Assembly: GCF_024198235.1 (NCBI RefSeq)
Contig: NZ_JAKCFB010000019.1
Coordinates: forward strand, 62,001 to 126,000
Source: Myxococcus dinghuensis
Lineage (GTDB): Bacteria; Myxococcota; Myxococcia; Myxococcales; Myxococcaceae
Direction of reading: 5' to 3'
Length of the DNA stretch: 64,000 nucleotides
Part shown: positions 1 to 64,000 of the stretch, piece by piece
Layout of the letters: each line of letters begins with the position of its first letter
Numbering within the stretch: position 1 is the stretch's first letter
Made by a program: the position numbers and the translations under genes
The notes under the pieces: generated by a model
What the model saw: only the letters and a program-made list of their open reading frames with translations
Told to the model about the DNA's origin: nothing
Databases searched by the model: none

Positions 1-318
1 GTCGTCACCCCCATGCTCCAGCGCGGCAAGTCCGTGGAGCTGCCGAAGGCCACCGAGATCGAAAAGGAGAAGGGAAAGGACTCGGATCCTCTCTACGTCT
101 CCATCACCCCGGACAAGAAGGTGTTCGTGGAGAACGATCAGGTGGACGACCAGGCGCTCGGGGATCGCATCGCGCAGGAGCTGTCCAAGGACCCGGGCAA
201 GAAGATCCTGCTCAAGGGTGACAACACGGTGAACGTGGGCGACGTGCGCAGGGTGCTGGACGTGGCTCGCAAGGCCAAGGCCAAGCAGATCGCGCTCGGC
301 GTCGAGGAGAAGAAGTAA
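1..318 (+). CDS. ExbD/TolR-type biopolymer transport protein (5' end cut by window)
   Basis: The reading frame is open to the left edge. The first residues, VVTPMLQRG, match the end of the single ExbD/TolR transmembrane helix, so only the periplasmic domain and the tail of the helix are present. The rest is the typical small ExbD fold with short strands and helices, ending in a Lys/Glu-rich tail. In this family the protein is the proton-channel partner of a TolQ/ExbB subunit and passes proton-motive force to a TonB/TolA-like or motility partner. The partner subunit would be expected upstream, outside the window. The stop codon overlaps the start of a second ExbD gene (TAATG), so the two are translationally coupled. 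The system served (Tol, Ton or gliding motor) cannot be told from this fragment. Confidence 0.85.
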   Translation, partial: VVTPMLQRGKSVELPKATEIEKEKGKDSDPLYVSITPDKKVFVENDQVDDQALGDRIAQELSKDPGKKILLKGDNTVNVGDVRRVLDVARKAKAKQIALGVEEKK

Positions 319-812
319 TGGCCGGCCACAAGCGCCAGTGGGTCAAGCCCCAGTCCGCTCCGAACTCGGAGATCAACGTCACGCCGCTGGTGGACGTGGT
401 GCTGGTGCTCCTCATCATCTTCATGGTCGTCACGCCGCTCCTGGAGAAGGACATCCTGGTGCGCGTGCCGGACACGGAGATGGAAAACGACCCTCCTCCT
501 CCCGACCCGAACGACCAACAGCTCGTGGTGCTGCTGGACAAGGACGGGGGCTACTCCATCAACACGGAGAAGGTCACCGAGTCCGACTACATCAACCGCC
601 TCAAGCGCATGCTGGCGGCGAAGAAGGCGGACGACAAGGTCGTCTTCTTCATGGCGGACGACGCCACCAACTACGGCCGGCTCATCGCGGCCCTGGACGG
701 CGCGAAGGCAGCGGGTGCGAAGGTCCTCGGCATGGCCACCGAGCTGCCGACGAATGCCGTCATCCAGGGCACGCAGGTCGACACCGGCACGCCGACGCCT
801 CCGGCGCCCTGA
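318..812 (+). CDS. ExbD/TolR-type biopolymer transport protein, second copy
   Basis: This is a 164-residue ExbD/TolR family protein. After a short basic cytoplasmic N-terminus comes the signature segment INVTPLVDVVLVLLIIFMVV (residues about 19-38), one membrane helix containing the conserved Asp26 that carries protons in this family. A periplasmic domain follows, with a Pro/Asp-rich linker (about 57-65), and then a Thr/Pro-rich tail. The ATG overlaps the TAA of the preceding ExbD gene, so the two form a tandem pair in one operon. Paired, non-identical ExbD proteins behind one ExbB/TolQ protein are common in myxobacteria, where they may form a mixed dimer; that is inference here. No TonB or TolA follows. 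Confidence 0.88.
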   Translation: MAGHKRQWVKPQSAPNSEINVTPLVDVVLVLLIIFMVVTPLLEKDILVRVPDTEMENDPPPPDPNDQQLVVLLDKDGGYSINTEKVTESDYINRLKRMLAAKKADDKVVFFMADDATNYGRLIAALDGAKAAGAKVLGMATELPTNAVIQGTQVDTGTPTPPAP

Positions 813-898
813 AGTCAATCCTCCTCCGGGGCGTGCCTACGCTCCGGGTTGGAGTCGCGGTTCACATCCAGAAGCTCGTCGGCTAGAGTCCACTCCTC

Positions 899-1522
899 AT
901 GGCCGACGAGCTTCTCGTCTTTGAACAGACCATCGAAGCCCTCTTCCTGCGCGCGCTGCACGGGCGGCTGACGCCTGGCTGCAAGGAGCGCCTGCGCAAG
1001 GAGGGGCTCGACGTGGACCAGAAGCTCCGTCCCGCCTACGCCTTCGCTTCGTGGATGGCGTACCTGCGCATCGCCTCGGAGGAGCTGTTCCCCCAGGACT
1101 CCATGGGTCAGGGCACCTTCAAGCTCGGCGAGGCCTATATCGAGGGCTTCCGCGAGACGATGCTGGGACGTGCGGTGCTGTCGCTGCTCCGCGTCCTGGG
1201 CCCCCGGCGCACGCTGATGCGGGCGACCCAGAACTTCCGCGCGGGCAACAACTACACCGAGTCCAAGCTCACGGAGCTGGGCCCCTGCCAGTTCGAGCTG
1301 TGGATGAACGAGGTGGGTGACTACCCCGCCTTCACCGCGGGCATCATCCACGCCGGGCTGAGGGTGGCCGGCGCGCAGAACGTCTCCATCGAGACGTCCG
1401 GCTACGACGGCCACGCCTGCACCTACCGCATCAACTGGAACGAAGCCTCGGTCTCCTCCGGCGTGGCCGGCAGCGGCGACTCCAAGGCCGCCAGGAGGTC
1501 CGGGTCCATCAGCTCCCTGTAG
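899..1522 (+). CDS. DUF2378 / TIGR02265 family protein
   Basis: This 207-residue protein has the pattern of the DUF2378 (TIGR02265) family, a paralogous family expanded in myxobacteria and of unknown biochemical role. Visible family features are the N-terminal LVFEQTIEALFLRAL segment, the middle LGEAYIEGFRETMLG and LGPRRTLMRATQNFRAGNNY segments, and the C-terminal ...YDGHACTYRINW end near residue 181. The last 25 or so residues lie outside the domain, are Ser/Gly-rich, and are encoded antisense to the end of the next gene (100-bp convergent overlap). There is no signal peptide or membrane helix, so it is probably cytoplasmic. It stands 86 nt after the ExbD pair and may be transcribed separately. 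Confidence 0.8.
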   Translation: MADELLVFEQTIEALFLRALHGRLTPGCKERLRKEGLDVDQKLRPAYAFASWMAYLRIASEELFPQDSMGQGTFKLGEAYIEGFRETMLGRAVLSLLRVLGPRRTLMRATQNFRAGNNYTESKLTELGPCQFELWMNEVGDYPAFTAGIIHAGLRVAGAQNVSIETSGYDGHACTYRINWNEASVSSGVAGSGDSKAARRSGSISSL

Positions 1523-2067
1523 ATGAACTCGGCGATGAGCCCCGTCACCATCCAGATGGGGAGGATGTAGAGCGACGTCATCTGCCAGAAGATGGCGCCC
1601 GCGTCCGCGTAGTACCAGATGCGGTAGCCGGTGAACCGCTCCAGCATCACCCCGCTGAAGGCCTCGAAGAGCAGGATGCCGAAGCCGTAGACGACGGCGC
1701 GCATGCTGGCGTGCTGGTAGAGCATCCACCGGTACACCGGCTCCACGAACCAGAAGCACGCCACGCCGTAGATGAGGAACATCCACAGCGAGCACTGCCC
1801 GTAGGCCGTGACGACCGGGGTGTCCCAGATGGCGTTGAGCCCCAGCCGGTCATCCACCTGCCACTGGAACTGGAACAGCGCCCCCAGGAGCGGCACGTCC
1901 CGGGCAATCCGCACCAGGTTGTAGAAGAACACCTCGGAGCTGATGCCCACCATCCCGTAGAGGCAGAAGCGGAACACCGCGAACGCCACCTTCATCCGCT
2001 GCCCACGCTTCATGTCCGCACGACGGATGCGCACCGGCCGACGGCGCTGAACGACTTGTGACTCCAT
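1423..2067 (-). CDS. polytopic membrane protein, PF06541-like (putative)
   Basis: The chosen start (MESQVVQRRR...) has GGGGGAG 9 nt upstream; an ATG three codons earlier sits directly on that site and is less likely. The 214-residue product has a basic N-terminus and about five hydrophobic segments (roughly residues 20-40, 70-95, 105-130, 135-150 and 155-180). Motifs such as LWMFLIYGVACFWFVEPVYR and GILLFEAFSGVMLERFTGYR recall the 'putative ABC-transporter type IV' family (PF06541), whose role is unknown. The resemblance is by eye only and the transport label should not be trusted. The 3' end overlaps the convergent DUF2378 gene by 100 bp. The 225 bp between this gene and the divergent comM-like gene should hold both promoters. 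Confidence 0.7.
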   Translation of the reverse strand: MESQVVQRRRPVRIRRADMKRGQRMKVAFAVFRFCLYGMVGISSEVFFYNLVRIARDVPLLGALFQFQWQVDDRLGLNAIWDTPVVTAYGQCSLWMFLIYGVACFWFVEPVYRWMLYQHASMRAVVYGFGILLFEAFSGVMLERFTGYRIWYYADAGAIFWQMTSLYILPIWMVTGLIAEFIYRELMDPDLLAALESPLPATPEETEASFQLMR

Positions 2068-2292
2068 GTGAGTCATCTCCCCCTGCAATCCCCAGATGGG
2101 CTTCAAGCTACCGAAGTCCCGCCCGCCCTGGCTAGAGGCTGCTTCACTTATCCAGTGAACCTGGAATCCCCGACACCCGGGTTGGATGGGCATCCATCTC
2201 CAGGGATTGGGGGGAGAGAGCCCACGCCTGGGGTCGGCCTCGGTACGCGGGTTGCTGTGCCCTCCACGCGGGTGGCGTGGGGAGGTGGGGAC

Positions 2293-3927
2293 ATGCTGGC
2301 GAGGGTGCGGTCGGGGGCGTTGCTGGGCATCGACGCGGTGGTGGTGGAGTGCGAGGTCGACATGGCGCTCGGCCTCCCCTACTTCAACGTGGTGGGGCTG
2401 CCGGAGGGGGCGGTGCGCGAGTCGAAGGTGCGCGTCGTCTCCGCGCTGAAGAACACGGGCTTCGAGCTGCCACAGAAGCGCATCACCGTGAACCTCGCGC
2501 CCGCGGACCTGAGAAAGGACGGCGTGGCGTTCGAGCTGCCCATCGCCCTGGGGGTGTTGGCGGCGGCGAAGCTGCTCGAGGACGCGCCGCTGTCCCGGTA
2601 CCTCTTCGGGGGCGAACTCTCGCTGGACGGGACCCTCAAGCCCATCAAGGGGGTGCTGCCGCTGGCGGTGGCGGCGCGGGACGGAGGCTTCGAGGGGGTG
2701 ATGGTCCCGTCCGCCAACGCGGCCGAAGCCTCGCTCGTGGAGGGGCTGCACGTGCATCCAGTGGCGAGCCTGCGCGACGCGGTGGACCACCTGACGGGCA
2801 CCCGTCCCATCCCGCCCTTCTCACGGAGCCTCGGGCCCGCGGGCGAGCGGGCGCGTGACGACGCCGCGCCGGACATGGCCGACGTTCGGGGTCAACCCGA
2901 GCTGAAGCTCGCGCTGGAGCTGGCGGCGGCGGGCGGCCACAACGTGCTGATGTGCGGACCTCCCGGCTCGGGCAAGACGATGCTGGCGCGGCGGTTGCCC
3001 GGCATCCTCCCGGAGATGACCTTCGCCGAGGCGCTCGAGGTGACCAAGGTCTACTCGGTGCTGGGGCTCCTCGGCGAAGGCCATGCCCTGGTGCGCGAGC
3101 GTCCCTTCCGCGCGCCGCATCACACGCTCTCCGACGCGGGGCTCGTGGGGGGAGGCCCCACGGCGCGCCCCGGCGAGCTGTCCCTGGCGCACCACGGCGT
3201 GCTGTTCCTGGACGAGCTGCCGGAGTTCCGCCGGAACGTGCTCGAGGTGCTGCGCCAGCCGCTGGAGGAGGGCGTCATCCACCTGGCCCGAGCCACCCAG
3301 AACATCACCTATCCCTGCCAGGTGATGCTGGTGGCGGCCATGAACCCCTGCCCTTGCGGCTACTTCAACGTGCCCGGCCACACGTGCCGATGCCCGGAGC
3401 ACCGCGTGTTCGACTACCACGCGCGCGTCAGCGGCCCCCTGCTGGACCGGGTCGACATCACCCTGCAGACGCGGCCAGTGGAGTACCACCATCTGGCGAG
3501 GCCAGAGGCCCGGGAGCCTTCGAGCCGGTACTACCGGGAGCGGGTGGAGGCGGCGCGGTGCCGCCAGCGCGAGCGCTTCCGCGACATGGTGGGCGTGCAC
3601 TGCAACGCGCAGCTCCCTTCCCACCTGCTGCGCCGCCACTGCGTCCTGAGTCCCCGCGCAGAGCGGATGCTGGAGCTGGCGGTGCGCCATCATGGGCTGT
3701 CCGCACGCGCGCATGACCGGCTGTTGAAGCTCGCGCTCACCCGCGCGGACCTCGAGGGGCACGGACGCATCGAGGACGTGGACATGCAGTTGGCCATCGA
3801 CTGCCGGGTGCTGGACCGCCGGGGCTGGCTGAACGCGAACACCGAGGGCACTCCGCCCTCGCGTGGCGTCACGCCCCCCTGGCGCACCGCCTCATCCAGC
3901 GCGGGCGACCCGCGCGAAGGGAGATGA
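2293..3927 (+). CDS. comM: YifB/ComM-family Mg-chelatase-like AAA+ ATPase
   Basis: This is a 544-residue protein close to the family's usual length (about 500). The start MLARVRSGALLGIDA is preceded by GGAGGTGGGG. It has an N-terminal ChlI-like domain (residues 1-170, including GLPEGAVRESKVRV), then a Mg-chelatase AAA+ module with Walker A GPPGSGKT (about 222-229), Walker B VLFLDELPEF (about 303-312), the cysteine-rich NPCPCGYF...CRCP segment (about 351-366) and a C-terminal helical domain. In naturally transformable bacteria ComM is a branch-migration helicase that extends heteroduplex during integration of incoming DNA. In other bacteria the role is less clear, but recombination is likely. 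The gene converges on the NADH dehydrogenase gene with a 20-nt gap. Confidence 0.93.
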   Translation: MLARVRSGALLGIDAVVVECEVDMALGLPYFNVVGLPEGAVRESKVRVVSALKNTGFELPQKRITVNLAPADLRKDGVAFELPIALGVLAAAKLLEDAPLSRYLFGGELSLDGTLKPIKGVLPLAVAARDGGFEGVMVPSANAAEASLVEGLHVHPVASLRDAVDHLTGTRPIPPFSRSLGPAGERARDDAAPDMADVRGQPELKLALELAAAGGHNVLMCGPPGSGKTMLARRLPGILPEMTFAEALEVTKVYSVLGLLGEGHALVRERPFRAPHHTLSDAGLVGGGPTARPGELSLAHHGVLFLDELPEFRRNVLEVLRQPLEEGVIHLARATQNITYPCQVMLVAAMNPCPCGYFNVPGHTCRCPEHRVFDYHARVSGPLLDRVDITLQTRPVEYHHLARPEAREPSSRYYRERVEAARCRQRERFRDMVGVHCNAQLPSHLLRRHCVLSPRAERMLELAVRHHGLSARAHDRLLKLALTRADLEGHGRIEDVDMQLAIDCRVLDRRGWLNANTEGTPPSRGVTPPWRTASSSAGDPREGR

Positions 3928-3947
3928 GGCGGCCGTCACGTCGTCCG

Positions 3948-5300
3948 TCAGTGCGTCACGGGCGTCGGAACCTGCGCAGGGGAGACGACGGCGCGCGGCT
4001 CGCTCTCCGCGCCCGGTGGGAGCGAGGGCGTGCTCCGGACGGGCCGGACGAGCTGGTCCAGCCGGGGCGTGGCCCCGGTAATGATGCGCGCCGACTTGCC
4101 GAACGTCAGGTACGAGTAGGCCCAATCCAGGAGCACCGCCAGCTTGCTGCGGAACCCGATGAGGAAGGTGATGTGGATGAGCAGCCAGGCCAGCCACGCG
4201 GAGAGCCCCGCCTGATTGAAGCGGCGGAACGCGATGCCCACCGCGTGTCCGCGCCCGATGACCGCGTAGGAGCCCCGGTCCCAGTACTTGAAGGGCGTCA
4301 TGGGTCGCCCCTGGATTCGATGCAGGATGTTCTTCGCGGCGTGCTTGCCCTCCTGCATCGCGGCGGGCGCGAGCCCCGGGACGGGCGTGCCGTCCGCCTG
4401 TTTGAGCGACGCCAGGTCGCCGACGACGAAGACGTCGTCATGCCCCGGCACCGTCAACTCGGGCGTCACCAGGACGCGGCCCGCGCGGTCCAACGGCACA
4501 CCGAGCGAGCGCGCCACGGGGGATGCGGCGACCCCCGCGGCCCACAACACCGTGCGGGCCTCCAGGTGCTCCGTTCCGATGTAGACCCCCGTCGCGTCGA
4601 TGTTCGTCACCCTCGCGCCGGTGCGGACCTCCACCCCCAGCATCTCCAGCGTGCGCCGGGCCGTGTCCGTGAGGGCGTCCGGATAGACCGGGAGCACCTT
4701 GCCCAGGCCCTCGATCAGGACGATGCGCGCCTGACGCGGGTCGATGTTCTTGAAGTCGCCGAGCAGTGACTTGCGGCTGATCTCCGCCAGCGCTCCCGCG
4801 AGCTCCACGCCCGTGGGGCCACCGCCGATGATGACGAAGTTGAGCAGCGCGCGGCGGATGCTCGGGTCCGTCTCGCGCTCCGCCAGCTCGAAGGCCAGCA
4901 GCACGCGCCGGCGAATCTCCACCGCGTCCTCGATGGACTTCAGTCCCGGCGCCACCTGCTCCCACTGGTCGTTGCCGAAGTACGAGTGCGTCGCGCCCGT
5001 GGCGATGATGAGGTAGTCGTATTCCAGCTCGCCGTCCGACAGCAGCACGCGCTTGCGCTCCGTGTCGATGCCCGTCGCGTCCGCCAGGAGCACCGACACA
5101 CCGCGCGGACCGACGATGGCCCGCAGCGGCGCGGCGATTTCACTGGGGCTCAGCGTCGCCGTGGCCACCTGGTACAGCAACGGCTGGAAGAGGTGATGGT
5201 TGTGGCGGTCGACCAGGGTGACCCGCACCGGCTCCTTGGCCAGCTTGCGGGCGGCCTTGAGCCCGGCGAACCCTCCGCCGAGGATGACCACATGGGGCAT
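3948..5300 (-). CDS. ndh: type II NADH dehydrogenase (NAD(P)/FAD-dependent oxidoreductase)
   Basis: This 450-residue flavoprotein should oxidise NADH and reduce quinone at the inner membrane without pumping protons. The FAD-binding GGGFAG motif follows the start directly (MPHVVILGGGFAGLKAA). A second nucleotide-binding motif, VIIGGGPTGVELAG, lies near the middle for NADH. An FVVGDLAS segment (FAD ribityl contact) comes later. The hydrophobic C-terminal segment (LSAWLAWLLIHITFLIGF) is typical of membrane attachment in NDH-2. An upstream in-frame GTG at 5321 would add seven residues; neither start has a strong ribosome-binding site. The final 25 residues are Pro/Ser-rich and variable. The gene is divergent from plsC with 168 bp between. 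Confidence 0.92.
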   Translation of the reverse strand: MPHVVILGGGFAGLKAARKLAKEPVRVTLVDRHNHHLFQPLLYQVATATLSPSEIAAPLRAIVGPRGVSVLLADATGIDTERKRVLLSDGELEYDYLIIATGATHSYFGNDQWEQVAPGLKSIEDAVEIRRRVLLAFELAERETDPSIRRALLNFVIIGGGPTGVELAGALAEISRKSLLGDFKNIDPRQARIVLIEGLGKVLPVYPDALTDTARRTLEMLGVEVRTGARVTNIDATGVYIGTEHLEARTVLWAAGVAASPVARSLGVPLDRAGRVLVTPELTVPGHDDVFVVGDLASLKQADGTPVPGLAPAAMQEGKHAAKNILHRIQGRPMTPFKYWDRGSYAVIGRGHAVGIAFRRFNQAGLSAWLAWLLIHITFLIGFRSKLAVLLDWAYSYLTFGKSARIITGATPRLDQLVRPVRSTPSLPPGAESEPRAVVSPAQVPTPVTH

Positions 5301-5468
5301 GTCTTCGCGTGGAGTTTTCACGCTCGAAAGGTCATGCCGCCGCTCCCGAACTTCAACGCAAAGCGCCATGCGCCCGCCGGCCTGGCAGGCGCCTCTTCCC
5401 CCGGCGGAAATCGCATGACAACGCGCCGCGTCAAATGAAAGACTTGGGGCTTCTCCGTCGCGTTCATC

Positions 5469-6269
5469 ATGAAGCTCCTCCATCTCCTGCTCACCGCGCT
5501 CCAGGCCCTCTTCCTGATGTTCTGGGGGGCGTTCTGGATAACCCTGGCGGGGGTGGCGATGGTGCTCACGCGCAACGGGGACGTGGCGCTGATGATGGCG
5601 CGGCGGTTCTGGGCGCCGATGCACTGGCGCATCAACGGCTCGCGGATGGAAGTGGAGCCGCTGCCGGACATCGACTGGAGCAGGCCGCACATCTTCCTGA
5701 TGAACCACCAGTCGGCGCTGGACATCCCCTGCGCCTTCGCCGCGCTGCCCGTCAACCTGCGCTTCGTCGCCAAGCACGTGCTGCGCTACGTGCCGTTCCT
5801 CGGGCAGTACATGTCGATGACGGGGATGATCTTCGTCGACCGCTCGCGACACTCGGCGGCCTTGGCCAGCCTGAGGCAGGCGGGTGGGCGCATCCGCGAG
5901 GGCGCGAGCATCCTGGCCTTCCCGGAGGGCACGCGCTCCGAGGACGGGCGCCTGCAGTCCTTCAAGAAGGGCCCCTTCATGCTCGCGCTGGAGGCGCAGG
6001 TGCCCATCGTTCCCGTGGCCATCGAGGGCTCCGGGCGGATGTTGCCGGTGGGTTCGCTCTTGTTCTACCGCGGCCTCATCCGCGTGAAGGTGGGCCAGCC
6101 CATCGACACGAAGGGCCTGACCACGGGCGAGCGCGACGCGCTCATGGCGCAGGTCCACGACGCGATGTCGCGGCTGCATCGCGACATCGGCGGTGACAGC
6201 GAGGTCCCCGCGCAGTCCGCCGTCGCCGCCGAGCCCGCCCTGGCCACGCTCGAGACGCAGCCGAGCTGA
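5469..6269 (+). CDS. plsC: 1-acyl-sn-glycerol-3-phosphate acyltransferase (PlsC family)
   Basis: This 266-residue enzyme should transfer an acyl chain to lysophosphatidic acid to give phosphatidic acid, the precursor of membrane phospholipids. The N-terminus is a hydrophobic membrane segment (residues about 1-33). The catalytic NH(x4)D motif is N79 H80...D85, and the substrate-binding motif FPEGTR is at 151-156. Downstream PIVPVAIEG is also typical. The Ala/Glu-rich tail after about residue 240 is outside the domain. It is monocistronic by layout: divergent from ndh, with 217 bp before recA. It supplies the same pathway as the pssA gene further along, but the two are not linked in an operon. 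Confidence 0.92.
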
Positions 6270-6292
6270 GCGCTCCGCCACCGAGAACCCGC

Positions 6293-6312
6293 GGGGCCGC
6301 GTGAACGGCCCC
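6293..6312 (+). terminator. small GC hairpin after plsC (weak terminator candidate)
   Basis: GGGGCC at 6293-6298 pairs with GGCCCC at 6307-6312 around an 8-nt loop, 24 nt after the plsC stop. There is no T-run, so intrinsic termination is uncertain. Confidence 0.25.
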
Positions 6313-6486
6313 CTCCCCTCCGCGATTCGGGACACCTCGCTCCAGGGCCGGACGCTCCTCGTCGCACACCCGCTTCTGTGCGCGGGCGGGCACGGCGGTT
6401 GCTCATCCCCTCGTCGATGCGCGCGGGTGCCCAACGGGACACACCGGCGCGCAGCACACGCACGAACAAGGGCGGCGAGGGAGTCG

Positions 6487-7515
<1,029 letters not shown>

Positions 7516-7518
7516 GAG

Positions 7519-8028
7519 CTAGGGAGAGGCCGCCAGCGCATCGAGGGAGAGGGCCACGGGAATCCTCCGCCCACCAGTGCACAGCAGGAGCCCACCATCG
7601 GGCCCCTGCTCCAACAACTGGCCCAGTTGGTACTGGGCGTCGCGGGAGAAGCGCGCCTTGGCCCTCCCCTGCTTCACGCGACAGGCGAGGACACCGTCCG
7701 CCGCCACCTGCAGGGTGGTCAGGTCCAGCGCCTCGGCGGTGCGGTCGCTCAGTCGGATGGAGACGCGCTCGTCCGAGGCGACGTCCACGGTGCGGACCTC
7801 GTAGGCGGCGTCCTCCACCTGCACGAAGCACCAGTCATTCCCGATGCGCAGTTGGAAGCGGCCCGTGTCGTCAAGGACGAGCGAGGCGTTGAAGAGTTCG
7901 ATGATCTTCGGGTGGAGGATGGGCTCGTCGTCATGCCACCAGCGCAGGGCGGCATCGAGGCGGATGCCGCTGTCCTCGCGGGTGTGCCAACGCTTGCCCG
8001 GAGGGGGCTGTCCGGTGGGAGGTTGCAT
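7519..8028 (-). CDS. DUF1285-family protein
   Basis: This 169-residue soluble protein looks like DUF1285. The family-like stretch is IRLDAALRWWHDDEPILHP with the following ...LFNASLVLDDTGRFQLRIGNDW and CFVQVEDAAYEVRTV. The family is small, has a known fold and no assigned biochemical activity. It lies downstream of the membrane glycosyltransferase gene (58-nt gap) and appears to be the last gene of the minus-strand run pssA-cinA-glycosyltransferase-DUF1285. It ends 3 nt from the convergent recA stop. No signal peptide or membrane helix is visible. Confidence 0.72.
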   Translation of the reverse strand: MQPPTGQPPPGKRWHTREDSGIRLDAALRWWHDDEPILHPKIIELFNASLVLDDTGRFQLRIGNDWCFVQVEDAAYEVRTVDVASDERVSIRLSDRTAEALDLTTLQVAADGVLACRVKQGRAKARFSRDAQYQLGQLLEQGPDGGLLLCTGGRRIPVALSLDALAASP

Positions 8029-8086
8029 GGCGACGTTCTATCTGTGCGTGCGACGCGCGGGATTCAAGCCCACGCGTCGGGGAGGA

Positions 8087-9595
8087 CTACCAGTTCCGGA
8101 CGAACTCCGTGTAACCGCGGAAGGCCACGGCGCCCCAGAAGTTCACCAGCACGCCGAGCGCGATGGCCACCATCACCGCGCGGTTGCGCAGGGACCAGCC
8201 ACCGACGGCGAACAGCAGCAGCAGGTAGGGCGTGTAGTCCAGGCTGAAGCGGAAGCCGAACTGCATGTATCCGGTGTTCTGGTAGAAGAGGCCCGGCAGC
8301 GCGCAGATGGCCACCGTCAGCCACAGGGGCCAGTGCAGGCGTGGCCGCAGCTTCGGCGCCACGAGGAAGACGAGCAGCGGCAGCGTCAGCAGCAGCGTGA
8401 GGCCATGCGGGTCGTAGCCGAGCTTCAGCGGCGACCCGGACAGGCTCGGCAGCTTGAGGAAGGCCGCCTGCAGGTTGCGCCCCAGGTATTCCCAGTGGAA
8501 GAGCCCCCACCGGTCGATGTCCACGTTGACGCGGTTGTTGTAGAGGAACGCGTGGCCGAACTCGCCGGGGCGGCCGAAGCGGTAGACGTTGTACGCGGCG
8601 GCCAGCACAGCCAGGGGCGCGGCCCCCAGCGCGAACAGGCCCAGCTTGCGCGCCGCCGGCTTCCAGTCCCGCGCCAGCGCCTTGAGCTGCCCGAGCCGGT
8701 TCTCCGGCCCCGGGCACAGCGCCTCCAGCACGAAGAAGAGCCCCGCGAACACCAGCGGCGTGCGGGTGAGCGTGGCCATGGAATAGAACACCCCCGCGAG
8801 CACCGGACGGCGGGCATTCGCGGCGTTGCGCACGTAGAGACACGTCAGCGCCACGCCCATCACCTCCGCGCTGAACCAGACCTCACCGCGGATGGCGCAA
8901 TAGAAGAACAGCGTGCCGAAGGCGAGTACCAGCGCGAGCGCGATGTTCTCGTCGTGCTGCCTCGCCGTCTCGCCCTGCTGCGCCAGGAAGCGCAAGAGCG
9001 AGTAGAACAGCGCCACGGCGAGCGCGCCCACGATGACGCCGAACGACGTGTCGTTGAACTGGTAGCCGTGCAGCGCGACGAAGGGCAGCATCGCGACGGC
9101 CGGGAACGACGGGAAGCTCACGAACCAGCGGTCCGTCGGCAACGGTCGACCCTCACAGCGGGTCTTCACGCCGTGCACCAGGCGCACGCAGGCCCAGTCT
9201 TCCAGGTTGGGCAACACCTGGGGATCCACGTCCAGCCGCCCCTCCACCCACGACTGGGCCTGGTAGATGAAGTGCGGCGCCGCGCTCTGGCGCAGGAAGC
9301 GCTGCGAGCTGAAGCTGGCGAGCACCGCGAAGGCGACCAGGAAGAGCAGCACCTCCACCCGATAGGCCGCCAACCACACCCGCAACGCGGCCCCCGGAAC
9401 GCTCCCGGCGACGGTCGCGGCGGCCCCAGACACAGCGGGCATGGCGACCTCCGCGACGGGAGGGGCCTCCATGGAGGGAGGCGTTGGCATCGAGGCCTCC
9501 GCGGCCACGGGGACCTCCGCGGCGGGGCTCGCGGACGAAGGGGGTTGCTCGGCGGGCGGCGGCGAGTGGGGGCGCTTGGACTTGGAGCGGCTCAT
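8087..9595 (-). CDS. polytopic membrane glycosyltransferase-like protein (GT39/ArnT-like)
   Basis: This 502-residue protein has a Pro/Ala/Ser-rich cytoplasmic N-terminus (about residues 1-70), then about ten or more hydrophobic helices. The arrangement resembles GT-C membrane glycosyltransferases (GT39/ArnT/PMT type), which use polyprenyl-phosphate sugars on the periplasmic side. An Asp/Glu-bearing first loop, expected for catalysis, may be represented by the segment after the first helix (WVEGRLDVDPQ), but I cannot assign a catalytic residue firmly. The ATG overlaps the cinA stop by 4 nt, so it is coupled to cinA. The acceptor is unknown. Confidence 0.65.
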   Translation of the reverse strand: MSRSKSKRPHSPPPAEQPPSSASPAAEVPVAAEASMPTPPSMEAPPVAEVAMPAVSGAAATVAGSVPGAALRVWLAAYRVEVLLFLVAFAVLASFSSQRFLRQSAAPHFIYQAQSWVEGRLDVDPQVLPNLEDWACVRLVHGVKTRCEGRPLPTDRWFVSFPSFPAVAMLPFVALHGYQFNDTSFGVIVGALAVALFYSLLRFLAQQGETARQHDENIALALVLAFGTLFFYCAIRGEVWFSAEVMGVALTCLYVRNAANARRPVLAGVFYSMATLTRTPLVFAGLFFVLEALCPGPENRLGQLKALARDWKPAARKLGLFALGAAPLAVLAAAYNVYRFGRPGEFGHAFLYNNRVNVDIDRWGLFHWEYLGRNLQAAFLKLPSLSGSPLKLGYDPHGLTLLLTLPLLVFLVAPKLRPRLHWPLWLTVAICALPGLFYQNTGYMQFGFRFSLDYTPYLLLLFAVGGWSLRNRAVMVAIALGVLVNFWGAVAFRGYTEFVRNW

Positions 9596-10857
9596 GGGCG
9601 GACGGCGGCGGTCAGCAGGTGCTGCCGCAGCATCTCCAGCGAATGGGAAGCGGCGAACAGCCGTACGCGGTCTCTATCTCCCGAGATGGAGATGCGGTCC
9701 ACCCGGGTGGGCACACCGGGCGCCGCGAGGCCGCAGTACACGGTGCCGACCGGGTCCTCGGGACTCCCTCCACCCGGGCCCGCGTATCCGGTCACGGACA
9801 GGCCATACGTGGCGCCGCACGCGGCGCGGATGCCCTCGGCCATCGCGAGAGCCGTCTGCCGGGAGACGGCGGAATGACGCTCGAGGACCTCGGGGGGAAC
9901 CCCCGCCCAGGCGGACTTCAGCTTCTCCGAGTAGACCACCGCCCCACCGACGAAGGTGTTGCTGGCCCCTGGCACCGCGGTGATGCGCTGGGCGACGAGT
10001 CCGCCGGTGCAGCTCTCCGCGGCCGCCAGCGTGGCACTCTCCCGACCGAGCAGACCGAGCAGGACCGGCACGTACTCCTCCGCGTCCGCACCGAAGACGC
10101 GCGGGCCCAACACGCGGCGACAGTCGGCCTCGACGGCGGCCAGCGCGGCGTCTGCCTCCGCCTGGGAGGGGGCCTCGGCCATCAGCTTGAGGTGGTTCTC
10201 CGGCGCGTGCGTCCGGAAGCCGAACACCACGCGGGGATGGAGCGGGGCGAGCGGCGCCACGGCCAGGTCCAGCTCCGACTCCGGGATGCCCACCGTCTTC
10301 AGCAGGCGGAAGGCACGGAAGACGCGCCCCGGGCGCGACTCCAGCTCCGTCTGGATGCGGGGGAGCACCACGGCGTTCAGCAGCGCGCGGAACTCCCTCG
10401 GGACGCCCGGCAGGAAGAAGAGCCGGCAGCGCCCCAGGGTGAGCACGACGAGGGGCGCCGAACCCTCCGGATTGCGCACCGGCTCCGCGCCCCGGGGGAT
10501 GCGCGCCATGCGCAGGGCGCTCGGGTTGATGGAGGCGCCTCGCGCGGCGTAACGCTCGCGCAGCCAGCCGAGCACCCGGGCGTCCTCCTCCAGGGGGACT
10601 CCGGCCGCCGAGGCCGCGCACTCCAGGGTGAAGTCATCGGCGGTGGGGCCCAGTCCTCCGGAGACGACCACCACGTCCGCGCGGGAGGCAGCCTCCAGCA
10701 GCGCCTGGGTGATGTCGGGGCGTACGTCGCCCACCAGCACCACGCGCTCGACCTTCACCCCCAGGTCGAACAGGCGCGCTTCCAGGTAGGTACTGTTCGT
10801 ATCGGTGATGAGGCCGGTGACCAGTTCGTCACCCGTACACAGCAGCTCGACGCGCAT
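9592..10857 (-). CDS. cinA: CinA-family protein (competence/damage-inducible, NMN amidohydrolase)
   Basis: This 421-residue protein has the full two-domain CinA structure. The N-terminal MoaB/MogA-like domain (MRVELLCTGDELVTGLITDTN, then VVVSGGLGPTADD) is a COG1058 pyrophosphatase-like module. The C-terminal domain (about residues 255-415; LAAAESCTGGLVAQRIT, VTGYAGPGGGSPEDPVGTVYCG) is the nicotinamide-nucleotide amidohydrolase (PncC) module that recycles NMN. In many bacteria cinA sits directly upstream of recA in one operon. Here the two are within 2.1 kb but convergent, separated by two genes. It overlaps the next gene by 4 nt and lies 135 nt downstream of pssA. Confidence 0.92.
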   Translation of the reverse strand: MRVELLCTGDELVTGLITDTNSTYLEARLFDLGVKVERVVLVGDVRPDITQALLEAASRADVVVVSGGLGPTADDFTLECAASAAGVPLEEDARVLGWLRERYAARGASINPSALRMARIPRGAEPVRNPEGSAPLVVLTLGRCRLFFLPGVPREFRALLNAVVLPRIQTELESRPGRVFRAFRLLKTVGIPESELDLAVAPLAPLHPRVVFGFRTHAPENHLKLMAEAPSQAEADAALAAVEADCRRVLGPRVFGADAEEYVPVLLGLLGRESATLAAAESCTGGLVAQRITAVPGASNTFVGGAVVYSEKLKSAWAGVPPEVLERHSAVSRQTALAMAEGIRAACGATYGLSVTGYAGPGGGSPEDPVGTVYCGLAAPGVPTRVDRISISGDRDRVRLFAASHSLEMLRQHLLTAAVRP

Positions 10858-10992
10858 GGGCCGCGCATCCTAGCGACAGTGGGGAGCCTCGGCACGGACC
10901 ATGCGCGGCCCAGCTCCCCCACCCCAGCACGTCCCCTGGCCCGGCCCCCGGTCGGGCGGGAGGGCGCGCCGCCCCGTGGACGGCGGGGAGCC

Positions 10993-11853
10993 TCAGAGGA
11001 ACGCGGGCCCGTTGCCGCCAGTCCCAGGACCGCCGTCGGCGTCGTCCTCGTCCTCATCCTCGTCGTCGATGACGGCGGCGACGACCGCCGAGCCCGCCAG
11101 CTTGCGTGCCGCCAGGTGGCTGCGGACCTGGAACGCGGACTCCACCAGCCCCAGGGCCAGGTACGCGCCACAGCACGCCACCAGCACCCAGGCCGGGTGG
11201 TACTGCGTCGCGATGGCCACGCCCCCGAGCACCAGCAGCATGAACACCGCCGCGCTCTTCCGGTTGGGGCGCGCGTCCTTGAAGGTGCGGTAGCGCACCG
11301 TGGAGACCATCAGCAACGACAGGCCCGCGACGGCCACCGCCACCGGCACCGAGGCCGACTCGCGCAGCGGCTCGCCATGCGAGGCCGCGTGGTGAGAGAT
11401 GATGACGGAGACCAGCATGCCCGCGGCGATGGGGATGGGCAGGCCCACGAAGAAGCGGCCTCCGCCCCCGTGCGGGTTGCGGGCGGCCAGCACGTTGAAG
11501 CGCGCCAGGCGCAGCGCGCCGCAGGCGGCGAAGGAGAAGGCGATGAACATGCCCGCGAAGCCCAGGGGTTCCAGCGCCCACTTGTAGACGAGCAGCGAGG
11601 GCGCCGCCCCGAACGAGACGACGTCCGCCAGGCTGTCGAGCTGCACGCCGAAGTCGCTCTGCGTCTTCGTCAGCCGCGCGACGCGACCGTCGAAGCCGTC
11701 GAAGAACATCGCGAAGAAGATGGCCAACGAGGCCTGATAGAGCTGGACGGGACCTGCCTCACCCGAGCAGAGCGTGAGGGCATAGAAGCCACAGAAGATG
11801 GACGTGACGGTGAAGAGGTTCGGCAGCACGAACATCAATTTCCGCAACTTCAT
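10993..11853 (-). CDS. pssA: CDP-diacylglycerol-serine O-phosphatidyltransferase
   Basis: This 286-residue integral membrane enzyme should join CDP-diacylglycerol and serine to make phosphatidylserine, the precursor of phosphatidylethanolamine. The CDP-alcohol phosphatidyltransferase signature DGxxARx8Gx3Dx3D is present as DGFDGRVAR...GVQLDSLAD (about residues 52-76). Six or more hydrophobic segments follow. The C-terminus carries an acidic run (about DDEDEDEDD) and a Gly-rich tail not seen in all homologues. The start has GAGGGAA upstream. It is the first gene of the minus-strand run towards cinA. An AT-rich patch at 11924-11936 in the 118-bp gap to the divergent hydrolase gene could be a promoter for either. 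Confidence 0.93.
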   Translation of the reverse strand: MKLRKLMFVLPNLFTVTSIFCGFYALTLCSGEAGPVQLYQASLAIFFAMFFDGFDGRVARLTKTQSDFGVQLDSLADVVSFGAAPSLLVYKWALEPLGFAGMFIAFSFAACGALRLARFNVLAARNPHGGGGRFFVGLPIPIAAGMLVSVIISHHAASHGEPLRESASVPVAVAVAGLSLLMVSTVRYRTFKDARPNRKSAAVFMLLVLGGVAIATQYHPAWVLVACCGAYLALGLVESAFQVRSHLAARKLAGSAVVAAVIDDEDEDEDDADGGPGTGGNGPAFL

Positions 11854-11971
11854 CGTTCCCTCGACTTCCTCTGATGCCCGTGAGTACCTGGCAACAGGAC
11901 GGCCGGTGAACGGACCTTAGCAGGGTTTTATTTAGAGCACCGTCAGACCGAGGGGTCGGCAAGGAGGCGGC

Positions 11972-13099
11972 ATGGAAGGCTGGCGCTGGGCGGTGTGGGT
12001 GCTGGTCGCCGCGCTCGTCCTGGTCCTGGGGAATGTCCTGTGGGTGGTGCTGGTTCGGCGCTGGTACCGGCTGCGCACCCCGCTTCCCCAGGCGTTCAAG
12101 GCGAGGTGCGCGGACGGCTGGGAGCTGACGGTCCACGTGCGGCGGGCCCCGAAGCGGCGCTTCGAGGAGCCAGTGCTGCTGTGCCATGGCCTGGCGGCGA
12201 ACCGCTTCACCTTCGACTTCGAGCCCCCCTACTCCGTGGCCCACTTCCTGGCCGAGGTGGGCTTCGACTGCTTCAGCGTGGAGTGGCGGGGCACGGGGCA
12301 CTCGCGGATGCCGCCCCCGGGGCGGAGGTACACGGACTTCACCATCGATGACCACGTCCACCAGGACGGGCCGGCGCTCATCGAGCTGGCGCTGCGGGAG
12401 AGCGGGGCGAAGCGGGCGTTCTGGCTCGGTCATTCCCTGGGCGGGCTCGTGGGCTACGCGCTCGCGCAGGGCGCGGAGGGGGAGAAGCTCGCGGGGCTGC
12501 TGACGCTCGGGGCGCCGGTGCACTTCAAGTCGGAGCCCTTCCTGCGCACGCTCATCTCCCTGGGCGTGCGCGCGGCCTGGCCGGGGCGGCTGCGTCAGGA
12601 GTGGATGAGCGCCAGCCTCGCGCCGTTCCTCGGTTACGTGACGCTGCCCCTGTCCGACCTCGTGGTGAATCCGCTGCACATCCCGCCGCGCATCCAGCGG
12701 CAGGTCTACGCGAACATGATGTCGTCGATGAGCCGCAAGGTGCTGCTCCAGTTCCAGGACTGGATCGAACACGACGCGTTCCGCTCCTTCGACCGGACCA
12801 CCGACTGGCGCGCGGGCATCTCCCGACTCCAGTTGCCCATGCTCGTCATGGGCGGCAGCGCGGACAAGTTGGCCACGGCGGAGAACGTGGAGAGCCAGTT
12901 CGCGCTCATCACCGCCCAGGACCGCACCCTGCACATCTTCGGCAGGGACCATGGCGACAAGATGGACTACGGCCATGGCGACCTCGTCTTCGGCACCGGC
13001 GCGCCCGAGGAGGTCTATCCCATCATCCGCGACTGGTTGGTCCGGCACGCGACCGAGATTTCCCCCACCGCCGCGAGCGCGACCTCGGCATCCGACTGA
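11972..13099 (+). CDS. alpha/beta hydrolase with N-terminal membrane anchor
   Basis: This 375-residue protein starts with one hydrophobic helix (residues about 6-29), followed by an alpha/beta hydrolase domain. The oxyanion HG motif is in LLCHGLAANRF. The nucleophile elbow is GHSLGG with Ser155. A likely acid is the Asp in GGSADKLAT, and a likely catalytic His is in DYGHGDL (about residue 335). The fold and cap region resemble lysophospholipase/esterase-type serine hydrolases; the substrate is unknown. A start with GGAGG 6-8 nt upstream supports the ATG. It converges on the beta-helix lipoprotein gene with a 12-nt gap. Confidence 0.85.
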   Translation: MEGWRWAVWVLVAALVLVLGNVLWVVLVRRWYRLRTPLPQAFKARCADGWELTVHVRRAPKRRFEEPVLLCHGLAANRFTFDFEPPYSVAHFLAEVGFDCFSVEWRGTGHSRMPPPGRRYTDFTIDDHVHQDGPALIELALRESGAKRAFWLGHSLGGLVGYALAQGAEGEKLAGLLTLGAPVHFKSEPFLRTLISLGVRAAWPGRLRQEWMSASLAPFLGYVTLPLSDLVVNPLHIPPRIQRQVYANMMSSMSRKVLLQFQDWIEHDAFRSFDRTTDWRAGISRLQLPMLVMGGSADKLATAENVESQFALITAQDRTLHIFGRDHGDKMDYGHGDLVFGTGAPEEVYPIIRDWLVRHATEISPTAASATSASD

Positions 13100-13111
13100 C
13101 CCTGGCGCCCC

Positions 13112-14995
13112 TCAACGGTGGGGCCGGGGCCGCTCCAGCGATACGCAGCGCGCCTGCGTGCCCCGCAGGTCCTCCGCGCGCACGCGCGTCAACCGGACCC
13201 GCGTGGCCCCCGTGCATTCGGTCTCGACCAGGCCCCGCAGCGCGCCTTTCACGGAGAAGCCATCCACGCTCGCGGTGGCATCCTCCGCGACCGCCACGGC
13301 CCCCGCGACCGCCTCGCGCAGGTCGACCCCCGTCGCCTCCAGCGTCGCGCGGGTGTCCGCGAGCAGGCCCGCTTGCCCGCATCGCTCCAGTTCGATGTCG
13401 CGCAATACCGCCTTCGCGCCCTGGGCCACGAGGACACAGGCCCCCGCGGCGCCGCGCACCACCACGCCTTCGACGTCCGCGGCCCCCTGCCGCAAGTGCA
13501 GGGCCTCACCGTTGACGCCATCCCCGGAGCGCACGTTCACGAAAGTGCTGTTTCGCACGCGCACGCGGCCACCCATCGCCATGAGCCCGTATTCTGAAGC
13601 GTCCTCGACACGGAGCCGGTGCACGTCCGCGACGGACCCCACGAGTTGAACCGCTCCATGACCGCCACTGCCCCGCACGACCACGTCCTCCAGCGAGACG
13701 CCTCGTGAGGCCGCGACGGTCAGCCCCGCTCGCGTCGCCCCCAAGGACAGCAGGTCCCGCACGTCCAGCGTGTCGACCCGCGACGCGGAGACCGCCACCT
13801 CGAATCCGAGGACGCGAACGTCTTCCAGCGTCAGGCCCCCCTCCACCACCGAGAAGGCCGCGCCTGTGCCACGCTCGGCCGTCGCGCCCCGCACCCGGGC
13901 CGTCCCGCCGTCCATGCCCAACGCGGTGACGGGCCCCGTGAAGGTGACGTCCGCCAGTTCCGCGTGAGAGCCCGTGCCCCGCACCCGCACCGCGCGCCGG
14001 AAGGGCCCGACGAAGCGCACCTCCCGCAGCCACACCTCACGCGCTACCGCTCCGGACGCGGGCCCTGCGTCAGTCGAACCAGACACCGACCCACCCATGG
14101 CGAGACGCGGTCGACCTGCCTCCACAAGGGAGGCCGGCTCGCTCACCGCCCCGTCCCGTGTCGCTGCCTCGGCGCGAGAAGCCGGCTCGCTCACCGCCCC
14201 CTCCCGTGTCGCTGCCTCGGCGCGAGAAGCCGGCTCGCTCACCGCCCCCTCCCGTGTCGCTGCCTCGGCGCGAGAAGCCGGCTCGCTCACCGCCCCCTCC
14301 CGTGTCGCTGCCTCGGCGCGAAACGCCGGCGCGCTCACCACTCCCTCCCGTGTCGCCGCCTCCACTCGCGAGGCTGGCCCACTCACCGCTCCGCCTCGTG
14401 TCGCGGAATTCTCGATACGAGACCGCGCCGCGACCACAGGGGAGGCAGCCTCTGGCTCCACCAGCACGCCCACGGTCTCCGCCACCGTGGCCTCGAACCG
14501 CGACGCCTCCACTTCCAGGCGTCCCCCGGTCAGGCGCACCGCCCCGCGCCGCTGCCCGCCGAAGGTCATCCGCTCCAGCCGCACCCGCCCTCCCCCGGAG
14601 ACCTCCAGCCCCCAGGCGCCCCCCCGCACCTCGACTCCCGCCAGCGCGGCCCCGCCCGACACCCGCAGCACCGTGCCGTCCCCGTCCCCTTCCCCGGGCA
14701 GGAGGACCGCGCCCGCCCCCGCCCCCTCCAGCCGGGTGTCCGGGGGAACCACATGGGGCCCCGGGTAGTCCCCCGGAGCCAGGTGCACCGTCAGCGGCCC
14801 GCGACGGCCCAGCGCCTCGGACAGCGACCGCAGCGGCCGTGCCCGGCTCCCGTCACCGGGGGTGTCTCGCCCGGCGTCCACCCAGAGCTCGACACGGGCC
14901 TCACCCTCCGGGGAGGGGGCGGACGGACCCGTCCCCGGGCTCTTGCAAGCCGCGCACAGCAGGATCAGCAGCGCTGGAAGCGTCCGGTAGCTCAC
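13112..14995 (-). CDS. right-handed beta-helix lipoprotein with internal repeat insert
   Basis: The chosen start is GTG at 14995 (MSYRTLPALLILLCAACKSPG), because it gives a short lipoprotein signal with a candidate lipidated Cys17. The 627-residue product begins its mature part with WVDAGRDTPGDGSRARPLRSLSEAL, a typical DUF1565/Pbl-type entry to a parallel beta-helix. Many short strand repeats follow with V/L at regular spacing and turns such as GGxxxLEDV. Between the two helix halves (about residues 200-300) lies a Glu/Ala/Ser/Pro-rich insert made of six copies of a 16-residue repeat. Such helices bind polysaccharide or act as surface adhesins, but no catalytic residues can be assigned. Probable location is the outer membrane. 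Confidence 0.75.
   Translation of the reverse strand: MSYRTLPALLILLCAACKSPGTGPSAPSPEGEARVELWVDAGRDTPGDGSRARPLRSLSEALGRRGPLTVHLAPGDYPGPHVVPPDTRLEGAGAGAVLLPGEGDGDGTVLRVSGGAALAGVEVRGGAWGLEVSGGGRVRLERMTFGGQRRGAVRLTGGRLEVEASRFEATVAETVGVLVEPEAASPVVAARSRIENSATRGGAVSGPASRVEAATREGVVSAPAFRAEAATREGAVSEPASRAEAATREGAVSEPASRAEAATREGAVSEPASRAEAATRDGAVSEPASLVEAGRPRLAMGGSVSGSTDAGPASGAVAREVWLREVRFVGPFRRAVRVRGTGSHAELADVTFTGPVTALGMDGGTARVRGATAERGTGAAFSVVEGGLTLEDVRVLGFEVAVSASRVDTLDVRDLLSLGATRAGLTVAASRGVSLEDVVVRGSGGHGAVQLVGSVADVHRLRVEDASEYGLMAMGGRVRVRNSTFVNVRSGDGVNGEALHLRQGAADVEGVVVRGAAGACVLVAQGAKAVLRDIELERCGQAGLLADTRATLEATGVDLREAVAGAVAVAEDATASVDGFSVKGALRGLVETECTGATRVRLTRVRAEDLRGTQARCVSLERPRPHR
14113..14400 (-). 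repeat. six tandem 48-bp repeats inside the beta-helix lipoprotein gene
   Basis: Units begin at 14113, 14161, 14209, 14257, 14305 and 14353. The copies at 14161, 14209 and 14257 are identical at all 48 positions; the outer copies have diverged. All are in frame and encode the 16-residue unit EPASRAEAATREGAVS with variations. The pattern fits recent slippage or unequal crossing-over in a flexible loop. Confidence 0.95.
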
Positions 14996-15244
14996 GTCGT
15001 CGGAAATCCTAGCCCGACAACGGGCCCGGGCGCGTGGCGCGCGATCAGAGACACGCGCCAAAGGATCGAAATCCCAATGACTTTCTTTCCCGGACGATCA
15101 TCCCAGACACATTTCCAACACGCGCGACCCATGGTGTCGAAGCGTGTCTCAGGAGGCACATCCACCCTCTGTCTACGCCCGGTGTTTCATGGAGCCAACT
15201 TTTCGTCTGGAGGCCGATTTTCCGGCCTCGGAACGCGGTCAGCA

Positions 15245-15273
15245 TTGACAGGGAAAAGAGCGATTTGTTACCA
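15245..15273 (+). promoter_or_regulatory. candidate sigma-70 type promoter for HU
   Basis: A perfect -35 hexamer TTGACA is at 15245-15250. A weak -10 (TTACCA, 15268-15273) follows at 17-bp spacing. Transcription from here would give a leader of about 45 nt to the HU start. This is the clearest element in the 330-bp gap 14996-15325, which is otherwise less GC-rich than its surroundings and has no gene I can support. Confidence 0.4.
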
Positions 15274-15325
15274 CCGCTCGGCTTACGCACATTCAAGGCC
15301 AGACAACGCAGGACGGAGGGGCGTA

Positions 15326-15595
15326 ATGACCAAGGCAGAGCTCGTCGAGGTGGTGGCGGCGCAGACACGTCTCACCAAGAAGTCGGCGGCGCAGATCCTC
15401 GACATCGTCTTCACCAACATCGGCAAGGCGGTGAAGAAGGACGCGCGCTTCAGCTATCCCGGCTTCGGCACCTGGTCGGTTCGTTCCCGCAAGGCGCGGA
15501 AGATTCGCAATCCGCAGACCAACGAGATGATGAAGCTGAAGGCGTCGAAGACCATCGGCTTCCGGCCGGCCAAGGAGCTGAAGAACTCGCTGTAG
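15326..15595 (+). CDS. HU-family DNA-binding protein
   Basis: This is an 89-residue HU/IHF family protein, close to the usual 90. It starts at MTKAELVEVVAAQTRLTKKSA after a GGAGGGG site. The conserved core FSYPGFGTWSVRSRKARKIRNP is the family signature at the base of the DNA-binding arm, and FRPAKELK closes the fold. As a dimer it bends and compacts DNA without strict sequence specificity. It is a single-gene unit with its own promoter candidate and a strong hairpin 68 nt after the stop. Longer in-frame extensions upstream run antisense through the lipoprotein gene and are not real. Confidence 0.95.
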   Translation: MTKAELVEVVAAQTRLTKKSAAQILDIVFTNIGKAVKKDARFSYPGFGTWSVRSRKARKIRNPQTNEMMKLKASKTIGFRPAKELKNSL

Positions 15596-15662
15596 TGTGT
15601 CCCGCCACCCCGGTCCGCGCCATGGCGTCCCCGGGACCCGTGGCGGATCGGGCAACAGCGTT

Positions 15663-15693
15663 CAGGGGCGCTGCCTCACGGGCGGCGCCCCTG
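15663..15693. terminator. bidirectional hairpin between HU and M23 peptidase genes
   Basis: A 13-bp stem with one T-G wobble (CAGGGGCGCTGCC at 15663-15675 with 15681-15693) closes a 5-nt TCACG loop. A short ATTCGTT follows on the plus strand. It sits between convergent genes and could terminate both. Confidence 0.65.
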
Positions 15694-15706
15694 ATTCGTT
15701 GCGGGC

Positions 15707-16672
15707 TCAGGAGCCGGTGTCGCTCCGGGCGACGGGCGGGCCCCGCGGGCGCTGCGCGTCCTCGTCCGGGAGCGCGTCCAGCGGATCCAACGCCTGTCCG
15801 TCGCGCCACAGCTCGAAGTGCACGTGCACGCCGGTGGCGAGCCCCGTCTCCCCGGCCAGCCCCACGGCGTGGCCCAGGTCCAGGACCTCCCCCGGCTCCA
15901 CCAGCACGCGGGACAGGTGGCTGTAGCGCGTCAGCCAGCGGCCGTCATGCTGCACCTCCACCTGGAGGCCATGGTCGCCATTCCAGCCCGCACGCAGCAC
16001 CACGCCCTTGGCGGCGGTGTAGACGACCTGCCCCTGCTTCGCCGCGAGGTCCACGCCCAGGTGGCGACGCAGCTCGCCCATGATGGGGTGCCAGCGCTGG
16101 CCGAAGACGCTGGTGATGGTGACCGGCTCGACGGGCCAGGACAGCCGGGGAAGCCCGCCCACGTCCTCGGGGTGCTCCAGCCGGCGCAGCTCCGCCATGC
16201 GCACCGCGAGCCGCCCCACGCGCAGCACCACGCCCTCCGCGAGCGCGCCCGGCATGTCTCCGTAGGTGCGGCCGTCCAGCTCCAGTTCGGCCTCCAGGAC
16301 GGTGCGGGCTCGCGACACGTCCCGGGCGTCGGTGCGCTCCACCGCGCGCGACAGGAAGGCGTCCAGGAGGCCGTTCATCAGCTCCCAGTTCTCCGCCTGT
16401 CCGGCGGGCATCGTCCCGCCCCGGGCCACCTGTCGGCGGAAGGACCGCGAGCGCTCCGCGAACGTCGACAGCGCCGACTGGAGCTCCGCGGAGGGCTCCG
16501 GGGCGGCCCTCCGGAGGGCGGGGTTCGCGGGCGCATGCTCCGGCGCAGCCGCCGCGCGGTACGTCGAGGGCTCCGGCTCGCTGTAGAGCTCCTCGAAGCT
16601 CATCTTCTGCTCGGCACGCGAGCCGGAGCAGGCACAGACACTGACGAAGGCGAGCAGGGGCAGTCGACGCAC
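15707..16672 (-). CDS. M23-family (LytM) peptidoglycan endopeptidase-like lipoprotein
   Basis: This 321-residue protein has a short hydrophobic leader ending SVCACSGS, with Cys15 a probable lipidation site. A helical region (about 60-170) with charged repeats precedes the peptidase domain (about 183-300). Zinc ligands of M23 are present: H204 and D208 in HLGVDLAA, and H285 in HVHFE with H283 as the conserved partner; YSHLS (250-254) is also typical. Active-site completeness suggests a true D,D-endopeptidase rather than an EnvC-like activator. It may act on peptidoglycan in the periplasm. It ends at a shared hairpin facing HU and lies 49 nt downstream of the threonine aldolase gene. Confidence 0.9.
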   Translation of the reverse strand: MRRLPLLAFVSVCACSGSRAEQKMSFEELYSEPEPSTYRAAAAPEHAPANPALRRAAPEPSAELQSALSTFAERSRSFRRQVARGGTMPAGQAENWELMNGLLDAFLSRAVERTDARDVSRARTVLEAELELDGRTYGDMPGALAEGVVLRVGRLAVRMAELRRLEHPEDVGGLPRLSWPVEPVTITSVFGQRWHPIMGELRRHLGVDLAAKQGQVVYTAAKGVVLRAGWNGDHGLQVEVQHDGRWLTRYSHLSRVLVEPGEVLDLGHAVGLAGETGLATGVHVHFELWRDGQALDPLDALPDEDAQRPRGPPVARSDTGS

Positions 16673-16721
16673 GGCCCGGCGAGCCTACCACGCTCCGCCG
16701 GACACGCCCGCCCGCCTGCCC

Positions 16722-17753
16722 TCAAGCGACGACGGCACGACGGATGCGCGCCAGGGCCTCGTCGATGTCCCGGGTCGACACATCCAGGTGTGTCACCAGG
16801 CGCAGCAGGCCCGGGCCTCCCGCCGTGTTCGTCAGCACACCGTGGCGGGCCAGCAGGGCGACCGTCTCCGGGGCCGGGCGCGAGGCGAACTCGGCGACCA
16901 CCATGTTCGTCTCCACGTGGGCCGCGTCCACCTTCACCCCCGGAAGCTGCGCCAGCCCCGCCGCGAGCCGCCTGGCGTTCGCGTGGTCCTCGGCGAGCCG
17001 CTCGACGTGGTGCTCCAGCGCGTGGAGCGCCGCGGCGGCCAGGATGCCCGCCTGGCGCATGGCGCCGCCCAACCGCTTGCGCAGCCGGCGCGCCTCGCGG
17101 ATGAGGTCCGCGCGGCCCACCAGGGCGGAGCCCACCGGCGCGCCCAGGCCCTTGGAGAAGCACACCGCGGTGGTGTCCGTCAGCTTCGCCCACGACGACG
17201 CGGGGATGCCCGCCGCGACCTCCGCGTTGAACAGGCGCGCGCCGTCCAGGTGGACCGCGAGCCCCGCCTTGCGCGCGACCTCCACCACCGCGCGGAAGCG
17301 CTCCAGCGGCCACACCGCGCCGCCACCGCGGTTGTGCGTGTTCTCCAGCGACAGCAGGCGCGTGCGCGGGTTGTGGATGTTCTCCTCGCGCACCGCGGCC
17401 TCGACGACCTCGGGTGTGAGGAGGCCCCGCGTGCCCGGCAACGGCCCGGGCTGCACGCCCCACAGCGCGGGCACCGCGCCGCCCTCGTAGTGGAGGATGT
17501 GGCTGCCCGCCTCGGTCAGCACCTCGTCGCCCTGGCGGCAGTGCGCGCCGATGGCCAGTTGGTTGGCCTGCGTCCCGGAGGGCACGAAGAGGGCGGCCTC
17601 CAGACCGAGGCGCTCGGCGATGCGCGCCTCGAGGCGGAGCACCGTGGGGTCCTCGCCATAGACGTCGTCCCCCACCTCCGCGTCCGCGATGGCGCGGCGC
17701 ATGGCGGGGGTGGGCTTCGTGACGGTGTCGGAGCGGAAGTCGATGGGCTGCAT
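16722..17753 (-). CDS. ltaE: low-specificity L-threonine aldolase
   Basis: This 343-residue PLP enzyme should cleave L-threonine or L-allo-threonine to glycine and acetaldehyde. The start MQPIDFRSDTVTKPT has GGGAGAG just upstream and gives the family N-terminus. Signatures include DDVYGEDPT (29-37), FVPSGTQANQLA (56-67), SLENTHN (135-141), the HLDGARLFNA segment (168-177), and the PLP lysine K201 in CFSKGLGAPVGS. Length matches the family. It is divergent from nth by 68 bp. Confidence 0.93.
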   Translation of the reverse strand: MQPIDFRSDTVTKPTPAMRRAIADAEVGDDVYGEDPTVLRLEARIAERLGLEAALFVPSGTQANQLAIGAHCRQGDEVLTEAGSHILHYEGGAVPALWGVQPGPLPGTRGLLTPEVVEAAVREENIHNPRTRLLSLENTHNRGGGAVWPLERFRAVVEVARKAGLAVHLDGARLFNAEVAAGIPASSWAKLTDTTAVCFSKGLGAPVGSALVGRADLIREARRLRKRLGGAMRQAGILAAAALHALEHHVERLAEDHANARRLAAGLAQLPGVKVDAAHVETNMVVAEFASRPAPETVALLARHGVLTNTAGGPGLLRLVTHLDVSTRDIDEALARIRRAVVA

Positions 17754-17821
17754 GGCTCTCCCGGGAGGCGGGCTCCAGCGAGGACTTGGGGACGCGACGA
17801 GGGTTGTCATACAACGGCCGC

Positions 17822-18604
17822 GTGCCTGGACGTGAGACCGCCGAGGAGAAGCGCACGCGCGCCGTGAAGGTGATGGACCGGCTGGCGACCGCGATGCCGG
17901 ATGCCCGAATCGAGCTGGACTACCAGACGCCCCTGGAGCTGCTGGTGGCGGTGATGCTGTCCGCCCAGTGCACGGACAAGCGGGTGAACATGGTGACGCC
18001 CGCCCTATTCCAGCGCTTCCGCTCCGCCCAGGCCTACGCGGCGGTCCAGCCCGAGGACGTGGAGCCCTTCATCCGCACCTGCGGCCTGTACCGCGCCAAG
18101 GCGAAGAACATCGTCGCCACGGCGAAGCTGCTGGTGGCACAGCACGGCGGCGCGGTGCCGCTGGAGCGCGAAGCCCTGGCGGAGCTGCCGGGCGTGGGCC
18201 GAAAGACGGCGGGCGTGGTGTGCATCCACCTGGGAGGCACGGGCGCCTTCCCCGTGGACACGCACGTGAAGCGGCTGGCCTTCCGGCTCGGCTTCACCAC
18301 GCACGAGGACCCGGACAAGGTCGAGCTCGACATGCAGGCGGTGCTACCACCGGAGCGCTGGACGCTGGGTCACCAGTTGCTCGTGTGGCACGGGCGACGC
18401 ACGTGCTTCGCTCGCGCTCCGGACTGCGCCCACTGCGTCGTGGCGGACCTGTGCCCGAGGAAGGGCGTCACGTCCACGGCACGGGCCGACGCTCCGGAGG
18501 AGCCGGGGACACCGGCGAAGCCAGGGCCCGCGAAGGCCCCGGCGCGCAAGAAGGCGTCTAGCGCGAAGCCGAAGCCCGCGGTCCGTCGTCGCGCGAAGCC
18601 TTGA
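17822..18604 (+). CDS. nth: endonuclease III (DNA glycosylase/AP lyase)
   Basis: This enzyme removes oxidised pyrimidines and cleaves the abasic site in base excision repair. From the GTG at 17822 the product is 260 residues. The helix-hairpin-helix motif LPGVGRKTAGVV carries catalytic K128, and D146 is in VDTHVKRLA. The [4Fe-4S] ligands C195-x6-C202-x2-C205-x5-C211 are complete. A Lys/Ala/Pro-rich tail of about 45 residues follows and is unusual for the family; its end is encoded antisense to the end of def (47-bp overlap). No good ribosome-binding site is visible for any start; ATG 17876 or TTG 17786 are alternatives. Confidence 0.93.
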   Translation: MPGRETAEEKRTRAVKVMDRLATAMPDARIELDYQTPLELLVAVMLSAQCTDKRVNMVTPALFQRFRSAQAYAAVQPEDVEPFIRTCGLYRAKAKNIVATAKLLVAQHGGAVPLEREALAELPGVGRKTAGVVCIHLGGTGAFPVDTHVKRLAFRLGFTTHEDPDKVELDMQAVLPPERWTLGHQLLVWHGRRTCFARAPDCAHCVVADLCPRKGVTSTARADAPEEPGTPAKPGPAKAPARKKASSAKPKPAVRRRAKP

Positions 18605-19091
18605 GGCGCTTCATCTTCTTGCGGATGATCTCCCGCTTCAGCGTGGAGACGTGGTCCACGAAGACGGTGCCGTTGAGGTGGTCCGTCTCGTGCTGCACGG
18701 CGATGGCGAGCAGGTCGTCGCAGCGCAGGGTCTGCTCGTTGCCGTCGACGTCCAGGTACTTCACGGTGACGAAGGCCGCGCGGTCCACGTCCTCGGACTC
18801 ACCGGGGATGGAGAGGCAACCCTCGGTGTAGGTCGTCTCACCCTCCATCGCGACGATTTCGGGGTTGATCATCGCCAGCGGCTTGGACTCCGGCTGACGC
18901 GGCGTCGTGTCGAGGACGATGATGCGCTGGAGCACGCCCACCTGGGGCGCGGCCAGGCCGACGCCGTCGGCGGCGTACATCGTCTCGAACATGTCCTTCA
19001 CCAGGGCGCGGACGGTGTCGTCCACCTTGGCCACCGGCTTGGCCTTCTGCTTGAGGATGGGGTCGGGCCAGATCAGGATCTCACGAACCAT
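18558..19091 (-). CDS. def: peptide deformylase
   Basis: This 177-residue metalloenzyme removes the formyl group from nascent proteins. All three motifs are present: GVGLAAPQVG (43-52), EGCLSIP with metal ligand C92, and QHETDHLNG with ligands H134 and H138 and catalytic E135. The start MVREILIWPDP is conserved in the family. The C-terminal tail (after about residue 165) is Lys/Arg-rich and overlaps nth by 47 bp in convergent orientation. It lies 77 nt downstream of the giant scaffold gene, with a hairpin between. Confidence 0.96.
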   Translation of the reverse strand: MVREILIWPDPILKQKAKPVAKVDDTVRALVKDMFETMYAADGVGLAAPQVGVLQRIIVLDTTPRQPESKPLAMINPEIVAMEGETTYTEGCLSIPGESEDVDRAAFVTVKYLDVDGNEQTLRCDDLLAIAVQHETDHLNGTVFVDHVSTLKREIIRKKMKRLKASRDDGPRASASR

Positions 19092-19137
19092 GGGAGCCGT
19101 CTTAACTCCCCTGGCACAGGTGGGCAACCCCGCGTGG

Positions 19138-19160
19138 GGACACCCCGGAGGGGGGCGTCC
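19138..19160 (-). terminator. hairpin between the giant scaffold gene and def
   Basis: GGACACCCC (19138-19146) pairs with GGGGCGTCC (19152-19160), a 9-bp stem with one G-T wobble around a 5-nt loop. It starts 8 nt beyond the stop of the 2328-residue gene as read on the minus strand. There is no T-run. Confidence 0.4.
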
Positions 19161-19168
19161 ACCGGGTG

Positions 19169-22100
19169 TCAGTCGAACAGGCTCCGCGCGTACTCCGCAC
19201 GCAGGCGGTCGTCCCCCAGGGCCTGGGCGGCCTCGGAGAGCACGCTGCGCACCTGCTGGGCCCGGTGCTGGAGCGCGGGGTCCGGGTGTCCGGCGAAGCG
19301 CAGGGGGTGGAACTCGGCGGCGAGCAGTTCGTACGCCCGCTTGACCTCCTCGCCCCCCGCCGTGCGCGCCAGCCCCAGCACGGTGAAGTAGTCCGCGTCC
19401 TGGATCTCCTCGAACTTCGCCTCCAGCCGCCGGACGTCCAGTTCGGGGGGCAGGTCCCCGGTGTCGTCCAGCTCCGCGGGCTCGAGGACGATGAGGCCCA
19501 GGGCCCGGGCCACCGCGAGCGACTTGAGCGCCGAGTCCTGCGGCACCCCCGCCCCCAACAGCAGGGCCTCCAGGGTGTGCTCGCCATCCACCTGTGACAA
19601 CAACTGGAGGTCCCGCTGCGACAGGCCGAAGTCGTCCGGGGCCAGGTGCAAATCCCCCCGGCGGACGCGGGCGCGGAGGCTGCCCGCGACCTCCATGAGC
19701 GAGTCGCCGGTGAGCGTGTTGCGCAGGGCCTCCGCCAGGAGGTGCAGCGGCGGACGCGTGGCGGCGGCGAGCGCGACCTCGTGCGGCGCCGGCTCCTTCA
19801 CCAGTCGGTACAGCGTGGAGGGTTCGGCCAGGGCGTCGAGGAACACCTGCTCGGTGTAGCGCTGGACCAGGGGCACGGCCTCGGCCTCGCGCAGGTAGCC
19901 GCGTCCGCGCAGCGCATCCAGCAGCGCGCCGGTGGAGGCGCTGCGCACCAGCCGCAGCTCTCCCTCCTGCCGCGCGTCGATGAGCCCGTCCGCGCGGGCA
20001 CGGTCGACGAGTGACTCTCCCGGCGAGGAGGACACGGCGCCGACGAGCGCGCCATCCCGGAGCCACAGGATGCGCAGCGCGTTCATCACCTTCAGCTCCA
20101 GGCGCACCTCCATGCGCGCCTCGCAGAGACGGAGCACCAACCGCGTCAACCCCTCCTGGGTGACGCTGCCGCTGCGGGACACCGCCAGCTCCGGCCGGCC
20201 CGGAGGCGCCTCGAGCGGCAGCAGCGCGGCGCGGGCCTGGGCCGCGGCTTCCTCCGCCTCGCGACGGCCCCGCTCCTCCAGCTCCACACGCTCGCGCTCG
20301 GCGCGCTCCCGCTCCCGGGCGGACTCGGCCTCCAACCGGGCCTTCTCGGCGCCCAGCGCGTCCAGGGCCTTCGCCACGCTCTCGCGGGCCTCCTGCTCCC
20401 GCGCGAGCGACTCCCCCATCCGCTCGAGCTGCGACTGGACCGCGGCGAGCTGCTCCGCGAAGCGCGTGGACTCCGCCTGGAGTCGTGACTCCGCGGCGGC
20501 GCGGGCCGAGGAGGCCTCATCGATGCGAGCCTCGGCCGCCGCGCGCTGACGGGATTCGGCCTCCAACCGGACCTCCAGCGCGGTGCGGTGACGGCCCTCC
20601 GCGGTGGCGCGGGCGTCCGCGTCCGACTCCGCCTGGGCGGCCTTCTCGATGCGCGCCTCCGCATCCTGTCGTGCCTTCTCCTCGGCGGCGGCGCGCGCTT
20701 CGGCCTCCGCGCGGGCCTTCGCCTCGGTGGCGGCGCGCGATTCAGCCTCCTCGTGCGACAGCACCTCGGCGCGCAGGCGCTTCTCCATCTCGAGCCACGA
20801 GGCTTCCTCGGCGGCGACCTTCGCCTCCAGCGCCGCGCGTTGGCGCGACGCCTCCGCGGCCCTCGACTCTGCCTCCTCACGGGCCTTCGCCTCGGTGGAG
20901 GCGAGCAGCTCCGCCTCCTCGCGGGACTCGGCTTCCGTGCTCGCGCGCGACTCCGCCTCCTCGCGCGCACGGGCCGCGGCCTCCGCGCGGGCCTCCGCAT
21001 CCAGGCGGGCCTTCGCCTCGGCGGCGGCGCGCGCTTCGGCCTCCTCACGCGCCCGCGCTTCCCGCGTGGCCCGGGCCTCCGCCTCGGCCTTCGCGAGGGC
21101 CTCTACCTCCGCGCGAGCGCGGGCCTCGGACGACGCGCGAGTCTCCAGCTCCGAGACGGCCAGGACCTCGGCCTTGGCACGCGCCTCGACCTCCGCGCGG
21201 GCGCGCGTCTCGGCTTCCGCGCGCGTCTCGGCCTCCGTGCGAGCACGGGCCTCCAGCTCCGACTGCGCCTCGGCCTCCGCGCGGGCGCGCGTCTCGGACT
21301 TCAGACGCGCCTCCGCCGCCGTGCGCGCCTCCGTGGCCGCCTCCGCGCGAGCCTCCGCCTCCGAACGCGCCAGGGCCTCCGCGCCAGCGCGGACCTCCGC
21401 CTCGATGGTGGCGACCTCCGCCGCGCGCAGCCGCGTCTCCAACGCCTGGCGGGCGCGCGTCTCGGCCTCGGCGCGCGCCTCGGATTCGACCCGACCCGCG
21501 GCCTCCTGTTCGAGCCGCGCCTCGATCTCCTTCGCCGCCTGAGCCGCCGCGGCGCCGTGGGTCTCCGCCTCGATGCGCTCCGCCTCCACCGAGCGAAGCT
21601 TCGCCTCGAGCGCCACGATGCGGACTTCCGCGTCCGACCGGACCAGCGCCTCCTGGTCGGAGCGCGACTGGGCATCATCGCGCGCGAGGGACACGTCGCG
21701 CAGCCTCCGCTCCACTTCGGCGCGCACCTCGGCTTCGCGAGCGGACTGGGCCTCTCCCACCTCGGCGCGGGCGAGCGCTTCCGCGAGCTGACGAGACAGG
21801 GCCTCGCGCTCGTTCCGCGCAGCCTCGAGTTCGCCGCGCAGCGTGGTGACGTCGCCCTCTCGCGCCTCGATGCGCCCCAGCGTCGCCTTCGCCTCGGCAT
21901 CGAGGGTGGCGCGCGCCTGGGTCTCGGACTCCGCGCGGGCCTCCGACTCCGCCAGACGCGCTTGGAGCGAAGCCAGCTCGGAGCGGTGCTGTTCCCGCGT
22001 CTCCGTCGCGCTCGCCTCCAGCTCGGCCTCGCGCTGACGCGACCGCGACAGCTCGTTCTCGAGCTCCGAGCGCAGCCGCGCCTCTTCAGCCCGCGCGGCT

Positions 22101-25100
22101 TCGAGCTGCTGCTCCATCTCCGCGCGGAGCGTCGTCTCTCGCGAGAACTCCTCTTCGAGCGAGGCGAAGCGCTCCTGCAAGGAGTGAAGCTGCTTCGCGT
22201 CCTCGGAGCGCTCCGACTCCAGGCTCTCGCCCTGGAGACGCACGGCCTCCAGGCTGGCTTCGGCCGCCTGCCGCCGCGTGGACTCCTGCTCCTTCGCGGT
22301 CTCCGCCTCGACCCGCAACGCGGCTTCTCGCTCGAGAACACCCCGGAGCGATTCGTTCAGCTCACGCAGCTCCTCGGCGCGTTGCTCGAAGCTGGCCCGC
22401 TGGGTGGTCTGGGCCTCCAGCTCCACCTTCAGCGTGTGGACGCGCTCGTGTGCTTCCTCGAGCTGTCGCTCCGTCTCCTCCTGGCGGGCACGCCACTCCG
22501 CCATGATTTCGGGGGAGATGGACATGGCGCCCGACATCGCGGGGGCAGACTCCTCCGAGACCACGGGAGCAGCGTCCGGGCGCTCTTCCGCCCCCGCGTC
22601 GAACCAGCCCGAGCCTGGAGCAGGCTGGGCCGACGACACTTCCTCTCCAGGAGATGCGGGGTCGCTGGCGTCGTGAGCAACCGGAGACTCGGCTGCGTCC
22701 GGAGTCGAATCGAACCAACCCGCGCCCGGGTCCGTGGGTGCCGCTTGCGTGCCCTCAGCGGACTCGGTCGTCGAGTCGAACCAGCCCGCGCTCGGGTCCG
22801 TGGGCGCCGCGCCGACGGTTTCATCGGTCCACGCAGCGCCCTGGGTCTCTTCGGGAGGCTGCGCGGCTTCGGCACCAGGTGCCCCGCTCTCACCCGGGTC
22901 CGACGACGACGCGACCGCCACATCGGGCATCGCTTCGGCCGAGACAGCCGAATCCTCGCCCGACTCCGGCAACGGCTGCGACTCCGTGGCACCTGCCATG
23001 TCGGACGTCGAGTCGAACCAACCCGCGCTCGGGTCCGTGGAGGCCTGCGCGTCGCCCCCCGACGTCTCATCTTCCCAGCTTGCATCCGAGGCCACGGGGG
23101 CCGCGTGCGTAGTGCCTTGCGACTCCGTCGCCGGGTCGAACCAACCCGCGCTCGGGTCCGTGGACGGCTGCGGTGCCACATCGGAGGTCGAATCGAACCA
23201 GCCGGCGCTCGGGTCCGCGGACGTGACCTGCGCGGCGTCCGGCCCCGTCGCCGTATCGGACCAACCTGCGTTCACATCCTCCGAGGACTGCGCGGATGAG
23301 GTCTCAGCAACAGCGGCTGACACATCGGACCAGTTGGCGCTCGCATCGTCCGAGGCCGTGGACTCAGCATCGCCGGATGTCGGATCGGACCAGCCGGCAC
23401 TCGCGGCCTCCGTGGACTGCGATGCCGCGGACTCAGCATCGCCGGACATCAGTTCGGACCAGCCCGCGTTCGCATCCTCAGTGGAATGAGGGGCTGTGGA
23501 CGCAGCAACGTCGGATGTCGAATCGGACCAGCCGGCGCTCGCATCCCCCGAGGACTGTGCGGTCGCGGACTCCGAAGCGTCAGACATCGAATCGGACCAG
23601 TCCGCGCTCCCATCTCCCGAGGACTGTGGGGCCAGGCTCGCAGCAACGTCGGATGTCGAATCGGACCAGCCGGCGCTCGCATCCTCCGAGGACTGTGCGG
23701 TCGCGGACTCCGAAGCGTCAGACATCGAATCGGACCAGTCCGCGCTCGCATCTACCGAGGCCTGCGACGCCGAGGCGCCGCCAGCATCAGACGTCGAGTC
23801 GAACCAGCCCTCACTCGCAGCCGCCGAGGCCTGCCCAACCGAAGCACCCGCAGCTTCAGACGTCGAGTCGAACCAGCCCGCGCTCGCATCTACCGGAGGC
23901 TGCGACGGCGAGGCACCTGCAGCATCAGACGTCGAGTCGAACCAGCCCTCACTCGCAGCCGCCGAGGCCTGCCCGACCGAAGCACCCGCAGCTTCAGACG
24001 TCGAGTCGAACCAGCCCGCGCTCGAATCCGCTGGAACCTGCGATGCCGAAGCACCCGCAGCTTCAGACGTCGAGTCGAACCAGCCCGCGCTCGCATCCGC
24101 TGGAACCTGCGATGCCGAAGCACCCGCAGCTTCGGACGTCGAGTCGAACCAGCCCGCGCTCGCATCCGCTGGCGCCTGCGCAGCCGAGGGCGCAGCGGCG
24201 TCAAACGTCGAATCAGCCCCGTCCGGCCCCATATCAGCCGGGCCCCGCGACGCCCCGGAATCAGCGCCGTCGGACGTCGAATCGAACCAGCCCGCGCTCG
24301 CATCCGCAGGCACCTGCGGTTCCGTGGCGACAGCGGTTTCAGACGTCGGATCGAACCAATCCGCGCTCGGGTCCGTCGCGGGAGACACCGTCGCCGACGT
24401 CACCGGCGGTGCGGAGTCCCCCGAAGTCGGCGGTGAACCATCCGCCCAGCCAGCAACCTCGGCGGGCCCCGCTTCGTCGCCAGTCGGCGAAGACTCCTCT
24501 CGCGGAGCCGCATCCTCATCATCTCCGTCGGCGCCGCGAGCCTTGGCCTGCAACTCCGCCTCGAGAAAGTCCCAAGGCGAGGGCGGCAGGGACTCCTCTT
24601 CCTCTTCCGACGCGCTGCTCGACTCGGCCGAGGGCGGCTCGGGTGAGTTCCTCGCATCCGTGAGCCACCCTCCCTGCTCCAGCTCCGGGTCGGGAGGCAG
24701 CTCCGTCCAGGGCGAGGTGTCGGAGAGACTCGCGGCACCCGCCGGAGCGCCCCGCATCGCGGCCAGCTCCGCTTCCGCCGCGGACAACGCATCCGTTGAC
24801 GAAGGCGCGGCCGCATCGACGTCGAAGAACCCCGCATCCCCCAATCGAGGCGCATGACGCGCGGGGCCCGCCGCATGCGCGGACGACACCGGCTCCTCCG
24901 TCCACGCGAGCTTGCCCACCGGCAAGGACTCCTCGGAGGGGAGGTCCTGCTCGGTCGAGGCATCCGGCTCCGCGTGTCCCTGGTTCGCCGCCCACTCCAG
25001 CGCACTCTCCAACCCCGGAGGACGCACACCGTAGAGCACCGTCGCGGGACCACCAGGAGGAGGTTCCGTCCCCTCCATCGAGAAGGAGGTCTCGCGCCCT

Positions 25101-26155
25101 TCCGCCGCGTGCGGCTCACCACTCCCGTACGCGGCGTCGATGGCCGCGTCGTCATCATGCGGTCCGTCCTCGAAGGACGTCGCGGACGCCGAACCCCAGT
25201 CCCCTTCCGCGGAGAGGCCATATTGCACGGCCGCATCGGTGTCCGCCGGAGAGCCCGAGTCATCGACCGGCGCGATGCCGCTCGCGACCGCCGGGTCATG
25301 ACCCTCGCCGCCGTACGCCGAGGCCCCCTCCAGCACGCCGTCCTGCTCCCCGGAGAACCCTCCGACCCCCTCCGCTGGAGCCTCCGCGTCGGCGGCCATC
25401 TCGTGAGGAGGGATGCCACCTTCGTCGGTGCTCGGGTCATCCGGCTGGGAGCCATCCACCGCCGCGCCCCAGTCCTCGCCTCCGCGCACCCGCGCGGTGT
25501 CGATCGAGGCCCGCGCCGCCGCGTCCATCTCCTGGTCCGCCTGTTGGAGCGCGGCATGGACGTCCACCCCCGAGTGCCGCTCCTGCTCCTCCGCGCGCGC
25601 CGTGCGCTCCTCGCGCGTCATCGCCGCCAGCTCCCAGTCCGCCTGGTGCAGGGGCGTCAGGTCGCCGAACAGCGCGTTCGCCAACGTGGCGTCACCGGCC
25701 ACCTTCGAGGGCGAGGTCGCGTGCCAGGCCTCCGCGTCGTCCTTCCCGCGCGCACCGCCGCTCTCCGGCAGGGAGCGGTTCTCCACCACGTGCCACGCAT
25801 CCGCGGAGTTCGCGGGCGCGCGGAGGGTGGAATCCACCAGCGCCACGAAGCTCGTCCCATCCAGGGGCAGCGGCGCCACGGGAGCGCTGAAGCCGGGCAC
25901 GGGCTCCCCGAGCAGCAGCACCCGGGCGTGCTTCCCCTCCGGATGCTGGAGCAGCTCCTCCAGGACCACGCGCCCCCGGCCGCTCTCCACCCCCGGGGCG
26001 AGCACGATGAGCGCGGGCAGGTGGTGCCCATAGGCGATGAGCGCATCCGCGGCGGAGGTGACGAGGATGACCTCGTGCCCGTCGCGGGTGAGCAGGCGCC
26101 GCACAGCGGCGATGGTGGCGATGTCGTCGTGGACGAGGAGGACCGGTGCGCCCAT
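19169..26155 (-). CDS. giant scaffold: pseudo-receiver, W-[FS]-D repeats, coiled coil, DUF4388-like, degenerate J-domain
   Basis: This 2328-residue protein has five parts. Residues 1-110 look like a CheY receiver (VLLVHDD at 5-11), but the phosphoacceptor site reads LIVLAPG with Ala53, and the usual Thr/Ser and Lys are also missing, so it is a pseudo-receiver. Residues about 115-590 are acidic and low-complexity. Residues about 595-1190 hold some 24 repeats around W-[FS]-D. Residues about 1217-1970 are a very long Glu/Ala/Arg-rich coiled coil. The C-terminus has a DUF4388-like region (about 1985-2110), a linker, and a J-domain-like end (about 2254-2328; DYFTVLGLA) in which HPD is HPL. The layout recalls the M. 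xanthus polarity proteins FrzS and AglZ (pseudo-receiver plus coiled coil). It begins 15 nt after priA and is probably co-transcribed. A polar or cytoskeletal scaffold role is inference. Confidence 0.85.
22592..24373 (-). repeat. array of about 24 W-[FS]-D coding repeats, 69-bp base period
   Basis: The base unit is 23 residues (69 bp), for example [20 protein letters not shown] plus three more. Matching points at 23992, 24061 and 24130 are exactly 69 bp apart. In the centre, Ser replaces Phe (W-S-D), and pairs of units form a 138-bp higher-order repeat (23511 and 23649). Copies near both ends are W-F-D and spacing becomes irregular after about 23200. All copies stay in frame. Confidence 0.93.
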
Positions 26156-26170
26156 GGGGGGGCACCGAGT

Positions 26171-28414
26171 CTACAGCATGGCCCCCGGATCCACGTCGAT
26201 CACGACCTTCACGGCCGACGGAACATCTTCCAGGGCCGCCTCCACCCTGGCGAGCAGCGGGGCGAGCGCCGCATGTGTCGGCCCCTTCACCAACAACTGC
26301 CAGCGCGTCTTCCCCCGGATTTTGGCGATGGGCGCCAGGGCGGGCCCCAACAGGCGCACCCCCGCCGAGGCCGGCGGCATGTTGCGGGAGATGACGTTGC
26401 CCAGGGTCCGGGCCACACTGGCGGTCTGCTCGGGGTGCTCCCCCTCCAGGCGGATGGAGGCCATCCGCGCGAAGGGGGGGTAGGCCAGGGCCTTGCGCCA
26501 CTCCAGCTCCTGCTGGGCGAACCCATCGAAGTCATGGGCCAGCACCCGCTTCACCGGCTCCGAGTCCGGGTTGTAGGTCTGGACCAGCACCCGCCCCGGG
26601 TCCTTTCCACGCCCCGCCCTGCCGGCCACCTGGGTCAGGAGATGGAAGGTCCTCTCGGCGGCGCGGAAGTCGGGAATGGACAGGGAGGTGTCCGCCATGA
26701 CGACGCACACCAGCGTCACCCCCGGGAAGTCGTGGCCCTTGGCCACCATCTGCGTGCCCACCAGCACGTCCAGCTCGCGCCGGGCGAACGAGGCCAGCAT
26801 CTCCGTCAGCCGCTCCGCGCTGGAGGCCGAGTCCCGGTCCAGCCGCGCCACGCGCGCCGTGGGGATGCGCTCGAGCACCTCCGCCTCCACGCGCTCGGTG
26901 CCGATGCCCAGCTTGAGCAGGGGGCCGGTGCACTCGAGGCAGCGGTCCGGCACCGGCAGCGCCAGCCCGCAGTAGTGGCACACCACGCGGTTCTGCGAGC
27001 GGTGGTGCGTGAGGCACACGTCGCACGCGCTGCACTTGAGCGACAGGCCACACACCTCGCACAGCATCACCGTGCTGTGGCCGCGCCGGTTGAGGAAGAG
27101 GATGACCTGCTGGCCGCGCGCCAGCGTCTCCTCCATCGCCGCCAGCAAAGGCGGACTGAGGATGGGCGCCTCCTCCGTCACTGGCCCCTCGCGGGGACGC
27201 TCCTGGCGCAGGTCCACCAGCTCGATGGACGGCATGGGCCGGTCGTCCACGCGGCGCTCGAGCGCCAGGAGCCGGTAGCGTCCGCGCTTCACGTTCTCCA
27301 GCGTCTCCAGCGCGGGCGTGGCCGAGCCGAGCACCACCACCGCGCCGGCCTGCTTGCCCCGCACCACCGCGAGGTCGCGCGCCTGGTAGCGCAGGCTGTC
27401 ATCCTGCTTGAACGACGGGTCGTGCTCCTCGTCCACGACGATGAGGCCCAGGTTGTCCACCGGGGCGAACACCGCCGAGCGCACACCCACGGCGATCTTC
27501 ACCTCGCCCTTGCGCAGGGCCTGCCAGTGGTAGAGCCGCTCGCGGTCCTTCAGCGCCGAGTGCAGCACCGCGACCTCCGCGCCGAAGCGGCTGCGGAAGC
27601 GCCCCACCAACTGCGGCGTCAGGGCGATCTCCGGCACGAGGATGAGGCTGCCCTTGCCCAACGACAGCGCGTGCTCCGCCGCGCGCAGGTACACCTCCGT
27701 CTTGCCGCTGCCGGTGACGCCGTGCAGGAGGAAGGGCTGGAAGGCGCCGGTGTCGAGGGCGGCGCGCAGCTCGACGCCGGCCACGTCCTGCTCCGGGGTG
27801 AGGCGGTCGGGCCGGCCCTGGATGAGGCCCTCCTTCACGCCGGCCTCCAGCTTCTTCTCCTCGATGCGCACCAGCTTGCGCGTGGCCAGGCTCTTGAGGT
27901 GCGCGCGCGCGCCGGGAATCGCGTGGGCCACCTCCTCGAGGGGAGCGCTGCCGCCCACCGCGAGCAGATACGCGAGCACGGCGGACTGGGCGTGCGCGCG
28001 CGCCAGGATGGGCGGCACCTCGCTGACGAGCGCGACGGCGAAGTGCTCCACGTCGGGCTTGGCTTCCTTCTCGTCGACGGGCTTCGACAGGCCCGGGGGC
28101 AACGCGCTCCGGATGACCTCGCCCAGCGGATAGCGGTAGTGCTCCGCCGCGAAGCGCAGGAGCGCGATGAGGTCCTTGGGGAGCGAAGGCGACTCCTCCA
28201 ACACGCGCTGGATGGGCTTGAGCCGGAACTTCTCCGCGGGAGGCTTCGCGGGCCCCAGGTAGAACCCGAGCGCGGTGCCTCGGCCGAAGGGCACCAGCAC
28301 CCGCTGCCCTGGCGCCAGGTTGCCGGCGAGGCCCTCCGGGACCGAGTAGGTGAACTCCCCCCGGACGGGGCGAGCAACGGCGACGGACGCCAGGATGGGG
28401 GGACGCTCGCTCAC
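26171..28414 (-). CDS. priA: primosomal protein N' (replication restart helicase)
   Basis: PriA recognises stalled forks and reloads the replicative helicase through PriB/DnaT or PriC. From GTG 28414 the product is 747 residues and the N-terminus aligns with the family (ASVAVARPVRGEFTYSVPEG). Walker A is GVTGSGKTEVY and Walker B is VVDEEHD. A zinc-binding region follows (CEVCGLSLKCSACDVCLTHH, then CHYCG and further Cys pairs). The helicase C-terminal motif VAGRAGRGKDPG is present. An upstream ATG at 28492 with AGGGG would add 26 residues. The giant scaffold gene follows after 15 nt, so the two are likely one operon. Confidence 0.95.
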   Translation of the reverse strand: MSERPPILASVAVARPVRGEFTYSVPEGLAGNLAPGQRVLVPFGRGTALGFYLGPAKPPAEKFRLKPIQRVLEESPSLPKDLIALLRFAAEHYRYPLGEVIRSALPPGLSKPVDEKEAKPDVEHFAVALVSEVPPILARAHAQSAVLAYLLAVGGSAPLEEVAHAIPGARAHLKSLATRKLVRIEEKKLEAGVKEGLIQGRPDRLTPEQDVAGVELRAALDTGAFQPFLLHGVTGSGKTEVYLRAAEHALSLGKGSLILVPEIALTPQLVGRFRSRFGAEVAVLHSALKDRERLYHWQALRKGEVKIAVGVRSAVFAPVDNLGLIVVDEEHDPSFKQDDSLRYQARDLAVVRGKQAGAVVVLGSATPALETLENVKRGRYRLLALERRVDDRPMPSIELVDLRQERPREGPVTEEAPILSPPLLAAMEETLARGQQVILFLNRRGHSTVMLCEVCGLSLKCSACDVCLTHHRSQNRVVCHYCGLALPVPDRCLECTGPLLKLGIGTERVEAEVLERIPTARVARLDRDSASSAERLTEMLASFARRELDVLVGTQMVAKGHDFPGVTLVCVVMADTSLSIPDFRAAERTFHLLTQVAGRAGRGKDPGRVLVQTYNPDSEPVKRVLAHDFDGFAQQELEWRKALAYPPFARMASIRLEGEHPEQTASVARTLGNVISRNMPPASAGVRLLGPALAPIAKIRGKTRWQLLVKGPTHAALAPLLARVEAALEDVPSAVKVVIDVDPGAML

Positions 28415-28796
28415 AGCGGGCGGCACTGTAGCGGCCTGTTCCGGCTGGGACAGTTCCCGGCGACTCCTCGCACCTGAGGTACGCACCGCCATGGAACCCC
28501 TGGTGGAGGCTCCTCCTGGCTTCGCGCTCCCGACCGGCTCGGCCCACAAGGGTTGCTGCTCCATGGCGCTCCTTCCCACCGCCCCTGCCCCGCCCGTCCT
28601 GCTCCCTGGGTCCACAGTGCCAACCCTGTCTGACATGCAGGACACGTCGGGTGGAGCACGGCTCCCGAGACCTCCGCGCCGCGAGGCTGCCTGCTCGCTT
28701 CCCGTATGGGCGACGCAGGCCCCGCCCGCGTGTCCCCCCGCAGCGCCTCCCGCGTTTCGCGCGGCGAAGCCGGAAGGCTCAAGATATATCTTGGAT
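28415..28796. other. 382-bp divergent intergenic region priA / padR
   Basis: This stretch holds the promoters of two divergent units. The only element I can support is the palindrome next to the padR start. An N-terminal extension of PriA could occupy 28415-28492. No RNA gene or further open frame with coding character is seen. Confidence 0.5.
28780..28793. promoter_or_regulatory. 14-bp palindromic operator candidate at the padR start
   Basis: CAAGATATATCTTG is a perfect 14-bp palindrome ending 3 nt before the ATG at 28797. It is almost entirely A/T in a 70% G+C region, and a partial GATAT repeat follows across the start codon. A PadR dimer binding here would block transcription or initiation of its own operon. 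No ribosome-binding site lies at the usual distance, so the transcript may be leaderless or short-leadered. Confidence 0.5.
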
Positions 28797-29369
28797 ATGC
28801 GAGATAGATTCGGAACACATCGAGGCGGTGGCCGCGGATTCGGCGGAGGCGGGCGGCATCACGGCCGGCCGCATCACGAGGAGCTGGGCGAGGAAGGAGG
28901 CCGGGGTCGGCGCGGGCGCATGTTCGAGCCGGGCGAGCTGCGCGCCGTCATCCTCTACCTGCTCGAGCAGAAGCCGAGGCACGGGTACGAGTTCATCCGG
29001 GAGCTGGAGACGCTCACCCGTGGCGCGTACGCACCGAGCCCCGGGGTCATCTACCCCCTGCTGACGATGCTGGAGGACCTGGGGCAGGTCGAGGCGAGCA
29101 GCACGGAGGGCGCGCGCAAGGTCTTCACGTTGACCGAGGAGGGGCGGACGGCGGCGGCTGAATCCAAGCGGGAGGCGGAGGCCTCGTTGAAGCGGCTGCA
29201 GTTGCTCGGGGACGAGAACGCGTGGAACGAGACCGGGCCGGTGTGGCGGGCGATGCACAACTTGAAGGCCGCGCTGCGCCAGTCACTCGCCACCCGTCGC
29301 GACAAGGACACGCAGCTCCAGGTCGCCGACATCCTCGACGAGGCCGCGCGCAAGATCGAGAGGCTGTGA
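28797..29369 (+). CDS. PadR-family regulator, NfeR (YqjI)-like
   Basis: This 190-residue regulator has a Gly/His/Arg-rich N-terminal extension (about 1-40, including RHHGRPHHEE) followed by a PadR winged helix (about 42-115: LRAVILYLLEQKPRHGYEFI, YAPSPGVIYPLLTMLEDLGQ) and a C-terminal helical dimerisation arm. The order and motifs match E. coli YqjI/NfeR, a PadR repressor with a metal-binding N-terminus that responds to nickel and iron and controls the adjacent ferric reductase gene. The following gene is the matching reductase, 1 nt away. A palindrome at the start suggests autoregulation. Metal sensing is inferred from the His-rich tail. Confidence 0.88.
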   Translation: MRDRFGTHRGGGRGFGGGGRHHGRPHHEELGEEGGRGRRGRMFEPGELRAVILYLLEQKPRHGYEFIRELETLTRGAYAPSPGVIYPLLTMLEDLGQVEASSTEGARKVFTLTEEGRTAAAESKREAEASLKRLQLLGDENAWNETGPVWRAMHNLKAALRQSLATRRDKDTQLQVADILDEAARKIERL

Positions 29370-29370
29370 C

Positions 29371-30102
29371 ATGAACCGACACGAGTTCCAGCGGATGAGG
29401 CACGAGCTGCGGCGACGCACGCTGACCGTCACCCAGGTGCAGCCGCTCTCACCGCGGATGACGCGCGTGGAGTTCGCGGGCGAGGACCTGAAGGGGTTCG
29501 TGAGCCCGGCGTTCGACGACCACATCAAGTTGTTCTTCGGCGACGCGATGCGCGACTTCACGCCGCGCCGGTTCGATGCGTCCCGAGGGACGCTGACCAT
29601 CGACTTCGCGCTGCACGCGGACGGGCCGGCGATGCGCTGGGTCCGGAGCGCGAAGCCCGGGACGCAGTTGGAGATCGGCGGGCCTCGCGGCTCCATCGTC
29701 GTGCCGGACGACTTCGACTGGTACCTGCTCGTCTGCGACGAGACCGGGCTCCCCGCGCTGGGCCGCAAGCTCGAGGAGCTGCGGGCCGGCGTCCCGGTGA
29801 CGGGGCTCGTCAGCGTGGCCTCGGCCGCCGAGGAGCAGGCGCTCCAGACGCGGGCGCAGTGGAACCCTCGTTGGCTCCCGCGAGAGGTCCTGGGCGAGGA
29901 CGTGGCCGCGACGCTGCGTCAGGCGCTGGGCGACTTCGTGAGGCCGAAGGGTGAGGGGTTCGTCTGGATTGCCGCGGAGAGCAGCGTGGCCCGCGCGGTC
30001 CGCGACGAGGTCGTCGGCAAGTACAAGCACCCCGCCGAGTGGGTGAAGGCCGCGTCCTACTGGAAGCGGGGCGAGGCCGATTCGCACGAGCGGCTCGACT
30101 GA
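29371..30102 (+). CDS. siderophore-interacting FAD reductase, NfeF (YqjH)-like
   Basis: This 243-residue protein belongs to the siderophore-interacting (SIP/ViuB) flavoreductase family, which reduces ferric chelates in the cytoplasm with NAD(P)H. It has the FAD-binding region (RMTRVEFAGEDL, FDDHIKLFF, and RDFTPRRFD in place of the usual R-x-Y-[TS]) and the NAD(P) domain (IGGPRGSIVVPDDFDWYLL, VCDETGLPALGRKL). The C-terminal SYWKRGEADSHERLD is a common SIP ending. It closely resembles E. coli YqjH/NfeF. It is the second gene of the padR operon, 1 nt after the regulator stop. Together they likely release iron from siderophores and are derepressed by metal; no siderophore genes are nearby. Confidence 0.9.
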   Translation: MNRHEFQRMRHELRRRTLTVTQVQPLSPRMTRVEFAGEDLKGFVSPAFDDHIKLFFGDAMRDFTPRRFDASRGTLTIDFALHADGPAMRWVRSAKPGTQLEIGGPRGSIVVPDDFDWYLLVCDETGLPALGRKLEELRAGVPVTGLVSVASAAEEQALQTRAQWNPRWLPREVLGEDVAATLRQALGDFVRPKGEGFVWIAAESSVARAVRDEVVGKYKHPAEWVKAASYWKRGEADSHERLD

Positions 30103-30192
30103 GCCGCTCGTGACGCGGGTCCGTCGACTCGGCCAGACTGGCGTCGACCTCCTCGCCGCCCATGGAGCGAGGCCCACGCAAGGAGCCGCGCG

Positions 30193-30450
30193 ATGACCCT
30201 CATCGAACCCATCATCCTCGGGGGTGCCACCATCGGGAGCATCGTCGGCGCGGTGTGGGGCTTCGTCTCCTCGGGCGTGCTCTGGGGCCTCGGAGGCTTC
30301 GTCCTGGGCGGTGTCGCGGGAGGGGTGCTCGGGCCTTTCGTTTTCCTCGCCCTCGGGCTGTTCGTCGTCGGCGTCCTCAAGGGCCCGCGTCACGTCCTGC
30401 GGCTCTTCCGCCCCGAGGACCCCCAATCCCCTGGACCGAAGTCTCCCTGA
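30193..30450 (+). CDS. small Gly-rich membrane protein
   Basis: This 85-residue protein has an AAGGAG site 7 nt before its ATG. It is two or three hydrophobic, glycine-rich stretches (about residues 4-25, 28-62) with a short charged C-terminus (GPRHVLRLFRPEDP). I do not recognise a family. It lies 90 nt after the reductase gene and may be a separate unit. Confidence 0.6.
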   Translation: MTLIEPIILGGATIGSIVGAVWGFVSSGVLWGLGGFVLGGVAGGVLGPFVFLALGLFVVGVLKGPRHVLRLFRPEDPQSPGPKSP

Positions 30451-30515
30451 GGCGCCCGAGCGGCGGTCCCACCTCGCGATGGACCCGCGCCACCGTCGGA
30501 CTACAGTCACGCGCC

Positions 30516-31172
30516 ATGACCGTGAGCGTGCAGCAACTCGGACCGGCGCAGCTCCCGCAGGTGGGCCCGATGTGCGCCCGCGCCTTCGATGACTACCCGT
30601 TCCTGGCCGAGCTCTTCCCGGGTCCGTCCGACCGACGCGCGCAGGTGTCCTCGCGCTTCTACCGCGCGACCGTCGTCGACTGCCTGGAACACGGCGTCGT
30701 GCACGCCACCGTCGACGACACCGGACAGCTCACCGGCGTGGCCGCGTGGCTGCGCCCGGGCGCGTTCCCACAATCCCTCGGCCGGCAGGCGGGCTTCCTG
30801 CCCACCGTCGGAGCCGGGCTCCGGTACTTCCCCTTCCGCGCGAGGTTGGCGCTCCAGGCCCTCGCGAGGCTGGAGCGCTACCACCCCCACACGCCGCACC
30901 ACTGGTACCTCGCCCTCATCGCGGTGGACCCCGCCCATCAAGGCCGGGGCCTGGGCGTGAAGCTGATGCGCGCGGGCCTCGCGCTCGCCGCCGAGCGTGA
31001 CGAGCCCTGCTTCCTCGAGACGGCGAAGGTCTCCAACCGCGCGTGGTACGAGGGCTTCGGCTTCGAGACCCGACGCACCGAGCCCTGCTTCGACGGCGGC
31101 CCACCCCAGTGGTTCATGTGGAGGCCCTCCGAGTCGGCGCTCGCTACTCCTCGAACGCCCCGAACGGGTTGA
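30516..31172 (+). CDS. GNAT-family N-acetyltransferase
   Basis: This 218-residue acetyltransferase carries the acetyl-CoA pyrophosphate-binding loop as VDPAHQGRGLGVKLM (about residues 140-154), preceded by the beta4 strand WYLALIAV and followed by the FLETAKVSNRAWYEGFGF segment typical of the fold's second half. The N-terminal part (about 1-125) is longer than in the smallest GNATs. The substrate cannot be inferred. The last 9 residues are antisense to the end of the next gene (29-bp convergent overlap). Confidence 0.88.
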   Translation: MTVSVQQLGPAQLPQVGPMCARAFDDYPFLAELFPGPSDRRAQVSSRFYRATVVDCLEHGVVHATVDDTGQLTGVAAWLRPGAFPQSLGRQAGFLPTVGAGLRYFPFRARLALQALARLERYHPHTPHHWYLALIAVDPAHQGRGLGVKLMRAGLALAAERDEPCFLETAKVSNRAWYEGFGFETRRTEPCFDGGPPQWFMWRPSESALATPRTPRTG

Positions 31173-31761
31173 GCGTCACGGTGACGCCGTTGCCGGGCCC
31201 CGGCACCAACAGGTTCAGGGTCGCCGTCGCGAAGCCGCAGTTGGCGAAGTCCGGCAGGAAGTACGTGCCCGAGAGGCTCGACGGACCGTCCAGGTCCAGC
31301 GTGCCGGCGACCTCCACGTCCACCGGGCGGCTCGTCATGCACTGGCTCCCCACCGACACGGGGATGAAGCCAATCCAGACATCGCTGAGCCGGATATGTG
31401 TCCGCTGGAGCAGGCGGGCCTGCATCGCATCATCCACCCAGCCCCGCACCCCACCCACCAGCACCATCGAGACGGTCGCCGTCAGCGGGGGGAACCCGGC
31501 GGGGTGGAACGTCGTCCGCACCGGCCCGCCCACCGTCAGCTCGCCGGCGAACACGTTCTGGAGGAGGTCCAGCGTCCCGGTCAGCGACCCCACCGGGAAC
31601 GCCACCCGCGTGTTCGGCTTCGCGACGAGCGTCCCCACCCGGGCCGCCTGACTGAAGTTGGGCTCCAGCGGAGCCTCGGCCCACGTTGTCCCTCCACCGA
31701 GGAGGAGCGCCATGAACAGCCCCGCCGTGAACACCGACCCGCGTTCGACACGTCGACACAT
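31144..31761 (-). CDS. secreted beta-rich protein, actinobacterial-type family
   Basis: This 205-residue protein has a signal peptide (about 1-29, MALLLGGGTTWAEA) and a mature domain rich in beta strands. Its end, SGTYFLPDFANCGFATATLN and then LLVPGPGNGVTVTL, strongly recalls secreted proteins of Streptomyces and mycobacteria with a [NDC]CGLxTxxxNLLVPGPGN end; that is recognition by eye and I cannot name a function. Two Cys (CMTS and NCGF) may form a disulphide. Codon use looks like its neighbours. It is single and convergent with the GNAT gene. Confidence 0.7.
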   Translation of the reverse strand: MCRRVERGSVFTAGLFMALLLGGGTTWAEAPLEPNFSQAARVGTLVAKPNTRVAFPVGSLTGTLDLLQNVFAGELTVGGPVRTTFHPAGFPPLTATVSMVLVGGVRGWVDDAMQARLLQRTHIRLSDVWIGFIPVSVGSQCMTSRPVDVEVAGTLDLDGPSSLSGTYFLPDFANCGFATATLNLLVPGPGNGVTVTLNPFGAFEE

Positions 31762-31983
31762 GACCGCCCCCGACTCGACCTGCGTCGCCCGGCCACCGGG
31801 AACGCGCGGCCCGACTTAAGGCGCGCGCGGGACGTCGAGCATCGTGGGCAATCCCCACCACGGACCTCTCGCCCCGGGGGACGGGGAGCGGGTCCACCCG
31901 TCCGCGTCAGGACCTCCGGACGACCCGCGCACGCGCGCCGCCGGGGAGTGGAGGGCCCACGGCGGCGGGCACGGGCAGGCCCG

Positions 31984-32739
31984 TCACGGCGTGAAGAGCT
32001 TGTCGGGCAGCGTGGCGCGCGCGTCGCCCTTCAGCGCGGTGAAGCGCACGGCGCGCTGACCGCCCCGCCACACCTCGATGGTGCGCGGCATCGCATCACC
32101 GATGGCCGGCGACGTGTAGTCGAGGAAGCGCAGGTCCCACGCGGTGTTGGTGGAGTCCGTGTAGCGCAGCCGCGCCGGACGGAACGTGTCCTTGTACACC
32201 CAGAACTGGGAGCGCCCCTCGGCCATGTCGCCGAGCACGTACGCCACCTCGCCGCCGAAGCGCGCCAGGCCCGTGCGCGACGTGTCCACGCCCAGCCCCT
32301 GCAGGTGCGTCTGCACCGACTCCTTGATCTGCTGCAGCGGGGCGCCGCCGGCCGCGAACAGGGGGCACACCTGCGCCACCAGCACGGAGAGGGACGGGAT
32401 GTCGTTGCCCTCCAGCCGCTTGCGCCCGTTGACCTGCACCACCGCCGCGCGGGTGTTGCCGTCCGGCACCGCCGCCTCGAAGCGGCAGCGGCCAGGGATG
32501 CGCAGGTACAGCGCGCCGTCGCCCTGGATGTCCGGCCGGTCCGTCGCCGCGCCCAGGGCCGCGCCCGCCTCCTTCACCGCGGGGCCGCTGAAGCCCAGCG
32601 ACCCCTCCACCCGCACCCCGGACAACTTCAGCTCGTCGCGCTCCGCCACCATGCGCCGGAGGATGGAACCTCCCGGCAGCACGTAGGCGAAGGCGACACA
32701 GGACATCAGGACCGCGACAACCGCGACGACTCGCTTCAC
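31984..32739 (-). CDS. periplasmic protein of unknown function, co-translated with galU
   Basis: This 251-residue protein has an N-terminal signal peptide ending near residue 18 (VVAVVAVLMSCVAFA). The mature part has the alternating pattern of LolA-like or outer-membrane-lipoprotein-sorting proteins (LYLRIPGRCRFEAAV, FWVYKDTFRPARLRYTD, RTIEVWRGGQRAVRF). I cannot assign a family with confidence. The ATG overlaps the galU stop by 4 nt. The 222 bp downstream (31762-31983) are very GC-rich and I see no gene in them. Confidence 0.65.
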   Translation of the reverse strand: MKRVVAVVAVLMSCVAFAYVLPGGSILRRMVAERDELKLSGVRVEGSLGFSGPAVKEAGAALGAATDRPDIQGDGALYLRIPGRCRFEAAVPDGNTRAAVVQVNGRKRLEGNDIPSLSVLVAQVCPLFAAGGAPLQQIKESVQTHLQGLGVDTSRTGLARFGGEVAYVLGDMAEGRSQFWVYKDTFRPARLRYTDSTNTAWDLRFLDYTSPAIGDAMPRTIEVWRGGQRAVRFTALKGDARATLPDKLFTP

Positions 32740-33638
32740 GGCTTCTCCGTCTTCACGACCTCACGCATGTACTCCAGCAGCCCGCCGCGAAGCTCGGGGC
32801 GCTTGAGGGCGTAGGCGATGTTGGCCTTGAGATAGCCCACCTTGTCGCCCGCGTCATAGCGGTGTCCCTTGAACTTGTACCCCAGCAGGCCGTGCGACTG
32901 CTGGAGCGTGGCCAGACCATCCGTGAGCTGGATTTCACCGCCGACGCCCGGCGTCTGCTTCTCCAGGATGGGGAAGATTTCCGGGGGAAGCACGTAGCGG
33001 CCGATGACCGCGAGGTTCGACGGCGCGGTGCCCTTCTTCGGCTTCTCCACCACGCGGTCGATGCGGATGACGCCGTCGCCCAGGTCGGTGCCGGCGGCGA
33101 TGCCGTACATGTGCGTCTCGTCCTCGGGGACCTCCATGAGGGCGATGACGGCTTGGTTGTACTGGCGGTACACGCGAGCGAGCTGGCGGATGCCCGGCTC
33201 CTCGGCGTCGATCATGTCGTCGCCCAGCAGCACGCCGAACGGCTCGTTGCCGATGGCGCTCTTGGCGCACAGCACCGCGTGGCCCAGGCCCTTGGGCTCC
33301 TTCTGACGGATGCTGACCACGCGGACCAGGTCCGCGATGGCGCGCAGCTTGTCCGCGTCCGCCGTCTTGCCGCGAGCCCGCAGCGTGGTCTCCAGCTCGA
33401 ACGCGATGTCGAAGTGGTCCTCGATGGCGCCCTTGCCGCGACCGTTGATGAGGACGACGTCCTCGATGCCCGCCGACACGGCCTCCTCCACGATGTACTG
33501 GAGGGTGGGAGTGTCGACGATGGGGAGCATCTCCTTCGGAACGGACTTCGTGGCGGGGAGGAAGCGAGTGCCCAGCCCGGCTGCCGGGATGACACACTTG
33601 CGAATAAGGGGCTCTGTCTTCGGCGAGTTGGCGGACAT
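32736..33638 (-). CDS. galU: UTP-glucose-1-phosphate uridylyltransferase
   Basis: This 300-residue enzyme makes UDP-glucose from UTP and glucose 1-phosphate, a precursor of LPS, capsule and galactose metabolism. It has the nucleotide-binding signature IPAAGLGTRFLPATKSVPKE with the conserved Lys, and LLGDDMID, VVEKPKKG and GEIQLTDGLA motifs of GalU. The start MSANSPKTEPL follows no clear ribosome-binding site. It is 60 bp from the divergent outer-membrane gene. The periplasmic gene downstream is translationally coupled. Confidence 0.95.
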   Translation of the reverse strand: MSANSPKTEPLIRKCVIPAAGLGTRFLPATKSVPKEMLPIVDTPTLQYIVEEAVSAGIEDVVLINGRGKGAIEDHFDIAFELETTLRARGKTADADKLRAIADLVRVVSIRQKEPKGLGHAVLCAKSAIGNEPFGVLLGDDMIDAEEPGIRQLARVYRQYNQAVIALMEVPEDETHMYGIAAGTDLGDGVIRIDRVVEKPKKGTAPSNLAVIGRYVLPPEIFPILEKQTPGVGGEIQLTDGLATLQQSHGLLGYKFKGHRYDAGDKVGYLKANIAYALKRPELRGGLLEYMREVVKTEKP

Positions 33639-33698
33639 GAGGGCAGGGAATCTATTGGTGGCCCCTGACCCCTTCAAGCTGGATAGGATGACCGCCTC

Positions 33699-34550
33699 AT
33701 GTCGCTCCGTCCCGTCGTGCTGGTGCTTGCCCTGACAGTCTCCACCGCCGTCCAGGCGCAGCCCTCCGAGGATTTGAGGGACGTGATGAGCGCCCGGGCC
33801 TACGCCATGGGTGGGGCATTCCGGGCCCTGGGTCTCGGGACCGAGGCGGTCCTCGGCAACCCCGCGGCCATGGCGCTCTACCCCGCGTACCGCATCGAGG
33901 GCACGGGCGCGTGGGACACCCGCGCGAAGGAGGGGCTGCTCGGCATCTCCGTCATCGACGGTGCCACCAGCAAGATGGCCATGGGCCTGGACTACCACTG
34001 GGTCAGTCTGGGTCGCGGCGGCGCCAGGACCAGCGCGCACCTGACCTCCCTGGGCGTGGGGTTTCCGCTGACCCCGGGCATCCTGATTGGCGCCGCGGCG
34101 CGGTATCTGCGGATGAGCGGCATGGACCGATATGCCAACTCGGTGACAGTCGACACGGGGGTGCTCATGCGGCTGTCGCAGTCGCTGGTGGCCGGCGTGT
34201 CCGCGCACAACCTGGTCAACACCGACAACGTGGAGCTGACGCGGTACTACACGGCCCACATCGGGGTGAACTCCGGGATGCTGACGCTGGCGGGCGACGT
34301 GCGCGGCGACTTCACGACGAACGACAAGACGACGCTCACGTACAGCGGCGGCCTGGAGTACCTGGTCGGGATGATGATGCCGTTGCGTGCGGGCTACTCG
34401 TATGACGGCTTCGCCAAGACGTCGCGGGTGAGCACGGGCCTGGGCCTCATGAGCGAGACGGGCAGCGGCTTCGACATCGCCTACCGCCACGAGCTGGGCG
34501 GCGAGAAGAGCCGGCTGCTGGCGCTCACCATCCGCATGCAGATGAACTGA
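33699..34550 (+). CDS. outer-membrane beta-barrel protein (PorV/FadL-like)
   Basis: This 283-residue protein has a signal peptide (cleavage near AVQAQ, residue about 21) and then a conserved N-terminal AYAMGGAFRALGLGTEAVLGNPAAMAL segment, as seen in UPF0164/PorV and FadL-type barrels. Alternating hydrophobic strands follow to a C-terminal aromatic/Asn ending MQMN. Substrate or partner is unknown. It is divergent from galU and convergent with the TPR scaffold gene (22-nt gap). Confidence 0.75.
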   Translation: MSLRPVVLVLALTVSTAVQAQPSEDLRDVMSARAYAMGGAFRALGLGTEAVLGNPAAMALYPAYRIEGTGAWDTRAKEGLLGISVIDGATSKMAMGLDYHWVSLGRGGARTSAHLTSLGVGFPLTPGILIGAAARYLRMSGMDRYANSVTVDTGVLMRLSQSLVAGVSAHNLVNTDNVELTRYYTAHIGVNSGMLTLAGDVRGDFTTNDKTTLTYSGGLEYLVGMMMPLRAGYSYDGFAKTSRVSTGLGLMSETGSGFDIAYRHELGGEKSRLLALTIRMQMN

Positions 34551-34572
34551 CGCCCCCCACGGGCGTCGCGGT

Positions 34573-37500
34573 TCAGCGCGAGGCGCGCAGCGCGAGGTAG
34601 CGCTCGGACGCGGCGAAGCGCAGCAGCTCCACCAGCTCCGCGTCCTGCGAGCGGCGCGAGCGGATCACCGTCACCGCGGGGCCCACGCCCCCACAGGCCA
34701 CGAGCCCGGCGCGGTTGGCGGAGTCGCGCGCGGCGTCCGCCAGGGCGGAGGCGTTGAAGTCGCGCATGCCGGGCTCCAGCAGCTCCCGCGTGCGCTCGAG
34801 GGAGCGCGGGGAGAGCGACTCGCGCACGAGGCGCGCGTCGGCGCCGGAGTCCTTCGGGTCCTTGAGCACGGTGGCCAGCAGGGCCAGGGCGCGCAGGAGC
34901 TGGGCGCCCTTGAGGGCTCGCAGCGCGAGCAGGTCCGGAGAGAGCGAGAGCAGCGCCCGCCCCGCGTGGAAGCGCAGTACGGCGGCGGGCAGCTCCTGGC
35001 GCACCACCGCGCGCCCCAAGATGAGGCGCGGGTGGCCCACGTGCATGGCGGTGAACGGCGGCCCGTCGTCGTCGGCGAGGATGAGCTCCGGCAGGTTCAT
35101 GGACAGCACCCGCGCGGAGGCGTGCAACGCGTCCAGCACCAGCGGCGCGCCGGGACCCGAGCCGGCGCGCAGCGGCTCCGTGGCCTCCGCGGCGCGTCCC
35201 TGGGCGGGGAACAGGCGGCACAGCGCGATGCCCGCGCAGGCGAGCAGCTCTCCCGAGGCGGTGCGGAGCCCCGGGTGACGCAGTCCCGCCCGCTCCTCGA
35301 TGGACAACGGCTGACGATGCAAGCGCGGCTCGGGGGACTCCTTGTCCTCGAGCGCGTCGACGATTTCGCGCATGAGCACGGCGCGCGGCGCATCGCCTCG
35401 CGTGTCGAAGAAGTCCGCGAGCTGGGTGTACGTCGCCGTGTCGAGCGGACGCTCACGCAGTTGGCGGAAGGCATCTGGTTCCGTGTCCGCCGGGGCCTGG
35501 TGCGCGGGCTCCGGGACGACGGGGTTCTCGCGCGTCTCCGAGGAGCCCACCGTGGGGGGCGCGGCAGGCTTCGAGATGAAGGTGCGGCCGGGGGCGGGAC
35601 CCGCGGCCGTTCCTTCGGAGCGCGAGCGGATGACCCGGCGCACCGGGTCCATGCGTCCGGGCGGTGCTTCCCAGGAGATGACCCGTGTCTCCGGCACCGG
35701 CGCGGCGTCGAGGTCGAGCTCCGTCCCGGTCATCAGGTCCATCCCCTTGCCACGGCCCCCCGCGGCTCGAGGCGGAGGACGGGCCGCGTCCCGCGAAGCA
35801 GGAGACGCGTCGGGGCGCGACGCGCCACGTGCGCCCGCCGCGTCGTCCACCGGAGCGGGACTGGTCGCTCCTGGTGATTTGGGCACGGAGGGAGCCCCCT
35901 TCTCCGGACGCTGCACGGGGACGTTCGCGCCGAAGACGACGGTGGAGCCCGAGGCCATGGACTTGTCGGGGGCGGGCTGCGCCACGCCGGGGCGCTCGGG
36001 GCGGGACGCGGGCGGAGCCGACTCGGGAGGCGCCGCGGACTTCGCTCCACGCGCCGGAGCCTTGTCCGCACGCGCCGCGACATCCCCTTCCGCGCGCGCC
36101 GAGCCACCACCCGCAGCCGGCGCGTTCGGGGACTTCTCGCCGCGAGTTGCGGGTGGCGCCGCCGGCACAACCGCCTTCTCTTTCTGAGGCGCCTGCACGT
36201 TCTCCGCGCCGGCCCGAGGTCCTCTCGCAGGCGCCTGTGAACCCGTGGGCCCGGAAGCCGCCGCTCGCTCACTGGGAGCCGCAGGCTGCGAAGCCTGCAC
36301 AGCCGCCCGCTCGCTCTGAGGCGCCTGCACGTTCTCCGCGCCGGCCCGAGGTCCTCTCGCAGGCGCATGCGAGCCCGTGGGCCCGGAGGCCGCCGCTCGC
36401 TCACCGTGCGTGGCTTGTCCCCCATCCCCACGAGACGCTTGCGCGGTCTCGGCCGCCCCGGACCGGCCCCCTCGTTGCGACGGAGCACTGGAGACGGCCG
36501 GACGCTCTGGCTTCGCACCAGCCTCCGGTCGAGGACTCCTGGCCGCTGGCGCGGCGTCCTCGGGCCGCACATGCGTGCGTTCGTCCTGGAAGTCGGCCGC
36601 CGACACCTTGCGTGCCTTGGGGTCGCTGGGCTGCGGCGCGCCGGCATCGTCGGTGCTGGAGGTCACCTCCTCGGAGAGGTCGTTCGCGCCTGCTCGCGCC
36701 AGCGAGCTGGTCACCACGGGCGGCGCAACCAACGCTGTCTTCGGACCACTCGGCTCGCGTCGCGGAGTCGCGCTGCGAGGAGGCTCCGGCGGAGGCAGTT
36801 GCTCACGTTCCTCGCGCGCGAGCCGAATCCCCTCGGCGCGCCGCGCGTAGACCTGGGCCCGCTCGGGATTGCCGAGCGCATCGCGCCACATCCGGGCGAG
36901 CCGATCCCAGGTCTGCTCGCGCTCCAGCTCGTCCTCCATCGCCGTCGCCGCGTGCTCCAGCGCCCACGCGGCCTCGCCCTTGTTGCCGCGCGCCTGCAGT
37001 CGCTCGACCAGCAGCAGCCAGGCCTCCTTGTGCCCAGGCTCGTAGCGCACCGCCTGCCTCAGCTCGTTGAGCGCGCCCTCCGCGTCGCCTCGCGCCTCCA
37101 GCGTGGACACCAACTCCAGGCGCGCCTGACGCGCGACGGGGCCACGAGGCTCCTGGGTAATCTGCGCGCGCAACAACTGCCCCAGGGCCTGCGCGTCCCC
37201 CAGCTCGCGCGCGAGCGCCAACAGTCGCCCCCGCGCCAGTTCGCTCTCGGGAGACTCCGCGAGCACCTCGGTCCAGGCCCACTGCGCCAGCCGCGCGTCC
37301 TTCAGCGATTCCTCCGCGGTCCGGGCGAGGACTCGCAGCGCCTCGATGCGGTCGGGCGCGCGCCGCGACGTCTGGGCGAGCACGTGCCGCAGTCGCTGCG
37401 CGACGGCGAGCTGCTCGGCGGGCTCGACACCGAGGAGCAGCCCCGAGAGCACGGGCAGCAAGCCCGGCACCAACGCGTCCGCGGCCTCGAAGTCCGCGCG

Positions 37501-40218
37501 CGCCTTCTGGCGCTCCCCCATGTGGAGCCACCGCTCGCCCCGCGTGAGCAGCGCCGTGGCCCGCGCCCGTCCGGTCTTCGCGCGATGAATCGCATCGTCG
37601 AGCGCGCGACGCACGAGCGACGCATCATCGCGGGAGGACAACAACCGCACCTGTTCCCGCAGGGCCGCGCGGTCGCCCGTCAGGTCGACAATCTCGCGGT
37701 ACATGCGCGCGGCGCCAGCCGGGTCCTGGAGCTCGTTCTCCATGACCTCCGCCAGCCGCGTCAGCGCATCGGCACGGGCCGCGGCGTCCTTCGCCCTGTC
37801 CGCTCGCTTCAAGTAGAGCTGGGCCAGATCCTTCCAGGCCCGACGCGCGACGAGCTGCGCCTCCAGCTTCTGCGAGCGCGCCAACTCCTCCGCATCCTCT
37901 TTCGCGCTCGCCTTCGCATCCGTGGGAGCCCGCGCGCTCCCAGGAGCGGCCCCCCCCTCCACGCGGACTCCCGCCGCGTGCGTAGGAGGCAGGGCATCGG
38001 ATGCGCCCTTTCGCGCCGGCTCGACGTTCGTTCCGGGCACACCGCCCAGCGCGGCGAAGAGGTCCGCGAGCGGGACCTCCGTCGTCTCGGAACGCGGCGC
38101 CTCCGCGTCGTGGGCGCCAGGGAGCGGAACCTCCTGCGTTTCCGAGCGCGGCGCCCGGGCCACCGCTTCGCGCGGAGGCGAAGCGGGCTCGAGGACGGGA
38201 ATGTCTCTTCCCTGATGTGCCGGCCGCGAGGAAGACAGGGGGCGGCCCACAGCAGGCGCCTGTTTCGGCTCTTCCGGGCTCGACTCAACCGCCCACGGGA
38301 CGGACAAGTCTTCACGGCCCTGCGCGGCAACCGGAAGCACCACGACCGGCATCTCCACCACGGTCCGCGCCGCGGGAGGCGAGTCACTCGGCCCCGCCAC
38401 GAGGGGCATCTCCACGACCGTCTTCGCCCGCGAGTCCTCCGGCCCGCCACGCGCCTCGCGTGGACGTTGCGTGGATTCGGGAACGCCCCCTGCGCGAGAC
38501 GCCGCGCCGACAGCGGAGGGCAACGCCGAAACGGAAGGTGCCGCTCGCGCGACCTCGACAGGTGCCGGCACGAAGGACGAAGCAACCACCGCGCTGGAAT
38601 CGGATGCGGCCTTCCCAGACTGAACTTGCGGAGCCGTGGGCGAATTCCCAGCGCCCGGTGACGACTCGGTCGCCGGACGAGCACCAGATGTCGTGGTCCC
38701 GTCCCCACCAACGGGCTCGAGACTAGACACGAGGGCGCCAATGTTTGATGCCGATGCGGTCGCCGGACGAGCATCGGGCGCCGCAGTCCCATCCCGAGCC
38801 CCTGAAACCGTGGGCTCAACCCCAGATACTGTAGGCCCTGGGCCCGTTGACGATGCGGACGCCGGACGGGGACCCGACGCCGCGGTTCCATCCCGAGCGC
38901 CTGAAGCCGTGGGCTCAACCCCAGACACCTTGGGTCCCGCGTCTGATGACGATGCGGTCACCGGACGGGCACCGGACGTCGCACTCCCGTCGCTCACGCC
39001 CGGAACATCACCCGGCCCGATGACAGGCTCGTGAACCGGGTTCGTCGACGGCCCCTGCGCATCCCCGACAGGCGTCCCTGATTCGGAAACCGAGCGCACG
39101 ACGGCCCCGGACTCCACCGAGGCCGAGTGCGACGCAGTCGACTCCGCCGAATCGCTGCCCTCTCCCGCCAGGGGGACCGGCGAAACGGACGCGACCGGCG
39201 CATGGGACGACACCGTCCCGACCGGAGGCACGGCGTCATCACTCCACGGAACCAGCGACTCCGCGGACACTGGTGGCGCGGACACCACCGGCGCTCCGTC
39301 CCGGTGGACCACGACCGGCGCCCCCCGAGACTCCGACGGAGGCGGGACGGTCGGTGCCGCAACGGCGGACTCCGGCTTCGTCGCCTCGGCTGCGCCCTGC
39401 TCCGGTGTCGACACCGAGTCCAGATGCGCCGCCTTCTCGCCCGACGTCGAGGGGACAGTGCCAATCACCACCCCAGGCACCACGAGCCGCGCATCTGCCA
39501 CGGTCGTCAGCCCCAGCGGGTGACCATCCACCTGGAGCTGGGCCCAGGGCAGCTCCACCGTGAGCGAGCGCGGAGGCGCGGAGACGGCGGGCGGCGGAGC
39601 CAACGCGCCCGTGACATCCACCACGGTCTCCGCCCGGACATCGACATCTTCATCCCAGACCGCGGAGGCCTGGACGCCAGACTTCAACGTGGGGCGCTTC
39701 GCCAGCACGGAGCCCGGGGGCGTGGACACCTCCGGACCTCGCGCGACCACCCGACCTCGCAGCACCTCGAGCACCCTGCTCGCGCGACGGTCCCCAGGGG
39801 ACTCGACGAGCAGTGGCTCCAGTGTCGCGATGGCGCGGGGGAGCTGCTCCACGCGACGCAGCACCCGGGCCAACTGCCTGCGCACCGCGCGCTGGACGTC
39901 GGTGGAGGCCGTGACGAGCGAGGCCTCCAGCAACGTGATGGCCGCGGCCTCCGTCCCCGCCATCCGCGAGAAGCGCACGAGCGAGGCGGCGAGGCGCGCG
40001 GACATGGGCAGCACGCGGCTGGCGCGCGCCAGCTCACCGAACGCGCGCGCGGCGGAGCCGTCCCGCCACAAGCGCACGGCGGCCTGGAAGTGGCGCTCCA
40101 CTCCTGCTGCCGCATCCTCGGTATTCCCGACATCGAGAGCGCCAGACTGCGGCGCTTCGGGTCGGACGGCGAAGGGAACCGGCGTCTCGGTCCCCTTGCC
40201 GTTTCTCACGCCACCCAT
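34573..40218 (-). CDS. 1881-residue TPR scaffold with low-complexity linkers and conserved C-terminal domain
   Basis: No signal peptide or membrane segment is visible in this 1881-residue protein. Residues about 30-160 are a helical repeat (TPR-like) region. Residues about 250-760 are Pro/Ala/Ser/Thr-rich low complexity with short repeats. A second TPR block is at about 768-1143 (motifs such as LAEVMENELQDPAGAARMYR, and AWALEHAATAMEDE). Another Ala/Pro/Arg-rich linker follows, with a 132-bp direct repeat. A compact C-terminal domain is at about 1570-1881 (LDTATYTQLADFFDTRGD, FHAGRALLSLSPDLLALRAL). It looks like the tail of myxobacterial TPR proteins and recalls an inactive M48-like fold, which is a guess. 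Its start is only 24 bp from the divergent GT2 start, so the true start may be further in. Confidence 0.75.
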   Translation of the reverse strand: MGGVRNGKGTETPVPFAVRPEAPQSGALDVGNTEDAAAGVERHFQAAVRLWRDGSAARAFGELARASRVLPMSARLAASLVRFSRMAGTEAAAITLLEASLVTASTDVQRAVRRQLARVLRRVEQLPRAIATLEPLLVESPGDRRASRVLEVLRGRVVARGPEVSTPPGSVLAKRPTLKSGVQASAVWDEDVDVRAETVVDVTGALAPPPAVSAPPRSLTVELPWAQLQVDGHPLGLTTVADARLVVPGVVIGTVPSTSGEKAAHLDSVSTPEQGAAEATKPESAVAAPTVPPPSESRGAPVVVHRDGAPVVSAPPVSAESLVPWSDDAVPPVGTVSSHAPVASVSPVPLAGEGSDSAESTASHSASVESGAVVRSVSESGTPVGDAQGPSTNPVHEPVIGPGDVPGVSDGSATSGARPVTASSSDAGPKVSGVEPTASGARDGTAASGPRPASASSTGPGPTVSGVEPTVSGARDGTAAPDARPATASASNIGALVSSLEPVGGDGTTTSGARPATESSPGAGNSPTAPQVQSGKAASDSSAVVASSFVPAPVEVARAAPSVSALPSAVGAASRAGGVPESTQRPREARGGPEDSRAKTVVEMPLVAGPSDSPPAARTVVEMPVVVLPVAAQGREDLSVPWAVESSPEEPKQAPAVGRPLSSSRPAHQGRDIPVLEPASPPREAVARAPRSETQEVPLPGAHDAEAPRSETTEVPLADLFAALGGVPGTNVEPARKGASDALPPTHAAGVRVEGGAAPGSARAPTDAKASAKEDAEELARSQKLEAQLVARRAWKDLAQLYLKRADRAKDAAARADALTRLAEVMENELQDPAGAARMYREIVDLTGDRAALREQVRLLSSRDDASLVRRALDDAIHRAKTGRARATALLTRGERWLHMGERQKARADFEAADALVPGLLPVLSGLLLGVEPAEQLAVAQRLRHVLAQTSRRAPDRIEALRVLARTAEESLKDARLAQWAWTEVLAESPESELARGRLLALARELGDAQALGQLLRAQITQEPRGPVARQARLELVSTLEARGDAEGALNELRQAVRYEPGHKEAWLLLVERLQARGNKGEAAWALEHAATAMEDELEREQTWDRLARMWRDALGNPERAQVYARRAEGIRLAREEREQLPPPEPPRSATPRREPSGPKTALVAPPVVTSSLARAGANDLSEEVTSSTDDAGAPQPSDPKARKVSAADFQDERTHVRPEDAAPAARSPRPEAGAKPERPAVSSAPSQRGGRSGAAETAQASRGDGGQATHGERAAASGPTGSHAPARGPRAGAENVQAPQSERAAVQASQPAAPSERAAASGPTGSQAPARGPRAGAENVQAPQKEKAVVPAAPPATRGEKSPNAPAAGGGSARAEGDVAARADKAPARGAKSAAPPESAPPASRPERPGVAQPAPDKSMASGSTVVFGANVPVQRPEKGAPSVPKSPGATSPAPVDDAAGARGASRPDASPASRDAARPPPRAAGGRGKGMDLMTGTELDLDAAPVPETRVISWEAPPGRMDPVRRVIRSRSEGTAAGPAPGRTFISKPAAPPTVGSSETRENPVVPEPAHQAPADTEPDAFRQLRERPLDTATYTQLADFFDTRGDAPRAVLMREIVDALEDKESPEPRLHRQPLSIEERAGLRHPGLRTASGELLACAGIALCRLFPAQGRAAEATEPLRAGSGPGAPLVLDALHASARVLSMNLPELILADDDGPPFTAMHVGHPRLILGRAVVRQELPAAVLRFHAGRALLSLSPDLLALRALKGAQLLRALALLATVLKDPKDSGADARLVRESLSPRSLERTRELLEPGMRDFNASALADAARDSANRAGLVACGGVGPAVTVIRSRRSQDAELVELLRFAASERYLALRASR
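36185..36370 (-). repeat. 132-bp direct repeat in the TPR scaffold gene
   Basis: Two copies start at 36185 and 36317 and share a core of about 50 identical bases. They encode the linker unit ERAAASGPTGS with GPRAGAENVQAPQ, in frame, 44 residues apart. Confidence 0.8.
38661..38990 (-). repeat. 90/99-bp coding repeats in the TPR scaffold linker
   Basis: Four in-frame copies of a unit around GARPxTASS...SGVEPTxSGARDG. The reference point recurs at 38671, 38761, 38860 and 38959 (spacing 90, 99 and 99 bp, or 30 and 33 residues). It is a Ser/Ala/Pro linker with no enzymatic motif. Confidence 0.8.
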
Positions 40219-40242
40219 GGGTGCGGCAGTCTACACACAACG

Positions 40243-41262
40243 ATGCCCATCCCGGTTGTCACCGTCCTGCTTCCCGCTCGAAATGCCGAGCCCACCGTGG
40301 CCCGAGCGGTGGAGACCCTCCTGGAAGGCACCCTCACCGACCTGCGGGTGCTCGCCATCGACGACGGCTCCACCGACGGAACCCGGGCGGTCCTGAACAG
40401 ATGCGCCGCTCGCGACCCCCGCGTCGAGATACTTGACGGCGGAGGCAGGGGGCTGGTGGAGGCGCTCAACCTGGCGCTCCAGCAGGTCACCTCCCCTTAT
40501 GTGGCGAGGATGGACGCGGACGACGAGGCCCTCCCTCGCCGCCTGGAGGCCAGCGTGCACGCCCTGGAGACCCACCCGGACCTCGACGGCGTGGGCACCG
40601 GCGTCGAGCTCTTCCGCGACGACCAGCCCATCAGTCCGTCACTCCAGGCCTATGCCTCGTGGCTCAACAGCCTGACCTCCCCCGAGCAGCTCTTCCGGGA
40701 GCGCTTCATCGAGAGCCCCCTGTGCCACCCCTCCGTCTGCCTGCGACGGGACGTCCTGCGCGCCACGGGAGGGTGGCGGGACGGCGACTTCCCCGAGGAT
40801 TACGCCCTGTGGCTGGAGCTGCTCGAACGCGGCCACCGCCTCGCGAACCTGCCCGAGGTGCTACTGCGCTGGCGAGACAGTAGCAACCGGATGACCCGGA
40901 CCGACCCGCGCTACGCGCTGGCCCGGCTGATGTGGACCAAGGCCCGCTACCTGGTGCTCGAGCGGGGCCCCTTGTCGGACGGGCGCCCCTGCGCCATCTG
41001 GGGCGCGGGCCCCAGCGGGAAGACGCTGACCCGCTTCCTCCTCGAGCGAGGCGTGGAGGTCCGCCGCTACATCGAGGTCCACCCCCGCAAGGTCGGCACC
41101 CGCCTCAACGGCATCCCCGTGGTGGGCGCGCCCGACCTCGGGCCTCCGGGACGCGAGCACCTGCTCGTCTGCGTCGGCGTGCGCTGGGCCCGCGCGGAGA
41201 TTCGCGACGACCTGGTGGCCCTGGGTTGGGTCGAGGGCCGGGACTTCACCTGCGTGGCCTGA
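40243..41262 (+). CDS. GT2 glycosyltransferase with C-terminal Rossmann-like domain
   Basis: This 339-residue protein starts with a GT-A fold of family GT2: VTVLLPARNAEPTVARAVE, the nucleotide motif AIDDGSTDGT and the metal-binding DxD in RMDADDEALP (residues about 88-97). Acceptor-side ED (FPEDYALWLELLERG) is also present. After about residue 245, a separate domain follows with AIWGAGPSGKTLTRFLLERG and RLNGIPVVG, a nucleotide-binding Rossmann motif like the N-terminal half of sugar O-acetyltransferases (PglD) and CoA-binding domains. This fusion suggests regulation or a second step. The start is 24 bp from the divergent TPR scaffold. Confidence 0.85.
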   Translation: MPIPVVTVLLPARNAEPTVARAVETLLEGTLTDLRVLAIDDGSTDGTRAVLNRCAARDPRVEILDGGGRGLVEALNLALQQVTSPYVARMDADDEALPRRLEASVHALETHPDLDGVGTGVELFRDDQPISPSLQAYASWLNSLTSPEQLFRERFIESPLCHPSVCLRRDVLRATGGWRDGDFPEDYALWLELLERGHRLANLPEVLLRWRDSSNRMTRTDPRYALARLMWTKARYLVLERGPLSDGRPCAIWGAGPSGKTLTRFLLERGVEVRRYIEVHPRKVGTRLNGIPVVGAPDLGPPGREHLLVCVGVRWARAEIRDDLVALGWVEGRDFTCVA

Positions 41263-41271
41263 AGAGCCCGC

Positions 41272-42213
41272 TCACCCTCCGTCGAGCGCGGCGGCGATGG
41301 CGCCCCGGGGCACCTCGAGGCCCGCGCGGGTGAAGAAGCGCAGCAGGTCCTCCGGCACGGGCGCCTCCAACCGCAACGGGGCCGAAGTGCGGGGATGGCC
41401 CAGCTCCAACGCCTGCGCGTGCAGGAGGCACCGGGGCGCGTCCACGCCCCCCGCCCCCGCCGCCCCGCCATAGCGCGAGTCGCCCAGGATGGGCGCGCCC
41501 AGCGCCGTCAGGTGCGCGCGCAGCTGGTGCGTGCGACCCGTCTGGGGCAACAGCTCCACCACGCAGAACTCCGGGCCGGCGTACAACGTGCGGAACAGGG
41601 TCAGCGCGGGGATTCCGTTGGCCGCGCGGCTCGCCCGCCAGCGCCCTGGCCGAGACGGGTCCTTCGACAGCGGCAGGTCCACCGTGCCCGACCCGGGCAG
41701 CCCCGGCCCGGTGGCCGCCACGTACCGCTTGCGCGCGCGCCCCTCGCGGAACTCCGCCGCCAGCGCCGAGGTCGCCTGGGGCGTCTTGCCGAACACCGTC
41801 ACGCCCGATGTCTCACGGTCCAGCCGGTGCACCAACCCCGCATCCCGCCCCAGGCGCGCGCTCACCTGGTCCACCAGGCTGGAGCCCACCCGCGCCTCGG
41901 TGGGTTGGGCGGGCAGCCCCGCGGGCTTGTCCACCGCGATGACGTCCGCGTCCTCGTGCAGCACCTGGAAGGTCGGGGCCGGGGGTGCGTCCGCCAGGGG
42001 GCTCTGTCCGCCCTCCTCCAGCACCACCGCCACCACCTGCCCGGCCACGAGCCCCGCCTTCGCGTCCCGACAGCGCCGCCCCGCCACGTACACCGCGCCC
42101 ACGTCCACGAGCTTGCGCGCCTGCTCCTCGGGCAGCCCCAGCTCCGCGGCCACCGCCACGGCCACGGGCCGGCCCACCTGAGCGCCCTCCGCCCGGAACG
42201 TCCGACGCTTCAC
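41272..42213 (-). CDS. RluA-family RNA pseudouridine synthase
   Basis: This 313-residue enzyme should convert uridine to pseudouridine in rRNA or tRNA. GTG at 42213 was chosen because GGAGG lies 7 nt upstream. The N-terminal S4-like RNA-binding part (about 12-65) is followed by the catalytic core with HRLDRETSG and catalytic Asp132. LLPQTGRTHQLRAHL is the second family motif. It could be any RluA-type member (RluA, RluC or RluD); the target site cannot be told from the sequence. The convergent GT2 gene ends 9 nt away. Confidence 0.92.
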   Translation of the reverse strand: MKRRTFRAEGAQVGRPVAVAVAAELGLPEEQARKLVDVGAVYVAGRRCRDAKAGLVAGQVVAVVLEEGGQSPLADAPPAPTFQVLHEDADVIAVDKPAGLPAQPTEARVGSSLVDQVSARLGRDAGLVHRLDRETSGVTVFGKTPQATSALAAEFREGRARKRYVAATGPGLPGSGTVDLPLSKDPSRPGRWRASRAANGIPALTLFRTLYAGPEFCVVELLPQTGRTHQLRAHLTALGAPILGDSRYGGAAGAGGVDAPRCLLHAQALELGHPRTSAPLRLEAPVPEDLLRFFTRAGLEVPRGAIAAALDGG

Positions 42214-42322
42214 CGCCACACCTCCGTCGACAGCCTGTCCGGACCGCTGGCTACAGAACGGCGCGACGAAAGCCAAGCCAATCCCCCCACGGCCCCGGTC
42301 CCCTGTTACCTTCCGCGCCCCC

Positions 42323-43843
42323 ATGGACCGTCCCCTGCACTCCGTGCGCACGCGGCTGGACGACTTCCTCGCCGAGCTGGCCACCCTCCAGTACCGGCAC
42401 GGCGCGGGCCTCGCCAGAGAGCTGCCCGTCTCCAGCCTCCACGCGTCGTTCCCCGAGCTGTCCTCGCCCGACACCTTCGTCGCCGCCAACGAGGCGCTCG
42501 CCAAGGCCCGGGCGAAGGACGACCCGCTCGCGGTCCGCCGCCTCCAACTGCTGCGAGAGCTGCTCGCCACCCAGGTGGAGGAGGCGCTCGCCGCGCGGCC
42601 CGCGGAGGCCGTCGCCGCGCTGGAGTCCCGCGCCACCCTCGCCGTGGACGAGCAGTCGCTGGGGTTCGGCGAGGCCCTGGGCCGCGTCCCCCACGAGCGC
42701 GTGCGCTCCCGCCGCGCCGTGCTGGAGCGCGCGCTGGGCAACTTCCTCTGGGAGAACCGGGGCCCCTACGGCGACCGGCGCGAGGCCGCCCTCCACGCCG
42801 TGGAGCGCCTGGGCGCCAAGGACTACGCCGCCCTGCGCGAGGACGTCACCGGCGTCCCCTTCGCCGCGCTGGCCGAGGCCGCCGCCCGGACGCTCGCGCG
42901 CACCGAGGACGCGTACCGGGACGTGCTGGCCTACGTCCTCAAGAAGCTGGACCCGCTGCTGCGCCCCCTGCCCGGCGGCGACGCGCGCCGGCACGACCTG
43001 CAGGCCGCGCTCCAGGCCCCGTGGATGGACGAGCTGTTCCGCCGCGAGGACGCGTGGCCCGCCGTCGTCCGGTGGCTCGGGGAGTGGGGCCTCGTCCCCA
43101 ACGCCGGGGGCCGCATCCGCATCGACGACGAGGAGCGCCCCGGAAAGTCCCCCCGCCCGTTCGTCGTCACCGTCCGGGTGCCGGAGGACATCCGCCTGGT
43201 GCTCCAGCCGCGCGGCGGCATGGACGCGCTGGGCAGCCTCCTCCACGAGATGGGCCACGCGCAGCACCGCGCCCACGTGTCCGCGACGCTGCCCATGGAG
43301 CTGCGGCGGCTGGGCGACGCGGCCGTGACGGAGGCCCACGCCGCCGTCTTCGAGCGGCTGCTGCTCTCCCCCGACTGGCTCAAGCGCTACCTGGGCATGC
43401 CCACCCTGGCCGCCCGGGACACGACGCGGCTGGCCGCCTTCCAGGCCCTCACCGTGCTGCGGCGCCACTGCGCGAAGCTGTCGTACGAGCTGTCGCTGAT
43501 GACGCGCGGCCCCTCCACCGAGCGCGCGGACGAGTACGCCGACGGACAGCGCCACGCGCTGTTCACCGAGCCACACCCCGGTTTCTTCCTGTACGACGTG
43601 GACCCGCAGCTCTACGTGGCGCACTACCTGCGAGCGTGGGCCCTGGAGACCCGGCTCACCGCGCGCCTCACCGAGCGCTTCAACGAGGACTTCTGGAGGA
43701 ACCCGCAGGCGGCCACCTGGCTCCAGGGGCTGTACGCGCGCGGGGGCATGGACGACGCGGAAGGACTGGCCACGGAGGTCTCGGGCACGCCGCTGGCGCT
43801 GCCCGAGGCGGGAGAGCGCCTCGTGGCCATCCTCAACCGGTAG
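42323..43843 (+). CDS. M3-like zinc metallopeptidase (HEXXH)
   Basis: This 506-residue protein has an all-helical N-terminal half and a gluzincin catalytic region. The motif HEMGHAQH gives zinc ligands H308 and H312 and base E309; E337 in the VTEAHAAVFE segment is the probable third ligand. The order and spacing fit the M3/thimet-oligopeptidase group more than M48 or M1. No signal peptide is visible, so it is probably cytoplasmic and processes peptides. It stands alone: 109 bp from the divergent RluA-type gene and 18 nt from the convergent small gene. Confidence 0.8.
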   Translation: MDRPLHSVRTRLDDFLAELATLQYRHGAGLARELPVSSLHASFPELSSPDTFVAANEALAKARAKDDPLAVRRLQLLRELLATQVEEALAARPAEAVAALESRATLAVDEQSLGFGEALGRVPHERVRSRRAVLERALGNFLWENRGPYGDRREAALHAVERLGAKDYAALREDVTGVPFAALAEAAARTLARTEDAYRDVLAYVLKKLDPLLRPLPGGDARRHDLQAALQAPWMDELFRREDAWPAVVRWLGEWGLVPNAGGRIRIDDEERPGKSPRPFVVTVRVPEDIRLVLQPRGGMDALGSLLHEMGHAQHRAHVSATLPMELRRLGDAAVTEAHAAVFERLLLSPDWLKRYLGMPTLAARDTTRLAAFQALTVLRRHCAKLSYELSLMTRGPSTERADEYADGQRHALFTEPHPGFFLYDVDPQLYVAHYLRAWALETRLTARLTERFNEDFWRNPQAATWLQGLYARGGMDDAEGLATEVSGTPLALPEAGERLVAILNR

Positions 43844-43861
43844 TAGGGCCCGGACGGGCGA

Positions 43862-44203
43862 CTACTTCTTCTTGCGCAGCGCCCGGACGATCTTGTCCTT
43901 CGTCGGGTTCGCCGCGGACTCGCGAGGGGCCGGCGCGGCGGCCTTGGGGGTGGCCGGCGCGGCCTTCGCTCCGGCGCGGGCGCGCATCGCCTTCAGCAAC
44001 TGCATCTCGATGACGAGCAGCTCGTCGGCCAGCTCCTCGTTGTCACCGGCCGCGCGGGGCAGCGGAGCCCGCGTGCTGGAAGCGCCGGCGCCGTGCCGCA
44101 TGCGCAGCACCTTCTCCTCCTCGGCCGCCAGCGTGCGCGTCTTCTCCAGCGCCGCCTTGACCTCCTTGGCCGTCACCGTGCTACTCCCGACCTTGCGCTC
44201 CAT
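43862..44203 (-). CDS. small charged helical protein, unknown
   Basis: This 113-residue protein begins at MERKVGSSTVTAKEVKAAL after a GGGAG site. It has a helix-rich half (about 10-75) and a Lys/Ala/Pro-rich basic tail ending RALRKKK, which suggests nucleic-acid contact. No family is recognised. A -10/-35 pair about 75-100 bp upstream supports this start over longer in-frame options, which would begin at or upstream of the transcript start. Confidence 0.6.
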   Translation of the reverse strand: MERKVGSSTVTAKEVKAALEKTRTLAAEEEKVLRMRHGAGASSTRAPLPRAAGDNEELADELLVIEMQLLKAMRARAGAKAAPATPKAAAPAPRESAANPTKDKIVRALRKKK

Positions 44204-44275
44204 CTCCGCTCCCTTGTTGTGCAATCCGCTGAACATCCGAGCATGTCGGACGCGTCCGGGCCGCAACCGTCGAGG

Positions 44276-44303
44276 ATTGTAGAGGACGCAAGAGACAGCG
44301 CAA
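44276..44303 (-). promoter_or_regulatory. candidate promoter for the small charged protein gene
   Basis: On the minus strand, TTGCGC (44303-44298) and TACAAT (44281-44276) are separated by 16 bp. A start near 44269 gives a leader of about 66 nt to the ATG at 44203. It lies in an AT-richer stretch. Confidence 0.45.
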
Positions 44304-44358
44304 ATTTTCTTCCAACAGGTCGCTGCCGCCCTGTAGCGCGAGGGTTCAACCGTCGTCG

Positions 44359-44889
44359 CTAGAGATGCATCCCGAGCCCCAGGAAGAAGGACGTCAGCCG
44401 CTGCCGCTCCCCTGTGAAGGGGTCGCCTCCCGCGGCGAAGTTCTGCAGGCGCGCCTCGCCGGTCAGGAAGAGCTGGCGCCCCAGTTCGACGCCCACCCCG
44501 GCGCAGAGCTCCACGCCCATCTGGAGCACGCGGGACGTGTCCTCCTCCTGGCGGGCGTGGACGACCATGAAGCTCAGCCCCAGCCCCAGGTACGGACGGA
44601 CCCGGTGGGGCCCCCTGGGGGCCACCCTCAGGGACAGCGGCGTCGCCTCCGTGAGCTGTCGGCTGGTGGCCACGTGCCCGCCCACCTCCAGGAGCGACAG
44701 CTCGCGGCGGTAGCCCCAGGCGAGCCCCGCGCTGTAGCCGCTCTCACGGCCCCCCTTCCCGTCCGTCAGGAGGTAGGCGCCCACCGGCGACACGGTGACG
44801 CCCAGGCTGCGCGAGGCCGCCTCGGCCGCCGACGCCGACGCGGCGACGAGACCACACAAACAGCCCAGGAGCAGGGAGAGACGACGCAT
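44359..44889 (-). CDS. small outer-membrane beta-barrel protein
   Basis: This 176-residue protein has a signal peptide (MRRLSLLLGCLCGLVAASASA, about 1-22). The mature part is eight or so amphipathic strands (for example GLAWGYRRELSLLEVGGHVA, and VRPYLGLGLSFMVVHARQ), ending in GLGMHL. This fits an OmpA/OmpW-like eight-stranded barrel. No family can be named. It is separated from the next minus-strand gene (lipoprotein) by 176 bp and is probably its own unit. Confidence 0.72.
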   Translation of the reverse strand: MRRLSLLLGCLCGLVAASASAAEAASRSLGVTVSPVGAYLLTDGKGGRESGYSAGLAWGYRRELSLLEVGGHVATSRQLTEATPLSLRVAPRGPHRVRPYLGLGLSFMVVHARQEEDTSRVLQMGVELCAGVGVELGRQLFLTGEARLQNFAAGGDPFTGERQRLTSFFLGLGMHL

Positions 44890-45065
44890 GCCGCGCCCTG
44901 AAGCAAGGCATACGCCACCCGAAACCCTTCTGGAATCAAGGGGTTGGCAGCCGGGAAGGGCCGGCTGCCAGGGATGTCCGGGCGAGCGGGTCAGGGCAGG
45001 CGACCAGCCCCGGCCCCGAGCCCCTGACGCGGAGGACTGGGTCTGGCGCCGCCCGTCCGGCGGGG

Positions 45066-46100
45066 CTACTCGCCGGCGGCCTCGTCCTCGGGCTCGGCGC
45101 CGGTGGGGGCGTCCTTGTCCTTGGCCCCGTCCGGCTTCGCCCGGGCGATGCCGAAGTGGTCCAGCGCGTCCGCGATGCCCTGGGGCTTGTCCGCGTCCGC
45201 AAGGAAGTTCTCCGGGGGCGAAAGCTTCGGGTCCGTCCCGATTTCGGCGAGGGAGGACTCCAGCGTCACGCGCAGCTCCGCCGCCTCGGGCGTCTTGTCG
45301 GACGGCACGCCGATGCGCCCGTCCAGCCGCGTCTTCAGGACGACGGAGGTCGCCGAGTCCACCAGCACCTCCCCGTCCAGCGAGCGCGGCAGCCGGTGGG
45401 CGAAGAAGTTGGCGCGGCGGCGCGTCGTCTCGTCCGTGCCGTTCCTGGGCTGCAGCAGCTTGGGCAGGGCCCGGGACGTGTCCGCCTCCGACGCCGGGGC
45501 CAGCGTCACCACGTAGCGCCACGCGGTGCGACCCTCGTGGCTGGTGGTGCCCTGCGGGGTCAGCTTCAGCCGCCCCTGGAACAGGCTGTCGAAGTCGCGG
45601 ATGGCGCCGGTCAGCTCCGTGCGGGTGCGCTCGGCCATGCCGCGGTCGCGCAGACGCTGGCGGAACGGGCCGTACCGGTTGCGGGCGAAGACCTGCCCGC
45701 CCACGCGCATCACCTCCAGGCCCTGGTCCCGGGAGTTCTCCAGCACGCCGTGGAAGTCCCCGCTGACCCCACCCGGCCCCGCGCGGAAGGTGCGCGTCTC
45801 GGTGAGCTTCACGGGGTTGGAGTCGGCGGAGGTCCACTCGTAGCTGACGGTGGCCTGGAAGCGGTGGGGCCCCAGACGCTCCGTCACTTCGGAGGCGTCC
45901 ATGCCCAGGATGCGGCGCGCCACCTGAGGGTTGTCCGCTACGTCCTCGGGGGGGAGCTTCTGCTGGGCGGACGCCACCACCTTGGGTGGGTCCTCCGGAG
46001 AGAAGATGCGTGCCTTGGCCGCCTTGTCGACCGGGTCCGAGCAGCCCGAGGCGGCCACGGCCAGGGCGAGGGTGAAGGCGGACTTCTTCAGACGGCTCAC
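45066..46100 (-). CDS. lipoprotein of unknown function
   Basis: GTG at 46100 is chosen because GGAGGAG is upstream and the N-terminus is a lipoprotein signal, VSRLKKSAFTLALAVAASGC, with Cys20 as the lipidation site. The 344-residue product has a mixed alpha/beta body with repeated strands (YEWTSADSNPVKLTETRTF, and GLEVMRVGGQVFARNRYG) and an acidic Pro/Ala/Glu tail. I do not recognise a family, although the layout resembles LolA/LppX-type folds. It is divergent from the DUF2058 gene. Confidence 0.72.
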   Translation of the reverse strand: MSRLKKSAFTLALAVAASGCSDPVDKAAKARIFSPEDPPKVVASAQQKLPPEDVADNPQVARRILGMDASEVTERLGPHRFQATVSYEWTSADSNPVKLTETRTFRAGPGGVSGDFHGVLENSRDQGLEVMRVGGQVFARNRYGPFRQRLRDRGMAERTRTELTGAIRDFDSLFQGRLKLTPQGTTSHEGRTAWRYVVTLAPASEADTSRALPKLLQPRNGTDETTRRRANFFAHRLPRSLDGEVLVDSATSVVLKTRLDGRIGVPSDKTPEAAELRVTLESSLAEIGTDPKLSPPENFLADADKPQGIADALDHFGIARAKPDGAKDKDAPTGAEPEDEAAGE

Positions 46101-46206
46101 GGCTCCTCCGGAGGGGGTACCACGGGGGCGGCAAGTTACGTGGCGCATACAGGAGCGGCAAGCAGCGGCTTGCGTGCGGCCGTGCAAGGGATAGAACGCC
46201 CATCTC

Positions 46207-47049
46207 ATGCAGAACCTGCGCGACAAGTTGTTGAAGGCGGGCCTCGTCACCGAGGAACAGACGAAGAAGGCGGACACGGCGGCCAGCCAGGCGGAAGCCC
46301 GGCGACCGTCCTCCCAGGAGGGCGGTCGTCCTGGGGGCAGCCGTCCTCCTCCCCGGCGTGACGAGAACCGGACAGCCGGGGGCCCGCCCCGGAGCGAGGA
46401 CCGTGGCCCCCGTGAGGGCGGTCGTCCTGGCGGTGGCGGCGGCGGTGGACGCCCGGGTGGAGGAGCGCCCCGGCACCACGGCGCGCCCCGACACGGCGGT
46501 GGCCCCACGCACCACGGACGCCCGGCCCCCGCCGTGGCGGACCGGCCCATCCCCAAGCTCCCGCCGATGCCCGGCTCCAAGGCCTACCAGCGCGCGGAGT
46601 CCAAGCGGCAGATCGAACTGGACCGCGCCCTGCGCGAGCTGGCGCTCGGCTCCCAGGTGGCGCAGGAGCCCGGCGAGACGGCCTTCTACTTCATGACGCG
46701 CAAGGGGAAGCTGCGCCGGCTCGAGCTGAGCCCGGAGCAGGCCAAGCGCCTCGAGGAGGGCGAGCTGGCCGTGGTGGAGCGTCCGGACCCCGCGCAAATC
46801 GAGCACTCCCTGGTCCCCGCCGCGGCGGCGGAGCAGATGTTCGCGCTCTCGAAGAAGGCGGTGCGCTTCCTCAACCGGAAGGACAGCCCCATCGGCTTCA
46901 TGAACGACGAGGAGCTCAAGGCGCAGCAGGCGGCCGAGGCCGCGGGCACCGCGCCGGAGCTTCCCGACGAGCCCGAGGCCGACGCCGCCGAGGCCCCGAC
47001 GGCCCCCGAGGCCGACGCCGCCCCCGAGCCGACGCCCGACAACGGCTGA
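46207..47049 (+). CDS. DUF2058 (YaiL-type) protein with Gly/Pro/Arg-rich insert
   Basis: The start MQNLRDKLLKAGLVTEEQTKK is the DUF2058 N-terminus, a family of nucleoid or polynucleotide-associated proteins. The C-terminal half (FYFMTRKGKLRRLELSPEQA ... EGELAVVE, and HSLVPAAAAEQM) is the usual closing domain. Between them (about residues 35-125) is an insert of Gly, Arg, Pro and His, including GGGGGGG and RHHGAPRHGG, resembling RGG-type RNA-binding tails. A final acidic Ala/Glu/Pro tail completes 280 residues. RNA binding is plausible but inferred. Confidence 0.78.
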   Translation: MQNLRDKLLKAGLVTEEQTKKADTAASQAEARRPSSQEGGRPGGSRPPPRRDENRTAGGPPRSEDRGPREGGRPGGGGGGGRPGGGAPRHHGAPRHGGGPTHHGRPAPAVADRPIPKLPPMPGSKAYQRAESKRQIELDRALRELALGSQVAQEPGETAFYFMTRKGKLRRLELSPEQAKRLEEGELAVVERPDPAQIEHSLVPAAAAEQMFALSKKAVRFLNRKDSPIGFMNDEELKAQQAAEAAGTAPELPDEPEADAAEAPTAPEADAAPEPTPDNG

Positions 47050-47053
47050 TTCC

Positions 47054-47109
47054 CCTCACCCGAAGCCGCCTCCCTCCGCCGTCCAGTCGGGGGGAGGCGC
47101 CGTGTGAGG
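47054..47109. terminator. structured hairpin between DUF2058 and glutaryl-CoA dehydrogenase genes
   Basis: An outer stem CCTCAC/GTGAGG (47054-47059 and 47104-47109) encloses an inner 8-bp stem CGCCTCCC/GGGAGGCG. It fills the 65-bp gap between two convergent genes and is a candidate two-way terminator. No T-run. Confidence 0.45.
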
Positions 47110-47114
47110 TTGCG

Positions 47115-48296
47115 TCAGTCGAAGGCATCCAGGCCGGTGATGGCCTTGCCGAGCACCAGCGTGTGCACCTCGTGGGTGCCCTCGTAGGTGAAGACACTCT
47201 CGAGGTTGAGCATGTGGCGCACGGGCGGATACGCGTCGGTGATGCCGTTGGCGCCGTAGATGCTCCGCGCGACGCGGGCGATGTCCAGCGCGCTCTTCAC
47301 GTTGTTGCGCTTGGCCAGGCTCACCATGACGGGCGTCACCTGGCCCTCGTCCTTGAGGCGCGCCACGCGCAGCGCCAGCAGCTGCGCCTTGACGATCTCC
47401 TGGAGCATGTCCGCCAGCTTCTCCTGCGTGAGCTGGAAGCCGGCCACGGGCTTGCCCTGGAACGACGCGCGGGACAGCGCGTACTCGCGCGCGCCCTCGA
47501 AGCAGGCGATGGCCGCGCCCGTGACGGCGAAGGCGATGCCCAGCCGCGCGTTGTTGAGACACGACAGCGGCCCGCGCAGCCCCACCACGCCGGGCAGCAC
47601 GTTGCGCGCGGGCACGCGCACGCCCTGGAAGGACAGCTCACTGGTGACGGAGGCGCGCAGGGAGAACTTGCCGGGGATGTCCCGCGTGGTGAAGCCCGGC
47701 ATCCCCTTCTCCACCAGGAAGCCGCGCACGGACTCGGGGCCGCCGTCGTCCGTCTTGGCCCACACCACCGCGACGTCGGCGATGGCGCCGTTGGTGATCC
47801 ACGTCTTCGTGCCGTCGAGCACGTAGGCGTCGCCGTCCTTGCGCGCGCGCGTGCGCATGCCACCGGGGTTGGAGCCGAAGTCCGGCTCGGTGAGGCCGAA
47901 GCAGCCGATGACGCGCCCCCGGGCCATCTCCGGGAGGAAGCGGGCCTTCTGCTCGTCGCTGCCGTACGCGTGGATGGGGAACATGCACAGGGAGCCCTGC
48001 ACGGACGCGAAGGAGCGCAGGCCGGAGTCCCCCCGCTCCAGCTCCTGGAGGATGAGGCCGTAGCCGACCGTGTTCATCCCCGCGCAGCCGTGGCCCTGGA
48101 GGTTGGCGCCCAGCACGCCCATCTCCGCCAGTTGCGGCACCAGGTGCAGCGGGAACGTCCCTTCCCGGAAGTGGCCTCCGATGATGGGCAGCACCTCCCG
48201 GTCCACGAAGCGCGCCACCGTGTCCCGCGCGGCCTTCTCCTCCGGGGACAGCAGGTCGTCGATTCTCAACAGGTCGGTGATGTCGGCGCGCGGCAT
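47115..48296 (-). CDS. gcdH: glutaryl-CoA dehydrogenase-like acyl-CoA dehydrogenase
   Basis: This 393-residue flavoenzyme fits glutaryl-CoA dehydrogenase (oxidative decarboxylation of glutaryl-CoA to crotonyl-CoA in lysine and tryptophan breakdown). FAD-binding and substrate motifs CFGLTEPDFGSNPGGMRTRA and DGTKTWITNGAIADVAVVWAK match GCDH rather than short-chain dehydrogenases. The catalytic base is the Glu in FTYEGTHEVHTLVLGKAITG (near residue 370). The start has GGAGGG a few nt upstream. The gene stands alone with no other lysine-breakdown gene nearby. Confidence 0.9.
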   Translation of the reverse strand: MPRADITDLLRIDDLLSPEEKAARDTVARFVDREVLPIIGGHFREGTFPLHLVPQLAEMGVLGANLQGHGCAGMNTVGYGLILQELERGDSGLRSFASVQGSLCMFPIHAYGSDEQKARFLPEMARGRVIGCFGLTEPDFGSNPGGMRTRARKDGDAYVLDGTKTWITNGAIADVAVVWAKTDDGGPESVRGFLVEKGMPGFTTRDIPGKFSLRASVTSELSFQGVRVPARNVLPGVVGLRGPLSCLNNARLGIAFAVTGAAIACFEGAREYALSRASFQGKPVAGFQLTQEKLADMLQEIVKAQLLALRVARLKDEGQVTPVMVSLAKRNNVKSALDIARVARSIYGANGITDAYPPVRHMLNLESVFTYEGTHEVHTLVLGKAITGLDAFD

Positions 48297-48406
48297 GCAG
48301 CCCTCCTAATGCCCGCCTCCAGGAGCGTCAAACAGGCGATGCCACCGGCGCGGGCCCCGGGGGTTAGCATCCCGCATCCGCAGGCCCTCACCCGCAGGTG
48401 GGCACC

Positions 48407-49216
48407 ATGGTCCACACATTCGAGAAGCTGTTCCCCACCATCCTCGTGGTGTCCTCGCTGGTGAAGAGCGGAGCGGTGGGGTTGGGACTGCTCGTCACGC
48501 GGTTCCGCCAGGCGGAACGGCTGCGCGTCTACCGCAAGGCGCTGGCGCCCGGACAGTTGCGCAGCGAGGCGTGGGCCGCCCTGAAGGTGGTGCTCTTCGA
48601 CGCGGTGGCGCTCACGGCGTTCCAGGTCGCGGTGCGCGAGCGCTTCGCGCCCTTCGGCGTGGGCGCGACGCTGGCCACCTTCGTGTGGATGTTCGTGGGC
48701 TTCGAGGTGTGGTTCTACGTGACGCACCGGCTGTTGCACACACGCGCGCTGTACCGCTTCCACGCCCAGCACCACGTGGCGCAGGTGACGGAGCCGCTCA
48801 CCTCGCTGTCCTTCTCGCTGGTGGAGCGCACGGTGTTGCTCGCGGGCAACTTCGGCCTGGTGCTGCTGGCGATGGAGGTGATGCCCGTGACGATGGCGGG
48901 GGCGATGCTCTACGTCCTCACCAACTACGCCCTCAACGTGGTGGGCCACTCGAACACGGAGTGGCTGCCCTCGGGGCTCGTGTCCTCGAGGCTGGGCGGC
49001 GTCCTCTTCACGCCCACCTTCCACGCCCTGCACCACGCGCGGCACCAGGGCCACTACGGGCTTTTCACCACGCTGCTGGACCGGTGGCTGGGCACGGCGT
49101 TCGAGGACTACGCGCGGGTGCACGCCCGCGCGCGGACCGGCGCGGGGCTGGAGCGCGTGGGCGAGCGGGTGCAGGCCCCGGAAGCGCCTCCCGCCACGCT
49201 CGCCCCCACGGGGTGA
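48407..49216 (+). CDS. sterol desaturase / fatty-acid hydroxylase superfamily protein
   Basis: This 269-residue integral membrane protein carries the three His clusters of the di-iron fatty-acid hydroxylase group: HRLLH, HAQHH and HALHHARHQGHYG. Four or more helices surround them. The start ATG at 48407 has GCAGGTGGG ahead. The natural substrate (sterol, carotenoid, or lipid) is not clear, since myxobacteria have several candidates. It is 55 nt before the SDR gene on the same strand and may share a transcript. Confidence 0.85.
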   Translation: MVHTFEKLFPTILVVSSLVKSGAVGLGLLVTRFRQAERLRVYRKALAPGQLRSEAWAALKVVLFDAVALTAFQVAVRERFAPFGVGATLATFVWMFVGFEVWFYVTHRLLHTRALYRFHAQHHVAQVTEPLTSLSFSLVERTVLLAGNFGLVLLAMEVMPVTMAGAMLYVLTNYALNVVGHSNTEWLPSGLVSSRLGGVLFTPTFHALHHARHQGHYGLFTTLLDRWLGTAFEDYARVHARARTGAGLERVGERVQAPEAPPATLAPTG

Positions 49217-49271
49217 GCGTTTCGCAATCGAGCGGGTGCCCACGCGGGGCGACGGCGCTAGGCTGCCGCGC

Positions 49272-50033
49272 ATGACGACGACCCAGAAGACCGTGGTGGT
49301 GACAGGCGCGAGCCGTGGCATCGGCCGCACCGTGGCGCTGTCCTTCGCCCGCGAGGGCCATCGCGTCTGGGCGCTCGCGCGCGCGGCGGATGCGCTCGAG
49401 TCGCTCGCGAAGGAGGGCGGCGAGCGCATCCGTCCGCTCGTGGTGGACGTGGCCAACGAGGAGGCCCTGATCGGCGCGACGAAGACGATTCTCGCGGAGG
49501 GCCCGCCCACCGTCATCGTGAACAACGCGGGCATCACCGTGTCCGCGCCGCTGACCAAGACGAGCACCGCCGACCTGGCGCGGGTGATGGCCGTCAACGT
49601 GACGGCGCCCTTCCTCCTGTGCCGCGAGCTGCTGCCCGCCATGGCCAAGGCCGGCGGGGGCCGCGTCATCAACATCGGCTCCATGGCCGCCGAGCGCGGC
49701 ATGAAGTACACGTCCATCTACTGCGCCTCCAAGCACGCGCTGCTCGGCCTCACCCGCGCGCTGGCCGTGGAGTACGCGAAGAAGAACATCACCGTGAACC
49801 AGGTGAACCCGGGTTGGGTGGAGACGGACATGTTCGCCAACGCGACGGCCGCCATCACCCAGACCACCGGCCGCTCCGGCGACCAGGCCCGCGAGGCCCT
49901 GGCGTCGATGAACGCGCTGGGCCGCATCATCCAGCCGGAGGAGGTCACCGCGCTGGTGATGTTCCTCGCCTCGGACGCGGCGGCCGCCATCACCGGCGCG
50001 GCCTACGCCATCGACGGCGGCGAGCTGGGCTGA
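49272..50033 (+). CDS. short-chain dehydrogenase/reductase (FabG-like)
   Basis: This 253-residue SDR has the cofactor motif TGASRGIG (about residues 11-18), the structural NNAG, and the catalytic Ser-Tyr-Lys set in NIGSMAAERG...YCASKHALLG. A PGWVETDM segment follows. Its C-terminal half matches FabG-like enzymes, including the final SDAAAAITGAAYAIDGGELG. The substrate is unknown. It follows the hydroxylase gene and ends at a GC hairpin before the convergent chemoreceptor gene. Confidence 0.92.
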   Translation: MTTTQKTVVVTGASRGIGRTVALSFAREGHRVWALARAADALESLAKEGGERIRPLVVDVANEEALIGATKTILAEGPPTVIVNNAGITVSAPLTKTSTADLARVMAVNVTAPFLLCRELLPAMAKAGGGRVINIGSMAAERGMKYTSIYCASKHALLGLTRALAVEYAKKNITVNQVNPGWVETDMFANATAAITQTTGRSGDQAREALASMNALGRIIQPEEVTALVMFLASDAAAAITGAAYAIDGGELG

Positions 50034-50036
50034 CGG

Positions 50037-50056
50037 CGAGCCCCGACGGGGGCTCG
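50037..50056. terminator. GC hairpin after the SDR gene
   Basis: CGAGCCCC (50037-50044) pairs perfectly with GGGGCTCG (50049-50056) around GACG. It begins 4 nt after the SDR stop and faces the convergent chemoreceptor gene. No T-run. Confidence 0.45.
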
Positions 50057-50116
50057 GACACGGGCCGGCCCATGGACGACGCCCCGCGAGCCACGTCGCG
50101 GGGGCCCGGGCTCCGC

Positions 50117-51949
50117 TCAGAGCTGGTAGCGGCCGACGATCGCGCTCAGCTCACCGGACGCCGCGGACAACTGGATGGCGGCCTGCTCGCTGGCGGCCAT
50201 GCGGTCGACGATCTGATCCGCCACGTCGGCCATGGAGCTGAGCGCGGCGAACAGCTCCGCGATGCCGGCGTCCTGCTGTCGCACCGCATCGGAGATGCTG
50301 CGCACCGTCTGACCGTTGCTCTGGATGATGCCCGCCAGCGAGCGCAGGCTCTCTCCGGCCGCGTGGACCTGCTCCAGGCCCCCCTCGACCTCGCGCGCGC
50401 CGCCCTCGCTGATGCGCACCGCCTCGCCGATGGCGCGGCCGATGTCGCCCAGGATGCCCTGCACGCGCGTCGTGGCGCCCGCGGACTGGTCCGCCAGGGA
50501 GCGCATGTTCCGCGCCACCACGGAGAACGCGCGCCCCGAGTCACCGCTGCGCGCCGCCTCGATGGAGGCGTTGAGCGCCAGCACGTTGGACTGGTCCGCC
50601 AGGTCCTTCACCGTGCGGGTGATGTCACCCACCAGGCGGGTGCGCTGGTGCAGCTCCGTGATGGTGCGGCCAATCTGTTCGACGTGGGAGCGGATGTGCG
50701 TCAGGCCGCCCACGCTCCCCATCACCGCCGCCTCGCCCGCCTCGCCGAAGGTGCTGGCCTTCTCCGCCTCGCGCTGGATGATCTCCACGCGCTTGGCCGC
50801 GGCGCGCGACGACTCCTGGAGCTGCTGCGCCGCCAACTGCGTCTCGTGCAGCGCCACCGCCTGCTGCGACACCGCCTCGTTCTGCTCCACGGCCGTCTCG
50901 GTCAACTGCGTGGCGGCGGCCTCCAGTTGCTCGGCCGACCCCTTCAGCGCCATCAGCAGCGAGCGCAGCTGCGACATCATCTCCATGAAGGACGCGGCCA
51001 GCCGGCCAATCTCGTCCTGCGAGCGCACCTCGAGCGTGCCCCGGAAGTCACCCTCCGCCACCACCCGCTCCGTGGCCGCGGTCAGCTCCCGCAGCGGCCC
51101 CGTCATCCGCCGCACCAGCAGGAAGATGGCGCCACCCGCGCCCAGCGCGGTGAACAGCCCCAGCGAGACGATGAGCCACACCGCCGCCCCGAACCGCGAC
51201 GCCTCCGTGCGCTCGTCCCGCGCCAGCACCAGCTCCAGCCCGCCGCCCAGCGACTGCCGCGCCACCCGGAAGCGGGAGTCCTCCACCTCCACCCGGCCCT
51301 GCGCCTCCACGCCCTCCGCGTCCACCACCGCCAGCAGCGTGTCCGGCGACACGGTGTCCATCGACCGCGCCACCACCCGCGGCCCCGTCCGCAAGAGCAG
51401 CTCCACGCCCCGCTGCTGCCGCAGGTCCTTCAGCGGCGCGTCGTCGAACTTGCTGCCCAGCACCACGTAGCCCAGCCGGCGCCCGTCCTGCTCCACCGGC
51501 CGCGCCACCACCCAGAACGGCGTGGGGCCCACGAAGAGCACCCCCGGGGCGTCCGTCTTCACCCGCTCCGCGAGCGAGTCCACCTGCTCCGTGAAGCTGC
51601 CCGCCAGCGGCCGCCCCGAGGCGTCCGCCACCAGCATCAGCTCCACGGAGACGACGCCCTGCTGGACCTTCGCGAACGCGCGCAGCGCCTCCAGGTCCAC
51701 CGGCGCGCCGGACAACAGCCCGCGCAGGCGGGGATCCGCCGTCAGGCTGCGCATGAGGACCCTCAGCGTCCGGGCCTCCTGGGCCACCAGGCGGCTCCAG
51801 GCGGACTCGTCCTGCGAGAGGGCAAGGGCCAGCTCCGAGTTCATCCGGGAGCGCAGCACGACGCCCGTGAACGTCACGCACAGCGCGGTGAGGGCCAGGA
51901 TGACCAGGGTGATGGCCGCGGTCAGTCGAGCGGCAAGGCTATGCGTCAT
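50117..51949 (-). CDS. methyl-accepting chemotaxis protein
   Basis: This 610-residue chemoreceptor has a first membrane helix (about 8-33), a periplasmic sensor (about 34-253; dCache/sCache-like layout with VSVELMLVADASGRPLAG), a second helix (about 255-280), a HAMP region (about 281-335) and a long signalling coiled coil. The hairpin tip is VKDLADQSNVLALNASIEAARSGDSGRAFSVVA, near the canonical one, so coupling to CheW and CheA is expected. There is no C-terminal receptor pentapeptide. No che genes are adjacent, so it may signal to a distant system. Confidence 0.93.
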   Translation of the reverse strand: MTHSLAARLTAAITLVILALTALCVTFTGVVLRSRMNSELALALSQDESAWSRLVAQEARTLRVLMRSLTADPRLRGLLSGAPVDLEALRAFAKVQQGVVSVELMLVADASGRPLAGSFTEQVDSLAERVKTDAPGVLFVGPTPFWVVARPVEQDGRRLGYVVLGSKFDDAPLKDLRQQRGVELLLRTGPRVVARSMDTVSPDTLLAVVDAEGVEAQGRVEVEDSRFRVARQSLGGGLELVLARDERTEASRFGAAVWLIVSLGLFTALGAGGAIFLLVRRMTGPLRELTAATERVVAEGDFRGTLEVRSQDEIGRLAASFMEMMSQLRSLLMALKGSAEQLEAAATQLTETAVEQNEAVSQQAVALHETQLAAQQLQESSRAAAKRVEIIQREAEKASTFGEAGEAAVMGSVGGLTHIRSHVEQIGRTITELHQRTRLVGDITRTVKDLADQSNVLALNASIEAARSGDSGRAFSVVARNMRSLADQSAGATTRVQGILGDIGRAIGEAVRISEGGAREVEGGLEQVHAAGESLRSLAGIIQSNGQTVRSISDAVRQQDAGIAELFAALSSMADVADQIVDRMAASEQAAIQLSAASGELSAIVGRYQL

Positions 51950-52106
51950 GCGCTGCGATGTCGGACGAAGCGGGGGAAACGGCGAGGCCGGGAAAGCCCA
52001 GGGTGGCCACCCTACCGCATCCCTCGCGCATTGCGCAGTATGGCGAGGATGACCCGGCACTCCCGGTATGACCCGCCCCGCGAGGTGGAGCGGGCGCCAC
52101 CCCGCC

Positions 52107-52853
52107 TCATGCGTCCGCGACGCGCAGCACGACCGCGGTGATGTTGTCCTTGCCTCCGGCCTCGAAGGCGTCCGCCACCAGCGTGTCGCACATCTCGCGC
52201 GCGGAGGAGAGCGTCAGGCGGCGCGACAGGCCCTCCAGGCCCAACGGCTCGTAGAGGCCATCCGAGCACAGCACGAAGACGTCGCCCGGCTGCATCTGGA
52301 GCCGCTGGAGCGTGGGCTCCGCGTTGTCCGTGCCGAGCGCGCGGGTGATGAGGTGCCGCCAGTTGGACGCGCCACCCGGCGGCTCCATGCCGACGTCCTT
52401 GAGCTCCTCGAGGAACGAGTGGTCACGCGTCAGCGGCTCCAGCTTCCCTCCGCGAAGGCGATACAGGCGGCTGTCGCCCACGTGCGCCACCGCCGCGCCG
52501 GCGGGCCCCAGCGCCACCGCGACCACCGTCGAGGCCATCTCGCTCAGCCGGCCCACGCGCTGCGCCTGGAGGTTGCGCTGCGCCAGTTGTGAGCACGCGG
52601 CCAGCAGGTTCTCCTCCCGCGACCGGCGTGGATCCGCGACCTCGGGCCAGGCCGCGTCGGAGTCACGCTCCCAGCGGTGCCCCAGGCCCACGAACGTGTC
52701 CACCACGCACCGGCTGGCGACCTCGCCGCCCTCCTGCCCTCCCAATCCGTCGGCCACCACGTACAACCCCAGCTCCGGCTGGACACAGAAAGAGTCCTCG
52801 TTGTGGGGCCGGCGACCGATATGGGTCTGTCCCGCGCTGTCGATACGCAGCAT
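52107..52853 (-). CDS. PP2C-family protein serine/threonine phosphatase
   Basis: This 248-residue PP2C (Stp/PrpC type) should remove phosphate from Ser/Thr proteins, a counterpart to the many kinases of myxobacteria. Metal-binding motifs are complete: RPHNEDSFCV, VADGLGGQEGG, VAHVGDSRLYRLR, LCSDGLYEPLG and GKDNITAVVLRV. Start ATG 52853 follows GAGGAGG; a GTG one codon upstream is an alternative. A palindrome pair lies upstream in a 337-bp divergent gap. Confidence 0.93.
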   Translation of the reverse strand: MLRIDSAGQTHIGRRPHNEDSFCVQPELGLYVVADGLGGQEGGEVASRCVVDTFVGLGHRWERDSDAAWPEVADPRRSREENLLAACSQLAQRNLQAQRVGRLSEMASTVVAVALGPAGAAVAHVGDSRLYRLRGGKLEPLTRDHSFLEELKDVGMEPPGGASNWRHLITRALGTDNAEPTLQRLQMQPGDVFVLCSDGLYEPLGLEGLSRRLTLSSAREMCDTLVADAFEAGGKDNITAVVLRVADA

Positions 52854-53190
52854 CACACTGCCTCCTCGTACCGCTTCCTCCAGCAAGCTGGAGGCCAGCC
52901 CCCATCCCCAGGTGGGCGCCCACTACGGATACCTCTCTTTGTGCGATGGCTGTGACGTGAGTGCCATTGGACCTCGGCGCCACGCGCGTCCCCGTTCGGT
53001 GGTCGACGTTGCAAAGCGCCGCATCCGGGGCGCATGTCGGGTTCGTGGGGTTGCGGCCCCACACCTGAGGAGGGCGCTCATCATCCCACCAGGTGGACTG
53101 CCGCCAGGAGGACGCCGCTGGCAACTTCCGCCGTGCCCCGACGACAATACGGATGCAGCCCGAAGTGTGTCCGCCGCCCCGAGGTGACGC
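52854..53190. promoter_or_regulatory. divergent control region with two palindromes
   Basis: This 337-bp gap has no gene I can support. It holds an inverted repeat CTCCAGC/GCTGGAG (52878-52893) and a perfect 12-bp palindrome GTGGGCGCCCAC (52912-52923), both 25-70 bp upstream of the phosphatase start. They may be operators for the phosphatase gene. No clear -10/-35 pair is seen. Confidence 0.35.
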
Positions 53191-54156
53191 ATGACGTCCA
53201 TCCGCCGCCTGTCCTCGAGCATCCTGTCGTCGCTGCGCCGCACGTCGCTCGACGTGGACACGTCCGTGTCGCCCCTGACGAAGCAGGAGGCGCTCCAGCC
53301 GGTGACGAAGGTGCGGCGCGGCTTCGCGGACGAGAGCGACTTCCAGGCGGAAGGCACGGACGGAGCGGACGCGCTGCTCGCCTCGCTGGACACGGACGGG
53401 CTCGACGAGGCGAGCCCCCGGCGCGACCTGGAGCACGCGTCCCTGCGCGTGTTCTCCGGAGAGAGTTCCTTCGAGTCCGCCGCGCCCCGCTACGCGCAGC
53501 GGCTGGGCGCGCAGCTCCCCTCCTCGTCGAGCGCGCCCCGGGAGTCGGCGGGAGCCCTGACGGGCGCGGCCTCGCGGCGCGGCGCCAACGTGCCGGACGC
53601 GGGTGACATCCTCTCCGCGGACGACGCCGCCTGGGAGCTGCAGCGCCTGGACACATCTAACAGCGCCGCCGTCGACCCGGAGGATCTGCTGTCGATGCTG
53701 GGGGCGCCGAGCCCCTCGGGCCGGGCGGAGTCGGGGCTGGACCTGGACCGGGACTTCTTCGAGGACGGCGTGGAGTCGCTCTCCGCCCAGGGAGCGGACT
53801 GGCTCCCACCCGAGGTGCGCCCCGCGGGCCCCGAGGAGTTCCTGGCGGACACGAGCGACCTGGGCGACATGGTCCCGGAGGAGCCGGGACCGGCGGACGC
53901 GGCGTTCGCGGGCGTGCTCGGCTCGCTGGCGGCCAACCCCGTCGCGGCCAGCGTCCCCGCGGTCAGCGCGCTGTCGGCGCAAGGCGTGGACGTGGTGGCG
54001 CAGACGCGGCAGCCCCAGGACACATGGGCGCCCCAGGCGGATCCCCGCCGGCTCGCGGCGGCGCGGATGCTGGGCGGCCCCATCCTCGACGACGTCTCCC
54101 CGGCGTCCTCGGACGCACTTGCGTCCGAGCAGGACGCACGGGTGTTCGAGCGCTGA
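53191..54156 (+). CDS. hydrophilic acidic protein, unknown
   Basis: This 321-residue protein starts MTSIRRLSSSILSSLRRTS with GAGGTGACGC upstream. It lacks a signal peptide and membrane segment and is rich in Asp, Ser and Ala with weak helical parts, likely largely disordered. There is no Cys. The C-terminal RRLAAARMLGGPILDDVS segment is the best conserved-looking part. No family is recognised. It converges on the membrane-anchored protein gene across the 82-bp repeats. Confidence 0.55.
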   Translation: MTSIRRLSSSILSSLRRTSLDVDTSVSPLTKQEALQPVTKVRRGFADESDFQAEGTDGADALLASLDTDGLDEASPRRDLEHASLRVFSGESSFESAAPRYAQRLGAQLPSSSSAPRESAGALTGAASRRGANVPDAGDILSADDAAWELQRLDTSNSAAVDPEDLLSMLGAPSPSGRAESGLDLDRDFFEDGVESLSAQGADWLPPEVRPAGPEEFLADTSDLGDMVPEEPGPADAAFAGVLGSLAANPVAASVPAVSALSAQGVDVVAQTRQPQDTWAPQADPRRLAAARMLGGPILDDVSPASSDALASEQDARVFER

Positions 54157-54242
54157 GCCTCGGCGGGGTCCTTCCGCACGGGAAGGTCACCCGGCACGAG
54201 GTGTCCACCTTGGGGCGAAACCGCCCGCGCGCCCGGAGAGGG

Positions 54243-54480
54243 GCGGCGCCTCCCGACACGTCAGGGAGGAGGCTTGCCGCCTCCCTCGCCCTGCCTCCCC
54301 GCGAGGAGCAGGTCGAGCGGAGGCCCGGCACCTCCGGACATGTCAGGGAGGAGGCTTACCGCCTCCCTCGCCCGGCCTCCCCGCGAGGAGCAGGTCGAGC
54401 AGAGGCCCGGCGCCTCCGGACACGTCAGGGAGGAGGCTTGCCGCCTCCCTCGCCCTGCCTCCCCGCGAGGAGCAGGTCGA
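54243..54480 (-). repeat. 82-bp tandem repeats carrying the 3' end of the membrane-anchored gene
   Basis: About 2.9 copies with the reference point TCAGGGAGGAGGCTT at 54261, 54343 and 54425, exactly 82 bp apart. The copy at 54425 is the real 3' end of the minus-strand gene. The other copies repeat its last codons (LDLLLAGRQGEGGGKPPP) and stop codon without a gene in front. The copies differ at only a few positions. Confidence 0.92.
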
Positions 54481-55750
54481 GCTGCTGCTGGGCGTCGATG
54501 ACGTCGCCGGTGTACTCGCCGATGTAGCGGCGGCGCACCTCGCTCTGCCACTCGTCGGGGGAGAACGACGACGCCGGGTACTCGTGCGTGGTGTGGACGT
54601 CGCCGCGCAGCGTGGCCATCAGCTCGCGGTCCGGGTCCCCCGACTCCTTGAGCAGGAAGCCCTCCACGTCGCGCAGCTTCAGCGGGAAGGCGGGCCCCTC
54701 GTCGTGGATGAGCTTGCCGAAGACGGTGAGCTTCACCTCCTGCGAGCCCTCCTTCAGCTCCTCGTTGAAGGAGATGTGCGCGAACGGCTCGCCGCCTTCC
54801 GCGTCCACGCGACCCGCCACCACGTACCGCCCCGCCTTGCGCACGTTGATGCCCAGGTAGAGCATCAGCGAACCGTCCGTGACCTCCTCGCGCACCTTGC
54901 CGGTGAAGGTCGCCGGCGGTGAGGGCGTATAGAGGATATCCATGAAGGCCGTGCCCTCCGCCCGGTCCGAGCGCACCACCACATCCACGCGCAGCGTGCC
55001 GGAGAACAGCGGGAAGCCCTGCTTCGCCGGCTGGAACCGCCCGGTGAACACGCCATCCCCGGCGAGCGCGTCACCGCCGATGCCGTCGTCCGTGAAGGTC
55101 ACCGGCACCGCGGGCACCGCGCCCGCGCCATGGATGTACTCCGACTCGTGCGCGGAGGCGGACAGCACCTGGCAGGGCCGGGACTGCCGCTGGGCGTCCT
55201 CGCAGGACACGAAGAAGTGCACCACCTCCTCGCCCACCACGAACACCCGGTCCTGCTTGAGGCGCAGTTGCACGTCCGCGTGCTCGCGGCTGAGCGGACG
55301 CAGGCGCTCCGGCTCGGCCAGCGTCGTCTGGTCCGGGTGCTCCCGGATGGGCCGGGACTGCGGCGGATAGCGCGTGGCGGCGACGTAGGACTCCAACGTC
55401 CGCTTCGCGCGCTCCAACCGCTGGCGCCACAGGTCGATCTGCGCCTGCCGTTCCCGCTCCTTCTCCGAGGGCACCGGAGCGCCATCCGCCCCGGCCGGGT
55501 GTGGTGCCCCCATGGCGGAGGCACCCGCGGAGCCACTCCCACCCGCCGCCCTGGGCGAGACATCCACCGTCGTCGCGACCGGGACACCCGGGGCCGCGGA
55601 GGCGGGCTCCACCTCGGCGCCCTCCCGGGCGTCCCCGCCCCGTAGCCCCCACCATCCCACGGCCCCCAACACCACGAAGAGGGACAGGAGGACCCACCCG
55701 GCGCGACGCGCACGGGAGGCTGCGGAGGAGACGGGGCCAGTGGATGTCAT
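54425..55750 (-). CDS. membrane-anchored extracytoplasmic protein (choice-of-anchor X-like), partner of lipase
   Basis: This 441-residue protein has one N-terminal membrane helix (about 17-36, WVLLSLFVVLGAVGWWG), an Ala/Pro/Gly-rich linker (about 40-90), a helical part (RQAQIDLWRQRLERAKRTLE) and two or more beta-rich modules. The segment VTFTDDGIGGDALAGDGVFTGRF is typical of the 'choice-of-anchor X' module. The last residues come from an 82-bp repeat. It starts 24 nt after the lipase-like gene and is probably co-transcribed. A single-pass anchored helper behind a secreted lipase resembles the layout, not the sequence, of lipase-specific foldases; that role is inference. Confidence 0.7.
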   Translation of the reverse strand: MTSTGPVSSAASRARRAGWVLLSLFVVLGAVGWWGLRGGDAREGAEVEPASAAPGVPVATTVDVSPRAAGGSGSAGASAMGAPHPAGADGAPVPSEKERERQAQIDLWRQRLERAKRTLESYVAATRYPPQSRPIREHPDQTTLAEPERLRPLSREHADVQLRLKQDRVFVVGEEVVHFFVSCEDAQRQSRPCQVLSASAHESEYIHGAGAVPAVPVTFTDDGIGGDALAGDGVFTGRFQPAKQGFPLFSGTLRVDVVVRSDRAEGTAFMDILYTPSPPATFTGKVREEVTDGSLMLYLGINVRKAGRYVVAGRVDAEGGEPFAHISFNEELKEGSQEVKLTVFGKLIHDEGPAFPLKLRDVEGFLLKESGDPDRELMATLRGDVHTTHEYPASSFSPDEWQSEVRRRYIGEYTGDVIDAQQQLDLLLAGRQGEGGGKPPP

Positions 55751-55774
55751 GGTGCTTCAGCGCGAGCGACGGGC

Positions 55775-56659
55775 TCAGTAGGCGTACTTCACCACGTCCT
55801 CGCGGACCTTGGCGACGATGCCACCCCAGTTGCCGTTGGCGTAGTGGTTGAAGGCCTCGCCGTCGTCGCGCAGCGACACGGAGTGGAAGCTCCACTTCGC
55901 GCGACCGTCGCTCGTCTTCGACGTGCCGGTGGTGAGCGTCCCGCCGCAGAACCAGTCGCCCGGGTTGCACTGCGAGCTGCCGGAGCTGCCGGAGACACCG
56001 CCCGTCGAGTGGTAGGCCACCGCCTCGTCGTCCTGGCCCGGGAGGACCCCCGAGTAGAGCGTGCCCTTGGCGCCGGCGAACATGTAGAACCAGACGTTGC
56101 GGGTCGCGTTGTGGTCGTACATCGCGCGGGCCGTGGTGGTGACGAGGTCGCTCACCAGCGGCTCGTTCATCGCCCACTCACCGATGTCCGCCAGCTCGCT
56201 GCCGCCGCCCGCGCCCGACGCGACGTTCACCCACTTGATGTTCCAGCCCGTCTGGGTGGTGCCGTCGCTGTTGCCACAGACGCCGCTGGCGTTGGGCGTC
56301 GCGTTCTTCTTGTACCGCGCGCTCGTTCCGTACAGCGCCAGCGCGTAGCCGATCTGCAGGTCACCAGCGCTGTGCGCGGCGACGTAGCACCAGTTGTTGC
56401 CGGTGCAGAAGCAATCCAGCGCGTTGCGGATGCGCTCGTTCTGCCCGCCGACGCGCTCCTTGCCGTTCCAGTTCACCGCCTTCTTGTTCACACCCGCCGC
56501 GGTGCTGGCCGGACCCCAATAGCTGAAGTCGTCATAGTTGCCCGCCTTCGTGGTTCCACCGTTCCGCCCGTGGATCCACAGCGTGTAGTTGGTGGCGGCG
56601 GCCTCGGTGCCAACCATCAACGTCGCGGCGGCAATCGCCGTGCCGATCAGCTTCTTCAT
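55775..56659 (-). CDS. secreted alpha/beta hydrolase, lipase-like
   Basis: This 294-residue protein has a signal peptide (about 1-22, MKKLIGTAIAAATLMVGTEA). Right after it, TLWIHGRNGG matches the oxyanion HG of lipases. The nucleophile elbow is AHSAG with Ser97 (AxSxG in place of GxSxG, as in some bacterial lipases). Six Cys suggest disulphides (NALDCFCTGNNWCYV). A likely catalytic Asp is in GQDDEA, and the C-terminal DGEAFNHYANGNWG may hold the His. The substrate is unknown. It is the first gene of a two-gene unit with the membrane-anchored protein. Confidence 0.78.
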   Translation of the reverse strand: MKKLIGTAIAAATLMVGTEAAATNYTLWIHGRNGGTTKAGNYDDFSYWGPASTAAGVNKKAVNWNGKERVGGQNERIRNALDCFCTGNNWCYVAAHSAGDLQIGYALALYGTSARYKKNATPNASGVCGNSDGTTQTGWNIKWVNVASGAGGGSELADIGEWAMNEPLVSDLVTTTARAMYDHNATRNVWFYMFAGAKGTLYSGVLPGQDDEAVAYHSTGGVSGSSGSSQCNPGDWFCGGTLTTGTSKTSDGRAKWSFHSVSLRDDGEAFNHYANGNWGGIVAKVREDVVKYAY

Positions 56660-56841
56660 CTTTGAGCGCCTCCAGCTCGAGGTGGGGAGAGCCCCGCAGG
56701 GTAGGGGGACCAGACGGGGGAGCGCTCACTCTAGGGCGGCAGGGTGTAAAAGGTCGAGGACACGGAAACCGTGCGGCCAGGATGGACCTGACGCATCGCG
56801 TCGCCCTCTGTCGTGTGACGTCGCGGCAACGACGGCTCCCG

Positions 56842-57972
56842 TCACCCTCCCGAGCCGCGGGTGTCGGATACGAAACGTTCCAGTCGCACCAGGGCGTCCG
56901 GCAGGTTGGAGCGGCCCAGGCCCAGCCGGAAGTGATTGCCCGGGAAGTCGTAGACGTCACCGGGTAGCAACAGTACCCCCTCGCGTTCGACGAGCGCCTG
57001 GGCGAAGCGGGCCACGGGCTCGTCGCGCAGCAGGCGTGGGAAGGCGACGCTGCCGGCGCGGGGGCGCACCCACTGGAAGGTGTCCGCGTGGCGCGCGAAG
57101 AACGAATCCAACAGCGCGAGGTTCGCGGCGAGCAGCGCGCGGCTCCGCTCGAGCACGCGCGCCTTCGCGCGCAGGGCGATGAGGGCGAGCACCTCCGCGG
57201 GCGCGGCGTTGCAGATGGTCGTGTAGTCCTTGTAGGCCATGCACCGGCGCAGCACGTCCGCGTCGCGGCTGGCGAGCCAGCCCACGCGCAGGCCCGCGAG
57301 GCCGAAGGCCTTGGACATGACGCCCAGGCTGAAGGCGCGTGGCGACACCGACGCGGCGGGCGGCAGCGTGTCGCGCGCGTCGTGCTCCAGCAGGCGGTAC
57401 ACCTCGTCGGACAGCAGGTGGATGCCGCGCTCGTCGCACAGCGCGCACAGCGCCTCGAACGTGGCCCGGTCCGGCAGCGCGCCGGTGGGGTTGTGCGGGA
57501 AGTTCACCACCACCACGCGCGTGCGCGGCGTGAGCGCGCGGCGCAGGGCGTCCAGGTCCAGCGCCCAGCCGTCCTCCTCGCGCAGCGGCAGGAGCGTGAC
57601 GTCCGCGCCCGTGGCGCGCGCCACCTCGTACAGGGACTGGTAGCCCGGCCAGGTGACGACCGCGTGGTCGCCCGCGCCCAGCAGCACGTTCATCAGCACG
57701 AAGACGGCCTCCTGCGCGCCGGCGAAGGTGAGCACGTCGTCGGGCGAGAGGCCGGGGTAGAGGGCGGCAATCTCCTCGCGCAGCGCGGGCAGGCCGGTGG
57801 ACTCCGTGTAGCCGAGCGTCAGCGCGTCCCAGCGCGCCTGGCCATCCGGGTCGGCGAGCGCCAGCAGGTCCTTCATCCGCCAGCCCTCGATGTCCGAGGA
57901 GCACAGCAGGTAGGGCGCGGAGAACTCCCAGCGCGCGAAGTACCGCTCCAGCTTGAAGTCGGGGATGCGCAT
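56842..57972 (-). CDS. class I/II PLP aminotransferase
   Basis: This 376-residue enzyme has the fold-type I layout: YTESTGLPALREEIA near residue 55, VVVNFPHNPTGALPDRATF with the NPTG motif at 161-164, the SDEVYRLLEH segment, and the PLP lysine K221 in SKAFGLAGLRVGW. The final R of the substrate-binding end (NHFRLGLGRSN) is present. The amino-acid partner cannot be told. It is single; 164 bp separate it from the divergent thioredoxin-fold gene. Confidence 0.9.
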   Translation of the reverse strand: MRIPDFKLERYFARWEFSAPYLLCSSDIEGWRMKDLLALADPDGQARWDALTLGYTESTGLPALREEIAALYPGLSPDDVLTFAGAQEAVFVLMNVLLGAGDHAVVTWPGYQSLYEVARATGADVTLLPLREEDGWALDLDALRRALTPRTRVVVVNFPHNPTGALPDRATFEALCALCDERGIHLLSDEVYRLLEHDARDTLPPAASVSPRAFSLGVMSKAFGLAGLRVGWLASRDADVLRRCMAYKDYTTICNAAPAEVLALIALRAKARVLERSRALLAANLALLDSFFARHADTFQWVRPRAGSVAFPRLLRDEPVARFAQALVEREGVLLLPGDVYDFPGNHFRLGLGRSNLPDALVRLERFVSDTRGSGG

Positions 57973-58136
57973 GGGGTGACTGTCTGCCCTCTCGCCGCCC
58001 GGGCGTCCAGCGCCCCGGCGACTCCCCCACGTCCCACCGGGCGGGCGGCCGGGACGCCCCCGGACGTCCGGAGCGCGGCGGGGGATGCATAGCTTCTGAG
58101 GCGACCTCTGAAGCCGACCCACGCGAGGAAGCCCGC

Positions 58137-58613
58137 ATGCCCACGCACGACCTCCCCCTCACGCTGCTCGACCCGGATGGCGGGTGGATCAACGCCCCCG
58201 TCCATGTCTCGGAGTTGGACGAGCTGCCCGTGCTGCTCCACTTCTTCTCCATGGCCACGGACGCCAAGGCCAGCGACTTCGACGCGCTCGAGCGCTACCG
58301 CCAGGAGTTCGGCCCGCGCGGGCTGCGCGTCATCGGCGTGGACGTCACCCACTCCGCCCGGGAGCTGCGCGACACCAACGCGGTGGAGGCCTTCGCGCGC
58401 AAGCACGGCCTGGACTACCCCATCGCCGTGGACGACGGCTCCATGGCGCAGGCGTACGGCGTGAAGGAGACGCCCGCCTGGCTCCTCTTCGACGCGGACG
58501 GCCGGCTGCGCCACCACTTCCAGGGCCAGGACGCCGCGCGGCGGGTGCGGCCCGCGCTGGAGCGCTTCACCCAGTACGACACCTCCGCGGCGGCCCCGGC
58601 CCCCGCGCACTGA
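58137..58613 (+). CDS. thioredoxin-fold protein without cysteine (AhpC/TSA-like)
   Basis: This 158-residue protein has the AhpC/TSA-Redoxin fold pattern (LPVLLHFFSMATDAKASDFD, GLRVIGVDVTHSARELR, AQAYGVKETPAWLLFDADG). The place where the peroxidatic Cys or CxxC should be reads MATDAKASD, and the protein has no Cys at all. It therefore cannot be a thiol peroxidase or disulphide exchanger. The GVKETPAWLLFD end keeps the cis-Pro. It may be a binding or chaperone relative. An SDR gene follows after 32 nt, with AAGGAG. Confidence 0.75.
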   Translation: MPTHDLPLTLLDPDGGWINAPVHVSELDELPVLLHFFSMATDAKASDFDALERYRQEFGPRGLRVIGVDVTHSARELRDTNAVEAFARKHGLDYPIAVDDGSMAQAYGVKETPAWLLFDADGRLRHHFQGQDAARRVRPALERFTQYDTSAAAPAPAH

Positions 58614-58645
58614 CCGCCCGCCTCCGGCGGGACGAAGGAGCCCCC

Positions 58646-59692
58646 ATGGCCGACAGGCGCAAGGACAGACAGGCGCGGCGCTTCTCCCCGGGCACGCTGG
58701 TGGCGGCCGGCATCGGCGCGGCGCTGGGACTGGGCCGCGCGCTGCGCTCCCGCTACTCGTTCCGGGACCGCACCGTGCTCATCACCGGCGGCTCCCGCGG
58801 CCTGGGGCTGGTGCTCGCGCGCCAGCTCTCGAGGCAGGGCGCGCGGGTGGCCCTGTGCGGCCGCGAGGAGGCGTCGCTCGAGCGCGCCCGCGAGGAGCTG
58901 GAGCGCGAGGGCGGCGAGGTGCTCGCCCTGCCCTGCGACGTGCGCGACGAGGTGCAGGTGGAGGCCGTGGTGTCCGCCCTCCACGAGCGCTGGGGCGGCG
59001 TGGACGTGCTCGTCAACAACGCGGGCGTCATCCAGGTGGGGCCGCTGGAGTCGATGACGCTGGAGGACTTCCGCGACGCGGTGGACACGCACCTGTGGGG
59101 CGCGCTGTACACCACGCTCGCGGTGCTGCCGGAGATGAAGCGGCGGGGCGAGGGCCGCATCGTCAACATCGCCTCCGTGGGCGGGCGCGTGAGCGTGCCG
59201 CACCTGGTGCCCTACTCCGCGAGCAAGTTCGCGCTGGTGGGCCTGTCGGACGGCTTGCGCGCGGAGCTGCGCCAGGACGGCATCCGGGTGACGACGGTGT
59301 GCCCGGGGCTGATGCGCACCGGCAGCCCGCTCAACGCGCGCTTCAAGGGGAGCCACGAGGGCGAGTACGCGTGGTTCTCCGTGAGCGACTCGCTGCCGGG
59401 CCTGTCCGTGAGCGCCGAGCGCGCCGCGCGCCTCGTCCTGGCCGCCGTGCGGCGGGGTGACGCGGAGGTGCTGGTGGGGTTGCCCACGCGGCTGGCGGTG
59501 TGGGGCCGGGCGCTGGCGCCGGAGCTCACCGCGGCGGTGCTGGCGTGGGCGAACCGGCGCCTGCCCCAGGGCAGCGGCCAGGACCGCTTCGCGGGCGCCG
59601 ACAGCCAGACGCCCCTCACCCGCTCCTGGCTCACGGAGCTGTCCCGGCGCGCCGCCGAGCGCAACAACGAGACGGACGTGCCGCTGCACTGA
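58646..59692 (+). CDS. SDR oxidoreductase with N-terminal extension
   Basis: This 348-residue SDR has a basic and hydrophobic N-terminus (about 1-38) that may anchor it to the membrane, then the cofactor motif TGGSRGLG, NNAG and the catalytic YSASK. Long extensions on both ends and an extra C-terminal segment (LPTRLAVWGRALAPELTAAV) set it apart from FabG-like enzymes. It probably forms a unit with the thioredoxin-fold gene upstream. The substrate is unknown. Confidence 0.85.
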   Translation: MADRRKDRQARRFSPGTLVAAGIGAALGLGRALRSRYSFRDRTVLITGGSRGLGLVLARQLSRQGARVALCGREEASLERAREELEREGGEVLALPCDVRDEVQVEAVVSALHERWGGVDVLVNNAGVIQVGPLESMTLEDFRDAVDTHLWGALYTTLAVLPEMKRRGEGRIVNIASVGGRVSVPHLVPYSASKFALVGLSDGLRAELRQDGIRVTTVCPGLMRTGSPLNARFKGSHEGEYAWFSVSDSLPGLSVSAERAARLVLAAVRRGDAEVLVGLPTRLAVWGRALAPELTAAVLAWANRRLPQGSGQDRFAGADSQTPLTRSWLTELSRRAAERNNETDVPLH

Positions 59693-59711
59693 CGCCGCGG
59701 CGCGCGCGAAC

Positions 59712-60809
59712 TCAGTCCTGGGCCATCTCCATGGCCCAGTGGCCGCGGTGCTCGTACGCCAGGGCCAGCTGCTCGCGCAGCGCGGAGAGCATGCGCGTGT
59801 TGCCGTCCTGCTCGTAGCCCTTCAGCGCCTCCTGGCAGCGGGGCACGCGCGTCAGGAACTCCTTCAGCGCGTCCACCGTGAGCGTCTTCACGAACATGCC
59901 GTAGCCCAGCTTCTCCAGGTACAGCGCGTTGACGACCTGCTCGAACTGGCCCTCCAGGGGGATGCTGAGCATGGGCTTGCGCAGGTACACCGCCTCGCTC
60001 ATCAGCGTGTAGCCACCGCTGGCCACCACGCCGCGCGCGGTGCGCAGGTCGTCGATGAAGCCCTTCTCGCTGAAGGGCCGGTACGTCAGGTTGCCGTCGA
60101 CGAGGTCCTCGGTGAGGTCGCGGCGCAGCCCGTACACCCGGCAGGGGATGCCCGCGGCCTTGAGGATGTCCGGCAGCGCCGTGTTGGTGGTGGACGTCTG
60201 GTACACCAGCAGGTGCTCGCCCGGCTCGGACTTCGCCTCCAGGATTTCGGGCCGGAGGATGGACGGCGCCAGCGTGGTGCGGCGCTTGCGCAAGGGCGGG
60301 TAGAAGAACGAGGTGACCAGGTAGTGGAAGGCCCCGGGCAGCTTCGCCTTCACGATGGCGCGCGAGGTCTCGAAGCTGTCCTCGTACCCGGCCAGCAGCG
60401 CCGGGTCGTGCTGGCAGCGGTTGATGACCTGCATGTTGTCCACGCTGATGACCGGCAACCGGTGGGCGCGGGCGAACAGGTAGCTGAACGTCTCGAAGTC
60501 GCTCACCACCACGTCCGGCTTGAACTCGTCGACCAGGTCGAAGTAGCGCCGCACGTTCTGCGGCCAGCCCGTCACCGCGCCGGTGAGGTTCTGCAGCACC
60601 GTCTGCCACTTCTTCACCGAGTTGCCCTCGTACGCGAGGGTCAACCCCCAGATGCCGTGCACGTTCTGGAACCGCTTCGCCAGGTAGTCCTGGGCGCGGC
60701 CGGAGACGACGATGTGGACCTCGTGCTCCTGCGTCAGCGCCTCGAGCAGCACGCGCGAGCGCGTCGCATGGCCCATGCCTTCGCCGACGACCCCGTAGAG
60801 GATTCGCAT
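59712..60809 (-). CDS. MJ1255-type glycosyltransferase (TIGR00661)
   Basis: This 365-residue protein matches the MJ1255/VC2487 glycosyltransferase type (GT-B fold, MurG-like). The start ILYGVVGEGMGHATRS is its signature, and the C-terminal half holds the nucleotide-sugar motif GVVASGGYTLMSEAVYLRKPML. The product is predicted cytoplasmic. An ATG four codons upstream (60821) is an alternative. The convergent SDR gene ends 19 nt away; the acceptor is unknown. Confidence 0.85.
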   Translation of the reverse strand: MRILYGVVGEGMGHATRSRVLLEALTQEHEVHIVVSGRAQDYLAKRFQNVHGIWGLTLAYEGNSVKKWQTVLQNLTGAVTGWPQNVRRYFDLVDEFKPDVVVSDFETFSYLFARAHRLPVISVDNMQVINRCQHDPALLAGYEDSFETSRAIVKAKLPGAFHYLVTSFFYPPLRKRRTTLAPSILRPEILEAKSEPGEHLLVYQTSTTNTALPDILKAAGIPCRVYGLRRDLTEDLVDGNLTYRPFSEKGFIDDLRTARGVVASGGYTLMSEAVYLRKPMLSIPLEGQFEQVVNALYLEKLGYGMFVKTLTVDALKEFLTRVPRCQEALKGYEQDGNTRMLSALREQLALAYEHRGHWAMEMAQD

Positions 60810-60882
60810 GTCCCCGAGCATACGCGCCCGCCCGCCGCCCGTTGAGCCCGCCCGCCTCCCGCGGCTATAGCGTCTGCTGCCC

Positions 60883-61179
60883 ATGTCCACGCCGCCCGAG
60901 CCACCACGCAAGCCTTCCCTGCCCCGCGCGGCGGCCGTCGGCCTCTGCGCCGGACTGGTGCTGGGGGGCCTGTACCTGCTCGGCACCGGGCTGCACGGCC
61001 TGTTCGGCGCCCCGGACTGCGCGGACCTCACCGGCCCCCAGTGCGACCTGCTCCGGCAGACCCACCGGGAGCTGGGCCGCGTCCAGACGGGCTTCGGCGC
61101 CGGGCTCGTCTCGCTCGGCGCCGCGCTGTTCGTCCTCCTACGCCGCCATGCGTCATCCCCGCCCGCGGGCGGCCCCTGA
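60883..61179 (+). CDS. small membrane protein, two helices, unknown
   Basis: This 98-residue protein has a Pro-rich N-terminus, a hydrophobic helix (about 16-41), a short loop with two Cys (APDCADLTGPQCDLL) and a second helix (about 68-88). I do not recognise a family. The two loop Cys, probably in the periplasm, may form a disulphide. It is divergent from the glycosyltransferase gene with 73 bp between. Confidence 0.5.
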   Translation: MSTPPEPPRKPSLPRAAAVGLCAGLVLGGLYLLGTGLHGLFGAPDCADLTGPQCDLLRQTHRELGRVQTGFGAGLVSLGAALFVLLRRHASSPPAGGP

Positions 61180-61288
61180 CTGCTCACCCGTCCACGCTCG
61201 GCGCGGCGCTCGGGGCCCCCTCCCCCCCGACGCCCTTCGACCAGTCAACCCGCCGGGTTAGAAGCATTGGCGGCGCGGCGTAGCCCGG

Positions 61289-61325
61289 CTAATTAGTTGT
61301 GGCCTGAGCATTAGGTTTAGGAGTA
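61289..61325. promoter_or_regulatory. AT-rich control element before the LysR gene
   Basis: The 8-bp palindrome CTAATTAG (61289-61296) and three TTAGG/TAGG-like repeats (61310-61325) make an unusual AT-rich island within 50 bp upstream of the regulator start. LysR proteins often bind such sites to regulate themselves. Confidence 0.35.
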
Positions 61326-61336
61326 GGGAGCGGCCC

Positions 61337-62242
61337 ATGCAGCTCGAGTCCCTGAAGATGTTCTGCGACGTGGTGGAGACCGGCTCGTTCTCGCGCGCGG
61401 CCCAGCTCAACCACGTGACGCAATCCGCGGTCAGCCAGCAGATTCGCGCGCTGGAGAACCGCTATGAGCAGAAGCTCCTGTCGCGCAGCGCCCGGCAGGT
61501 GACGCCGACGCCGGCGGGCGAGCGGCTGTTCCGGGGGTGCAAGGAGATCCTCGCCCGCTTCTCCGAGGTGGAGCAGGAGATTCGCGAGCAGGCGACGGAG
61601 GTCGCCGGCACCACGACGGTGTCCACCATCTACTCGGTGGGGCTGCACGAGCTGAACGCGGTGCAGAAGCAGCTGCTCAAGTCGCACCCCAAGGTGAACA
61701 TGCGCCTGAACTACCGGCGCAACGACCAGGTGTACGACGACGTCATCCTGGGCGCGGCGGAGATTGGCATCGTCGCCTACCCGCAGCCGCGCGCGGGCGT
61801 GGACATCCTCCCGTTCCGCGACGACAAGCTCGCGGTGGTCTGCGCGCCCGGCCACGCCTTCGCCACCAAGCAGAAGGTGACCCTCACCGCGCTGACCGGC
61901 GTGCCCTTCATCGCGTTCGACCGGGAGGCCCCCACGCGCAAGGCGCTGGACCGGCTGTTCCGCGAGAAGAACATCGACATCACCCCGGTGATGGAGATGG
62001 ACAACGTGGAGACCATCAAGCGGGCGGTGGAGATGGGCCTGGGCGTGGCCATCCTCCCCATGGCCACCGCGCTGGGCGAGGTGAAGGGCGGCTCGCTGGT
62101 GGCCAAGCCCATCGCCGAGGGGCCCGTGTCGCGGCCCATCGGCCTGCTCATCCGCAAGGGCAAGTACCTGGACCGCGCCTCCGCCGCCGTGCTGGAGGCC
62201 TTCAAGGCCGCGGCCAACCTGCCTCCCACCGACGACGCCTGA
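61337..62242 (+). CDS. LysR-family transcriptional regulator
   Basis: This 301-residue regulator has the winged HTH (residues about 1-60: FCDVVETGSFSRAAQLNHVTQSAVSQQIRAL) and a two-lobed effector domain (about 90-290) with TVSTIYSVGLHEL and GLGVAILPM. The sequence resembles the CysL/CbbR branch of LysR proteins. No divergent target gene is adjacent: the gene upstream is the small membrane protein on the same strand and the next gene downstream (rsmB) is convergent, so the regulon is unclear. Confidence 0.93.
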   Translation: MQLESLKMFCDVVETGSFSRAAQLNHVTQSAVSQQIRALENRYEQKLLSRSARQVTPTPAGERLFRGCKEILARFSEVEQEIREQATEVAGTTTVSTIYSVGLHELNAVQKQLLKSHPKVNMRLNYRRNDQVYDDVILGAAEIGIVAYPQPRAGVDILPFRDDKLAVVCAPGHAFATKQKVTLTALTGVPFIAFDREAPTRKALDRLFREKNIDITPVMEMDNVETIKRAVEMGLGVAILPMATALGEVKGGSLVAKPIAEGPVSRPIGLLIRKGKYLDRASAAVLEAFKAAANLPPTDDA

Positions 62243-62273
62243 GTCCGCGTCGTCGGCGGTGACGTGGCCCGCC

Positions 62274-63590
62274 TCAGTAGAGCTTGCGCAGGCGGGCCGC
62301 GAAGAAGCCGTCGTACCCCTCCGGCCCGGGCAGCGTGCGCAGGTACGCCTGCGTCAACGGCAGCTTGAGGCCGGGCAGCACGGGCGGCTCCGCCGTCCAC
62401 TCGGGATGGCTGCGCAGGAACATCTCCACCTGGTCCTGCCCCTCCTGCGGCTCCGCCGTGCACACCGCGTACACCAGCAGCCCGCCGGGGGGCACCGCCT
62501 CCTGGCAGTTCTCCAGGATGCGCCGCTGGAGCGCCGCCAGCCGGGAGATGTCCTCCTCCTTGCGGCGGTAGCGCAGCTCCGGGTGCCGGCGCAGCGTGCC
62601 CAGCCCCGAGCACGGCGCGTCCACCATGAACGCGTGGAACTCGCCCCACGCCTCCGGGAACGGCTCCGCCGCGTCGTGCGCGAAGGACTTCAGCCGCGGG
62701 GTGAGGCCCAGGCGCTTCGCCTCGCCTTCGATCTTCCGGAGCTTGTGCGCGTGCAGGTCCACCGCCACCACGTCGTGGGACTGGGCCAGGTGACACGCCT
62801 TCCCGCCGGGCGCAGCGCACGCGTCGAGCACGCGCGCCGACTCCGGGATGGCGCCGTAGACGCCCACCAGCTGGGCGGCCTCGTCCTGCACCTGCCACAG
62901 GCCCTCCGCGTAGCCATAGACGTCCTCCACGCGGCCCACCGGCGGCAGGACGATGCCCAGCGGGGAGAGCGTCGCCGCCTTCGCGTCCACCCCCACCTCT
63001 TGCAACTGGGCGAGCAGCGCGTCGCGCGTCACCTTCGCGGTGTTGGCGCGGATGACCACCGGCGGGGACTGGTTGTCCGCCACCAGCATGGCCTCCGCGC
63101 GCTCGCGGCCGAACTGGCGCAGCCAGCGCTCCACCAGCCACTGGGGATGGCTCTCGCGCACGGACAGGTGGTGGGCCACCTCCGACGCGGGCGGCAGCGG
63201 CGGGCCGGGCAGGCCCGCCAGCTTGCGCAGGATGGCGTTGACGAAGCCGGTCGCGCGGGTGAGGCCCACCTCCTTCAGCGCCTGCACCGTCTCCGCGACG
63301 GCGGCGCGCGCGGGCACGCGGGTGTGGAACAACTGGTACGCGCCGATGCGCAGGGCCGCGAGCACGCGGTCCTCCATGGCGTCCAGCTTGCGGTCCGCGA
63401 AGCGGGTGATGGCGTAGTCCAGCGCGAGCTGCCGGCGCGTGGAGCCGTACGCCAGCTCCGTGACGAGCCCCGCGTCGCGAGGGTCCTTCAGCGGTGACTC
63501 GGACAGCATCGTGTCCAGCACCACGTTGAGGTAGGCGTCCGTCGCGCGGACGCGCGCCAGCACGAGGATGGCGAGTGCGCGGGGATTCAT
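62274..63590 (-). CDS. rsmB: 16S rRNA (cytosine-967-C5) methyltransferase
   Basis: This 438-residue enzyme has an N-terminal NusB-like RNA-binding domain (residues about 1-140, [20 protein letters not shown]) and a C-terminal SAM-dependent methyltransferase. Motifs are [15 protein letters not shown] (SAM binding), [16 protein letters not shown] (Cys that helps release) and [11 protein letters not shown] (catalytic Cys). The length and order match RsmB. The start overlaps the stop of the gene upstream by 4 nt. Confidence 0.94.
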
Positions 63591-64000
63591 CCTTCGTCGA
63601 GCCGGGTCATCAGGTCCACGAGCTGCTCATCCGACAGCCGCGTCGCGGGAAGGTGGGACAGGGTGAGGCGCAACAGGCTTTCCTCCAGGAGTTCGCGCTG
63701 GCCCTGCTCCGCCGGGGCTCCGCGCTGGACGGCCTCGTAGCGCGTGCGCGCCCAGGCCGCCAGGGCCTCGTCGCCGAGCGTGCCCGACAGCCGCTCGGAC
63801 ACCTTCTGCCGCACCAGCGCGCGGGTGAGCAGGTCGGACGTCGTCGCGGCGCCGCCCCTCGCGCCCCGCCCCAGCGTCTTCGTCGGCCGAGGCTCCGCGT
63901 CCGCCTTCTCCGGCGGGGGCGCCACGCGGCCCAGCGTCTTCACGGACGCGCCCGGCCCCTTGGCCGGCGCCTTCGACGGCACCAGCGCGAGCGGGGCCTT
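63587..64000 (-). CDS. unknown protein, possibly 5'-truncated by the window edge
   Basis: The frame is open to the right edge; a GTG at 63982 is a possible start, giving 131 residues. The first part is Pro/Lys/Ala-rich and probably disordered. From about residue 48, TTSDLLTRALVRQKVSERLSG starts a helical segment with the rest of the protein, ending [10 protein letters not shown]. No family is recognised. It overlaps rsmB by 4 nt and is coupled to it. Confidence 0.55.
   Translation of the reverse strand, partial: KAPLALVPSKAPAKGPGASVKTLGRVAPPPEKADAEPRPTKTLGRGARGGAATTSDLLTRALVRQKVSERLSGTLGDEALAAWARTRYEAVQRGAPAEQGQRELLEESLLRLTLSHLPATRLSDEQLVDLMTRLDEG

Follow-up and report, generated by a model that had tools for sequence, protein, structure and literature searches.

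Our results indicate that the predicted beta-helix lipoprotein encoded on the minus strand of the window (the whole 64-kb stretch of Myxococcus dinghuensis DNA that was analyzed) carries an in-frame 48-bp tandem array in one turn of its helix. The insert that holds this array is nearly absent from the sister species, and inserts have expanded repeatedly and independently at the same few turns in orthologs. We consider it probable that the insert is an in-frame minisatellite grown in a turn of an envelope beta-helix, neutral or loosely constrained. The most likely interpretation is that repeat growth is tolerated here, rather than that the loop serves recognition. The features are as follows.

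13112 to 14995, minus strand: predicted beta-helix lipoprotein gene, 627 aa, with a putative GTG start at 14995 (open reading frame, start Val, Pfam and structural model).
14945 to 14995, minus strand: signal peptide and candidate lipid-attachment Cys (codon 14945 to 14947), with Lys at +2 (comparison of N termini).
14036 to 14449, minus strand: whole insert at site A, 138 aa, with 6 aa in the nearest relative (ortholog comparison).
14054 to 14395, minus strand: disordered part of the insert, residues 204 to 317, predicted at pLDDT below 50 (AlphaFold).
14357 to 14404, minus strand: repeat unit 1, diverged, ATRGGAVSGPASRVEA (unit alignment).
14309 to 14356, minus strand: repeat unit 2, ATREGVVSAPAFRAEA (unit alignment).
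14165 to 14308, minus strand: repeat units 3, 4, and 5, identical in DNA, ATREGAVSEPASRAEA (unit alignment).
14117 to 14164, minus strand: repeat unit 6, diverged, ATRDGAVSEPASLVEA (unit alignment).

The array comprises six in-register units of 16 codons each (14117 to 14404), in frame with the minus-strand gene, and is described by TRF as period 48, 5.7 copies, 91% match, and score 411. The original prediction was right about a 48-bp repeat with six in-frame units, three of them identical; its coordinates, 14113 to 14400, were off by 4. All 48 bases are the same in each of units 3 to 5 (14165 to 14308), to which units 1, 2, and 6 show 73%, 90%, and 85% identity, respectively, and the commonest unit peptide is accordingly ATREGAVSEPASRAEA. 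The self-match of the insert at period 48 is 0.708, versus a maximum of 0.452 at any period in 1,000 codon shuffles. The units are rich in Ala, Ser, Arg, and Glu and are flanked by non-repeat sequence inside the 138-residue insert. GC3 is 0.70 in the insert versus 0.90 and 0.88 in its flanks, and the share of ILMFWYC residues is 4% in the coding frame versus 7 to 22% in the other five frames. We also rejected coding on the antisense strand of the array. The plus strand does contain long open frames, as the high GC content would lead one to expect, but the GC3-GC2 difference is larger in the minus frame (0.23 versus 0.17), and it is this frame that has orthologs. A mobile or dispersed element was ruled out because no second good copy of the repeat array was found in the 10.4-Mb genome, the other matches listed being short with E values of at least 0.03. 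That the copy number, or the array itself, is an error of draft assembly is very improbable. The genome is a 124-contig draft with an identical tract of 144 bp, so the unit number may be miscounted, but the edge units differ, the frame is kept, and independent arrays are present in the single-contig genomes G014, G017, and G021.

The start Val is invariant in 14 sequences. The Pfam Beta_helix profile (PF13229) matches the protein with 25.4 bits (E value of 1.2e-05), just under the curated cut-off of 25.9, and Pfam-type profile scans gave no family above cut-off for the window protein. An AlphaFold model based on 25 sequences has a mean pLDDT of 81.3, with 431 of 630 residues at 90 or above, and supports a continuous right-handed parallel beta-helix with a pectate-lyase-like fold. 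Most of the helix before and after the insert is predicted at a pLDDT of at least 95. The insert is placed between the strands at 178 to 182 and 322 to 327, which we read in the model as the turn from strand 1 to strand 2 of one coil. In the model of the G004 ortholog (mean pLDDT of 73.9), the insert lies three coils earlier, between strands 124 to 129 and 333 to 341, and there too the helix is ordered and the loop is mostly below 50. Because an ordered helix surrounds a loop of pLDDT below 50 in both models, the insert appears to be a side loop of one helix rather than a linker between domains. The model thus agrees with the original prediction on two points, the beta-helix, which is modeled as continuous, and an extendable loop between two parts of it, which is hydrophilic and predicted to be disordered. 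The possibility that the units form extra coils of the helix was rejected, since the segment is predicted to be disordered and the units have 16 aa versus approximately 20 to 24 for a coil. The best structural matches of the model are solved beta-helices of many functions, with Z scores of up to 34.2, including the Pam1 tailspike (7eea_B; Z of 34.2 over 433 residues) and NosD (7osf_A; Z of 28.9 over 299 residues). A fold shared with solved beta-helices shows no function, and no catalytic or metal function of NosD, tailspikes, or pectate-lyase-like proteins is transferable to the window protein. A knotted-solenoid protein from Brevundimonas was also considered and, going by the accessible part of its description (PMC13123833), is unrelated.

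Within the family, 78 of the 96 genomes have the C-terminal half of the gene (E value of 1e-15), as do 26 of the 27 genomes of the genus (E value of 1e-30), and the locus is conserved. With one genome sampled per species, 66 of the 78 genomes and one half gene provided 67 loci, of which 57 were used as rows; insertions were counted beyond residue 20, with columns occupied in at least 70% of the rows as the reference. Insertions of more than 5 residues occur at only three places in these 57 orthologs, after window residues of approximately 120 (site B), 175 (site A'), and 185 (site A). Elsewhere the largest internal insertion is 5 residues, and the C-terminal coils have none above 5 aa. Internal insertions range in length from 0 to approximately 250 residues. 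Site A holds inserts of 254 (G014), 152 (G017), 136 (window), 109 (G021), 96, 87, 71, 69, 67, and 54 to 55 residues (the last in six rows), site A' of 163 (G072) and 144 (G083), and site B of 201 (G004), 81, and 71. These values are counted between core columns, and other anchors give 2 more at site A, hence the 138 residues listed above for the window. Nineteen rows, all from outside the genus, have 1 to 2 residues between the site-A anchors.

When mapped on a tree built from the conserved columns, the seven rows (of 57) with at least 100 inserted residues require 7 changes, and the 15, 2, and 3 rows with at least 50 residues at A, A', and B require 5, 2, and 3 changes, respectively; at least 30 residues are inserted in 22 of the 57 orthologs. 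Close relatives differ sharply. The window protein has 138 residues where the sister species G011 has 6, at a core identity of 69%; G004 has 201 at site B versus 12 in G013, at a core DNA identity of 94.5%; and the sister pair G072 and G073 has 163 versus 17. These data support fast change of both loop length and unit sequence between species. The fixed copy number that the original prediction named as evidence against itself was not found between species, where length and units both differ. Five species of the M. xanthus group all have 57 residues without an array (49 in the dropped row L021), which indicates that the loop is not always unstable.

Ten loci were left out of the rows: L021, with a chimeric open reading frame (insert of 49 aa); L029, in which the middle part is missing; L061, L065, L072, L075, L083, L090, and L094, at contig ends; and L093, with its halves in different frames. 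In the seven draft genomes with a contig end within the gene (L061, L065, L072, L075, L083, L090, and L094), the break points differ. We considered whether the repeat causes these contig ends and rejected this, as the ends examined fall at differing, non-repeat points; the printed contig starts of L061, L065, L072, and L075 lie outside repeats. In G016 (L021 and L047), a peptide-synthetase-like open reading frame and the C-terminal part of the gene form one in-frame fusion, probably through misassembly. The record behind L048 (BNCN01000002.1) is titled Comamonas sp. KCTC 72670, yet it contains this Myxococcus gene and its neighbors and looks mislabelled or mixed.

The main periods found by TRF are 48 bp in the window, 90 in G017, 42 in G021, 36 in G014, and 60 in both G004 and G083; all are multiples of three, and the unit peptides are unrelated. 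TRF was run on segments of at least 25 aa at A or A', a scan that left out the site-B inserts of L006 and L011 and covered L008 improperly. An array was found in six of seven inserts of at least 100 residues, the exception being that of G072, counted there as a 171-aa insert. Of the inserts of 50 to 99 residues, 11 at site A were scanned, and a single array was found, that of G009, which is weak (period of 18 bp, 2.0 copies, score of 51). Repeats therefore mark the longest inserts, and the shorter long ones are mostly non-repetitive. The lack of arrays in G072 and in most inserts of 50 to 99 aa suggests that arrays are lost by decay with age or that the loop is also lengthened by other processes. 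The fall in GC3 is not general, as the inserts of G021 and G023 show no drop. Of 25 inserts, 16 have their strictly lowest share of ILMFWYC among the six frames in the coding frame; in 3 the coding frame ties for lowest, and in 6 another frame is lower. Comparison of adjacent units gives a pN/pS ratio of 0.35 for the window array and 1.11, 0.60, 2.30, 0.70, and 0.68 for the others, versus 0.25 to 0.48 for the core in nine comparisons; the unit ratios pool adjacent pairs less than 35% different (24 of 29 pairs), and the value for G083 comes from a single pair. These ratios say that the units are probably under looser constraint overall than the core, the window array excepted, with unit exchange and small numbers limiting their weight.

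In the interpretation that we favor, slippage in replication or unequal recombination would add or remove 48-bp (16-codon) units, and the identical central units would be the newest copies. The hydrophilic, predictedly disordered peptide would loop out and leave the helix unbroken, so that selection may tolerate it, and the loop would be mostly neutral or only loosely constrained. Two observations qualify full neutrality. The pN/pS ratio of the window array, as low as that of the core, is a hint of some constraint on the unit peptide. In addition, if any turn could take an insert, the C-terminal coils should have some as well, yet none there exceeds 5 aa, and the restriction to three turns counts against full neutrality.

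This restriction raises the possibility of a selected spacer, that is, a loop kept and tuned in length to reach or shield peptidoglycan, a partner protein, or another cell, for which repeats would offer a quick change of length. We regard such a spacer as unlikely, if worth keeping in mind. It would fit the confinement of large inserts to three turns in 57 orthologs, the position of sites A and B, both strand-1 to strand-2 turns as read from DSSP, the many independent refills (with 22 of 57 orthologs at 30 aa or more), and the residue content of the coding frame (strictly poorest in ILMFWYC in 16 of 25 inserts, with 3 ties and 6 failures). It is at odds with the many orthologs, sister species included, that have only 0 to 6 aa, with insert sequences that are unrelated between lineages, and with similar turnover in the linker of a TonB-dependent receptor. 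We entertain with considerable doubt a further proposal, in which the flank of the helix would be a fixed nursery of repeats and the disordered arm would be selected while its sequence and length are reinvented, giving a tunable spacer or contact whose sequence is largely irrelevant. The orthologs form a natural series, with loops of 0 to approximately 250 residues at the same turns of a single conserved fold, across dozens of species. This series can be used to study the origin of coding minisatellites and to ask if disordered loops are under selection or neutral.

Variation for surface recognition or of an antigenic type, in which the repeat number would differ between strains and alter recognition by kin, phage, or predators, is in our view highly improbable. 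The change between species is rapid, as such a role would have it, and the structural matches include pertactin (2iou_G), a beta-helix of the cell surface whose loops are polymorphic in repeat number (PMC8931430, in its accessible part). The 2iou_G chain, which we take to be the pertactin chain of its complex, aligns with the model with a Z score of 25.7 over 362 residues at 12% identity. According to the accessible part of PMC8931430, the beta-helix of Bordetella pertactin has two large, variable loops composed of repeats (R1 and R2), with repeat numbers that differ between alleles; the authors treat the role of these loops as an open question. Like the window protein as modeled, pertactin is a right-handed parallel beta-helix with large repeat loops between its rungs, and in predicted anatomy it is the closest analogue. 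Pertactin differs in being the passenger of an autotransporter, displayed on the outer surface, and in having proline-rich repeats; for the window protein, a lipoprotein lacking a barrel is predicted, its units are rich in Ala, Ser, Arg, and Glu, and the units of its relatives are unrelated. No translocator beta-barrel was found, as only six residues, up to residue 630, follow the last strand (621 to 624), and the Pfam scan gave no barrel family. Without an autotransporter barrel, the window protein is not a member of the pertactin family. In the literature covered, with subscription papers mostly outside its scope, nothing was found on the window protein or its repeats.

The label "lipoprotein" is a prediction based on the conserved N-terminal Cys (Cys20, kept in at least 90% of 25 sequences). 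Position -3 of the lipobox is an unusual Cys in the window protein, and several orthologs have no clean lipobox. The predicted mature protein starts with CKSPGTG, with Lys at +2 and Gly, not Ala, at +7, so that the mark of extracellular-matrix lipoproteins, Ala at +7, is absent from the window protein. The accessible part of a study of M. xanthus (PMC3222651) reports Lys at +2 in 8 of 12 inner-membrane lipoproteins, a tendency to Ala at +7 in matrix lipoproteins, and continued export of the matrix protein FibA after addition of a +2 Lys. The +2 Lys leans towards retention of the window protein at the inner membrane, and the surface location assumed in the original prediction is unsupported, given this residue and the lack of a +7 Ala (PMC3222651, same part). 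Most orthologs have Arg or Ser, not Lys, at +2, and the family is therefore not assignable to one location.

The neighboring genes encode, by Pfam, an M23 peptidase, a bacterial DNA-binding (HU/IHF) protein, and an alpha/beta hydrolase, and the next gene is presumably pssA, judging from its sequence. All five genes occur together at 10 of 19 named loci, the hydrolase and pssA at 18, and HU and M23 at 11; most gaps in the set are contig ends, the exception being L047, where another open reading frame replaces the upstream part. The protein and three neighbors gave 0 matches to PADLOC families at an E value of 0.01. A defense or kin-discrimination locus was thus rejected, and the role in kin discrimination or phage defense first suggested for the loop fares no better, as a PADLOC match is absent and the neighbors are conserved. 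The array periods, being multiples of three, also make on/off frameshifting unexpected. Fast change is the one observation that speaks for a recognition device, and we find no support for such a role.

Tandem arrays are not peculiar to this gene. TRF finds 8 arrays with scores of at least 200, 5 of them at least 400, in a 400-kb sample of the genome, and 6 and 4, respectively, in the 64-kb window; with several equally strong arrays in the sample and the window, the window array is not rare in kind. As a control we used the gene at 9942 to 13301 of L107, which we take from its sequence to be a TonB-dependent receptor. It was picked from six array-bearing stretches because its array is clean and its envelope nature was plain to see, and is thus an illustration, not an unbiased rate. 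This receptor has a 39-bp array near its N terminus, and its conserved part is present in 27 of 27 genomes of the genus. Upstream of that part, differing TRF arrays (score of at least 50, best periods of 21 to 147 bp) occur in 24 of the 27 Myxococcus genomes (L107 and L117 to L143). Like the beta-helix protein, the receptor is an envelope protein with species-specific in-frame tandem repeats in a low-complexity segment; it differs in that this segment is N-terminal, not a beta-helix turn, and rich in Ala, Gln, Pro, and Thr. Like turnover in an unrelated envelope protein makes a cause specific to recognition unnecessary. Repeat turnover in Myxococcus is not a peculiarity of one gene, and arrays alone should not be taken as a sign of recognition or defense.

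Other repeats were noted in the window. The gene at 19169 to 26155 (minus strand) encodes a 2,328-residue protein with a C-terminal DnaJ domain and has a 69-bp array of 13.8 copies at 23352 to 24305, in which one peptide recurs, and further repeats at 20651 to 21388. The gene at 34576 to 40218 (minus strand) encodes an 1,881-residue protein with 99-bp and 132-bp tandem repeats and no Pfam match at an E value of 0.001. At 54237 to 54482, an 82-bp unit, not a multiple of three, is repeated three times with a 92% match and overlaps the 3' end of a minus-strand open reading frame.

Follow-up and report, generated by a model that had tools for sequence, protein, structure and literature searches.

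A giant protein with a pseudo-receiver, a PATAN domain and a degenerate J domain in the priA-def operon of Myxococcus dinghuensis and its relatives in Myxococcota

The gene that follows priA in Myxococcus dinghuensis encodes a 2328-residue protein, here called X, which we read, at a probability of roughly 55%, as a non-catalytic, two-ended adaptor that joined the priA-def-fmt operon early in the history of Myxococcota and has passed down by vertical descent from then on. No published account of the gene was found in the literature on Myxococcus and on the domains and neighbours of X, and as far as could be found X is an undescribed variant of the pseudo-receiver scaffold. One candidate identity, SopA, is ruled out, as SopA has 405 residues and no known domains (PMC11580455). 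The features of X and its neighbours in the 64-kb window (the whole stretch of DNA analysed) are as follows.

18558..19091, minus strand: def, peptide deformylase (Pfam PF01327, E 2e-52)
19169..26155, minus strand: X, 2328 aa, made up of pseudo-receiver, linker, charged helix, PATAN-winged helix and degenerate J domain
19190..19393, minus strand: degenerate J domain (HPL in place of HPD), residues 2255-2322
19424..19702, minus strand: winged-helix-like segment from PATAN to J, about residues 2152-2244
19718..20170, minus strand: PATAN (DUF4388) domain, residues 1996-2146
20222..22525, minus strand: long charged, heptad-like helical region, residues 1211-1978
22607..24361, minus strand: tandem array of units of about 23 aa with W[FS]D motifs, residues 599-1183
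25649..25696, minus strand: short conserved motif behind the receiver, about residues 154-170 (approximate coordinates)
25814..26155, minus strand: pseudo-receiver domain, residues 1-114, with Asp changed to Ala, Thr to Gly and Lys to Leu
26171..28645, minus strand: priA, start uncertain within 28390-28645

X sits within the priA-def(-fmt) housekeeping operon. Its reading frame begins with ATG 15 nt after the priA stop at 26171, as the first-pass annotation had stated, and ends 77 nt before def, the next downstream gene, which that annotation had overlooked; priA, X and def lie on one strand with operon-like spacing. A scan for terminators between priA and X gave no match, nor did one for sigma-70 promoters, a consensus that serves Myxococcus promoters poorly, and fmt was not found adjoining def in the window. 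The upstream gene is a genuine priA (PriA 3'BD, DEAD, Zn-ribbon and PriA_C domains; TIGR00595 E 3e-182), and its start, previously placed at 28414, has a candidate in the Met at 28564, which is conserved in Myxococcus. The priA-def-fmt arrangement is an old and general one, among the commonest housekeeping operons of bacteria.

Several other features of the window can be recorded here. The N-terminal extension of PriA (residues 28-34 of the 26171-28645 frame; window position 28564) carries a stretch, MEQ(Q/R/H)xLW, that is conserved in Myxococcus and relatives and resembles a sliding-clamp-binding pentapeptide (QxxLW/F); Corallococcus-like PriA has MEQEHF or MEQENF in its place. Downstream of def, the gene order at 15707-18604 (an Nth-like glycosylase on the opposite strand, a threonine-aldolase-like lyase and an M23 murein endopeptidase) is kept in several relatives. 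A second giant reading frame of 1881 aa with a Pro/Ala/Ser-rich middle lies at 34573-40218 on the minus strand and has no match in Pfam or NCBIfam.

The association of X with priA extends throughout the phylum Myxococcota, whose genomes were surveyed. About 120 of the 156 well-assembled genomes encode a conserved X-type C-terminus, defined by E <= 1e-38 where paralogues reach about 1e-34 or weaker. Where enough upstream sequence was fetched, 26 of 28 orthologues adjoin priA. They range from Myxococcus, by way of families resembling Archangium and Anaeromyxobacter, to families in other classes; the remaining two come from genomes of a single genus in family f23. The linkage first seen in this genome is, in other words, a property of the phylum. 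The order in relatives is priA-X-def, followed by fmt in members of f11, f14, f24 and f29, and X is kept even in genomes of 2.1-2.7 Mb (G121, G122). Full X is absent from roughly a quarter of the sampled genomes and is therefore dispensable in those lineages. Many of these have def directly behind priA (L126, L127, L129-L132, L134, L136, L138-L141, L145, L152, L153), some continuing with fmt, and the remotest have priA with neither X nor def behind it. That X acts alongside PriA at replication forks, an association suggested at first, is very unlikely: priA is indeed directly adjacent to X across the phylum, but def and fmt are equally adjacent in an old general operon, relatives without X still have priA-def, and X has no recognised DNA-binding domain beyond a weak match to a winged helix. 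Because X lies inside the operon, priA has no stronger claim than def to be its partner.

The N-terminus of X, proposed from the outset to be a receiver lacking its phosphoacceptor, has the receiver fold. A single-sequence Pfam search places a receiver at residues 5-81 well under the cut-off (E 0.095); a profile built from 21 X orthologues picks up solved receivers at E 9e-7. The AF2 model (pLDDT 85, pTM 0.80) retrieves the CikA pseudo-receiver, DivK and FrzS in Foldseek at E 7e-8 to 2e-6. The first acidic residue is replaced by His and the phosphoacceptor Asp by Ala, and by the definition in PMC12632262 the domain is a pseudo-receiver. Behind it, a motif of LF[GD]D type is found in most Myxococcia and in members of f10 and f11, including one with a linker of 81 aa.

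The middle of the protein is far more variable than its ends. The linker from receiver to PATAN ranges from 81 residues (L067) to 1876 in the X described here, and the part between receiver and helix is described as disordered and repeat-bearing. A repeat array of about 600 residues had been counted among the defining parts of X. The array is present, with 21 [GDNE]W[FS]D motifs spaced about 23 aa apart and a 69-nt period in TRF at 23352-24305, but it does not define the family: the nearest relative (G011), whose C-terminal part is 95% identical, has 10 motifs and the other relatives counted have 0-5, with array-like motifs elsewhere single or few (GFFDV, GWFDS). These counts point to a recent, lineage-specific expansion, nearly private to M. 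dinghuensis and its nearest relative, and the array is incidental to X. The coiled coil of about 750 residues stands as a long helical region at 1211-1978 and only partly as a classical coiled coil. Charges are strongly 7-periodic, and hydrophobic 3.5-periodicity is significant only in the first and last thirds (1211-1460 and 1701-1978), which makes the region part coiled coil and part charged helix rich in Ala, Glu and Arg.

The C-terminal module opens with a PATAN domain, and the DUF4388-like region noted earlier is borne out by relatives: Pfam DUF4388 (PF14332) falls just under its cut-off in X alone (24.4 bits against 25) and is matched in 17 of 17 relatives, at best 2e-18. In the AF2 model of the last 344 residues the PATAN and winged-helix-like parts are well predicted and the J part poorly, with low confidence. 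Foldseek with this model found nothing in the PDB under E 0.1, and the missing PATAN match is uninformative because VIA-align likewise gives only weak winged-helix matches, among them one to a winged helix of an RNA polymerase III 39 kDa subunit (Z 8.0, rmsd 2.7, 75 aligned).

The J-like end is, as the first-pass annotation held, degenerate. Pfam PF00226 scores 29.5-34.2 bits, over its cut-off of 27.8, and matches 15 of 17 relatives. Stimulation of Hsp70 by a J domain requires the HPD motif, which in X reads HPL. Two loci, L176 (G040) and L177 (G161), encode minimal forms, about 285 and 233 residues long, between priA and def, which consist of a receiver and a J-like end with no PATAN and no long helix. 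These forms, together with the position of X, which in many lineages is flanked by priA and def(-fmt), would be in keeping with a ribosome-linked, Hsp70-independent co-chaperone acting with Def and Fmt on nascent chains. We regard this as extremely unlikely, as HPD is lost, no ribosome-binding feature was seen in X, and the PATAN domain and receiver would be left unexplained.

Among known systems the anatomy of X most recalls FrzS and AglZ of Myxococcus xanthus. FrzS has an N-terminal receiver without the phosphoacceptor Asp and a long coiled coil, and works by binding, as X would (PMC1974792, PMC11580455); AglZ, likened here by description, has a pseudo-receiver and a FrzS-like domain structure (PMC1974792). 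X combines a pseudo-receiver with a long coiled coil, the latter only partly classical. FrzS differs in being shorter, with a coil of 258 residues, and in having neither PATAN nor J. We know of no PATAN or J end in AglZ. The receivers of X and FrzS share general sequence similarity only: in the receiver profile, RR468 of T. maritima outscores FrzS (E 0.004). No sign of special kinship with FrzS or AglZ was found beyond the likeness in anatomy. As a description of anatomy (pseudo-receiver, long spacer, distal binding module, both catalytic signatures lost with the folds still under purifying selection) the FrzS/AglZ-type scaffold proposed in the first-pass annotation remains the best fit.

Whether X is also such a scaffold in function, at the cell pole or in motility, with its PATAN domain acting on the motor of the type IV pilus, is a separate question, and we consider it possible but rather unlikely. 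FrzS binds SgmX through its pseudo-receiver and is localised by its coiled coil (PMC11580455), in Synechocystis PilB is a binding partner of PATAN domains (PMC10519157, PMC7690835), and in Myxococcales PATAN proteins are found together with SgmX (PMC11580455); the pseudo-receiver and long helix of X, and the presence of the FrzS receiver among the Foldseek matches, favour the same reading. The distribution of the pilus motor, however, does not track that of X: about 20 genomes that lack X have a PilB (TIGR02538) match over the cut-off, and in some that have X the best match is below it, which weighs against a simple pilus role. In addition, the sole match to the X receiver in its own genome at E <= 1e-5 is the pseudo-receiver of a hybrid kinase, and X resides in a housekeeping operon and is kept in the genomes of 2.1-2.7 Mb mentioned above.

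PATAN domains and receivers are also combined in cyanobacterial regulators of the PatA, PixE and PixG type, which bind PilB or the divisome (PMC7690835, PMC10519157, PMC7380572). In these the PATAN comes first, the receiver last and J is absent. To our knowledge they also have no long spacer. REC-PATAN response regulators of the same genome (G000 C13, C86 and C56) have the receiver first and a homologous PATAN (best E about 1e-27). Unlike X, they appear from their sequences to retain the Asp, have no J and no giant linker, and lie away from priA. The J-like domain of ZipN/Ftn2/ARC6, likened to that of X by description, is thought to be Hsp70-independent (PMC6391411); it is N-terminal and belongs to a membrane protein. 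We know of no receiver or PATAN in that family.

By analogy, X could be pictured as an adaptor that serves the division site or chromosome organisation and fuses the counterparts of cyanobacterial PatA (PATAN-REC) and ZipN/ARC6 (J-like). PatA binds the divisome proteins ZipN and SepF (PMC7380572), the N-terminus of ZipN is J-like (PMC6391411), and X contains all three of these domain types and shows the inheritance of a core gene. The domain order of X is different, with REC first and PATAN-J last, and no division gene was seen near it, so that we hold this role to be unlikely. That X unites in one chain the domain types of FrzS, the PATAN-REC regulators and ZipN is suggestive of a shared role but is not evidence for one.

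The history of the family is consistent with the adaptor reading. A tree of the PATAN/winged-helix region, rooted on REC-PATAN paralogues and on REC-PATAN-J proteins that are not linked to priA, requires only a single origin for the priA-linked genes; several of its deep forks are weak. The receiver Thr/Ser position is Gly in every priA-linked X checked, and the Asp is lost in all X of Myxococcia and in most others; it is retained in members of f11 and f22/f23, along with the Lys in two f11 members, and phosphorylation may persist in the Asp-keeping proteins. HPD is retained among priA-linked X only in L063 and L067, for which reason contact with Hsp70 may not be lost throughout. NG86 estimates of dN/dS are 0.15-0.28 for the receiver and 0.11-0.19 for the C-terminal module, similar to PriA (0.11-0.27); both ends are thus under selection without their catalytic residues. 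A recent insertion or an annotation artefact as the origin of X is excluded by this purifying selection and by the phylum-wide orthologues. Two unlinked REC-PATAN-J proteins, L120 (G061) and L122 (G043), have the full set of receiver residues and an intact HPD, and may represent the catalytic type from which X descends. The locus G000:C32:51000-59000 (L178) encodes a further, separate J-TPR protein, its HPD intact; in its vicinity lies a TPR-like protein that matches, at its C-terminus, the post-PATAN part of the X module.

Our analysis suggests that X arose from the common REC-PATAN type of response regulator by gain of a J domain at the C-terminus. The receiver would no longer accept a phosphoryl group and the J domain would no longer provide standard stimulation of Hsp70, each fold being kept as a docking surface. 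X probably dimerises through its helical middle, and this part, along with the disordered linker and the W-F-D and LFGDL-type motifs in it, probably sets reach and valency between the ends, which would explain why spacer length varies more than tenfold. As part of a housekeeping operon, X would be produced constitutively and act through binding rather than switching; we infer the binding role, the dimerisation and the constitutive expression alike. Our leading guess for the site of action, by analogy with FrzS and cyanobacterial PatA, is the cell pole or the division site. A bolder version, which we find distinctly doubtful, would make X a separate phylum-wide class of adaptor, its receiver and J domain stripped of catalysis and fused to PATAN, serving from its priA-def-fmt position as a cytoskeletal or division scaffold timed with replication restart and nascent-protein maturation.

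Taken as a whole, the initial interpretation of X is partly supported; of the outcomes named beforehand as refuting it, neither an N-terminus without receiver fold nor a priA linkage confined to this genome was observed. X has kept a fixed place in a very common housekeeping operon across a phylum noted for multicellular behaviour. Its family forms a natural series in which receiver and J domains lose catalysis yet remain selected, presumably as binding modules, and in which linker and repeats expand freely between two fixed ends.
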